From: an uncultured Bacilli bacterium
GTDB taxonomy: Bacteria; Bacillota_I; Bacilli_A; RF39; UBA660
Reading direction: 5' to 3'
Assembly (NCBI GenBank): GCA_949439935.1
Contig: CASRZA010000003.1
Coordinates: 1 to 37,699 of the forward strand
DNA length: 37,699 nucleotides
The stretch's first letter is position 1; each line of letters starts with the position of its first letter. A model generated the notes under the pieces. That model searched no databases. It was not told where the DNA came from and saw only the letters and a list, made by a program, of their open reading frames with translations. Both the position numbers and the translations under genes were made by a program. Positions 1 to 37,699 of the stretch are shown in pieces.

Positions 1-1
1 T

Positions 2-1045
2 TTTGTGACAAAATTTACTATAGAAGAAAGTACAAAGAAACTAACTACAGAGGAGAAGTTAGCAAATCTTGGAATTAAAATTCAAGAGAGAACTCCAAAC
101 TTTGCAAATCCAGCTACAACAGACGAGACTGCAGATGGCTTGTTCAGTATGGAAGACGACTATGGAGTGAGTTACTATTATAGAGGAACGGCACCGGATA
201 ACTACATCAAATTCGGAAAAAATGCGAGTGGTCAAGATATGTGGTGGAGAATAATCAGATTCAATGGAGATGGAAGTATCAGAATGCAATACGACGGATC
301 AGGTGCATCTGGGTCTAATACATACACGAGAGGTTTTGCTCTGACGAGTCAAGTATGGAATACTAACTATAACGATGCCAAATATGTAGGTTGGATGTTC
401 GGAGGAGCGCAAGGAACAGCAAGTACGAGTAAAGCCCAAGCACAGACGAACGAGACTAACTCAGAGATCAAGATGGCAGTAGACAACTGGTATAAGAGTA
501 ACATAGTAGATACAGGATATAGTAATTATGTCCACGATGCAATCTTCTGTAATGACAGAAGCATACCAGGAAAGAGTCAAACAGGGTGGACAGATGACAC
601 AGGATTAGGATATGGAAAGAATGCAACAGGATATGGAGCGTATGCCAGAAGTGGAGTAGAATCAGTAAACTACAATAACGTAAGACCTCAATTCACATGT
701 CCACAAGACAACGACAAATTCACAGTAAGTGCAGAAAACGGAGGAAATGGAAACTCAACATATCCAGTAGGATTGATCACAGCAGATGAGATAGTGGCAG
801 CAGGAAGTGGAAAATACGGAACGATAAACCAAAGTTATTACTTAGCCAAAGGAAGTTGGTACTGGTCGTTCTCGCCTTACTATACACCTTACGCTGGCGT
901 GTTCAATGTCTACTCTACCGGTGTCTTGAGCCACTACAATGTGTACAACAGCGGTGCGGTCGCTCCAGTAATCAATCTGGGTGCCGAATACTTGAATCAG
1001 TTGAGAGGAACAGGAACTGCAAGTGATCCATTCCGAATAGGATAA
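2..1045 (+). CDS. Surface or pseudopilin-like protein, 5'-truncated by the window edge, with a C-type-lectin/DUF6273-like C-terminus
   Basis: The reading frame is open to the first base, so the start lies outside the window; the GTG at 5 has no visible ribosome site and is probably internal. A WRIIRFNGDGSIR motif near residue 80 and a final stretch with W-x-x-SP, spaced V and G residues and PVINL near residues 290-325 match the pattern I know from Firmicutes pseudopilin-linked and DUF6273/formylglycine-like (C-type-lectin fold) domains. The role is probably binding of ligands at the cell surface; this is inference. The codons in about 865-1000 end mostly in C, T or G, unlike the A-rich third positions just upstream, which is striking (see findings). 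Terminator-like hairpins follow. No sorting signal or membrane segment is visible at the C-terminus. I am sure it is coding and only moderately sure of the domain. Confidence 0.8.
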   Translation, partial: FVTKFTIEESTKKLTTEEKLANLGIKIQERTPNFANPATTDETADGLFSMEDDYGVSYYYRGTAPDNYIKFGKNASGQDMWWRIIRFNGDGSIRMQYDGSGASGSNTYTRGFALTSQVWNTNYNDAKYVGWMFGGAQGTASTSKAQAQTNETNSEIKMAVDNWYKSNIVDTGYSNYVHDAIFCNDRSIPGKSQTGWTDDTGLGYGKNATGYGAYARSGVESVNYNNVRPQFTCPQDNDKFTVSAENGGNGNSTYPVGLITADEIVAAGSGKYGTINQSYYLAKGSWYWSFSPYYTPYAGVFNVYSTGVLSHYNVYNSGAVAPVINLGAEYLNQLRGTGTASDPFRIG

Positions 1046-1132
1046 TCGAAGATTGTCCCGAGAAATGAAAAATTTTTAGTACAATCCACGAATATGTTTT
1101 CTTATTTCATGGCAAGAAAATATTCATCCGAT

Positions 1133-1160
1133 AAGATCTCGTCTAGGGATCTTTTCTTAT
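1133..1160 (+). terminator. Intrinsic terminator after the first gene
   Basis: AAGATC (1133-1138) pairs with GATCTT (1148-1153), followed by a short T-rich run. It lies about 90 bases beyond the stop codon. Weaker hairpins sit between (an ATTGT/ACAAT pair and a TTTTCTT/AAGAAAA pair), so the 1046-1170 gap is a run of stem-loops with no gene. Confidence 0.55.
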
Positions 1161-1170
1161 GTAAAACAAA

Positions 1171-1186
1171 AACCCTTAAAAGGGTT
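1171..1186 (-). terminator. Terminator of the sortase gene, overlapping its stop codon
   Basis: AACCCTT and AAGGGTT form a compact hairpin. Read on the minus strand it is followed by a T-rich tract. The TAA stop of the sortase gene (1185-1187) lies in the stem. It may also work for the converging upstream gene. Confidence 0.75.
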
Positions 1187-2825
1187 ATTTGACTAAGACG
1201 GCATGGACTACTAATCTGTTTTTCCCGTTACTTTGACAGGTCGACAGAGTAAGGATTTTATCGTTCTCTTTAATCTCTGCCCCGAAGTCGTAGATCGATC
1301 TCGATCTAAGCTTATCTACAAATGTTAAAAAATCTGTCTGAGTATCAAAATTATTATAAAGATAATCGTTAGTCGCCGCGATCGTATAGATAGAGAAAAT
1401 TCTCCACTGCATATCGCCTTTTTCAGTATTAAAAGTGATATATTGGTTCTCTGCTTTCGTATGCCAACTAGATTTTAAAGTTGCCGAAAGATTCCCGAAC
1501 ATCAACTTAGCTTTCGCAATATTGTGTCCATAAATAACCGTGTTCTGGTCCATATCATAAGCGTTGTTTCGATAGTCCATAAAGACCCAACCTAAAGAAT
1601 TCGAGTTCTTATTAAAGTCGTGATTCAAATAATAACTGTTGTTATTTCCCTGGACGACAGGGTAGTTGACAGTAGTATTATTTACAGTAAGCCATCCCAC
1701 AGTATCTGGATTCGTCTGTTTTAAAACCGAGATGACCTTCGCATAGTTCTTATAATAAGGGCTTACATAATTGTTTTTAGGTTTAGTCGTCGTAGGTGCA
1801 GTAGGTTCAGGAGACTGAGTAGTAGGAGTAGTCGTCGGCTCAGTCGGAGGGGTGGGATCCAAATATTCAAATTCCTCCAATAGATCCGATATGTCGTCGT
1901 TGATAGAATCGATCTCCGTAGAACTCATATAGATGTCATACTCGTTCAATCCATAGCCGATTATACAAGAGAATATGATGACGACGAGCATATACTTCAA
2001 AGTTGTAAAATTCAAAAGTTTCATAAAATTTTCAAATTTATATTCCTTAGTATAATCGATCTTAAACTTGATCTTATTTTGCTTTATATATTTACTCTTT
2101 TTAGCAAATTCCTCGAGGGCTAAAAAATAACTCAAATTATTTTCAGTACCCTTAATCGTAAGAGTTATACTCTTTTTCTTCGCTTCTTTTAAGTGCCTGA
2201 CTATACTTTTAATAAAGTCCATATCTATATATTCAAAATATATCGTCTTTAAATAGTTATTGATCGATAAAAACTGATCGAAATCCTTATAATCGAGATC
2301 TTTAAACTCATAATCTATGACGATCTTTCTTTTATAAAATACGTCCGAATAACTAGTAAGTTTGTTCACTCTCAAGAAATTACTGATATAGAAGACCTCG
2401 ACGCGAGTTTCTATTTTCACACCCTTAGTCGTATCTATTCTTTCCAAAAGATATGTTGGAATGGCATAAAGGTTGATATATCTTAAAGTATCGTTTTTCA
2501 AAATCGCCAAGTGCATCTCATAATCTATGCTGATGTCCGGTTTGATGATTAAATCGGTAATCGTGGGTATGTAATTCAAAAGTTCCAGTGAAGTAATTAT
2601 CAATTCCTCTTGATCGACGATCGCTTTGGTTATATTGTCATTTTTGACCATGACGTTCAAAAAACCAGCGACGAGCTTCAGATTATTCTTGAAATACTTC
2701 GTATCGAAAATCAGATCATCTTTAGATATGATATTTGTATTATTTAAGTTCTTAAACGCGTTGTTTTCGATCTTATAGCCTATAGTCAACGTATTGTCGT
2801 TTATTAAAAATTGGATCTTTTTCAT
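1185..2825 (-). CDS. srtB: Class B sortase with a large N-terminal cytoplasmic domain
   Basis: This is a membrane transpeptidase that cleaves sorting signals and attaches surface proteins to peptidoglycan. The catalytic domain is residues about 355-546: His434 in YGHNI, Cys530 in TLSTC and Arg537, the expected triad, with the WLTVNNTTVNYPVVQ-type start of class B enzymes. One membrane segment lies at about 277-293, followed by a Pro/Thr-rich linker (about 322-350) that would place the enzyme in the wall. Class B sortases are usually about 220-280 residues with an N-terminal anchor; here 276 residues precede the anchor and should be cytoplasmic, a region I cannot assign. It is transcribed divergently from two surface-protein genes, one ending in NPQTG, which suits a class B substrate. 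The start has AAGGGACGTGA upstream and a TATAAT-like element behind it. Confidence 0.92.
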   Translation of the reverse strand: MKKIQFLINDNTLTIGYKIENNAFKNLNNTNIISKDDLIFDTKYFKNNLKLVAGFLNVMVKNDNITKAIVDQEELIITSLELLNYIPTITDLIIKPDISIDYEMHLAILKNDTLRYINLYAIPTYLLERIDTTKGVKIETRVEVFYISNFLRVNKLTSYSDVFYKRKIVIDYEFKDLDYKDFDQFLSINNYLKTIYFEYIDMDFIKSIVRHLKEAKKKSITLTIKGTENNLSYFLALEEFAKKSKYIKQNKIKFKIDYTKEYKFENFMKLLNFTTLKYMLVVIIFSCIIGYGLNEYDIYMSSTEIDSINDDISDLLEEFEYLDPTPPTEPTTTPTTQSPEPTAPTTTKPKNNYVSPYYKNYAKVISVLKQTNPDTVGWLTVNNTTVNYPVVQGNNNSYYLNHDFNKNSNSLGWVFMDYRNNAYDMDQNTVIYGHNIAKAKLMFGNLSATLKSSWHTKAENQYITFNTEKGDMQWRIFSIYTIAATNDYLYNNFDTQTDFLTFVDKLRSRSIYDFGAEIKENDKILTLSTCQSNGKNRLVVHAVLVK

Positions 2826-2889
2826 CTAGTTATCACGTCCCTTATTATATTATCATAAATTTGTTGCTTTTTGTGTAAATATTGCAAAA

Positions 2890-2918
2890 AACACTATATT
2901 TTTTTGTCGAATAGTGTT
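2890..2918. promoter_or_regulatory. Inverted repeat in the divergent sortase/surface-protein promoter region
   Basis: AACACTAT (2890-2897) and ATAGTGTT (2911-2918) are perfect inverted copies, and a third partial copy, TAGTGTTA, follows at 2923-2930. It sits between the divergently transcribed sortase and InlB-repeat genes, so it could be an operator controlling both. It could also be a hairpin in a leader transcript. No regulator is identified. Confidence 0.4.
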
Positions 2919-2947
2919 ATATTAGTGTTAATCATAGGGAGTGATAT

Positions 2948-3016
2948 ATGAAATCTGCGTATATTTTGCTTAAAGAAACGAATAATAAAAGAGAAAGAGG
3001 AAAGTATTATGAATAA
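2948..3016 (+). CDS. Possible 22-residue leader peptide overlapping the start of the next gene
   Basis: An ATG with GGGAGTGAT just upstream opens 22 codons (starting MKSAYILLKE) that stop at 3014-3016, inside the first codons of the InlB-repeat gene at 3009. The overlap would permit translational coupling. The downstream gene has its own good GAGGAAAG ribosome site, so the small frame may be chance. No similarity is recognised. Confidence 0.25.
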   Translation: MKSAYILLKETNNKRERGKYYE

Positions 3017-4385
3017 AATTTTAAAAGGACTAAGTGCTTTCGCAATTGCATCTGCGATTGGACTTAATACGTTGACAGTTAATGCTGCAACCACCTGTGA
3101 ACCTGGTGAAACTGAATACACAAACTATTATATGTTCCTAAACGAAGACACAGTCGATTACTTGACAAAAGGTGTAAATGAAGCACCAGCAGGTACGATA
3201 TTCGCCCTATATAATGGTGCTGATAAATATAACGACGTTCCGAACGGTAAAAAGTTAGACGATGGATACGTAAGAATTAAAAGTGGAAACAAAAGTACTA
3301 CTAATTCTAATACGAGCATCGAATGGACAGTAGCAGAATTCTGGCAGAAATACCATAAAGGATTCAATAACATGCGCAGTGACGGTTACGTCTATGAAGA
3401 CACAGTAAACCACGAATCTTACGTTTTCCATAACGAATGGTGGAAATTCGCCGATGAGACGTTTACAAACGGAACTCCGAGAGAACACGTGACTGATGCT
3501 ACGACTAAAGCCTTGCTAAACTATTTGGATAGCAACATCTCGAGCATCGCATCGTCTCCACTTGCAACGAGAGGTACAAACGTTCCAGAAACGTTTATCA
3601 CGATGCCTAACAACATCGGAAGTACCACTTCGAGTCCACTTAGATGGAACGTTGCGAGAAAAATAACGTCATCTGATCTATTAGAAGGTGTACAGATCGG
3701 TACAGGATCTAAGAAAATATGGTCTCCAGCTGCTTACTTCGTCAAATACTGTAAGGCAGATGGTGGAACGACACCTGAAAAAGAAAGAAAGATCACCTAT
3801 GATCCAAACACAACTTCTCAAGTAGCAGGAATGCCAGATCCTAATCCGTTCGTATTTAAAGATGCTTGTACAAACATCTCGACAAATACTCCTACGAGAA
3901 CAGATGGATATACATTCTTAGGATGGAGCAAAACTAAAACAGATACAAAAGGTGACCCAAAATACGCACCTAATGCACAGTACTGTGAGACTGAAGAAAA
4001 CATAACTCTTTACGCTATTTGGAAAGAAGTGGAAAAGAACGAAGATGGTTCGTATACGGTGACATACGATGCAAACGGAGGTAAAAATGCACCTTCTGCA
4101 CAAACTACACCTGACGGATCTTGTATGAACATTTCTTCTGGAAAGCCTACCTTGGCGAACAACAACTTCCTCGGATGGAGTAGAGATCCTAAGGCAAAAG
4201 AACCAGATCCAAGATATGCAGCAGGTGCAGAATACTGTGGTGCAGATGGAAACATCACTCTATACGCAGTATGGCAAGTACAATCTGGTATAAGTGCTCA
4301 CTTTATAGCATTTAGTTTGGTTGCTATAGCTGCCGCAGGAGCCCTAGTAGTTGCCCAAAGAAAAGACTTATTTAAGCAAATATAG
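3009..4385 (+). CDS. Secreted InlB-repeat (Flg_new) surface protein
   Basis: Residues 1-26 are a signal peptide ending TVNA, with cleavage likely before ATTCEPG. A domain of about 225 residues without recognised family follows, bracketed by cysteines (TTCEP near 29 and KYCKAD near 247). Two Listeria-Bacteroides (InlB B-type) repeats follow, at about 258-338 and 348-423, each with the FLGWS core and an ITLYA-W end. The C-terminus has QSGIS, a hydrophobic stretch and a QRKDLFKQI tail, the layout of a sortase signal with a degenerate motif. It is a paralogue of the next gene (same cysteine layout, YTNYY motif and repeats) and lies head-to-head with the sortase. GAGGAAAG lies 6 bases before the ATG. 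Its function is probably adhesion or surface coating, by inference from the repeat family. Confidence 0.85.
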   Translation: MNKILKGLSAFAIASAIGLNTLTVNAATTCEPGETEYTNYYMFLNEDTVDYLTKGVNEAPAGTIFALYNGADKYNDVPNGKKLDDGYVRIKSGNKSTTNSNTSIEWTVAEFWQKYHKGFNNMRSDGYVYEDTVNHESYVFHNEWWKFADETFTNGTPREHVTDATTKALLNYLDSNISSIASSPLATRGTNVPETFITMPNNIGSTTSSPLRWNVARKITSSDLLEGVQIGTGSKKIWSPAAYFVKYCKADGGTTPEKERKITYDPNTTSQVAGMPDPNPFVFKDACTNISTNTPTRTDGYTFLGWSKTKTDTKGDPKYAPNAQYCETEENITLYAIWKEVEKNEDGSYTVTYDANGGKNAPSAQTTPDGSCMNISSGKPTLANNNFLGWSRDPKAKEPDPRYAAGAEYCGADGNITLYAVWQVQSGISAHFIAFSLVAIAAAGALVVAQRKDLFKQI

Positions 4386-4414
4386 TAGATTTTTAAAAAA
4401 GTGATATTTAGGTA

Positions 4415-4443
4415 TTGCTTTTTTTTTGTTTTTGGTATAGAAT
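4415..4443 (+). promoter_or_regulatory. Promoter of the second InlB-repeat gene
   Basis: TTGCTT (4415-4420), a 17-base spacer, and TAGAAT (4438-4443) precede the gene at 4486. The spacer is almost all T and G, so it may also serve as the T-tract terminating the upstream gene. Confidence 0.45.
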
Positions 4444-4485
4444 AACTACTTGAAAAAGGGAAAGGAATTTTATTAGGGTGGTTAA

Positions 4486-5844
4486 ATGAAAAATTATTTA
4501 AAGTCACTAGCAGTTGGAGCTTTAGCTTTGACGATCGGATTAGGAACAGTGGAGGCAGCGACAGCAACGCAAAAAATAAATACAAATGCATGTGAAACTG
4601 TCTATACAAATTACTATTTCTTCTTAGATGCAAACACAGAAAGCTTTTTTAACAAAAGCGAATTATCACAAATTACACACAATACAGTAGCAGAATACAA
4701 AAATAACTCTTATCAAATAAGAAATTTTGATGCTTATAACATCGGATATGGAGAAGTCGATGTAGCGAGAACTACTACAACTTCTAAAGATGGTATAACT
4801 TCTATGTCTTTGAGCGATTTCTACGACATCGCTTTGAGAGCTTCTAGAACGAGTGGAGGATCATTCACACAAGGTGCGAACAACTATATCTTCGCTCACG
4901 ATTGGTATAGTGTCAACTCAAACGGAACAGCAAACAAAGAACCTGGTTCTCTAAATATTTCGAGCTTGACAAGAAATCAACTTATGAACGCAACAGTAGA
5001 TGCGATTACTACTATGACTAGAGAGTCTAGTGTAAATCCAAGTGCACCAAATCCATTTATCATAAAAGTTTTTAGAAACTATTATGGATATTTGACTGGA
5101 AAGCCAGCTAAAGTAGGTAACTACAATTGGTATTTCCATCCAGCAGTATATTACATACAATATTGTTCTACAAAACAAGATGAACCTGAACAAAAAGAAT
5201 ACAGAATCAATTATCATGAAAACGGTTCAAACGTAACTAATATGCCAAAGAACGAATGGGCTTATGAAGGAGAATGTTTGACTATTTCAAGTAAAGTACC
5301 AAAAAGACCTGGTTATAAATTCTTAGGTTGGTCTGAATCTTCTAAAAAGTTGGAAGATCCTTGGTATAAAGGCGATAGATACTGCGGTAAATATGGAGAC
5401 TTAGACCTATACGCTATATGGGAAAGAGAATCTTATCCAGTAAATCCTTCTATAGAGTATTACAACGTCTACTACAAGCCAAATACGACAGATGTCGTCA
5501 CAGGAATGCCTTCAGATAATAAAGACATACCTAACGATAGAGATGTTTACATCGCATCCAACGTTCCAGTTAGAGCAGGATTCACATTTGTAGGATGGGG
5601 ATTGACTAAAGATACTACTATTCCAGACTACAAAGGTAACGATCTTTACTCAGATAGAAAAGATTTAACTCTATATGCTATATGGGAAAAGAATCCCGAT
5701 CCAATAAAACCTGATCCAAAACCAGAACCTCCAGATAATCCTCAAACTGGTATAGAAGACTTCTTCGTACCTCTAGGTGGAGTAGCTTTGGTTGCAGGAC
5801 TTGGACTAAAATACATGAAAAAACGAATTTATGACAACTTATAA
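4486..5844 (+). CDS. Secreted InlB-repeat surface protein with NPQTG sorting signal
   Basis: Signal peptide residues 1-25 (cleavage near VEAA). The N-terminal domain resembles that of the preceding gene (CETVYTNYYFFL against CEPGETEYTNYYMFL) and is closed by IQYCS. Two InlB-type repeats follow (about 240-315 and 322-405), each with FLGWS or FVGWG and a LYAIW end. The C-terminus has a Pro/Asp/Lys-rich stalk, then NPQTG, then a hydrophobic stretch and MKKRIYDNL: a complete cell-wall sorting signal. NPQTG resembles known class B sortase motifs (NPQTN, NPKTG), and a class B sortase is encoded about 1.7 kb away. The ribosome site is GGGTGG before the ATG; a promoter and a downstream terminator make it its own unit. 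The ligand is unknown. Confidence 0.9.
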   Translation: MKNYLKSLAVGALALTIGLGTVEAATATQKINTNACETVYTNYYFFLDANTESFFNKSELSQITHNTVAEYKNNSYQIRNFDAYNIGYGEVDVARTTTTSKDGITSMSLSDFYDIALRASRTSGGSFTQGANNYIFAHDWYSVNSNGTANKEPGSLNISSLTRNQLMNATVDAITTMTRESSVNPSAPNPFIIKVFRNYYGYLTGKPAKVGNYNWYFHPAVYYIQYCSTKQDEPEQKEYRINYHENGSNVTNMPKNEWAYEGECLTISSKVPKRPGYKFLGWSESSKKLEDPWYKGDRYCGKYGDLDLYAIWERESYPVNPSIEYYNVYYKPNTTDVVTGMPSDNKDIPNDRDVYIASNVPVRAGFTFVGWGLTKDTTIPDYKGNDLYSDRKDLTLYAIWEKNPDPIKPDPKPEPPDNPQTGIEDFFVPLGGVALVAGLGLKYMKKRIYDNL

Positions 5845-5855
5845 TAAATTCTTAC

Positions 5856-5881
5856 GATAACTGGTGACAGTTATCTTTTTT
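5856..5881 (+). terminator. Intrinsic terminator
   Basis: GATAACTG (5856-5863), loop GTGA, CAGTTATC (5868-5875), then six T residues. It lies 11 bases after the stop of the NPQTG protein and ends that unit. Confidence 0.9.
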
Positions 5882-5923
5882 CAAAATAAATATATGTAGA
5901 TCAAATTATAAAATATTGATAGA

Positions 5924-6030
5924 AAGGGCCGAGACTTAAGTAAGCAACCTACATTAATTAAATTATATGATTTACAAGAGTGCTGAGATTCCCTTATGAC
6001 GGAAATAAGAATTTTTCTTATTTCTTTTCT
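5924..6030 (+). ncRNA. Candidate structured RNA with its own terminator, weakly THI-box-like
   Basis: AAGGG (5924-5928) can pair with CCCTT (5991-5995), enclosing about 60 bases that contain GTGCTGAGATT. A terminator hairpin follows at once: AAATAAGAA (6003-6011), TTT, TTCTTATTT, then T-rich DNA. The CTGAGA before the closing strand recalls the P2-P3 arm of the TPP riboswitch, but the rest of that riboswitch (CTGATCTGG and beyond) is absent. A separate promoter for the ABC gene starts at 6053, so this could be a free small RNA. The 5845-6171 gap contains nothing else that looks coding. Confidence 0.35.
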
Positions 6031-6052
6031 TCTAATAAACTATACAAAAAAT

Positions 6053-6081
6053 TTGACAAAGACTATAGTTGATGATAAACT
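6053..6081 (+). promoter_or_regulatory. Promoter of the ABC exporter gene
   Basis: TTGACA (6053-6058), 17 bases, TAAACT (6076-6081). The predicted start near 6088 leaves an 84-base leader that contains a TAAATC/GATTTA stem (6101-6117). Confidence 0.65.
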
Positions 6082-6171
6082 GTAAATCGCTAGAAAGAAG
6101 TAAATCCCCATGATTTATCTAACAACTAGAAAAAGAGTTTTTTAATATAAAATATAAAAATGGAGGACATT

Positions 6172-7920
6172 ATGAAAAAACGGCAAAAAGAGAACAAATT
6201 AAAGAATTTTAAACTTATCTGGCAATATTTAAAAGGAGATAAAATAAAACTTATAATTTATATCTTTCTCACTATCGCGATGATTACTCCGGCAGTATTA
6301 GGGCCAATATTGTGGGGTAATGGACTAGAAGCTTTAACTAAAAATGATGCAAAAAGTTTCTTTACGATCTTAATTTTATACACAGGTATGTATATTCTAT
6401 TCTATACTTTGTGTATGGTACCACACGATAAACTCCACAATCATCTCGAAGTTAAGTTTATCAAAAGTGTGAGCAAAGACATGTATAAAAAGATCGACGA
6501 TCTTCCTGCAAGAGCTTTCGAAGAAATTGGAGTGGGTGAATTTATCAATCGTCTTTCCAGCGATACAGACAGAATTATAGAACTTTTATCTAAATTGATC
6601 AGGATGACTATCAAAGCATGCGTCATCATATTCGTCTTTATCGCGTGTATCAATGTATCTTGGATTCTAGGACTCGAAATCCTTATATTTGGTCTCATCA
6701 TGGGCTTTATCTCATATAAGTTCTTCCCTAAGATTAAGAAAAGCCAAGAGAAAGTAAAAGAAGAATCGGACAAATATGTAAAACAGGCGACTGAAAACAT
6801 CTCAGGCATCCGCGAGATAAAATCTTTAGGTATCAAAAGAAAAATCGAAAAAAACATTTCAAACATTCTCGACGAACTCTATAAAAATTCGATCAAAATA
6901 AGAAATTATGAAATCACTTATTACAGCTTAAACAATTTAACTTACTTCATTTTACAGTTTATAATTCTCGCGACGAGTGGCTATTTACTATTGCAAGGGG
7001 AACTCTCTTATAGCATGTTTATCATAATCGAATCGTACATCTGGCGAATCGACGACGTCGTCGAATCCATAAGCGACTTCGGTGTAAACTTCAACAAAGT
7101 AGCCGTATCTTTGAAGAGAATCGACGAAATATTGAACAATAGGTTGTACGAAAGCGAAAAGTTCGGGGAAGTCGAACTAAAAGACATCAAAGGTACGATC
7201 GAATTTAAAAATGTATCTTTTAAATACACCGAAGATGAAGAAAACACCCTAAACGATCTTTCACTAAAGATCGTTCCACATAAAAAAATCGCTATCGTAG
7301 GGCGAAGCGGGAACGGAAAGTCGACGATTTTCAATCTGCTCTTAAGATATTTCGATGCGACAGAAGGACAGATTCTAATAGACGGTGTCGACATTAAAGA
7401 ACTCAAAGAAACGTCACTTAGAAAAAACATTTCTATAATAAGACAAAGTCCGTTCTTATTTAACATGTCGATATTCGATAATTTTAAAATGGTAAAGGAA
7501 GACATAACTTTAGAAGAATTAAGGGAAGTCTGTAAGAAAGCTTACATCGACGAATATGTCATGAGTCTTCCAAACAAATATGACACCATAATAGGAGAGG
7601 GTGGAGTCAACTTGTCGGGAGGGCAAAAACAGCGGCTTGCAATTGCTAGAACGCTCCTTTTGGATACAAATATCATCCTCTTCGACGAAGCGACATCCGC
7701 TTTAGATAACGAATCTCAAATGTATATCAAAAAGACGATCGACGACCTGGTAAAGACACACACAATCATAATCGTCGCACACAGACTTTCTACCATCAAA
7801 GATGCCGACGTCATCAACATCATCGACAAAGGACGATTAGCTGGTTCAGGAACGCACAAAGAGCTTTTAAAGACGAACGAAGTCTATAAAAAACTATACA
7901 ATTCTGAAATCGAAGAATAA
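6172..7920 (+). CDS. ABC-type exporter half-transporter (membrane domain fused to ATPase)
   Basis: ATP-driven exporter, likely a homodimer in the cytoplasmic membrane. The N-terminal half is a type I exporter membrane domain with about six hydrophobic segments between residues 20 and 300. The ATPase follows, with Walker A GRSGNGKST near 378, the Q-loop in IRQSP, the signature LSGGQKQR, Walker B IILFDEATSALD and the switch histidine in VAHRLS. Its 582 residues are normal for the family. I chose the ATG at 6172 because GGAGGA lies just ahead of it; the ATG at 6160 overlaps that site. It is a single gene with its own promoter and terminator and no partner subunit, so the substrate (lipid, peptide or drug) cannot be told. 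Confidence 0.93.
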   Translation: MKKRQKENKLKNFKLIWQYLKGDKIKLIIYIFLTIAMITPAVLGPILWGNGLEALTKNDAKSFFTILILYTGMYILFYTLCMVPHDKLHNHLEVKFIKSVSKDMYKKIDDLPARAFEEIGVGEFINRLSSDTDRIIELLSKLIRMTIKACVIIFVFIACINVSWILGLEILIFGLIMGFISYKFFPKIKKSQEKVKEESDKYVKQATENISGIREIKSLGIKRKIEKNISNILDELYKNSIKIRNYEITYYSLNNLTYFILQFIILATSGYLLLQGELSYSMFIIIESYIWRIDDVVESISDFGVNFNKVAVSLKRIDEILNNRLYESEKFGEVELKDIKGTIEFKNVSFKYTEDEENTLNDLSLKIVPHKKIAIVGRSGNGKSTIFNLLLRYFDATEGQILIDGVDIKELKETSLRKNISIIRQSPFLFNMSIFDNFKMVKEDITLEELREVCKKAYIDEYVMSLPNKYDTIIGEGGVNLSGGQKQRLAIARTLLLDTNIILFDEATSALDNESQMYIKKTIDDLVKTHTIIIVAHRLSTIKDADVINIIDKGRLAGSGTHKELLKTNEVYKKLYNSEIEE

Positions 7921-7922
7921 TA

Positions 7923-7952
7923 AAACACCACAGAATCCTCTCTATGGTGTTT
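7923..7952. terminator. Bidirectional terminator between ABC and cold-shock genes
   Basis: AAACACCA (7923-7930) pairs with TGGTGTTT (7945-7952). T residues follow on the plus strand and A residues precede, so it can serve both converging genes. Confidence 0.8.
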
Positions 7953-7958
7953 TTAGTA

Positions 7959-8171
7959 TCAACAATTGACAGATGAAATTTCAGTCACATTGTGAGCTTG
8001 TAAACCTTTTGAAGTTTGAACGAGGTCGAATCTCACGCGTTCTCCTTCCTTCAAGGTCTTATATCCATCCATATTTATCTCAGTATAGTGAACGAAGATA
8101 TCTTCTTCGTTGCCATTGTCTATAAAGCCATAACCTTTCTCATTGTTAAACCACTTAATTGTACTTTCCAT
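7959..8171 (-). CDS. csp: Cold-shock protein (CspA family)
   Basis: Small single-domain RNA/DNA-binding protein that melts RNA structure, helping translation in the cold or during growth. Starting at the ATG at 8171 gives 70 residues beginning MESTIKWFN, the usual family start and length. The two nucleic-acid motifs KGYGFI and IFVHY are present. An open frame reaches 8222 through an in-frame GTG, but the extra residues match nothing in the family. AAGGAAGGAAG lies upstream, a little farther than usual. The C-terminus ends SVNC, which is slightly unusual. It is monocistronic, converging on the ABC gene. Confidence 0.95.
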   Translation of the reverse strand: MESTIKWFNNEKGYGFIDNGNEEDIFVHYTEINMDGYKTLKEGERVRFDLVQTSKGLQAHNVTEISSVNC

Positions 8172-8320
8172 AAATCTTTTAAATCTTCCTTCCTTTTTAC
8201 TTTTTAGTGCTTGTGAATTCACAAAAACTACCTTGTTTAAACACTAAAAATATAACAGAAAAAAGATGTCTCAGTTAATTATAAATATCGAAATTAAATT
8301 TTCATAGGATTTTCGAGATA

Positions 8321-8608
8321 CTATTGAAAAAAAATAGGTCCATTGTTAGAATACCCCTGTGATGATGAGACTGAATCGTTAAAAGACTTTGCCAATTCTA
8401 ATCCAGTATTTTTCATATCGTAAGTAGTATTTTTTATAGAACTCAGTTTTTGGAAAAAGGCAGGGGCCTTCGATAAGAGAGGTTTAATCTCCCTATATAT
8501 AGGAGCGATTTGCTTAACTATTCCCATAGTTCGCGACAAGCTTCCTAGAATCCTGACCAAAGATAATCCAGAAGTTCCACCCGCGAGAGTATTTAGTCCT
8601 AAATTCAT
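8321..8608 (-). CDS. YqfQ/VrrA-like small protein
   Basis: 95 residues. A glycine-rich start (LAGGTSGLSLVRILGSLSR) is followed by a central helix, IVKQIAPIYREIKPLLSKAP, and a variable tail. This order resembles the Bacillus YqfQ (VrrA) family, small proteins of unknown function. The ribosome site AGGTGA is 6 bases before the ATG. It lies upstream of the cold-shock gene on the same strand with a 149-base gap and may be a separate unit. The family assignment is tentative. Confidence 0.65.
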   Translation of the reverse strand: MNLGLNTLAGGTSGLSLVRILGSLSRTMGIVKQIAPIYREIKPLLSKAPAFFQKLSSIKNTTYDMKNTGLELAKSFNDSVSSSQGYSNNGPIFFQ

Positions 8609-8715
8609 ATGTGTTCACCTAATTAATTATATGTAAAAGACATATACTAATTTCCTATAAAAAGAATATATTATATTAGATTTGACATATCTAGACACGA
8701 TATCGATACTAGTTT

Positions 8716-8744
8716 TTGCAATTTCTTCAAAACTGTGATATAAT
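8716..8744 (+). promoter_or_regulatory. Promoter of the HD-domain gene
   Basis: TTGCAA (8716-8721), 17 bases, TATAAT (8739-8744). Divergent from the YqfQ-like gene. Confidence 0.7.
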
Positions 8745-8770
8745 CTAGATAATCACGAGGTGAAAAAAAG

Positions 8771-9292
8771 ATGACTCTAGAAGAGATCTTTAACGATAAA
8801 GAATTTATGGATACTATTGAACCTTTTCTGAAAGAAGAAAAGATCCAATCGTTAAAAAATATACCCCATCATGATTCAAACAGACTAGAACACAGTCTTA
8901 AAGTGTCGTACAGTTCTTATAAGTGGTGCAAGAAGATGAAGTTGAATTTCCAAAGCGCTGCCAAAGCGGGGCTTTTACACGACCTTTACTATAATAGAAT
9001 CGAAGAATGCACGACTGTGAAAGATAAATTTTTCTTGTTTACTAACGAGCACCCTGAAGATGCTGTAAAAAACGCCAGTGAGATCTTCCACTTGACTTCA
9101 CTCGAGAAAGACATCATAGTGTCTCACATGTGGCCAGCATCTAAACATATGCCAAAAAGAAAAGAATCTTTCGTCGTAAGCCTTGCCGATAAGTATTATA
9201 GTTTCTTTGAAGTAGGACTCAAATGGAACTATAATCTCTCTTTCATGACAGGCGTATTCTTTATATTTATAATGTATTCAATATTCAATTAG
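8771..9292 (+). CDS. HD-domain metal-dependent phosphohydrolase
   Basis: HD hydrolases cut phosphate esters of nucleotides using bound metal. The ligand set is complete: His41 (EHSLKV), His70-Asp71 (LLHDLY), His94, His119 (SHMWP) and Asp140 (LADKYYS). The protein is 173 residues and ends in a hydrophobic segment (about 155-173) that could sit in the membrane. Firmicutes carry many such small predicted HD hydrolases of unknown substrate. The ribosome site is GAGGTGA. It has its own promoter and terminator. Confidence 0.88.
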   Translation: MTLEEIFNDKEFMDTIEPFLKEEKIQSLKNIPHHDSNRLEHSLKVSYSSYKWCKKMKLNFQSAAKAGLLHDLYYNRIEECTTVKDKFFLFTNEHPEDAVKNASEIFHLTSLEKDIIVSHMWPASKHMPKRKESFVVSLADKYYSFFEVGLKWNYNLSFMTGVFFIFIMYSIFN

Positions 9293-9312
9293 ATCGAAAA
9301 GATCTTTTTTTT
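9291..9312 (+). terminator. Terminator overlapping the HD gene stop codon
   Basis: AGATC (9291-9295), loop GAAAA, GATCT (9301-9305), then T residues. The hairpin begins inside the TAG stop. Confidence 0.8.
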
Positions 9313-9364
9313 ATAACTCGATATGTTATAATATGTTTATTAGAGAAGAAGGAGAATAACTAAA

Positions 9365-10144
9365 ATGAATGAAACAGAATTAAAATATCCGATCAAATAT
9401 GCGATCATGCCAGTCGAAGAACAGACTGGTTGGAGGAAAGATATACATGACTTGACTCCTATTTTCACAGTCGTTGCTCACATGGCAGTCAAATGTTACG
9501 TAGTAAATGAAAAAGTAAGTTATCGTAGTGATGGAAATAGTCGCAGTACCTACGACGTAGTTTTCCTATATGATAAACCTGATTGTGTGAGTAAGTTTGC
9601 TCCAGCTCAACCTGAGTTTAGCATTTCTGACAGCTGTACGAACTCAGTTGCAGTAGATACAGTTTTCGATAGTTTTTCGGATGCACAAACGGCCGCGCGA
9701 AAAAAGGACGAAGAAATGTTTGAGCAAGTAAAGCGAATGAACTTGCCACAAAATTATATGGAAGCATTGCCAGTAGATTTGAACAGTTGGTTTAAAGATA
9801 CTTTCGAAGAATATAGAGAAACTGAGGCAATTCTTGAAGAGTTGTCCAAAGGCATAGAGATTACTAAATCATATGGAGAAATTTTGGAAGATCTCATCGA
9901 CAGAATACTTTCTAATTCTAAAGATTTTTATGTTCAGCTCGCGAAATCGCTACCTCTTCAGGAGAGAGTTCTGTTAAGAAGAGCCCTCGATAAAAGGACA
10001 TGTGACAATTGTCAAATAAGAAACTGTCACGTGGACGCAAGCGATAGGGCTGAACTTGTCGAGTGTCTACATTGTGATAATGACGAATTGATAGGTCGTC
10101 AGTTTATTTTAGGGCAAAAAAAAGGGCCACACTCTCATAGCTAA
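9365..10144 (+). CDS. Unknown protein, paralogue A (YPIKYAIMPVEE family)
   Basis: 259 residues, soluble, no signal peptide. Residues 7-115 match the next gene closely, starting YPIKYAIMPVEEQTGW and including YDVVFLYD. The middle (about 120-205) is acidic and helical and shared less. The C-terminus has a possible zinc site (CDNCQIRNC and later CLHC) and ends with GRQFILGQKK, conserved in the neighbour as GRQFVLGPKK. I do not recognise the family. Conserved ends with a divergent centre suggest two fixed functional parts joined by a variable one. A GGAG-containing site precedes the ATG. An attenuating hairpin separates it from the paralogue 38 bases downstream. Confidence 0.8.
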   Translation: MNETELKYPIKYAIMPVEEQTGWRKDIHDLTPIFTVVAHMAVKCYVVNEKVSYRSDGNSRSTYDVVFLYDKPDCVSKFAPAQPEFSISDSCTNSVAVDTVFDSFSDAQTAARKKDEEMFEQVKRMNLPQNYMEALPVDLNSWFKDTFEEYRETEAILEELSKGIEITKSYGEILEDLIDRILSNSKDFYVQLAKSLPLQERVLLRRALDKRTCDNCQIRNCHVDASDRAELVECLHCDNDELIGRQFILGQKKGPHSHS

Positions 10145-10159
10145 GTGAAAGTCCCTTTT
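10121..10159 (+). terminator. Terminator or attenuator between the two paralogues
   Basis: AAAGGG (10121-10126) pairs with CCCTTT (10153-10158), with an inner CACT/AGTG pair, followed by a short T run. The TAA stop of paralogue A (10142-10144) is in the loop. Confidence 0.55.
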
Positions 10160-10182
10160 AGATTAGAATAGGAGATATAGTT

Positions 10183-10845
10183 ATGGAAAAAGACTTTAAA
10201 TTAAATTACCCCATCAAATATGCGATCATGCCGGTCGAAGAACATACTGGTTGGGCCTATGGAATACATGAGTTGGTAAGAGATTACAGCGTTGTGGCTT
10301 ATATAGCCATGAAGTGTCGTATCGTTAAGGAAGTTAAAAAATACTTCCAGGACGGTTCCTTTAAAACTACATATGAAGTCGTATTTTTATACGACAGAAA
10401 AACACTAAACAGCTGTTTCGAGCCTAATAAACCACATTTCAACTTTGACGGCGATTGTACAGATACAGTTGTCGTAGATGCCATATTCGACGACTTTGCA
10501 ACCGCGAAGGACGCATGCATTCCAAAGAACAAAAAAATATTATCTACCGCGATGATGGGTTTATCTCTAGGAGAAGATTTGGAAAGAGAATACAGAGAAT
10601 TACTAGATCATCACGATAAAACTCTCGCTAAATATGGTGCGATCGAAAGTTCTGTCGAGGAAGCGACAAAAGATGAAATCATTTCAAAAGATGAAACGTG
10701 CCAGATCGATCAAAGCGAAGAAGTTGGAGTTGACGAGAGTGGAAAAGAACAAGGATCCGATTGTATAAGTTGGGAAAATCATGAACCAGTCGGCAGACAA
10801 TTCGTTCTAGGACCAAAAAAAGCAAACGATGTTTCTCACAATTAG
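10183..10845 (+). CDS. Unknown protein, paralogue B (YPIKYAIMPVEE family)
   Basis: 220 residues. The N-terminus (YPIKYAIMPVEEHTGW, then YEVVFLYD) and the C-terminal motif GRQFVLGPKK match the preceding gene; the cysteine cluster of paralogue A is missing, and the region before the tail is acidic and low in complexity. No known domain, signal or membrane segment. AGGAGATATAG precedes the ATG. Tandem duplication with divergence is the simplest history. Function unknown. Confidence 0.8.
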   Translation: MEKDFKLNYPIKYAIMPVEEHTGWAYGIHELVRDYSVVAYIAMKCRIVKEVKKYFQDGSFKTTYEVVFLYDRKTLNSCFEPNKPHFNFDGDCTDTVVVDAIFDDFATAKDACIPKNKKILSTAMMGLSLGEDLEREYRELLDHHDKTLAKYGAIESSVEEATKDEIISKDETCQIDQSEEVGVDESGKEQGSDCISWENHEPVGRQFVLGPKKANDVSHN

Positions 10846-10866
10846 GTGAGGATTTTTTCGTTTTTT
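10835..10866 (+). terminator. Terminator overlapping the paralogue B stop codon
   Basis: CTCAC (10835-10839) and GTGAG (10846-10850), then two T-runs. The TAG stop (10843-10845) lies in the loop. Confidence 0.75.
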
Positions 10867-10867
10867 C

Positions 10868-10895
10868 TTGTCAATTTTCTCCTTTATGCTATAAT
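10868..10895 (+). promoter_or_regulatory. tRNA promoter with extended -10
   Basis: TTGTCA (10868-10873), 16 bases, TATAAT (10890-10895) preceded by TGC, an extended -10 element. It lies 13 bases upstream of the tRNA. Confidence 0.8.
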
Positions 10896-10908
10896 TATAA
10901 CTAGAGAT

Positions 10909-10985
10909 GTTCTCGTAGCTCAGCTGGATAGAGCACCGCCCTCCTAAGGCGGGTGTCGGGCGTTCAAATCGCCCCGGGGACACCA
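10909..10985 (+). tRNA. tRNA-Arg (anticodon CCU)
   Basis: The full cloverleaf reads by eye: acceptor GTTCTCG with CGGGGAC (two G-T pairs), D-arm GCTC/GAGC, anticodon stem CCGCC/GGCGG with loop CTCCTAA (anticodon CCT, reading AGG), T-arm GGGCG/CGCCC with TTCAAAT, discriminator A, and an encoded CCA (10983-10985). It is a single tRNA with its own promoter. Confidence 0.97.
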
Positions 10986-10996
10986 TATTAAAAATT

Positions 10997-11014
10997 AATC
11001 TTTTTAAGATTTTT
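10997..11014 (+). terminator. Weak terminator after the tRNA
   Basis: AATCTT and AAGATT around TTT, followed by a few T residues. The low-GC stem makes read-through into the Nudix gene likely. Confidence 0.4.
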
Positions 11015-11032
11015 ATAATGGAAGGTGATAAT

Positions 11033-11665
11033 ATGGAATTGTTGGACATTTACGATGAGAATGAAAATCACATAGGAACAGAAGAGCGTAGTATCGTGCA
11101 TAGAGATGCGCTTTGGCACAAGACAGTCCATTGTTGGCTTTATGATAAAGAAGGGAATATATACTTCCAAATAAGAAAAGACAAAGGAAAACTCTATACT
11201 ACTGCATCTGGTCACATAAAAGCTGGCGAGTCAGTCAAAGAAGGTTTTGGTCGCGAGATAGAAGAAGAGATAGGAATAAAAGTCGATTATGAACAAGCTC
11301 GTTTAGTGGACGTCGTAAGATTCATAATGGATAGAGAAGAACCTGATGGCAGAGTATTTAGAGACAGAGCTTTTGCAAACGTCTATGTTCTAGACTTTGA
11401 AAGTCCTATCGAAGAATTTAACTTCGACGAAGAAGAGATCTTAGGCTTAGTAAAAATAGATGCTGTAGAAACTCTAGAATTATTAAAAAGAGAGAACGGC
11501 TCGATAGAAGGAACACTCATCGTTAAAGAAAATGGTAAGAACGTAGCCAAAAAAGAAGAGATACCTTTCGAAAAGTTCCTAGTAAATCCAGGCGAGACAG
11601 CCCTAGGAAAGTATGGAGACGTCTTAAATAAAGTGATCTCGTTGACAGAACAAGAAACTGCATAA
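11033..11665 (+). CDS. Nudix hydrolase
   Basis: Nudix enzymes hydrolyse nucleoside diphosphates linked to other groups. The Nudix box is complete at residues 60-82: G-x5-E-x7-REIEEEIGI, starting GHIKAGES. The N-terminus (ELLDIYDENENHIGTEER, then HRDALWHKTVHCW) is the arrangement seen in Nudix proteins related to isopentenyl-diphosphate isomerase, so the substrate may not be a nucleotide. I chose the ATG at 11033 because GGAAGGTGA sits before it; the ATG at 11018 overlaps that site. 210 residues. It lies directly after the tRNA and may share its transcript. Confidence 0.92.
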   Translation: MELLDIYDENENHIGTEERSIVHRDALWHKTVHCWLYDKEGNIYFQIRKDKGKLYTTASGHIKAGESVKEGFGREIEEEIGIKVDYEQARLVDVVRFIMDREEPDGRVFRDRAFANVYVLDFESPIEEFNFDEEEILGLVKIDAVETLELLKRENGSIEGTLIVKENGKNVAKKEEIPFEKFLVNPGETALGKYGDVLNKVISLTEQETA

Positions 11666-11681
11666 GTTTCTTGTTTTTTTT
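11650..11681 (+). terminator. Strong terminator overlapping the Nudix stop codon
   Basis: ACAAGAAACT (11650-11659) and AGTTTCTTGT (11665-11674) form a perfect 10-base stem, followed by a T-run. The TAA stop is at the loop. Confidence 0.9.
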
Positions 11682-11713
11682 CAAAAAGGGTTTTGCTTGC
11701 CAAATAAATATGT

Positions 11714-11719
11714 TATAAT
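11714..11719 (+). promoter_or_regulatory. Extended -10 promoter of the secretion/pilus operon
   Basis: TATAAT at 11714-11719 preceded by TG at 11711-11712. No good -35 element stands out, consistent with an extended -10 promoter. Transcription would run through gspF, the peptidase and the next membrane protein. Confidence 0.5.
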
Positions 11720-11749
11720 TACATAGAATAGAAAAGGTGTGTGAACGAA

Positions 11750-13222
11750 ATGAATCCATCTGGCGAAAAAAAAGATGACTCTTTAATAATAGAAACCAAT
11801 TTTGATGGTCAAGAGAAAACTAATTCTAAATCAAAAAATCCTGAAGATGTTCTTGCACAACTTCAAGCAAACAATACTAAAGTGAGTAAAAAAGCGCAAA
11901 AGACAAAAAAGATTCCTGCAAGACAATTACAAAGATTAGAAAACTTAAGAAAAGAGCTCTTACAATCTATAAACAGTGGATCGGATGAAAGATACGATAC
12001 TCCTCAGACGTTTCAATATAGATCGATGAATCCTGAGGGACGTCTAGAGACTGGCACTTTTATCGGCGTTTCAAAACTAGATATATACACTTTCCTAACA
12101 GGAGAAGGATATACGATATATAGTTTACAGACATCTAAACTTATCAATTTCGTATATGGACAAGCTGGAGGAAAATACAGCAGAATGTCCGTCAAAGACC
12201 TGATCTTCTTCATATCACAGCTAGAGACTTACATTAAATCGGGAATAACTCTTACTGAAGCGATGAGAATTTTAAGTAAGCAGCTGAAAAAAAACAAAAA
12301 ACAACACGCGATAACACAATCGATCGTCTACTATCTTACCATGGGTGAAGCTTTCAGCAGTGCTCTAGAAAAGCAAGTTGGAGCATTCCCACCACTAGTC
12401 ATCAACATGGTAAAAGCTGCCGAGGCTGCTGGTAACTTAGACGAGACTCTCGAAGATCTAAGTCACTACTACGAAGAGATAAACGCTACACAAAAACAGA
12501 TGATAAGCGCGATGACTTATCCTGCAGTAGTAGGTATATTCTCTTTGATAATTATAGCCTTTATTATGATCTCCATCGTTCCTCAATTCGTCGGAATATA
12601 TGCCTCAGCAGGAGCGGAGTTAAATCCACTTACGATATTCGTAATCAATTCGAGTAATTTCTTACAAAAATATATTTGGTACATAGTCGCCGGTATATTT
12701 GGAACTATAGGGTTGCTAGTTTTAGTTTATAAAGGATCTAAAGTGTTTAAGAAGCAGATGCAAACACTTATGATGCACATCCCGATACTGGGACAGATCA
12801 TCATATACAACGAACTTACTATATTTACTAAGACCTTCGCATCGCTTTTGAGAAACGACGTCTTTATAACCGACAGTATTGAGATCCTTTCCAAGATAAC
12901 GAATAACGAAGTCTATAGAGAAATCATGTTCGATACGATGAACAACATAACGCGAGGAGAAAAGATAAGTGAGTCTTTTAAAGACCATTGGGCCGTTCCA
13001 GACATCGCCTATTACATGTTAGTAACGGGAGAGAATACAGGTCAACTTCCTGCGATGATGTCTAAGGTAAGTTCCTATTATCAAGAACAACATAGGGCGA
13101 TCGTCAACTCCTTAAAAGCACTCATCGAGCCCATCTTGATAATCTTCTTAGCGGTCGTCGTCGGAGGAGTTTTGATCGCCGTAGTTTATCCGATGTTCGA
13201 ACTATACGGAAATATCATGTAG
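11750..13222 (+). CDS. GspF/PilC-type inner-membrane protein of type II secretion or type IV pilus
   Basis: Polytopic platform protein that links the assembly ATPase to pilin polymerisation. Two T2SSF domains are visible: the first begins KDLIFFISQLETYIKSG (near residue 150), the second LTIFTKTFASLLRNDV (near 350), each followed by hydrophobic segments (about 260-285, 305-330 and the C-terminal 465-485). The first 75 residues are a charged, low-complexity extension; residues 90-125 (FQYRSMNPEGRLETG) match the usual N-terminal domain. AAGGTG lies 10 bases before the ATG at 11750; the GTG at 11741 is too close to it. The prepilin peptidase follows after 10 bases. No assembly ATPase gene is in the window. 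Confidence 0.92.
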   Translation: MNPSGEKKDDSLIIETNFDGQEKTNSKSKNPEDVLAQLQANNTKVSKKAQKTKKIPARQLQRLENLRKELLQSINSGSDERYDTPQTFQYRSMNPEGRLETGTFIGVSKLDIYTFLTGEGYTIYSLQTSKLINFVYGQAGGKYSRMSVKDLIFFISQLETYIKSGITLTEAMRILSKQLKKNKKQHAITQSIVYYLTMGEAFSSALEKQVGAFPPLVINMVKAAEAAGNLDETLEDLSHYYEEINATQKQMISAMTYPAVVGIFSLIIIAFIMISIVPQFVGIYASAGAELNPLTIFVINSSNFLQKYIWYIVAGIFGTIGLLVLVYKGSKVFKKQMQTLMMHIPILGQIIIYNELTIFTKTFASLLRNDVFITDSIEILSKITNNEVYREIMFDTMNNITRGEKISESFKDHWAVPDIAYYMLVTGENTGQLPAMMSKVSSYYQEQHRAIVNSLKALIEPILIIFLAVVVGGVLIAVVYPMFELYGNIM

Positions 13223-13232
13223 AAGGTACATC

Positions 13233-13994
13233 ATGATCCAATATATATTTATATTTGTACTAGGTTCAGTTCTCGCATCGTTCATGCACGTATACGTCAC
13301 CAGACTCCTAGCCGAACAGTCGATCGTCAAACCACGTAGCCATTGCACGACATGTGGACACACTCTTAGTTGGTATGAACTGATACCGATCGTCTCATAT
13401 GCGATCCAAAAAGGTAGATGTCGAAATTGCAAGGCGAAAATAGGAATCGACTCACTGTTGATAGAAATAATCACAGGTTTACTGTTCGTGGTGACGTTCG
13501 CTATATTCGGTTATACGTTTAAAACGCTTTTAGGATTCGTCATAGTTTTAATAATGATCTCCGTATTTCTAAGCGATTTTAAAGAGATGATAATCTTAGA
13601 TAGCACATTAATAGTAGGAATGATATTGATATATCTTTTGATCTATCTAGATTTAGGACTTTGGAAAGGAATTTACAAGAGCTTCCTCTACGGAGTGTTC
13701 GCCTTTGTACTCATGATAGTGGTCAAAGTTCTAGGAGATGCCGCCTTCAAACGAGATTCACTAGGAGGAGGGGATATAAAACTCGCTTTCCTGATGGGTT
13801 CGATACTTCCATACAATCTATTTCTCATATCGATCGTCATAGGATCTACCTGTGCGCTTCCATATGCTTTATATATATCTATTACCAAAAAGACGAACGA
13901 ACTGGCCTTCGGTCCATTTCTAGTCTTAGGGTTATACTTGACATTCATATTACAAAATCATATTTTAGAATTTTTAAATTTACTCATTAACTAG
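13233..13994 (+). CDS. Prepilin peptidase / N-methyltransferase (A24 family)
   Basis: Bifunctional membrane enzyme that cuts the leader of pilin-like proteins before phenylalanine and methylates the new N-terminus. The zinc-binding pairs Cys38/Cys41 and Cys63/Cys66 are present in the N-terminal methylation domain. The catalytic aspartates are Asp115 (LSDFKEMI) and Asp181 in GGGD. About seven hydrophobic segments and 253 residues are usual for PilD. It follows gspF by 10 bases with AGAAGG ahead of the ATG. A likely substrate is the pilin at 28585. Confidence 0.95.
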   Translation: MIQYIFIFVLGSVLASFMHVYVTRLLAEQSIVKPRSHCTTCGHTLSWYELIPIVSYAIQKGRCRNCKAKIGIDSLLIEIITGLLFVVTFAIFGYTFKTLLGFVIVLIMISVFLSDFKEMIILDSTLIVGMILIYLLIYLDLGLWKGIYKSFLYGVFAFVLMIVVKVLGDAAFKRDSLGGGDIKLAFLMGSILPYNLFLISIVIGSTCALPYALYISITKKTNELAFGPFLVLGLYLTFILQNHILEFLNLLIN

Positions 13995-14009
13995 AAAGGT
14001 TTTTTACTT

Positions 14010-14624
14010 ATGAAAAAGAATAAAAATATACCGATGATAATCTTTGCAATGATAATCGTAGTACTTATGGCGATCTCCATCACAGGAGTGATCGACGAAC
14101 AAATAGGAATGTGCATATCGCTATTTTTAGTGATAATATTCACACTTTTAATCGCTGGAACAGCACATAAAAGCGGACTATTAGCTATAGAGATACTGAT
14201 GTTCATATTTATGATCGTAGGAGTTGCGCTTTTCGGCCTAAACGTCTATAACCTTGTCAAAGGTGAAAAAGAATATGAATTTCAGGTAACAGTCACTCCA
14301 AACGAAAGTGTCAAACAAAAATTCTTAACTTTTGATGGATACGACTACTACACCTACAATTTAAAAGATGTAAAAGTTACCATGTCCCAAGACGACAAAA
14401 CATACTCGTTAGAACAGGCTTTTCAAGAAGGTAAGTTAACCCTAGATAAAATCAAATCTCTTATGGTTCCGAATGAAGGAACTGTAGGATACAAAATTTA
14501 CTACGATGGAGGACAGTCGAAATATGAAAATTCGCAATATTCTTTAGTAGTATGCGAAAACAAAAAAGAAGCCATATTTACGACTTACGATTATGTCTAT
14601 ACTGAAGATATGTGTCAAAACTAA
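14010..14624 (+). CDS. Membrane protein with an exported C-terminal domain, function unknown
   Basis: 204 residues. Three hydrophobic segments lie in residues 8-28, 34-50 and 55-80, followed by a domain of about 115 residues. In that domain SLEQAFQEGKLTLDKIKSL and YDGGQSKY resemble an 'ALxxGKITxxDI...DGGSxxY' pattern that I have seen in small exported proteins of uncultured Firmicutes; no named family comes to mind. It follows the prepilin peptidase by 15 bases with GAAAGG in between, so it is probably in that operon, but no pilus role is shown. Its TAA stop overlaps the stop of the convergent gene. Confidence 0.8.
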   Translation: MKKNKNIPMIIFAMIIVVLMAISITGVIDEQIGMCISLFLVIIFTLLIAGTAHKSGLLAIEILMFIFMIVGVALFGLNVYNLVKGEKEYEFQVTVTPNESVKQKFLTFDGYDYYTYNLKDVKVTMSQDDKTYSLEQAFQEGKLTLDKIKSLMVPNEGTVGYKIYYDGGQSKYENSQYSLVVCENKKEAIFTTYDYVYTEDMCQN

Positions 14625-14980
14625 CGTTTCAAATTTATACCGATCATACTGCCGATCGTTGTAGATGCAATGATGACGAGATAATAAAGTAGTATGTATA
14701 AACTGAAAGATCTATATAATATGAGATTTAATAAAAATAAAATGCTTATTACGATCCCACCGATCTTTAATCCTTCCAAGTAGCCTTTCTTGGAAGTTTT
14801 TTTCCCTTCGATAACTCCTAAAATTAAAGTTATGATGGAGATAACTACAAAGTTGATTTTCACTATCGAATTCAATTTGATCACACCAGTATAGTTAACA
14901 ACTAATAAAATGACTAAGTAGAGTATAAAAGTTCCGAGAAACCATAAAGTCGGCTTTAAATATTTTTTAAGTTTTTCCAT
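14621..14980 (-). CDS. TIGR04086-like small membrane protein
   Basis: 119 residues with four hydrophobic segments (about 10-30, 40-55, 65-85 and 92-112) and the loop GVIEGKKTSKKGYLEGLKIG, typical of the TIGR04086 family of four-pass membrane proteins of unknown function. I chose the ATG at 14980 because GGTGA lies 8 bases ahead; in-frame GTG codons farther upstream overlap that site. It converges on the preceding gene with overlapping stop codons and no terminator between them. Confidence 0.75.
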   Translation of the reverse strand: MEKLKKYLKPTLWFLGTFILYLVILLVVNYTGVIKLNSIVKINFVVISIITLILGVIEGKKTSKKGYLEGLKIGGIVISILFLLNLILYRSFSLYILLYYLVIIASTTIGSMIGINLKR

Positions 14981-15064
14981 ATAATTATTCACCACAATAA
15001 ATTATAGAGTAAAGCGCTGTAAAATATGATATACTTTTACTTTTTTATATGTTATACTTAAGTT

Positions 15065-15218
15065 ATCCAAAGGGTTACATAAAACCGACTAAGTGATGAT
15101 TGGGGATCTAATTGATCTGTGGTGTTGAATACTTGAGTCATCGACTCTTGGCTCCTAAAGCAGATCATGTGATGACCCACCTGGCGCGAGCGCGGGCTTT
15201 TATCACACCCCTTTGGAT
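15065..15218 (+). ncRNA. ssrS: Probable 6S RNA
   Basis: ATCCAAAGGG (from 15065) pairs with the CCCTTTGGAT ending at 15218, a long closing stem, followed by a T-run. Inside, GTGAT pairs with ATCAC, then TTGATCTG with CAGATCA, leaving a large internal bulge that holds a GCGCGAGCGC hairpin on the 3' strand. The tip is GAGTC-ATC-GACTC. A long rod with a central bulge is the 6S RNA shape, which sequesters RNA polymerase. TATACT lies just upstream. The next gene is tcdA; in Bacillus subtilis 6S-1 lies by yrvM, which is tcdA, so the synteny fits. Confidence 0.65.
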
Positions 15219-15242
15219 ATTTTTTATAGGAAGTGTTTTTTT

Positions 15243-15914
15243 ATGTTTGATAGATTGATCACCTTAATAGGGGAAGAGAAACTGAAGAAAATTAAAAGTA
15301 AAAAAGTTCTCGTTCTAGGTTGTGGGGGAGTAGGCGGATATGTGATCGAAGCCCTAGTGAGAAGTGGTATTGAAAACATCACGATCGTAGACAAAGACAC
15401 AGTGGATGTCACTAACAAAAATCGACAGATAATAGCTTTAAATTCTACGATAGGTTTGTATAAAGTCGATGCCATGAAACTCCGTCTAGAGGATATTTCT
15501 GAATCGGTTGAGGTTGATACGATCAAAGATTACATAAAAGAAGATTCTATAAACTCTTTAAACCTCGAGGCATATGATTACATCGTAGACTGCATAGATG
15601 ATACCCCAGTGAAAGTAGCACTTGCAAAATACGCCTTAAAAAACGATTTAAAATTGATCATATCGACAGGCACGGCAAAGAAGTTACACCCAGAACTTTT
15701 AAAGATGACTACTCTAGACAAGACTTCATACGATCCACTTGCCAAGAGAATGAGACAACTTCTTAAAGGCGAGAAGACAAACAGACTGACAGTTTTATCG
15801 AGTGAGGAAGAACCCATTAAAACGGAAGATAACGTTCTTGGAAGCACAGCATTTGTCCCCTCCGTTGGAGGTCTACTCATCGCGAGTTATATAATAAACG
15901 ACATCATAAAATAA
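15243..15914 (+). CDS. tcdA: tRNA threonylcarbamoyladenosine dehydratase (TcdA)
   Basis: E1-like ATP-dependent enzyme that cyclises t6A37 of tRNA to ct6A. It has the nucleotide site GCGGVGGYV near residue 24, the acidic DKDTVDVTNKNRQ motif and DCIDDTPVK, in the order of the ThiF/MoeB/TcdA family. 223 residues, close to other TcdA proteins. The ATG at 15243 has AGGAAGTG about 8 bases upstream; the frame extends to 15213 only through the 3' stem of the upstream RNA. Its pairing with the 6S RNA supports the TcdA call over MoeB or ThiF. Confidence 0.88.
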   Translation: MFDRLITLIGEEKLKKIKSKKVLVLGCGGVGGYVIEALVRSGIENITIVDKDTVDVTNKNRQIIALNSTIGLYKVDAMKLRLEDISESVEVDTIKDYIKEDSINSLNLEAYDYIVDCIDDTPVKVALAKYALKNDLKLIISTGTAKKLHPELLKMTTLDKTSYDPLAKRMRQLLKGEKTNRLTVLSSEEEPIKTEDNVLGSTAFVPSVGGLLIASYIINDIIK

Positions 15915-15974
15915 TAGTTGTCGTTTTTAAGTTTCACAAAATTTTATAAATCGATCACCTAATGTTTGATATAT

Positions 15975-16001
15975 ATATTAACATGTATATTAATATATAA
16001 T
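15975..16001 (+). promoter_or_regulatory. Toxin-antitoxin operon promoter with operator
   Basis: ATATTAA (15975-15981) and TTAATAT (15990-15996) form an inverted repeat touching a TATAAT -10 box (15996-16001). This is where an HTH antitoxin would bind to repress its own operon. GGAGGAA (16010-16016) follows as ribosome site. Confidence 0.5.
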
Positions 16002-16021
16002 CATCGACTGGAGGAATGTCT

Positions 16022-16135
16022 ATGATCAAAAAAAGCTTCACGGAGGATATATGTGCATCATTAGAAATGGCTTTAAAAACGAAGAAAAAAAGTAAAAAAA
16101 CAATCACAAAGAAAGAGAAATGCTCGACAAGATAA
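16022..16135 (+). CDS. Probable N-terminal piece of the RelE/YoeB-like toxin, frameshifted
   Basis: 37 codons beginning MIKKSFTEDI, with the best ribosome site of the operon (GGAGGAA, 5 bases before the ATG). It ends at 16135, overlapping the next frame by 16 bases. The peptide could supply the first helix missing from the 87-residue toxin frame that follows. The two frames join at the second of two A7 runs (16094-16100) by a -1 shift, giving about 120 residues, a normal toxin length. Alternatives are a small leader peptide or regulated frameshifting. Confidence 0.5.
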   Translation: MIKKSFTEDICASLEMALKTKKKSKKTITKKEKCSTR

Positions 16136-16383
16136 TTTGCATTTTTAAGGAGGGCCTAACTTTTGATGACTTATGTAATAACCCTTTTTATTACCTTTAT
16201 CGCTTTGAGAAACTAAAACACGAAATGAAAGGTTACTATTCTTGTTATCTCTCAAAAAGCGGTGGAGTTATTAGATTGATCTTCAAAATAGATAAAGTTA
16301 CTAACGAAATCGGGCTTATATTTATAACGATGAACCACTATGAGGATTTTAAAAGAAAATTAAAGGAAGGAGTCCTAGTATGA
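16120..16383 (+). CDS. RelE/YoeB-like toxin (main part)
   Basis: Type II toxins of this fold usually cut mRNA at the ribosome. Residues 4-80 fit: helix DKIICIF, then FEKLKHEMKGYYSCYLS, GGVIRLIFKID and LIFITMNHYEDF, the usual LKG-YYS...RLIF order. At 87 residues it lacks the first helix, and the ATG has only a weak AAAGAAAGAG ahead, so it may be translated by frameshift or coupling from the 16022 frame. Its TGA overlaps the antitoxin ATG by 4 bases, typical of toxin-antitoxin operons. If the upstream split is real damage, the toxin may be inactive. Confidence 0.7.
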   Translation: MLDKIICIFKEGLTFDDLCNNPFYYLYRFEKLKHEMKGYYSCYLSKSGGVIRLIFKIDKVTNEIGLIFITMNHYEDFKRKLKEGVLV

Positions 16384-16814
16384 ATAAAATAAGATTTAAA
16401 GATTACTTAAAAGATTATCTAGAACTTAACAATATAACTAATAAAGATTTTGCTGTGAGACTAGGCCTGACCCAAAAACATTTGATCGACATCCTATCTG
16501 GCAAGGAAGATTTATCTTCGAATACGATATCTAAAATATCCATGATAACAGACATTCCCGAATCGTTTATCTATGAAATAGAATCGAATTATAAAATGGA
16601 ATGTGATATAGAAGACTATTTGGATACTCACAAATTGACTATCAGTACTTTATTAAATAAATTCAACTACAAATTTCTGATAAAAAGCGAGTTTTTACCA
16701 TTTACAGATGAAGAGGATAAAACCGAAGTGATGAAAGACATACTGAAATATTTGAGAGTACCTAAGATCGAAAAGATATACGAGATCGACAATGGAATAC
16801 TATATAAAAGTTAA
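16380..16814 (+). CDS. HigA-like XRE antitoxin, first half of a split gene
   Basis: Residues 12-65 are an XRE helix-turn-helix (TNKDFAVRLGLTQKHLIDIL, then SSNTISKISMI). This would bind the toxin and the operator at 15975. The frame ends at a TAA (16812-16814), but translation in the same frame beyond it continues the protein at once with NDKPELLALWLEKC and then a metallopeptidase-like domain. Antitoxins with this HTH joined to an ImmA/IrrE domain are about 340-370 residues; 16380-17414 read through would be 344. So this is probably one gene cut by a single nonsense codon. The HTH piece may still repress. Confidence 0.75.
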   Translation: MNKIRFKDYLKDYLELNNITNKDFAVRLGLTQKHLIDILSGKEDLSSNTISKISMITDIPESFIYEIESNYKMECDIEDYLDTHKLTISTLLNKFNYKFLIKSEFLPFTDEEDKTEVMKDILKYLRVPKIEKIYEIDNGILYKS

Positions 16815-16913
16815 AACGACAAACCAGAACTCTTAGCTTTATGGTTAGAGAAATGCTACAAAAAAACTTTAAAACAAACTATCGGAAAGTATGCAAAAGA
16901 GAATATAGATATA

Positions 16914-17414
16914 TTGATAGGCAAGATAAGAAATTATGCTTCAAAAAGTAAGTTTGCAGAAAAAGATCTAGTGCGAGACTTTAACGAAGCGGGAATATAT
17001 TTAGTGATAGAAGAAGACATTCCGGGAAGTAAGATAAGAGGAGCTTTTAAAGTTCACAAAGATAAACCGACGATATATTTGACGAAGAAACATAGACGCA
17101 TCGCGGATATTTACTTCGCCTTATTACACGAACTCGTCCACTGTAAAAGCGATTTTAACAGAGCAAAAGCATCTAGTTTTATGTCGTTTGAAAACGAAAA
17201 AAATGATCTCGATACAAAAGCAGATCAAAAAGCTTTTGAATGGATGGTAGATGACGATTATTATTCTAGTGTCGTCTTAAAACCTGGATACAATGTATAT
17301 GCTGAAACTGAGTATCCTAAGAGTTTTGTCGTTTACAGGCTAGCAAATGACGGTAAGATAAAGTACAAAAGTGACGAATATCAATTGTTTAACACGACGA
17401 TAGAAAAAAATTAA
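16914..17414 (+). pseudogene. ImmA/IrrE metallopeptidase-like half of the split antitoxin gene
   Basis: The open frame really begins at 16815, directly after the nonsense TAA of the HTH gene and in the same frame. The first usable start is a TTG at 16914 without a ribosome site. The zinc-peptidase motif HELVH is followed by a downstream acidic region, in the context IYFALLHELVH usual for antitoxins of the HigA-IrrE type; IPGSKIRGAFKV before it is also typical. Unless the TAA is read through or translation restarts, this half is not made. A terminator follows. Confidence 0.65.
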
Positions 17415-17447
17415 AAAGTCTAATAGGAACTCTATAAGCTTTTTTTA
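17413..17447 (+). terminator. Terminator of the toxin-antitoxin operon
   Basis: AAAAAG (17413-17418) with CTTTTT (17439-17444), and an inner CT-ATAG/CTAT-AG stem, then more T residues. It overlaps the TAA stop at 17412-17414. Confidence 0.65.
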
Positions 17448-17511
17448 TTTTAGATAGGATCGTTTTTTTCTTCGATCGAATACTTTAGACTGTAAAGAAA
17501 TAGCGATGTGC

Positions 17512-17540
17512 TTGCGTTTACAACCATTTCAGTATATACT
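17512..17540 (+). promoter_or_regulatory. Promoter of the DUF285 surface-protein gene
   Basis: TTGCGT (17512-17517), 17 bases, TATACT (17535-17540). The leader to 17634 holds an ATCATC/GATGAT pair that may fold. Confidence 0.6.
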
Positions 17541-17633
17541 TTTAATATAGGATGAACTCATAAAATAAGTATCATCAAATGTATTAAATCAGATGATGAA
17601 AGACAAAATAATACAAGATGAAAGGAACTTAAC

Positions 17634-19241
17634 ATGGATAATAAAAACAAGAAAACACTATTGGCAATATTAATTTCGATCATAGTAATATCACTAGCCA
17701 TATCGACAGCATATCTGATGACAGACATACTACCTAGTTTAAATGATCCCTTAAATATAGGAGCAAATACAGATAATCTAACTTTAATATATGCAGACTG
17801 TGCAGATGATAATCCATTTCATTGTGAAAACATCAACAAAGATTTATCTCTAGGAGAAAGTGTAGAGAAGACATTTCAAATAAAGAACGAATCTAATAGG
17901 GAACTAAGCTATACTCTTTATTTCAAGCACTTACAAAATACTTTTAAAAACGATGAGTTGGTTTACAAAATAGAAAACATCGACACAGGAGAAGTTCTCA
18001 TAGATACGACACCAGTTCCATATAGAGAAGTTAAAACTGCGAATGTAACGATAAAAAATAGCATAGAGATAGAAGGTAATACTACTCAAAACTATAAAAT
18101 GACAGTAATTTTCTTGAATAAAGGTTACAACCAAAACGAGAATTTAAATGCAAAGTACTCCATAAAACTGTCTATAGTACCAAGCGACACAGTACTATCT
18201 GAATCCATTTCGAATGAACTGATGGCAACACAGTTCAGATATGATTCTGAAGCTGGTGAAAATGTATTTAAAGAGGGTATATGGCAACATAATAAAGAGA
18301 TAAAAAAAATAATCTTTGAAGATACATTAAATCCAAAAGAAAATGCAAGTTATGTATACGACATATCTAGTGTCCAGAATGAAAGTGTAATGGCCTATCT
18401 AGTACCAGATGCAGAAGATAATACAAAATATATCACATATATCCAATCGGATGGAGAAGTTATAGCAAATAGGGATAGTTCAGGTTTATTTTCTGGCTTC
18501 ACGAATTTAGAGAACATAGACAATTTAACAAACTTAAATACAACTAATGTGCTCCTCATGTCTGAAATGTTTTCTGGCTGTAGCTCTTTAAAAACGCTTG
18601 ATTTAAGTCGTCTTGATACAAGCAAAGTTATTGATATGTCTGGGATGTTTGCTGAGTGCAGAAGTTTAACAACGTTGAATCTAGGTAACTTCGACACAAG
18701 CAAATTAATAAACATAGAAAGTATGTTTGCTAATTGTCGAAATTTAATATCATTAAATATAGATAATTTAAATACTAGCAAAGTAACGAATATGAGGAAT
18801 ATTTTTAGTGGCTGTCAAAGCTTGGCAACATTAGACCTAAGTAATTTTAACACAAATAACGTCACTGATATGTCAGGAATGTTTAGTTATTGTAATAGCT
18901 TAATGATATTGAATTTAAAGAACTTTGATACTAGCAAGGTTACAGATATGTCTGGAATGTTTTATGACTGTAGTAGTTTAACAAAATTAAATATAGACAA
19001 CTTCGATACAAGTCAAGTTATAAGTATGAACAATATGTTTGAAGGATGCCGCAATCTAACAACGACGATCACTATAAGAGGAACAAAGTGTACCAATTAT
19101 AGTAAAATGTTTGAAAATGGACCTGGTGTACCTCCTGCAACTATAACTGTAAATTACACGGAAGAAGCCTCTAGCTTAGTAGATAACATGATAGCTACTA
19201 ACACTCAAGGTTATGTAAAAAAAGGTATCAAAGTTTCATAA
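17634..19241 (+). CDS. Membrane-anchored DUF285 (BspA-like) repeat surface protein
   Basis: 535 residues. A single N-terminal hydrophobic segment (about 8-30) anchors or secretes it. Residues 60-190 look like a beta-rich domain (LGESVEKTFQIKNES, TLYFKHLQN). From about 285 to 480 there are some seven copies of a 23-25 residue DUF285 repeat, built on 'NFDTSKVTDMSGMF..C.SL..L.L', with Cys in most copies. Such repeats form extracellular leucine-rich-like surfaces in mycoplasmas and gut bacteria. No sorting signal follows. AAAGGAA precedes the ATG. A deleted copy of this gene lies at 24399. Confidence 0.85.
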   Translation: MDNKNKKTLLAILISIIVISLAISTAYLMTDILPSLNDPLNIGANTDNLTLIYADCADDNPFHCENINKDLSLGESVEKTFQIKNESNRELSYTLYFKHLQNTFKNDELVYKIENIDTGEVLIDTTPVPYREVKTANVTIKNSIEIEGNTTQNYKMTVIFLNKGYNQNENLNAKYSIKLSIVPSDTVLSESISNELMATQFRYDSEAGENVFKEGIWQHNKEIKKIIFEDTLNPKENASYVYDISSVQNESVMAYLVPDAEDNTKYITYIQSDGEVIANRDSSGLFSGFTNLENIDNLTNLNTTNVLLMSEMFSGCSSLKTLDLSRLDTSKVIDMSGMFAECRSLTTLNLGNFDTSKLINIESMFANCRNLISLNIDNLNTSKVTNMRNIFSGCQSLATLDLSNFNTNNVTDMSGMFSYCNSLMILNLKNFDTSKVTDMSGMFYDCSSLTKLNIDNFDTSQVISMNNMFEGCRNLTTTITIRGTKCTNYSKMFENGPGVPPATITVNYTEEASSLVDNMIATNTQGYVKKGIKVS

Positions 19242-19260
19242 ATCGCCAAGGCGATTTTTT
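19241..19260 (+). terminator. Terminator of the DUF285 gene
   Basis: AATCGC (19241-19246), CAAG, GCGATT (19251-19256), then T residues. It starts in the TAA stop. Confidence 0.85.
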
Positions 19261-19313
19261 ATATCTTTTTATAAATACTCATTGTAGGATTTAACTAGAA
19301 AGAAGTGATTCCC

Positions 19314-19685
19314 ATGAAAAAGTCGTCTTATGGAATAATAAATTATAAAGAGTTAATGACAGAAGGATTTGAATACATAGATAAGACTAAGTATTTGAGT
19401 AAGTTAGACAATATAAAAAAACTCTAATTTACTTAAGACCTGGAAGATTCGGAAAGAGTCTATTCACGAGCATGATGTTCTACTATTATGATGTCAATAG
19501 CAAAGATGAGTTCGATACATTGTTTAGTGAAACATATGTCGGAAAGAAAAGTCGAGAACGACGTCAAAAAACTAGTCGAAGATAAGAGACTTGAAGGAAT
19601 AGAACAGCTGGATAGATATAGCCTAGATAAGGAAAATTTAAAGAAATACTTGAGAGATGTCGAATTGCTAGAAAGCTTGGATTAA
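19314..19685 (+). pseudogene. Remnant of an AAA-ATPase-like/DUF1703 gene
   Basis: An ATG at 19314 (AGAAGTGA upstream) opens a 37-residue piece starting MKKSSYGIINYKELM, ended by TAA (19425-19427) after an A7 tract. One extra A in that tract restores TLIYLRPGRFGKSLF, the Walker A region of the AAA-ATPase-like family that carries a C-terminal nuclease-like domain. About 40 residues later the frame runs into a second break and joins a C-terminal tail (KKLVEDKRLEGIEQLDRY) in another frame. The family is normally about 500-560 residues, so most of the middle is gone. It is not functional. Confidence 0.8.
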
Positions 19686-19702
19686 TTCCGAGTTTTTAAT
19701 AC

Positions 19703-19728
19703 AAAAAAAGCGAGACATTCTCACTTTT
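19703..19728 (-). terminator. Terminator of the rnc-smc operon, overlapping the smc stop
   Basis: On the minus strand AAAAG-GAGA pairs with TCTC-CTTTT around ATG, followed by a T-run. The TGA stop of smc (19721-19723) is inside. Confidence 0.8.
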
Positions 19729-22669
19729 CGATTCCTTCCAATTTGACACTTACGAGTTTAGAGACACCAGACTCTTGCATCGTAATGCCGTATAGAGTAT
19801 TTGCATATTCCATAGTTTTTTTCTTGTGTGTTATCACGATGAATTGAGTTTTATGTTCATACTCCTTCAAATACGTTCCAAACGTGTCGACGTTCGCTTC
19901 GTCTAATGCAGCCTCGACCTCATCTAAAATACAGAAAGGAACCACCTTGACGTTCAAAATCGCAAAGAGTAGGGCGATTGCTGTTAAAGTTTTCTCACCA
20001 CCACTTAGAAGAGTGATGTTCTTAAGTTTCTTGCCTGGAGGTTCTGCTATGATATCGACTCCGGTTTCGAGCAGATTCAAAGGATCAGTTAGTACGAGTT
20101 CTCCGTGTCCACCCTTGAATAGGCGACTGTATACACTCTGAAACTCGACGTTAACCTTGTCGAAAGTATCTTTAAATTCCTGCTCCATAGTCGCATCCAT
20201 CTCGCTGATAATGCCTAAGATATTCTCGATAGACTCCTTTAGATCCTTTCGCTGATCGTCCAAAAATTCATACCTAGTATTTATTCTTTCGAATTCGCTT
20301 ATGGCACCCAGATTTACTTCTCCGAGATCTTTTATGTTCTTCCTTAGAACCTGAACTCTGTTTCTAGTGCCTTCTATATCTTCAGGAACTTCGACTGTAG
20401 CCTTCGCGCGTTCATAAGTGATATTATATTCTTCACTTAGACGCAGAAGTAAATTATCTAATTTAATGTCCATCTTGCCAAGTTTAACTTCGATATCTTT
20501 CAAATCGTTAACTTTGCGATTATATTCAGAGTTCTGTTTCTTGTTGGCAAGTTCTATCTCCGAAAGTTCTGCATTTAAATCAGACTTTCTCTCTTTTAAT
20601 TTATCCAAGGTTGAGACGATTTCATTCTTGATATTCTCTTTTGCATAATATTGTTCTATCGTTTCGTCGAGTTCTTTATCCAACGAACTTGAACGGATAC
20701 CCTCCGTACCTTTGAGCTCATTAGTCTTTGCAGTTATGCTCGAACTCGCAGCTTCGCGATAAGTATTTTTATTCCGTTTAGCTTCATCCAAGGCTACTAT
20801 TTCTTTATCCACTTCGTTGATTCTAGCCATGACGAGCTGTTCTTCTTCGAGAGTAGAATCTAATCTACTATTACAATTGTCTAAGTCCTTAGAAATCCTT
20901 TCGAGATCTGCCGTTAGACTCTTCACATTATTTTTCTCGACCAAAGTATTTTTATTTGCTTTCACCGAACCACCAGTCAAAGATCCACCCGTATGGAGTA
21001 TCTCTCCATCTAAAGACACGACTCTATAAGAATAATTGATCATCTTACCGATTCGATTGAGGGCATCGATGTTTTCTGCAACTACGACATTTCCTAACTG
21101 ATTTAAAATTACAGACTTATACTTTATATCGAAAGATACTAGATCACTAGCGATACCGACGAAGCCAGAATCACCTTTTATTCTCGTCAAAGTAGAATCG
21201 TCTAAATATCTAGGTTTGATGACGTTCAAAGGAAAGAACGTCGCACGACCTTGTTTATTATCTTTGAGGTAACTTATGGCTTTTTTGGCTGCCTGCTCGT
21301 CGTCACAAACTACGACGTTTTGCATAGCACCTAAGACGATATCTATCGCTGTCACATACTTTTCATCTATCTCTAAAAGACTTCCTAAAGTACCATGTAA
21401 CCCAGTTAAACGAGGATTAGTCAATACAGATTTAACAGAGAAGGGGAGTAGACTGTCATTCTCTAAGTTGGCGTTCATTATATCTATCTTATTCTTAGTT
21501 TCGCCCAATACTCGCGTCTTGAGTGCTATCTCGCTCATGAGACTTCCCTTTGTCGCTTCTAGCTTCCTCATGTCGATGTCCAGAGTAGACTTTCTCTCTC
21601 GTGCCTTTTGAATCCGATCATCCAAATCTTTGATCTCTCCATCGAGGGAAGCTAAATTAGACTCCAAAGACTTGATCTCTTCCTTCAAATTTAAGATGTT
21701 ACTCTCTAATTTCACGTCGTCGACTTCATATTTCTTTCTCTCGATCATCAGTTGCTTATTAGCTTCTAATGCCGATAACTCTTCAGTAACTTTAAGCAGA
21801 TTTTGACTCTCTCTATTTATATCAGCTTCTAACTTCAATAATTCGAGTTTCATTTTTTCCTGACTCGCGTCATCCTTAGAATTTGATGCTTCTATCGAAG
21901 ATATCGACGACCTAAGTTCCTCTGCGTTACTCTTCAAACCTTCATATTCTCCGTTTATGTTAGTTATATCGTTGATGAGCAAAGCGATTTCGATACTTTC
22001 CAATTCTTCTTTAAACGATTCATATTTTTTTGCCTTTTCACTCTGTTCGCGAAGGGGTTCTAAATTCACAGAGAGTTCTCCGATGACTAGATCGACTTTC
22101 GATAGATTGTCATTCGTCTTATCTAGACGTTTCAAACTCTCGACTTTTCTTTTCTTATATTTGAGGACTCCTGCTGCTTCCTCGATTATTGCACGTCGTT
22201 CCTCTGGTTTACTATTGAGGATCTCTCCGATTTTACCCTGCGAAATGATGCTGAAAGCTTCTTTTCCAGCACCCGAATCTAAAAACAGGTCGGTTATATC
22301 TTTCAATCTAACTTTTGAATTGTTCAACAGATATTCATTTTCTCCAGAAGTATAGACGATTCTTTTTATCTCTATCTCTTTAAAATCACTGTTCAAATAG
22401 TGATCGCTGTTGTCGAAAGTAAGCGTGACACTCGCGCGAGTCAAAGGTTTTCGCGAAATACTTCCTTGAAATATGACGTCGCTCATCTCCTTAGAACCTC
22501 TGAGCGCTTTCACAGATTGTTCACCTAAAACCCACTTTACAGCATCGACGATGTTGGATTTACCGCTTCCGTTTGGACCGACGATTCCCGTTATACCATC
22601 TTTGATGTCTATCTCAATTTTGTCGGCAAACGATTTAAATCCGCTTGCTTTAATACTTTTAAGTTGCAT
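19721..22669 (-). CDS. smc: Chromosome segregation protein SMC
   Basis: ATPase of the condensin complex that compacts and separates chromosomes. Residues 1-160 are the N-terminal ATPase lobe (Walker A GPNGSGKSN near 32), a coiled coil follows, the hinge lies at about 418-570 (LTGLHGTLGSLLE to GGSLTGGS), then the returning coil and the C-terminal lobe with signature LSGGEKTL (889) and Walker B FCILDEVEAALDE (912). At 982 residues it is about 200 shorter than the Bacillus protein (1186); both coil arms are shortened, as in mycoplasma SMC. AGAGGA lies 8 bases before the ATG, and rnc ends 21 bases upstream. ScpA/ScpB are not in the window. Confidence 0.98.
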   Translation of the reverse strand: MQLKSIKASGFKSFADKIEIDIKDGITGIVGPNGSGKSNIVDAVKWVLGEQSVKALRGSKEMSDVIFQGSISRKPLTRASVTLTFDNSDHYLNSDFKEIEIKRIVYTSGENEYLLNNSKVRLKDITDLFLDSGAGKEAFSIISQGKIGEILNSKPEERRAIIEEAAGVLKYKKRKVESLKRLDKTNDNLSKVDLVIGELSVNLEPLREQSEKAKKYESFKEELESIEIALLINDITNINGEYEGLKSNAEELRSSISSIEASNSKDDASQEKMKLELLKLEADINRESQNLLKVTEELSALEANKQLMIERKKYEVDDVKLESNILNLKEEIKSLESNLASLDGEIKDLDDRIQKARERKSTLDIDMRKLEATKGSLMSEIALKTRVLGETKNKIDIMNANLENDSLLPFSVKSVLTNPRLTGLHGTLGSLLEIDEKYVTAIDIVLGAMQNVVVCDDEQAAKKAISYLKDNKQGRATFFPLNVIKPRYLDDSTLTRIKGDSGFVGIASDLVSFDIKYKSVILNQLGNVVVAENIDALNRIGKMINYSYRVVSLDGEILHTGGSLTGGSVKANKNTLVEKNNVKSLTADLERISKDLDNCNSRLDSTLEEEQLVMARINEVDKEIVALDEAKRNKNTYREAASSSITAKTNELKGTEGIRSSSLDKELDETIEQYYAKENIKNEIVSTLDKLKERKSDLNAELSEIELANKKQNSEYNRKVNDLKDIEVKLGKMDIKLDNLLLRLSEEYNITYERAKATVEVPEDIEGTRNRVQVLRKNIKDLGEVNLGAISEFERINTRYEFLDDQRKDLKESIENILGIISEMDATMEQEFKDTFDKVNVEFQSVYSRLFKGGHGELVLTDPLNLLETGVDIIAEPPGKKLKNITLLSGGEKTLTAIALLFAILNVKVVPFCILDEVEAALDEANVDTFGTYLKEYEHKTQFIVITHKKKTMEYANTLYGITMQESGVSKLVSVKLEGIEK

Positions 22670-22690
22670 GTTCTAATTCCTCTCATCTAA

Positions 22691-23341
22691 TTACTTCTTT
22701 ACAGCCTTATCGTAGGCATCCTTCGCAGCGTTCTGTTCTGCTTCCTTCTTGCTTTTTCCAGATCCACGACCATATACTATGCCGTCGACTACGACATCGA
22801 AAATATAAGTTTTATCGTGGGCAGGCCCATCTTCACTCAGAAGTTTATATTCTAAAGTCTTTTTCGATGTCTGCATCATCTCTTGAAGTAGAGACTTATA
22901 GTCCGAGTAAAAGACGCGATTTTCCTTTATAAAAGGAGTGATAACTTCTAAGACATAGTTCTTAGAGACTTCATACCCACATTCTAAAAAGATGACTCCT
23001 AAAATTGCTTCGAACACATCTGCAACGATCGTCTCGTTCAAATTATGTATCTGACCATTTCCCAATCTGATATAGGGAATAAAACCTACTACTTTGGCAT
23101 ATTCGTAGTTGGCATGTTCACATACATAACGGGCACGCAACTTTGTCATTGCTCCTTCCTTAGAATCAGTATTTAAGTAAAAGTACTCACTCGTGATCAA
23201 CTCCAAAACTGCATCTCCTAAATACTCGAGCCTCTCATACGACTCGCAATTATGTTCATTCGAATAAGAAGTATGCGTAAGTGCTGTCAACAACATCTCT
23301 TCGTTTTTAATTTTGATACCATATTTTTCTAAAAAATTCAT
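22691..23341 (-). CDS. rnc: Ribonuclease III
   Basis: Double-strand-specific endonuclease for rRNA and mRNA processing. The catalytic signature ERLEYLGDAVLE (near residue 37) and the second acidic motif DVFEAILG are intact, followed by a dsRNA-binding domain from about 150 that ends GKSKKEAEQNAAKDAY. 216 residues from the ATG at 23341, which has AAAGGTG upstream; an in-frame GTG 4 codons earlier is too near that site. It is the first gene of the operon with smc, an arrangement conserved in Firmicutes. Confidence 0.97.
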   Translation of the reverse strand: MNFLEKYGIKIKNEEMLLTALTHTSYSNEHNCESYERLEYLGDAVLELITSEYFYLNTDSKEGAMTKLRARYVCEHANYEYAKVVGFIPYIRLGNGQIHNLNETIVADVFEAILGVIFLECGYEVSKNYVLEVITPFIKENRVFYSDYKSLLQEMMQTSKKTLEYKLLSEDGPAHDKTYIFDVVVDGIVYGRGSGKSKKEAEQNAAKDAYDKAVKK

Positions 23342-23416
23342 GATTGATTTCACACCTTTCTTTATAATAGTATATTCTCATTATACAACAACAATGGAGA
23401 CTTTTACTAGTTTTAT

Positions 23417-23445
23417 TTTACAAAAAGACGGTTTTATAGTAAAAT
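23417..23445 (+). promoter_or_regulatory. Promoter of the lipoprotein gene
   Basis: TTTACA (23417-23422), 17 bases, TAAAAT (23440-23445), divergent from rnc. Confidence 0.65.
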
Positions 23446-23475
23446 GTATCTAGTTAGAAGATGGGAATGATTTAA

Positions 23476-24351
23476 TTGAAAAATATATTAAAAAAATTAT
23501 TGTGTCTAAGTTTTGTACTACTTATGATGACCAGTTGTTTTAAAAGAGATGACTTGGAAGGCGTAGATATATTCACGACAGTCTATCCAGTCCAATTCGT
23601 CACAGACTATTTGTATGGATATAATTCTAATGTAAAGTCGATCTATCCAGCTGAAACTGATCTCGGATCATATAAATTGACAGATAAACAGATTGAAGAA
23701 TATTCGAAAGGATCCATATTTGTCTATAATGGACTTTCAGAAGAAAAAGGTATTGCTCGCGACTTGTTAAATAAAAATAAAAATTTAAAAATTATCGACG
23801 TGAGCCAAGGCTTAGATTACAATAGTTCTATCGAAGAACTATGGCTCAACCCGAGCGACTTTCTCATGCTAGCGCACAACATTAAAAACGGATTCGAAGA
23901 ATACATCAATAACAAATATATCATCGAAGAGATAAATAAAAATTACGAGAGTTTAAAGGTTTTGATAAGTTCTTATGATGCTGAATTCCAAATGGTTCCA
24001 GAGAATGCTAAAAATACGACTATTTTGATCGCGAGTGACGCCTTGAGTTTTCTATCAAAATATGGCTTTGATGTGATCAACATAGATGAGTCTCTTGGAG
24101 AAGTGACAAGTACTACAAAAAATAAAGCTAAAAAAGCTATCAAAGATGGGCATGTAAAATATGTTTACATGCTAGACAATCAAGTTGAGACAGAACTCAT
24201 TAAATCTTTCATACAAGAGGGTGCTCAAAAAAATGTCATAAAAAGTATGACTATATTGTCTGAAGATGATGTCAAAAATGGACACAATTATAAAACGATG
24301 ATGCGTGACAACATCGAAGAAATAAAGAGAGAAGTGTACGAAACGAACTAG
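23476..24351 (+). CDS. TroA/ZnuA-like substrate-binding lipoprotein without the usual metal ligands
   Basis: 291 residues. A lipoprotein signal peptide ends LMMTSC with lipid Cys21. The body follows the metal-ABC-transporter binding protein (TroA/ZnuA) plan: TTVYPVQFVTDYLYG, FVYNGL, WLNPSDFLMLAHNI and FLSKYGFDVINIDE. In that family the metal is held by histidines in DPH-Y, near HxWL and later; here the first reads DLGSY and the second ELWLN, so the expected histidines are missing. It may bind something else or only act as an adhesin. No permease or ATPase gene is adjacent. The start is a TTG at 23476, forced by an in-frame TAA directly before it, with GATGGGAATG upstream. Confidence 0.75.
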   Translation: MKNILKKLLCLSFVLLMMTSCFKRDDLEGVDIFTTVYPVQFVTDYLYGYNSNVKSIYPAETDLGSYKLTDKQIEEYSKGSIFVYNGLSEEKGIARDLLNKNKNLKIIDVSQGLDYNSSIEELWLNPSDFLMLAHNIKNGFEEYINNKYIIEEINKNYESLKVLISSYDAEFQMVPENAKNTTILIASDALSFLSKYGFDVINIDESLGEVTSTTKNKAKKAIKDGHVKYVYMLDNQVETELIKSFIQEGAQKNVIKSMTILSEDDVKNGHNYKTMMRDNIEEIKREVYETN

Positions 24352-24398
24352 ATTAATAAACAAAAATAATCGCTGTAAACGATGTGCAGATATAGAAA

Positions 24399-24565
24399 GT
24401 GGGGCCTTTTTGCACGAAGAAATCTAATAAAAAAATATTTTTGGCGGTTCTGGTATCAATCATAGTAATATCACTAGCTATATCGACGGCATATTTGATG
24501 ACAGACGTGACACCTAGTTTAAACGATCCTAAGGTTATGTTAAAAAAGGTTTCAAAGTTTCATAG
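24399..24565 (+). pseudogene. Internal-deletion remnant of a DUF285 surface-protein gene
   Basis: The first part encodes the same membrane segment as the gene at 17634 (SIIVISLAISTAYLMTD, then PSLNDP) with strong DNA identity, for example ATCATAGTAATATCACTAGC in both. Directly after PSLNDP the DNA jumps to the last 12 codons of that gene (GGTTATGTTAAAAAAGG...CATAG, 24531-24565), one base out of frame. The middle, about 1.46 kb by comparison, is gone. The only starts are GTG at 24399 or TTG nearby. Not functional; it shows that this gene family duplicates and collapses. Confidence 0.85.
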
Positions 24566-24590
24566 AACACTTAGGTTGAGAGAAATATGA

Positions 24591-24941
24591 TCATAATATA
24601 TCGGGTTCGTCGTATCCGATCCACTCTAAATACAAGAGGATTCCACCTCCAACTAGAAACAGAGTCGTCGCAACTACAGTCATGTAGTTTTTTTTATCTC
24701 TGCTTTTAGAAAATTTATTCGATGCGTTTACGAAAAAATAGATGTATACTAAAAAACTTATAGTTAAAAGAATAATGTTTAAATTGTGAAATTCTCTATA
24801 CTTTTTTTGGTCGTGAGTATAGACATAATCTTTTTCTATTTGATTAGATATGATGGCAAAAATGGCGACAAATATATAAGTCGCCCATATGATATCTTCG
24901 CGACCGATTTCGCTCAACTGTTCACTTAAAGGACCTGTCAT
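24591..24941 (-). CDS. Small three-pass membrane protein, unknown
   Basis: 116 residues with hydrophobic segments at about 18-36, 55-72 and 88-106; soluble ends are short and acidic at the C-terminus (YDEPDIL). No family recognised. A perfect TATAAT lies only 6 bases upstream of the ATG, with TTGACA 19 bases before it, and there is no ribosome site, so transcription should begin at or next to the A of ATG: a likely leaderless mRNA. An internal TTG start about 8 codons later cannot be excluded. Confidence 0.65.
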   Translation of the reverse strand: MTGPLSEQLSEIGREDIIWATYIFVAIFAIISNQIEKDYVYTHDQKKYREFHNLNIILLTISFLVYIYFFVNASNKFSKSRDKKNYMTVVATTLFLVGGGILLYLEWIGYDEPDIL

Positions 24942-24947
24942 ACTAAA

Positions 24948-24978
24948 ATTATATGAAAAAAAAGTCAGTAAATGTCAA
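24948..24978 (-). promoter_or_regulatory. Promoter abutting the start codon (leaderless)
   Basis: On the minus strand TTGACA (24973-24978), 19 bases, TATAAT (24948-24953), then TTTAGT and ATG. Both hexamers are perfect; the spacer is a little long. Confidence 0.6.
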
Positions 24979-25010
24979 ATGTTTGAGAATATCAAAAGAT
25001 ACTCTTTCAC

Positions 25011-25039
25011 TTGCATTTAAGTACTTATAAGTTTATAAT
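25011..25039 (+). promoter_or_regulatory. Promoter of the pyruvate:ferredoxin oxidoreductase gene
   Basis: TTGCAT (25011-25016), 17 bases, TATAAT (25034-25039). GAGAGGA follows as ribosome site before the ATG at 25070. Confidence 0.75.
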
Positions 25040-25069
25040 TTAACTAATGATAGAGAGGACGAAGATACT

Positions 25070-28000
25070 ATGAAAAAAGTTATGGACGGATGCACAGCTG
25101 CATCTACGATTGCCTATAAATTCAGCGAGGTTGCTAGCATTTATCCGATTACTCCTTCTAGCCCGATGGCTTCGAACATGGATAAATTAAGTTCTGTAGG
25201 AGTTAAAAATCTTTTTGGAGATACAGTAAACGTCATCGAAATGCAATCGGAAGCAGGAGCAGCAGGAACCTTACATGGAGCTTTACTATCGGGAACTCTT
25301 GCTAGTACATTTACTGCCAGTCAGGGACTTCTTTTGATGATTCCTAATATGTACAAGATTGCGGGCGAAGAACTTCCGGCAGTCATGCACGTCGCATCGA
25401 GGACACTTGCAACTCACGCATTGTCAATATTTGGAGACCATAGTGACATATACGCTGTAAGACAGACAGGTTTTTGCATGCTTGCTTCTTCGAGTGTTCA
25501 AGAAGCTCATGATTTGGCAGCAGTCGCACACCTTTCGGCGATCAAAACTTCCCTCCCGTTTCTTCATTTTATGGACGGATTTAGAACTAGTCACGAAATA
25601 AATAAGATACAACTGCTCGAAGACGGCAATCTATTAAAGTTGATCGATCGTGATGCTGTAAGGACATTTAGAGATAAGACACTAAATATAAATAGACCGC
25701 ATTCTAGAGGGATGGCTGAAAATGAAGACGTCTATTTTCAAAGCGTCGAAGCCCGAAATAGAGATTACGAGATCGTACCTAAAACAGTCGAATATTATAT
25801 GGACAAGATAAACGAAATTCAAAATGCCGACTACAAGCCTTTCAACTATTATGGAAGCGATAAAGCTAAATATGTCATCGTAGCGATGGGAAGTGTAACT
25901 AGCACTATAAAAAAGACTATCGAAGCCTTGCATACTATGGGACAAAATGTGGGACTGATCGCCGTTCATCTATATAGACCGTTCAGTCGAGAATATCTTA
26001 TAAGTGTGTTGCCAAAATCGGTTAAAAGAATCGCCGTTTTAGATAGGACCAAAGAACCAGGAAGCATCGGTGAACCGCTGTATCTAGACGTAGTATCTGC
26101 TTTAAAAGATTGCAACATAGAGATATATGGCGGGCGCTACGGCTTATCGTCTAAAAATACGACTCCAAGCGACATATACGCAGTATACGACATGCTAGAA
26201 AATGCCCCTAAAGATAACTTTACTATAGGTATACAGGACGACATTACCAATTTAAGTTTAGAAAAGAAAAACCTCGATATCAAAGACCATACTAAAGAAT
26301 TATTAATATATGGATATGGTTCTGATGGCATGGTAAGTGCTTCGAAAGATCTTTTAAAAATAATAGGCAATCACTCCGAACAATATGTACAAGGCTATTT
26401 CGAATACGATTCTAAAAAGAGTGGAGGTGTGACGATTTCACATCTCAGATTCGACAGTGAACGAATCGATGCACCTTACTATCCAGAACATCCGAATATC
26501 TTAGTCGTGACGAAAGAAAGTTATTTAAATAAATTCGAACTCACAGACGATCTGGCAAACAATGGAGTTTTAATCGTAAATTCTAAGAAACGTTTTGAAG
26601 AAATTCCGATGCTTTTAAAAATTCAAAAGGATATAGTCGAAAAAAATATCACAGTATTTACGATCGATGCAGGAAAAATTGCTGAGAGAAACGATCTAAA
26701 AGGAAAGATCAGTCTCATATTCGAGACGATTCTTCTGAAGCTTTTAGGATTTGATAACTATGAAGAAATTCTTACTAAGAGCATCCAAGAACGATTTAAG
26801 ACAAAAGGCGAGAAAATCGTAAATGCGAATATTAAGTGTGTCAAGGAAGCGATAGTAGGCCTAGTGCCATTTAAGGCTAAGCTCACTCAGGATGGAACAA
26901 CTTTAGATTCGACCGATGTCGTCGATATGATCAACTCTAGAAAAGGAAACGAATTAAAAGTCGGAGATCTGATGAGCTTTAGAACAGGAGAATTTCCAGA
27001 AGGATTAAGCAAGCTTGAAAAACGAACAACAACAGACACAGTTCCTAGCTGGAAAAGCGAAAATTGTATCGAATGTGGCATGTGCTCCATCGTCTGTCCA
27101 CATGCAGTAATAAGGCCATTCGTCGTCGAAAAAGACAGCGACTATGCTGAACACGGGATAAATTTAATAGGAGATAAAGACGATAAATACAGATTCATCA
27201 TAAGTGTCAGTGAAGCGGATTGTACAGGATGCGGCTTATGTATCGATGTATGTCCAGGCAAAAAAGGAGAAAAAGCTTTAGAATTCGGACGTCCCGATTT
27301 AAAGAAACAAAGACTTGCAAACACGCTTTTCAACTTTTACAAAAACCCAACTATGTTCGATAAATTTACTATAAAGGGCTCTCAATTACAAAAACCAAAA
27401 TTTGAATTTTCGGGAGCTTGTGCAGGATGTGGAGAGACGCCATATATCAAACTGTTAACGCAACTCTATGGCGATCGCTTGATGATCGCAAATGCGACAG
27501 GGTGTTCTAGCATCTATGGAGGAAGCGTTCCATCCACTCCCTATAGTATTCCTTGGGCAAATAGCCTCTTTGAGGATAATGCCGAATTCGGCTATGGACT
27601 TCTCAAAGGTACGGAAACTATTCGCAACAGAATAAAAGATATTATGGTCGAATCGCAAGAAAGCGTCGACGAAGTGATGAGAGAACTTTTTAAAGAATGG
27701 ATAGAAAACATGGACAACTACGAGATAACAAAGAAGATAAAGGAAGAATTAAGACTTTGTGACATACCTAATGAGATCGATGAATTGTTAGACTATATAG
27801 AAAAACCGAGTATATGGGCGATAGGCGGAGATGGTTGGGCATACGATATAGGTTTCAGTGGAATAGATCACGTCCTATCTTCGAACGAAAATATCAACAT
27901 CCTCGTCCTCGACACAGAAGTTTATTCTAATACGGGAGGACAAGCTTCTAAATCTAGCCACTTTGGCCAAGTTGCCGAATTTACTGATAATGGCAAAAAG

Positions 28001-28435
28001 ACAGATAAAAAAGATTTATTCAAAATAGCGATGGCTTATCCTAACGTCTATGTTGCAAGCGCATCTTTAGGTGCGAATATGTTCCAGACGATCAAAGCTT
28101 TTAAAGAAGCTGAAGAGCATGAAGGGCCTTCGATAATAATAGCTTATTCTCCATGTATAGAACAAGGTATCAAAAAAGGTATGAACTGCTCTATAGAAGA
28201 AGAACGCCTAGCCGTAGAATGCGGTTACACGATACTTATGAGATACGATGGGGAAACACTCACCATAGATTCTAAAGAACCAGACTTCGATAAATACGAT
28301 AGTTTCTTAGATAGAGAAGTCAGATATAACTCGCTTAAAATTAAAGACGAATCCCTAGCAGAAGAACTTTTGTCGCTTAATAAAAAAGCTGCATCTAAAA
28401 GATACGAATACTATAAAAATTTGCAATCAAAATGA
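25070..28435 (+). CDS. nifJ: Pyruvate:ferredoxin (flavodoxin) oxidoreductase
   Basis: Single-chain enzyme that turns pyruvate and CoA into acetyl-CoA and CO2 and passes electrons to ferredoxin; the main pyruvate route of an anaerobe. Domain order is normal: N-terminal pyrimidine-binding region (YPITPSSPM, EMQSEAGAAG), the transketolase-C-like region, two ferredoxin [4Fe-4S] motifs (CIECGMCSIVCP near 666, CTGCGLCIDVCPG near 718), a further cluster site beginning CAGCGETPY (783), and the thiamine-diphosphate site (GDGWAYDIGFSG near 919, EVYSNTGGQAS near 948). At 1121 residues it is slightly shorter than the usual 1160-1190. It is monocistronic. It implies fermentative, oxygen-sensitive growth. 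Confidence 0.98.
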   Translation: MKKVMDGCTAASTIAYKFSEVASIYPITPSSPMASNMDKLSSVGVKNLFGDTVNVIEMQSEAGAAGTLHGALLSGTLASTFTASQGLLLMIPNMYKIAGEELPAVMHVASRTLATHALSIFGDHSDIYAVRQTGFCMLASSSVQEAHDLAAVAHLSAIKTSLPFLHFMDGFRTSHEINKIQLLEDGNLLKLIDRDAVRTFRDKTLNINRPHSRGMAENEDVYFQSVEARNRDYEIVPKTVEYYMDKINEIQNADYKPFNYYGSDKAKYVIVAMGSVTSTIKKTIEALHTMGQNVGLIAVHLYRPFSREYLISVLPKSVKRIAVLDRTKEPGSIGEPLYLDVVSALKDCNIEIYGGRYGLSSKNTTPSDIYAVYDMLENAPKDNFTIGIQDDITNLSLEKKNLDIKDHTKELLIYGYGSDGMVSASKDLLKIIGNHSEQYVQGYFEYDSKKSGGVTISHLRFDSERIDAPYYPEHPNILVVTKESYLNKFELTDDLANNGVLIVNSKKRFEEIPMLLKIQKDIVEKNITVFTIDAGKIAERNDLKGKISLIFETILLKLLGFDNYEEILTKSIQERFKTKGEKIVNANIKCVKEAIVGLVPFKAKLTQDGTTLDSTDVVDMINSRKGNELKVGDLMSFRTGEFPEGLSKLEKRTTTDTVPSWKSENCIECGMCSIVCPHAVIRPFVVEKDSDYAEHGINLIGDKDDKYRFIISVSEADCTGCGLCIDVCPGKKGEKALEFGRPDLKKQRLANTLFNFYKNPTMFDKFTIKGSQLQKPKFEFSGACAGCGETPYIKLLTQLYGDRLMIANATGCSSIYGGSVPSTPYSIPWANSLFEDNAEFGYGLLKGTETIRNRIKDIMVESQESVDEVMRELFKEWIENMDNYEITKKIKEELRLCDIPNEIDELLDYIEKPSIWAIGGDGWAYDIGFSGIDHVLSSNENINILVLDTEVYSNTGGQASKSSHFGQVAEFTDNGKKTDKKDLFKIAMAYPNVYVASASLGANMFQTIKAFKEAEEHEGPSIIIAYSPCIEQGIKKGMNCSIEEERLAVECGYTILMRYDGETLTIDSKEPDFDKYDSFLDREVRYNSLKIKDESLAEELLSLNKKAASKRYEYYKNLQSK

Positions 28436-28529
28436 CGATGAGATGTTACAAGCAGTAGCCGAGCATCCATCGCATTCCAAATAAGCGTGTATATGAACAA
28501 AAATATGTGGTTTAGGCTTACAAAAAATA

Positions 28530-28558
28530 TTGACTTTTAAAAAAGCCACTAGTATAAT
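28530..28558 (+). promoter_or_regulatory. Promoter of the pilin gene
   Basis: TTGACT (28530-28535), 17 bases, TATAAT (28553-28558). The 28436-28529 stretch before it holds no supported feature. Confidence 0.75.
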
Positions 28559-28584
28559 GAAAACAGAAAGTAGGGAAAATGTTC

Positions 28585-29127
28585 ATGAAGAATAGAAAAA
28601 AGGCAAATAAGAAAGGTTTCACATTAATAGAATTGTTAGCCGTAATCGTAGTGTTAGCTATTATCATGATTTTAGCCGTTCCTAACATCATCGAATCTAT
28701 GAACAAAGCAAAAAAGAAATCGTTCCAAATGTATGGTGAGAAAATGTTTAATTCTGCTTTACAAGAATATGAATCTAGAAAGATGCTCAATGAAGCGATA
28801 AGTCCACACGTTTTTGAATATGATAGTTCTGGAAATAGAGAATATTGCTATACTTTTGAAGACATTGGTATAAATAGTCCAGGAAACTACAAAGGCTTCG
28901 TTCGTGTCAATCATAGGACGACGACGACAGGCGGCAAATCCGATACGACTTACCAAATCTACTTGACAGACGATGCATATCTTTATAATGGTACATTCTC
29001 AAACGACGTACAAAACAAGATAGATTCTATCTTAAATATCGATTGTGATAAATCTTCAAATGAAGCATGCTTATCGTTGAGTGAAGCTACAGAATTGATG
29101 AAAAAATGTACTGAGGGAACAAAGTAA
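28585..29127 (+). CDS. Type IV pilin-like (pseudopilin) protein
   Basis: Prepilin leader MKNRKKANKKG, cut after Gly11 before Phe12, then FTLIELLAVIVVLAIIMIL with the conserved Glu at mature position 5. The rest is a globular domain with four cysteines (CYTF; DCDKSSNEACLS; KKCTEG) that could form disulfides. 180 residues. The ATG at 28585 suits the AGGGA ribosome site; the ATG at 28579 is too close. It is the probable substrate of the prepilin peptidase and GspF encoded at 11.7-14 kb. No other pilins are adjacent. Confidence 0.92.
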   Translation: MKNRKKANKKGFTLIELLAVIVVLAIIMILAVPNIIESMNKAKKKSFQMYGEKMFNSALQEYESRKMLNEAISPHVFEYDSSGNREYCYTFEDIGINSPGNYKGFVRVNHRTTTTGGKSDTTYQIYLTDDAYLYNGTFSNDVQNKIDSILNIDCDKSSNEACLSLSEATELMKKCTEGTK

Positions 29128-29157
29128 ACGAACAAAGACAAGTTCTTTACTTTTTTT
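29121..29157 (+). terminator. Terminator overlapping the pilin stop codon
   Basis: AAAGTAAA-GAAC (29121-29133) pairs with GTTC-TTTACTTT (29142-29153) and a T-run follows. The TAA at 29125-29127 is in the stem. Confidence 0.9.
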
Positions 29158-29203
29158 CTTTTACAATTTATAATAATGATAGAAGAGTATCGGAGGTAGT
29201 TTC

Positions 29204-30115
29204 ATGTTAACTATAGGATGTCATGTAAATTTTGGCCAAAAACAGTTGAAGGGATGTGTAGAACAAGCACTTTCCTATGGGGCAAATGCTTTCATGTTTT
29301 ATACTGGTGCCCCACAAAATACAGCTAGAAGTCCGATCGACGACTTTCTATCTATCGAGGCTTTAAATATGATAAAAGAAAACGAGATAAAGCTCGAAAA
29401 TGTCATTTGTCATGCTCCATACATCATAAATCTTGCTAATAATAAAGACTTAGAGAAGTATCGTTTTAGTATAAACTTTTTGATAAACGAACTCGAAAGA
29501 TGCGATCTGTTGGGAATCAAATATATCGTACTGCATCCGGGAAGTGCCGTCGGTTTAGAAAGAGACGATGCGATAAAAAATATCATATATGCCTTAAACA
29601 TCGTATTGGATACGACAGACTCAACGATAATTTGCTTAGAAACTATGGCTGGGAAAGGAACCGAAATTGGCACTACTACAAAAGAAATCAAAACGATAAT
29701 AGATGGTATCATAAAAAAAGAGCGCATCGGAGTATGTTTAGATACTTGCCATTTAAACGATGCTGGAGAAGATATAAGTGCATTTGATTCCTATTTAAAT
29801 GAGTTCGATAAGACGATCGGCATCGATAAGATAAAAGCCATCCATATAAACGATTCTAAAAACCCCAGAGGCTCTCATAAAGACAGGCACGAATGTATAG
29901 GATATGGAACTATAGGGTTTGAAAATCTTTTAAACGTAATTTATAATCCGCGGCTAGAAGACATACCGAAAATACTAGAGACACCATATATTGGTAACGA
30001 TGAAGATTCTAAAGAGCGATTATATCCTCCATATAAGTTTGAAATCGAGATGATCAAGAACAAAACTTTTAATCCAAATCTTATGGAAGATATAAGAGCA
30101 TTTTACAAAAAATAG
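29204..30115 (+). CDS. nfo: Endonuclease IV (AP endonuclease)
   Basis: Zinc-dependent base-excision-repair enzyme that cuts DNA at abasic sites. The metal-binding set is visible in order: CHAPY, VLHPGSA, CLETMAGKG, CLDTCH, IHINDSK, DRHECIG and ILETP, the three signature regions of the family. 303 residues, normal length. CGGAGG lies before the ATG. It follows the pilin terminator and leads into the surface-protein gene with a 31-base gap. Confidence 0.97.
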   Translation: MLTIGCHVNFGQKQLKGCVEQALSYGANAFMFYTGAPQNTARSPIDDFLSIEALNMIKENEIKLENVICHAPYIINLANNKDLEKYRFSINFLINELERCDLLGIKYIVLHPGSAVGLERDDAIKNIIYALNIVLDTTDSTIICLETMAGKGTEIGTTTKEIKTIIDGIIKKERIGVCLDTCHLNDAGEDISAFDSYLNEFDKTIGIDKIKAIHINDSKNPRGSHKDRHECIGYGTIGFENLLNVIYNPRLEDIPKILETPYIGNDEDSKERLYPPYKFEIEMIKNKTFNPNLMEDIRAFYKK

Positions 30116-30146
30116 GATAAATACAAGAAGAAGTAGAGACATTTTT

Positions 30147-30722
30147 ATGAAAAAATTTAAGAAAAACTTCACTATGGTCGGTCTTATAATAATGATTGTA
30201 GGTGTAATGCTTTTTATATCGAATAAAACAGTGATAAGCCAAGAGTCCGAACTGTCTAAAAACTCTTTAATATCGATGTATGTTCAGGATATACATGAAG
30301 AATATCAGATAAACGATTCAAAAGAATTCCCGAGAAAAGGATATAATCTAAATTTAGAACGAAGCAAATGCTCCAATGGTGGAATTCTATCTCAAGATCC
30401 TGAAACATTAACTATAAATATGACATCAGAGAATTCTGAAAGATGTACACTATATTTCGATATGACAATTTATCGCGTCACAATAATGGTTGACGATCTC
30501 GTAATTCTCAGGGGTAATTTTCAACAAGGTGAAACTCTATCATCAATATTGTCAGATATATCAGATCCTTCGAAAGAAGGTTATGTATTCGAAGGATGGA
30601 CCATAGATGGAGTACTGGTCGACCTAGATAAGGAATTAACTGGCGATGTTACGATTACACCCCGATGGAAACCTATAGATCCTGCCGAGCCAGAGATTCC
30701 TATAGATCCTGACTTTGAATAA
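30147..30722 (+). CDS. Small membrane-anchored surface protein with one InlB-like repeat
   Basis: 191 residues. Residues 9-27 are a hydrophobic anchor or uncleaved signal. A domain with two cysteines (RSKCSNGG and SERCTLYFD) at about 68-105 matches a motif I have met in surface proteins of uncultured Firmicutes. One InlB/Flg_new-type repeat follows (VTIMVDD to PRWKP, with YVFEGW). A short Pro/Asp/Glu tail ends it, without a sorting motif. The ATG at 30147 lies 31 bases after nfo, with AAGAAG upstream. Its partner is unknown. Confidence 0.75.
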   Translation: MKKFKKNFTMVGLIIMIVGVMLFISNKTVISQESELSKNSLISMYVQDIHEEYQINDSKEFPRKGYNLNLERSKCSNGGILSQDPETLTINMTSENSERCTLYFDMTIYRVTIMVDDLVILRGNFQQGETLSSILSDISDPSKEGYVFEGWTIDGVLVDLDKELTGDVTITPRWKPIDPAEPEIPIDPDFE

Positions 30723-30809
30723 TCCGTTTAATAAACGATCTCTTAAATAAAACCTTTTTAAACTGCATAAAACTCAGCTATCTTGCCATAATATAAATGG
30801 TGAAAATAA

Positions 30810-30992
30810 ATGATTAAAAACATGAGCAAAAAGACAAAATGTGCTTCCATATCTTCGAGTGACGACTATAGAGTTCTTACTGATAACCTTACAAATCCTT
30901 ATTGCTACAATTTTGGTAGAGTATTAAAGAAAAGCAATTCTAATACTTTTCAAAAACTTCATAACAAAATTAATACCGAATTTCTAAAATGA
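30810..30992 (+). CDS. 60-residue orphan protein
   Basis: GGTGAAAATAA leads to an ATG and 60 codons (start MIKNMSKKTKC, end HNKINTEFLK). It is Lys/Ser/Asn-rich and soluble, with two cysteines. No family recognised. A dedicated terminator that overlaps the stop supports an expressed unit. Coding status is likely but not certain. Confidence 0.5.
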   Translation: MIKNMSKKTKCASISSSDDYRVLTDNLTNPYCYNFGRVLKKSNSNTFQKLHNKINTEFLK

Positions 30993-31020
30993 CGATTTTT
31001 AAATTTGTCATTTTTATTTT
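30986..31020 (+). terminator. Terminator overlapping the orphan gene stop
   Basis: AAAATGAC (30986-30993) pairs with GTCATTTT (31007-31014), with an inner ATTT/AAAT stem and a T-rich tail. The TGA stop lies in the stem. Confidence 0.8.
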
Positions 31021-31109
31021 TTGGCAAAATTTTATAAAGTTTTGTAAACTTTCTCTCTATATTAAAAAAATAAAATAAGTTATAATGTATTATACAGGGA
31101 GGTAATATT

Positions 31110-31391
31110 ATGTTAAACGATCAAAAATTGAAAGAATTGATGAAGGAAAAGAATATAAAGAGCAAACTACAACTTGCAAAATTGTCGAAGATTCCTTATT
31201 CGACGCTGATCTACATGTTTCAAGGACACGACATGCAAGTAAGTACACTCGTAGAGCTTTCAAAATTCTTCGGTGTTCCGATCGATCATTTAATAAGTAA
31301 AAATTATGGCGTGATCAATATTACTGAAAAAGGGAACAACTACATCGATACGAGCAGTATAATCGAAGCAACTGTGTCAACCATGATGTAA
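31110..31391 (+). CDS. XRE-family helix-turn-helix regulator
   Basis: 93 residues. The HTH lies at about 17-60: KLQLAKLSKIPYSTLIYMFQG, then STLVELSKFFGVPIDHLI. The C-terminal 30 residues have no known domain. GGGAGG precedes the ATG. It has no partner toxin or obvious target nearby, so it is likely a solitary DNA-binding regulator. Confidence 0.88.
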   Translation: MLNDQKLKELMKEKNIKSKLQLAKLSKIPYSTLIYMFQGHDMQVSTLVELSKFFGVPIDHLISKNYGVINITEKGNNYIDTSSIIEATVSTMM

Positions 31392-31396
31392 TATGA

Positions 31397-31426
31397 TTGC
31401 AAAGTATGTGTCGAGTGTGCTATAAT
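31397..31426 (+). promoter_or_regulatory. Promoter of the 31475 membrane-protein gene
   Basis: TTGCAA (31397-31402), 18 bases, TATAAT (31421-31426), with TGC just ahead of the -10. The short leader holds a GGGA/TCCC hairpin (31438-31450). Confidence 0.65.
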
Positions 31427-31474
31427 ACTTTCCATAAGGGAGCACATCCCTGTGAAGTATAAGGAAGAGGTACT

Positions 31475-32011
31475 ATGGAAAGAATAGTTTTAACTATCGG
31501 GGGATTATTTAGTTCTTTTGGTTGGGGCGACTTATTTTTCTTCGTCGTAACTTTACTGCTATTGTTGCTTTTAGTTTACATAGTCTATCTAATAAAAGTC
31601 GACGATGATGAGGAAGAGGGCGATTTGAGTCAGATGCTGTCCGTAGCAGACGACAAGATAAGCCTGCCGAAACCGAGCGTCAACCAAAAACCGCTAAGCA
31701 AAATAGTCGACGAACTAGAAACGGATTACAGTCCTAAACCTATCGATCTCAGCGAGTATGAAAAAGAGATGGAAGATACTGCAATCATAAGTTACGACGA
31801 ACTTGTTCAAAGAGCATCTACAGCGACAAACATTTATTACGATGACAACTATGAAAGCGGTTTCGATGACATCGTAGTTCAAAAAGTTGACAACAAAGAA
31901 AGCAAGACACAAGAACTCGTCAATCTTCCTAAAGCGATCATGATGAGTTATGAAAACGAAGAAGCTTTCTTATCGGCACTAAAAGTACTACAAAAAAACT
32001 TAGTTAGATAG
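31475..32011 (+). CDS. Single-pass membrane protein with an acidic cytoplasmic tail, unknown
   Basis: 178 residues. One hydrophobic helix lies at about 18-40 (FFFVVTLLLLLLLVYIVYLI), followed by DDDEEEGD and a long acidic, likely disordered region. A helix forms the C-terminal 25 residues (NEEAFLSALKVLQKN). The layout is that of a membrane-tethered adaptor, but no family is recognised. The ribosome site is AAGGAAGAGG. mtaB follows after 32 bases, so they may be co-transcribed. Confidence 0.75.
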   Translation: MERIVLTIGGLFSSFGWGDLFFFVVTLLLLLLLVYIVYLIKVDDDEEEGDLSQMLSVADDKISLPKPSVNQKPLSKIVDELETDYSPKPIDLSEYEKEMEDTAIISYDELVQRASTATNIYYDDNYESGFDDIVVQKVDNKESKTQELVNLPKAIMMSYENEEAFLSALKVLQKNLVR

Positions 32012-32043
32012 ATTCTAACTATTTTTTCTAGGGAGGTTTTACT

Positions 32044-33333
32044 ATGAAATTTTCGATTATTACGCTAGGATGCAAAGTAAATAGCTATGAGAGTGATTAT
32101 GTTAAAGAGAAGTTTAACGAAGCTGGTTACAGTGAAGTCAAATTACAAGAAGAGCCGGATGTAGTAGTCATCAACACGTGTTCTGTTACGAATCAAAGCG
32201 ACGCAAAAAGCAGGCATATGATAAGACTTGCAAAAAGAGAGTCAGAAAATGCCATAATCGTCGTATGCGGCTGCAGTGCAGAAAATCACAGAGAAGAACT
32301 CCTATCTTTAGGAATAGACATTTTGATAGGAAATAAAGACAAGTCTAAGATAGTCACCTTAGTAGAAGAATTTAAACAATCTAAAAAAACGATCTCTAAA
32401 TTTTACGATATGTCGAAAGTTCCTTTTGAAGATATGATGTTGAAGAACGAAAGCGACAAAACCCGAGCGTTCGTTAAAATCCAAGACGGCTGTGACAACT
32501 TTTGTGCCTACTGCATAATACCTTACATGAGAGGAAATTTGAGAAGTAAGGATATCGACGTAGCAACTAAAGAGATAGAAGAACTCGTAAAAATGGGACA
32601 CAGTGAGATCGTCCTCACGGGCATCCACACAGGTTCATATGGTCGAGGACAAGACTATGATTTGGTCGACCTGATTAGAAGGATTAGCCAAATCGAAGAT
32701 TTGAAACGAATAAGGATCTCTTCTATCGAAGTTACTGAGCTCGACGACAAATTTTTAAACGAGCTTGCACAGAATCCTAAAATATGTGACCACCTTCACA
32801 TTCCCCTCCAAACGGGAAGTGACGAGATTTTAAAACACATGAATCGTAAATACGATACAGAGTATTTTTACAACAAGATCCAAACGATAAGAAGCATAAG
32901 GCCGAATATAAGCATAACTACTGATTTGATCGTCGGTTTTCCATACGAGTTAGAGGAAAACTTCGAAGAAACAGTACGTTTTATCGAAAAAGTCAGATTT
33001 ACTAAAATTCATACATTTCCATTTTCCTTAAGAAGTGGCACTAAAGCTGAAGAAATGAAAGATCACTTCGTCGACGAAGCGACAAAAAAACGAAGAGTAC
33101 ATACGATTTTAGAATTATCGACTAAATTGGAAAAAGAATACTATTCACAGTTTATCGGTAAAACCTTAGATGTCATCGTAGAAACAGGTGAGGAGTCGAA
33201 CCTTAAAGGCCATACTTCAAACTATATTCTCGTACATTTTAAAGGCCGTATTAAGCCTGGCAAAACGGTGCTGGTAAAAATCGATTCTCTTGACGGTTTA
33301 ATTGTAAATGGAGAGATAGAAAAAGTTGAATAA
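32044..33333 (+). CDS. mtaB: tRNA t6A37 methylthiotransferase MtaB
   Basis: Radical-SAM enzyme that adds a methylthio group to t6A37 of tRNA. The N-terminal UPF0004 domain has the cluster cysteines Cys10 (LGCKVNS), Cys46 (NTCSV) and Cys77 (VVCGCSAE). The radical-SAM motif is CDNFCAYC at 150-157 and a TRAM domain ends the protein. The 429-residue length and LGCKVNSYES start point to MtaB rather than MiaB or RimO. GGGAGG precedes the ATG. Together with tcdA at 15243, two enzymes acting on the same modified base are present. Confidence 0.95.
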   Translation: MKFSIITLGCKVNSYESDYVKEKFNEAGYSEVKLQEEPDVVVINTCSVTNQSDAKSRHMIRLAKRESENAIIVVCGCSAENHREELLSLGIDILIGNKDKSKIVTLVEEFKQSKKTISKFYDMSKVPFEDMMLKNESDKTRAFVKIQDGCDNFCAYCIIPYMRGNLRSKDIDVATKEIEELVKMGHSEIVLTGIHTGSYGRGQDYDLVDLIRRISQIEDLKRIRISSIEVTELDDKFLNELAQNPKICDHLHIPLQTGSDEILKHMNRKYDTEYFYNKIQTIRSIRPNISITTDLIVGFPYELEENFEETVRFIEKVRFTKIHTFPFSLRSGTKAEEMKDHFVDEATKKRRVHTILELSTKLEKEYYSQFIGKTLDVIVETGEESNLKGHTSNYILVHFKGRIKPGKTVLVKIDSLDGLIVNGEIEKVE

Positions 33334-33371
33334 TTCTGTCAAAAAAATTATACTAATAATAGGTGATTTTG

Positions 33372-34040
33372 ATGGGTAACAGATTAACTAGGACATTTGA
33401 TGCAACTTATACATCCAGAGACAAAAAAAAGCACAAATTAACCGTGCGAATCTACCATCGCCTCGGTTCGTTCGGTCTATCGATAGGGCTCATCAGAAAT
33501 AACAAGATCTATTCGCTCTGCACTGGTGAAAACGCTCACAAAAAAACTAACAAATTAGATGGTCAAGATCTAACCAAAGATCTCGAATTGATAGAAAAAA
33601 TAATCGAAAAAAATGACGAAATCGTACAGAGCCTAAACTCCAAAGACAACAGAATTGTCGAATTAGAAAGTTACTTTTACGACTATCTCATAAATTCAAC
33701 CGCGGCGAGCATAGCTAAAAAACCTAATAAATCTAATAAAGAGCAAAGCCTTTTTTATAAAAAAGTACTATTTGGAAATCCAAAAAGTACTAAAGAGACA
33801 GATGAGAACAGCATCTATGGAGCATATATAGAAGCATATTTAAAGTTTCACGAAAAAAGCGATCCTTCCGACGAAGAGAAAGAAGCTTACCTAAAAGATC
33901 TTCTATCTTTAGAGGAAAAAACGAATGTCGAACTGAACCTAGGCGGCTCGATTCACGTCGTGGTACCTTATTCAGATTATAGGACATATTTGGAACAAAA
34001 AACTACGATGGCCGAAGGCAGAAAAGAGAACTTTATTTGA
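33372..34040 (+). CDS. Unknown soluble protein
   Basis: 222 residues from the ATG at 33372, chosen because AGGTGA sits 6 bases ahead (a GTG at 33363 overlaps it). The N-terminal 70 residues look beta-rich (FDATYTSRDKKKHKLTVRI, YHRLGSFGLSIGLI); a charged helical region follows. No motif or family recognised. It lies 38 bases after mtaB. Confidence 0.75.
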   Translation: MGNRLTRTFDATYTSRDKKKHKLTVRIYHRLGSFGLSIGLIRNNKIYSLCTGENAHKKTNKLDGQDLTKDLELIEKIIEKNDEIVQSLNSKDNRIVELESYFYDYLINSTAASIAKKPNKSNKEQSLFYKKVLFGNPKSTKETDENSIYGAYIEAYLKFHEKSDPSDEEKEAYLKDLLSLEEKTNVELNLGGSIHVVVPYSDYRTYLEQKTTMAEGRKENFI

Positions 34041-34049
34041 AGTTTTTTT
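34029..34049 (+). terminator. Terminator overlapping a stop codon
   Basis: AACTT (34029-34033) and AAGTT (34040-34044) with a T-run. The TGA stop lies in the loop. Confidence 0.7.
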
Positions 34050-34118
34050 CTTTGCAAAACGTTTTAATTCATCTACGAGTTTGTACTATAGGCTAGATCT
34101 CTAAAATAGAGTACCCAC

Positions 34119-34147
34119 TTGAGCTTTAGTCTTTCTTCTGTTAAAAT
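34119..34147 (+). promoter_or_regulatory. Promoter of recD2
   Basis: TTGAGC (34119-34124), 17 bases, TAAAAT (34142-34147). AGAAGGGAG follows. No LexA-type box is seen here. Confidence 0.55.
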
Positions 34148-34171
34148 GTTCCTAGAAGGGAGTATCTACTA

Positions 34172-36358
34172 ATGGAATACATCAAAGGAAAATTTAAAAA
34201 AACTATATACGAATCTACTGATGGAAATGGCTATAAAATAGGTCTTTTCAGAGTAAAGGAAGCAAGCGACAAACTCCAAGAAGAACTTGCGAACCACACA
34301 GTTACATTCACCGGATACTTCTACGAGTTAACCGTCGACGAAAACTACATTTTTTATGGAAACTATGTCGAAAACGGAAAATACGGCTTTCAATTCCAAG
34401 TATCTTCTTATGAGCACATCAAACCGGAAGGCAAAGATGCCGTCGTCGACTTTTTATCTTCCAGTTTAGTCAAAGGATGTGGCGAAAAAACCGCTGAGCA
34501 AATTGTAGAACTTCTAGGAGATAAAGCTTTGGAGAAGATCAAAGAAGACAAAAGTTGTCTACTTTTAATTCCTAAAATGACGGAGAAAAAAGCTGATAGC
34601 ATATACAATTCGATAATAAAATACCAAAACAGTGACGAAGTGATAATATACCTAACTAAATTAGGATTTACTATGAAAAACGCCATGAATCTTTTAAACG
34701 TCTATGGTATGAGCATCAAAAGCGTTCTCGAGGAAAACGTATACTCGCTGATAAACGAAATCGAGTTTAAAACTTTGGACAAAGTATACTTTAATTTAAA
34801 AAACGAAACCGATGAAAACAGAATAGAGGCTTGCATAATCGAATCGCTGAAAGAACTATCGTTCGAAACGGGAGATACATACTCATATAAAGAAGAGATA
34901 CGAACGAGACTGGCTAATTTTGACATCGTATTAACGGAAGAAGAGTTCGACGAATACATAGATAGGCTAAAAAATCGCCGAGAGATAAAGATACTCGACG
35001 ACCGATATTTTCTATACGGATATTACAAGATGGAAAACAACATAGCAGAATCGTTGCACGAAATTAACGACAATAAACCGAAGAAGATCTCTAAGCTCGA
35101 CGAGAGGATCGAAGCGTTCAGTCAAGCTAATGGAGTCGTCTATAATGGCGACCAAAAACGGGCGATCAAGATGGCCTTAAGCGAAAACATCACTATAATA
35201 ACTGGAGGTCCAGGAACAGGTAAGACGACTATTGTAAAAGCCATCGCAGGACTCTACATAGACACGCACGAATTCAGCGAAAAGATCGCTCTAGAAGAAC
35301 TAGCATTACTAGCCCCGACAGGGCGAGCTGCTAAAAGACTAAGCGATTTGACAGGCTTACCTTCGATGACCATCCACAGATATTTAAAATGGGATAAAAA
35401 TACCGGAAAATTCGAATATAACGAATATAATAAACGGATGGAAAAACTCATCATAATTGATGAAACTAGCATGATAGACACCGAACTGTTCGACGCTCTG
35501 TTAAAGGGGATAAATCATTCGTCTAGGTTGGTAATAGTTGGAGATGACAACCAACTACCAAGTGTAGGACCTGGACTCATATTGACAGATCTAATAACGA
35601 GTGAACTGTTTAACCATGTACCATTAAAAGAGATCTATAGACAAAGTTCAGGGTCTTCCATACCATATCTATGTTTAAACATTAAAAACCACGATCTAGA
35701 AGAAGAATCCATATCGAAAAAGGAAGATTTTTCCTTTCTAAACGTAGACGTTCACATGGTAAAAGATACCATCAAAGAAATTTGTAAAGTTTCGATAAAA
35801 AAGGGGATCGACGTCAACAATATCCAAATTTTGGCACCTATGTATAAAGGAGAAAATGGCATAGATAATCTAAACGTCATCCTACAGGGACTTTTTAACC
35901 CCGCATGTAAAGAAAAAAGCGAGATAAGGATAGGAGAAACTTTATTTCGCGTGGGGGATAAAGTCTTACAGTTAGTAAATGACCCGGATAACAACATTTA
36001 CAACGGAGATATCGGATACGTCATAGAAACAAATGCAGGTTCAAAAGATAAACTCCTCGTCGTCAATTTTTATGGAAATGCCGTCTTTTATAAGCGAGAA
36101 GACCTCATAAATTTAAAGCATGCTTATGCGATTACTATCCATAAAAGCCAAGGAAGCGAATTCGATCATGTCATCATGCCGATCACGATGAACTATGGTC
36201 GTATGCTATACAACAAACTACTTTACACTGGCATTTCTCGTGCAAAAAAAAGTCTCACTCTGCTCGGAAGTCCGCAGGCTTTCTATATGGGTACAAATAA
36301 CGACTACAGTTTAAATCGAAAAACCAATTTAGTCGAAACTTTGATGAATAAACTATAA
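34172..36358 (+). CDS. recD2: RecD2-type DNA helicase
   Basis: ATP-dependent 5'-3' helicase of the SF1B family, acting without RecBC in repair and replication-fork upkeep. 728 residues. An OB-like N-terminus (about 1-80) and helix-hairpin-helix repeats (about 85-205) precede the motor: Walker A GGPGTGKTT (345-353), TGRAAKR, Walker B IIIDETSMID, GDDNQLPSVGPG, LKEIYRQ, and the C-terminal ITIHKSQGSEF and YTGISRAK. This layout separates it from the RecD subunit of RecBCD. Own promoter; the next small gene is 38 bases downstream. Confidence 0.95.
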   Translation: MEYIKGKFKKTIYESTDGNGYKIGLFRVKEASDKLQEELANHTVTFTGYFYELTVDENYIFYGNYVENGKYGFQFQVSSYEHIKPEGKDAVVDFLSSSLVKGCGEKTAEQIVELLGDKALEKIKEDKSCLLLIPKMTEKKADSIYNSIIKYQNSDEVIIYLTKLGFTMKNAMNLLNVYGMSIKSVLEENVYSLINEIEFKTLDKVYFNLKNETDENRIEACIIESLKELSFETGDTYSYKEEIRTRLANFDIVLTEEEFDEYIDRLKNRREIKILDDRYFLYGYYKMENNIAESLHEINDNKPKKISKLDERIEAFSQANGVVYNGDQKRAIKMALSENITIITGGPGTGKTTIVKAIAGLYIDTHEFSEKIALEELALLAPTGRAAKRLSDLTGLPSMTIHRYLKWDKNTGKFEYNEYNKRMEKLIIIDETSMIDTELFDALLKGINHSSRLVIVGDDNQLPSVGPGLILTDLITSELFNHVPLKEIYRQSSGSSIPYLCLNIKNHDLEEESISKKEDFSFLNVDVHMVKDTIKEICKVSIKKGIDVNNIQILAPMYKGENGIDNLNVILQGLFNPACKEKSEIRIGETLFRVGDKVLQLVNDPDNNIYNGDIGYVIETNAGSKDKLLVVNFYGNAVFYKREDLINLKHAYAITIHKSQGSEFDHVIMPITMNYGRMLYNKLLYTGISRAKKSLTLLGSPQAFYMGTNNDYSLNRKTNLVETLMNKL

Positions 36359-36396
36359 GATTTTGCCCATACTAATAGTAAGTAAGGAGAGATTTT

Positions 36397-36543
36397 ATGA
36401 AAAAGAAAATGAACATGCTTGTCCCAATCGCTTGTCTATCTGTCGGTGTGGGTTCACTTATGTACTCATATATGAAAATGCACCCAGTAAAAACGGCGAT
36501 GGTAAAAGCTGACGTTAAAAACATGATGAAGGACTTGAAGTAA
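36397..36543 (+). CDS. 48-residue single-pass membrane protein
   Basis: AAGGAGAG lies just before the ATG, a strong site. The protein has KKKM, a hydrophobic stretch at about 6-25 (NMLVPIACLSVGVGSLMYSY) and a Lys-rich helical tail (VKADVKNMMKDLK). Its size is below the cut-off of many gene callers. It sits between recD2 and a permease gene with a terminator overlapping its stop, which supports translation. Similar tiny proteins occur in Firmicutes; no function is known. Confidence 0.7.
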   Translation: MKKKMNMLVPIACLSVGVGSLMYSYMKMHPVKTAMVKADVKNMMKDLK

Positions 36544-36552
36544 AGTCCTTTT
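36529..36552 (+). terminator. Terminator overlapping the small protein's stop
   Basis: AAGGACTT (36529-36536) and AAGTCCTT (36543-36550), then a short T stretch. The short T-run may let part of transcription into the permease gene. Confidence 0.6.
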
Positions 36553-36557
36553 AAGCT

Positions 36558-37553
36558 ATGCCGAAAAAATTACTCGATAATTTATACTATCTCTCCTGGC
36601 TTATTATCGCTCTCTTGGCAATTTTTCTATTTAGACTGATAAAAATATATGACATTTTCTGTACGTTTTTTAAAATAGTCTTTCCGGTCATTTTTGGTTA
36701 TATCTTCGCTTGGATACTAAAACCGCTGATGACTAAACTAGAACGAAAACTTAATCGAAAAATATCGATCGTCTTAATCGTTTTGACGTTTATAGTTTTT
36801 TATTTTTTGATAATATGGAAACTTATTCCGATTTTCCTAGAAAATGCTTCAAGCTTATTGAGCATGATCGAAGAATATCAAACTAAACTCTCAGAGTATC
36901 CATTTTTAGAAGGACTCAAGGACGTTAAAACCATCGATATCAATACACTTTTAAGCTCGTGTGGAAACTTGATCTCTTGGCTAATCGAATTCGTTTTGAT
37001 CCATATATTCGGATTCTACATGCTCTATACTTACGATTCTATAAATTCATTTCTTCGAAGTTTAATACCACAAAAATACAAAAGAATAGTCTTAGAATAT
37101 GTAAGAAAAATGTCTATTAACATGAGAATCTACATCAAAGGAACCTTATTAGATACTTTAATATTGTTCATAATTTCGAGTATCCTTTATCTCATAATAG
37201 GGTTAGATTATGCGATCATACTGGCAGGTTTCTCGGCAATTACAAATGTCATTCCATTCGTCGGTCCTTACATCGGAGGAATACCTGCTGTCTTAGTCGG
37301 GTTAGGCACAAGTGTCGATCTAGGTTTAGTGACATTGGGTGTCATAATCTTCGCACAGACGATAGAATCTAACATCATCAATCCGATGATCATGAGTAAA
37401 TGTATCAAAGTTAATCCGATATTGATCATCATTTCTCTTTCCATAATGGGTAAATTTGCCGGTTTATTAGGTATGATCTTCGCAGTGCCTATCATAATCA
37501 TATTTAAACTGACTTATGAATTCACAAAGAAATATAAAAAATTGGCGAATTAG
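36558..37553 (+). CDS. AI-2E family transporter (PerM/YdbI-like)
   Basis: Polytopic membrane protein of a family annotated for autoinducer-2 export or ion transport, with real substrates unclear. 331 residues with about eight hydrophobic segments. The conserved C-terminal region reads PFVGPYIGGIPA, then QTIESNIINPMIMSK and VNPILIIISLSI, ending MIFAVPIIII, the family hallmarks. There is no clear ribosome site before the ATG, only AGTCCTTTTAAGCT, so coupling to the upstream small gene is possible. Confidence 0.9.
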   Translation: MPKKLLDNLYYLSWLIIALLAIFLFRLIKIYDIFCTFFKIVFPVIFGYIFAWILKPLMTKLERKLNRKISIVLIVLTFIVFYFLIIWKLIPIFLENASSLLSMIEEYQTKLSEYPFLEGLKDVKTIDINTLLSSCGNLISWLIEFVLIHIFGFYMLYTYDSINSFLRSLIPQKYKRIVLEYVRKMSINMRIYIKGTLLDTLILFIISSILYLIIGLDYAIILAGFSAITNVIPFVGPYIGGIPAVLVGLGTSVDLGLVTLGVIIFAQTIESNIINPMIMSKCIKVNPILIIISLSIMGKFAGLLGMIFAVPIIIIFKLTYEFTKKYKKLAN

Positions 37554-37559
37554 CATTAC

Positions 37560-37588
37560 AAAAATTACTTTCTAGTGATTTTTTTCTT
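37560..37588 (+). terminator. Terminator after the permease gene
   Basis: AAAAAT-ACT (37560-37569) pairs with AGT-ATTTTT across TTCT, with a T-run. Confidence 0.75.
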
Positions 37589-37629
37589 TTGACAAAAATG
37601 CAAAACCATATGAAAAAGTGGCAAAAACA

Positions 37630-37641
37630 GAACATCTGTTC
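37630..37641. promoter_or_regulatory. Possible LexA (SOS) box
   Basis: GAACATCTGTTC fits the GAAC-N4-GTTC core of the Firmicutes LexA box; the flanking bases are A rather than C and G. It lies in the 37589-37699 non-coding stretch before a gene outside the window. It would suggest DNA-damage control of that gene. Confidence 0.35.
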
Positions 37642-37699
37642 AATATTTCGACATTTTTTCATAAAAAAATGAGAAAAATGAAAGTTTTCCGGAATAATA

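Follow-up and report, generated by a model that had tools for sequence, protein, structure and literature searches.

A class B sortase with an LRR-like predicted cytoplasmic domain in uncultured Bacilli and the conserved tails of proteins encoded beside it

The window, the whole stretch of 37,699 nucleotides analysed here, carries a gene for a predicted class B sortase in which a large domain with an LRR-like predicted fold precedes the membrane helix. Sortases are enzymes that fix proteins to the cell exterior. What is new here is the presence of an NPxTG signal with a conserved cytoplasmic tail in the neighbours of such fused sortases, and together the fusion and the shared inner tail suggest that cargo is chosen from both sides of the membrane. 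We favor, at a probability of about 0.4, the reading of the protein as a class B sortase of type II (N-in) in which the LRR-like cytoplasmic domain serves as a substrate adaptor. The features of the locus are as follows.

1185..2825, minus strand: class B sortase gene with a large, predicted cytoplasmic N-terminal domain (546 aa, protein P0001; open reading frame with an ATG start)
1998..2825, minus strand: predicted cytoplasmic N-terminal domain, residues 1-276 (AlphaFold2, Foldseek, internal repeat)
1938..2015, minus strand: single predicted transmembrane helix, residues ~271-296 (hydropathy in 35 relatives; N-in by the positive-inside rule)
1773..1937, minus strand: predicted extracytoplasmic helical stalk (to ~320) and Pro/Thr-rich disordered linker, residues 297-351 (full-length model)
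1188..1748, minus strand: sortase B catalytic domain, residues 360-546 (Pfam, NCBIfam, Foldseek)
1524-1526, 1236-1238 and 1215-1217, minus strand: predicted catalytic residues His434, Cys530 and Arg537, invariant in 35 relatives
3009..4385, plus strand: divergent partner gene for a secreted protein of 458 aa with Listeria-Bacteroides (Flg_new) repeats (Pfam) and a sorting-signal-like end at 4278-4382
4486..5844, plus strand: second secreted protein with Flg_new repeats, 452 aa, with the signal NPQTG...KKRIYDNL at 5737-5841

The sequence AAGGGA is seen upstream of the sortase start codon. The original prediction of a class B enzyme was borne out by the NCBIfam profile TIGR03064 for this class, whose cut-off of 153.75 bits was exceeded with 160.2 bits, by a Pfam PF04203 match of 53.9 bits to residues 379-545, and by Foldseek, which placed the catalytic domain with Staphylococcus aureus SrtB (1ng5, E=5.4e-20, TMt 0.79), the top matches all being SrtB structures. 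The protein is thus a class B sortase by profile and fold, with predicted activity. It has in common with SrtB (TIGR03064; PDB 1ng5, 4lfd) the catalytic domain, the His/Cys/Arg triad, a single N-in membrane helix and, in its putative substrates, signals of the NPxT type, but it differs by a folded domain of about 270 residues ahead of the membrane helix, and the linked signals here are NPxTG with a conserved C-terminal tail. The substrate motif of S. aureus SrtB is NPQTN (PMC3297441).

The membrane anchor had been placed at residues 277-293, with all that precedes it in the cytoplasm, and both statements agree with our analysis. The best 19-residue hydrophobic window covers residues 271-289, and in the full-length model, which keeps the fold of the N-terminal domain, a continuous helix (267-320) forms the membrane helix and the stalk, followed by a linker (321-351) with pLDDT below 50. 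One main hydrophobic segment was found at a similar position in 35/35 aligned full-length relatives, and K/R residues are richer on its N-terminal side in most of them. Since the sortase is necessarily outside and there is one membrane segment, the N-terminal domain should therefore lie inside, a topology that is strongly indicated.

The alternating strand and helix character that had been read from residues 1-276 reappeared in the AlphaFold2 model of the domain, built on 35 aligned relatives (mean pLDDT 87.1, pTM 0.75). The predicted fold consists of a beta-hairpin (2-19) and an irregular LRR-like beta/alpha solenoid, with short strands at 67, 91, 116, 137, 167, 194, 221 and 253 and helices between them. 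As had also been anticipated, searches of Pfam, NCBIfam and PDB sequences gave no significant family match for these residues. With Foldseek, no PDB match fell below E=1e-3 (best E=2.6e-3); the best-ranked ones were mostly LRR proteins (leiomodin, Skp2, NLRPs), weak and with TM values of 0.25-0.31, and viral LRR proteins were found with E-values down to 4e-5. An internal repeat (108-141 versus 185-222) was detected by hhalign with E=9e-4 and beat 60/60 column shuffles. The domain resembles LRR proteins (RNI/tropomodulin-like, BspA-like) in its predicted short strands alternating with helices and in a repeat of ~21-32 residues with N-x-x-L-K-x-I pieces, but the TM values are only ~0.25-0.31 and the window protein has no LRR profile match, with LRR_R13L1-DRL21 found in 1 of 35 relatives at E=0.09. 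We therefore call it LRR-like rather than LRR, and its kinship of fold to LRR proteins is putative. N154, N189 and N266 are the only invariant residues inside the domain and look structural.

The fusion is real, with chance excluded by its conservation across genomes. The full fusion is present in 8 of the 9 genomes of the genus, with 58-76% identity in the 7 others and ~30-45% across the family. Within the genus the dN of the domain is 0.17-0.29; dS is saturated, so that dN/dS cannot be computed. Full-length fusions were found in 67/193 sampled genomes and 48/148 genera of the same GTDB family, using an alignment as query for the scan of genome contigs (a single-protein query gave nothing); most genera of the family are without the domain, and no fusion turned up outside the family among 395 genomes sampled from the class and 392 from the phylum. 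Relatives thus do keep the fusion, and the domain without a sortase is almost absent, the exceptions being contig ends, the shortened forms L124 and L125 and one protein of genome G273. The latter is the one case of the domain on its own, and it keeps the membrane helix (G273:C31:12063-12869; L219:1501-2384 approx.; 294 aa, no sortase), in a genome with a full fusion elsewhere. The shortened forms (L124:51-1154 and L125:5348-6322) are sortases in which just the final 70-85 residues of the domain remain. Possible pseudogenes, sortase-like frames interrupted by stops within the aligned stretch, were seen in G066:C31, G076:C54, G062:C10, G142:C12, G030:C10 and G193:C139. The order RF39 retains peptidoglycan genes, and its sister orders RFN20 and ML615J-28 are without srtA/B (PMC10868615).

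In the window, a pair of Flg_new genes begins 183 nt from the sortase start and runs in the opposite direction. The protein of the second one (4486..5844) scored 17.6 bits with the NCBIfam LPXTG_anchor profile, above the cut-off, in addition to its Pfam Flg_new repeats, and is a likely candidate substrate of the sortase. The first one ends with VQSGISAHF...AQRKDLFKQI, in which Ser replaces the usual Thr. Its congener at locus L003 has the same divergent position and a similar tail, SADTG...KKKDLFKQI. Poor cleavage or retention in the membrane may be the consequence of VQSG at 4278-4382 compared with xxTG in the congeners.

The divergent neighbours of the relatives encode proteins of 176-485 aa in which NPxTG and a membrane helix lead up to a terminal K-x-Y-[KHQR]-[IV]-COOH. 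A sorting-signal gene, nearly always divergent, lies within 500 nt of 72/112 distinct fused sortases, a count to be read with the facts that the detector misses the genes of the query genus itself and that many of the other loci have little flank; at some fully flanked fused loci (e.g., L055, L057 and L090) there is no signal within 500 nt. The linked signals are mostly NPxTG. We compared them with those of class B sortase loci without the domain, many of which come from genomes that also have the fusion. The neighbours of these canonical sortases carry NPxT[SGNL]D signals and tails like KKLINN or KKKIN. A D after the TxG/TxS motif was found in 1/72 fused versus 19/20 canonical cases (Fisher 2e-17), a hydrophobic last residue in 69/72 versus 5/20 (Fisher 2e-10), and Y/F/H/P at position -3 in 58/72 versus 1/20 (Fisher 6e-10), the loci of all three comparisons being phylogenetically non-independent. 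A third signal type, VPxTG/S with tails KKTIKEC or KNGKEN, was observed at 1.3-2.4 kb from the sortases in one genome group (L060, L061, L062, L063, L064, L075 and L115).

The 193 family genomes were searched with the A3 profile, built from 33 linked signals, and matches with E of at most 1e-5 were counted as strong. Strong NPxTG/KxYxI signals were present in 43/67 genomes with the fusion versus 2/126 without it (p=3e-23), and one of the latter two genomes is 64% complete. As read from the coordinates, about 25 strong signals are either distant from the sortase or on a different contig, and the complete genome G101 has three unlinked genes with an NxxTG signal and a K-Phi-[YR]-[KR]-Phi tail. 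For six genera the sample held one fused and one unfused genome; the strong signal was only in the fused member in 5/6 and in neither in 1/6. Loss of the linked pair in a single event could account for part of the co-occurrence. No strong signal was found in 24/67 fused genomes, and the tails of the query genus deviate (DLFKQI, KRIYDNL), the query's own genome giving no match to the A3 profile. Distances between domains and between tails showed a rank correlation of 0.74 over 67 pairs that were not corrected for phylogeny, and a partial correlation of 0.62 given the catalytic domain; the corresponding values are lower for the membrane segment (0.37) and the motif (0.38). This correlation is suggestive only, because the domain and the catalytic domain share one gene tree, and the partial values may in part reflect rate or resolution. 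The tail is not exclusive to the fusion, as weaker FKKI, FRKI and KFKNI tails after NPxTG occur in the unfused genomes G155, G147 and G118. Nor do unfused genomes with such tails hide a truncated domain; their sortases show none.

In our favored reading, the substrate, once exported by Sec, would stay held in the membrane, its C-terminal tail reaching into the cytoplasm. Binding of this K-x-Y-[KHQR]-[IV]-COOH tail by the LRR-like domain would place NPxTG at the active site across the membrane, where Cys530 would cleave between T and G and pass the protein on to the cell wall. In this way the lineage would keep NPxTG substrates separate from the NPxTxD ones of its canonical class B sortases. 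More tentatively, substrates may be recognised on both faces of the membrane, NPxTG outside by the catalytic domain and KxYKI-COOH inside by the LRR-like domain, which would give two parallel class B codes per cell; the catalytic domain may also account by itself for the difference between NPxTG and NPxTxD. Descriptions of sorting signals usually treat the cytoplasmic tail as nothing more than a positively charged stop. If the domain reads the tail, the latter would be a second, cytoplasmic code for sorting specificity, and the fusion gives a view of cell-surface sorting in a widespread lineage of uncultured Bacilli with reduced genomes.

Tail and domain share one face of the membrane, their genes are linked and their distributions match. 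Reading of the tail by the domain is the simplest account. The main rival, which we regard as rather unlikely, is that the domain acts as a module for localisation or scaffolding and links the sortase to a partner in the cytoplasm or the membrane (Sec translocon, divisome, cell-wall synthesis), the tails being read by something else or merely serving as a hold in the membrane. LRR-like solenoids are general surfaces for protein binding, which would suit such a module, as would the related tails found without the fusion. A precedent is the class E sortase SrtE1 of Streptomyces coelicolor, whose cytoplasmic extension, ~100-200 aa long and bearing both acidic and basic patches, is required in vivo and was suggested by its authors to contact other proteins; according to the same paper, hardly any other sortase type has such an extension (PMC5148588). 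Both proteins have their extension at the N-terminus, ahead of the membrane helix, but that of the window is not of the SrtE1 type, since its catalytic domain is class B rather than class E and its extension is predicted to be folded and LRR-like rather than acidic and basic. Positively charged cytoplasmic segments also affect the localisation and distribution of Enterococcus faecalis sortases, according to Kline (2009) as cited in PMC4829219; as far as that citation goes, the cytoplasmic part matters there too, with a short charged segment where the window protein has a large domain. A scaffold role leaves unexplained both the concentration of signals with KxYxI tails in fused genomes and the differing tails beside canonical sortases.

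We consider it improbable that the domain serves only for folding, stability or chaperoning, or that it is a relic under erosion. The shortening to 70-85 residues in L124 and L125 and its absence from most genera of the family point that way, but 67 genomes retain it at full length, with 30-75% identity and low dN, and the shortened L125 is still beside an NPxTG gene with an LFKQL tail. The domain had originally been proposed to sense something inside the cell or to bind substrates or partners. Binding is the part of that proposal that best fits the neighbourhood and the co-occurrence; nothing specific came up for sensing. Gating of the sortase through the membrane helix by a cytoplasmic ligand or state would be compatible with the one continuous helix that joins the folded inner domain to the outer enzyme, but the domain has no ligand-binding family and no conserved cluster of a catalytic type, and there is no signalling gene among the conserved neighbours, which makes this the least probable of the alternatives.

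In the non-subscription literature that we searched, we found no account of a class B sortase with a folded domain in the cytoplasm. The view that the membrane anchor normally comes first in class B sortases holds broadly; nevertheless, the family includes other class B enzymes with long N-termini of low complexity, and class E enzymes have long extensions as well (PMC5148588). The former were found at L127:5152-6705, L128:5104-6543, L295:478-2010 and L306:247-1761, with cytoplasmic N-termini of 240-330 residues that are charged, contain repeats like ELPTLKKKKSLYDTVIIKLDDI and are unrelated to the LRR-like domain. In L125, with its shortened domain, the divergent NPxTG neighbour has been kept and has the tail KKRLFKQL. 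At L030, L031, L062 and L115, a gene convergent to the fused sortase encodes a membrane-type protein with ELPxLK motifs at its C-terminus. ELPxLK is also present in the low-complexity sortase N-termini of the L127 type and is possibly a shared docking motif.
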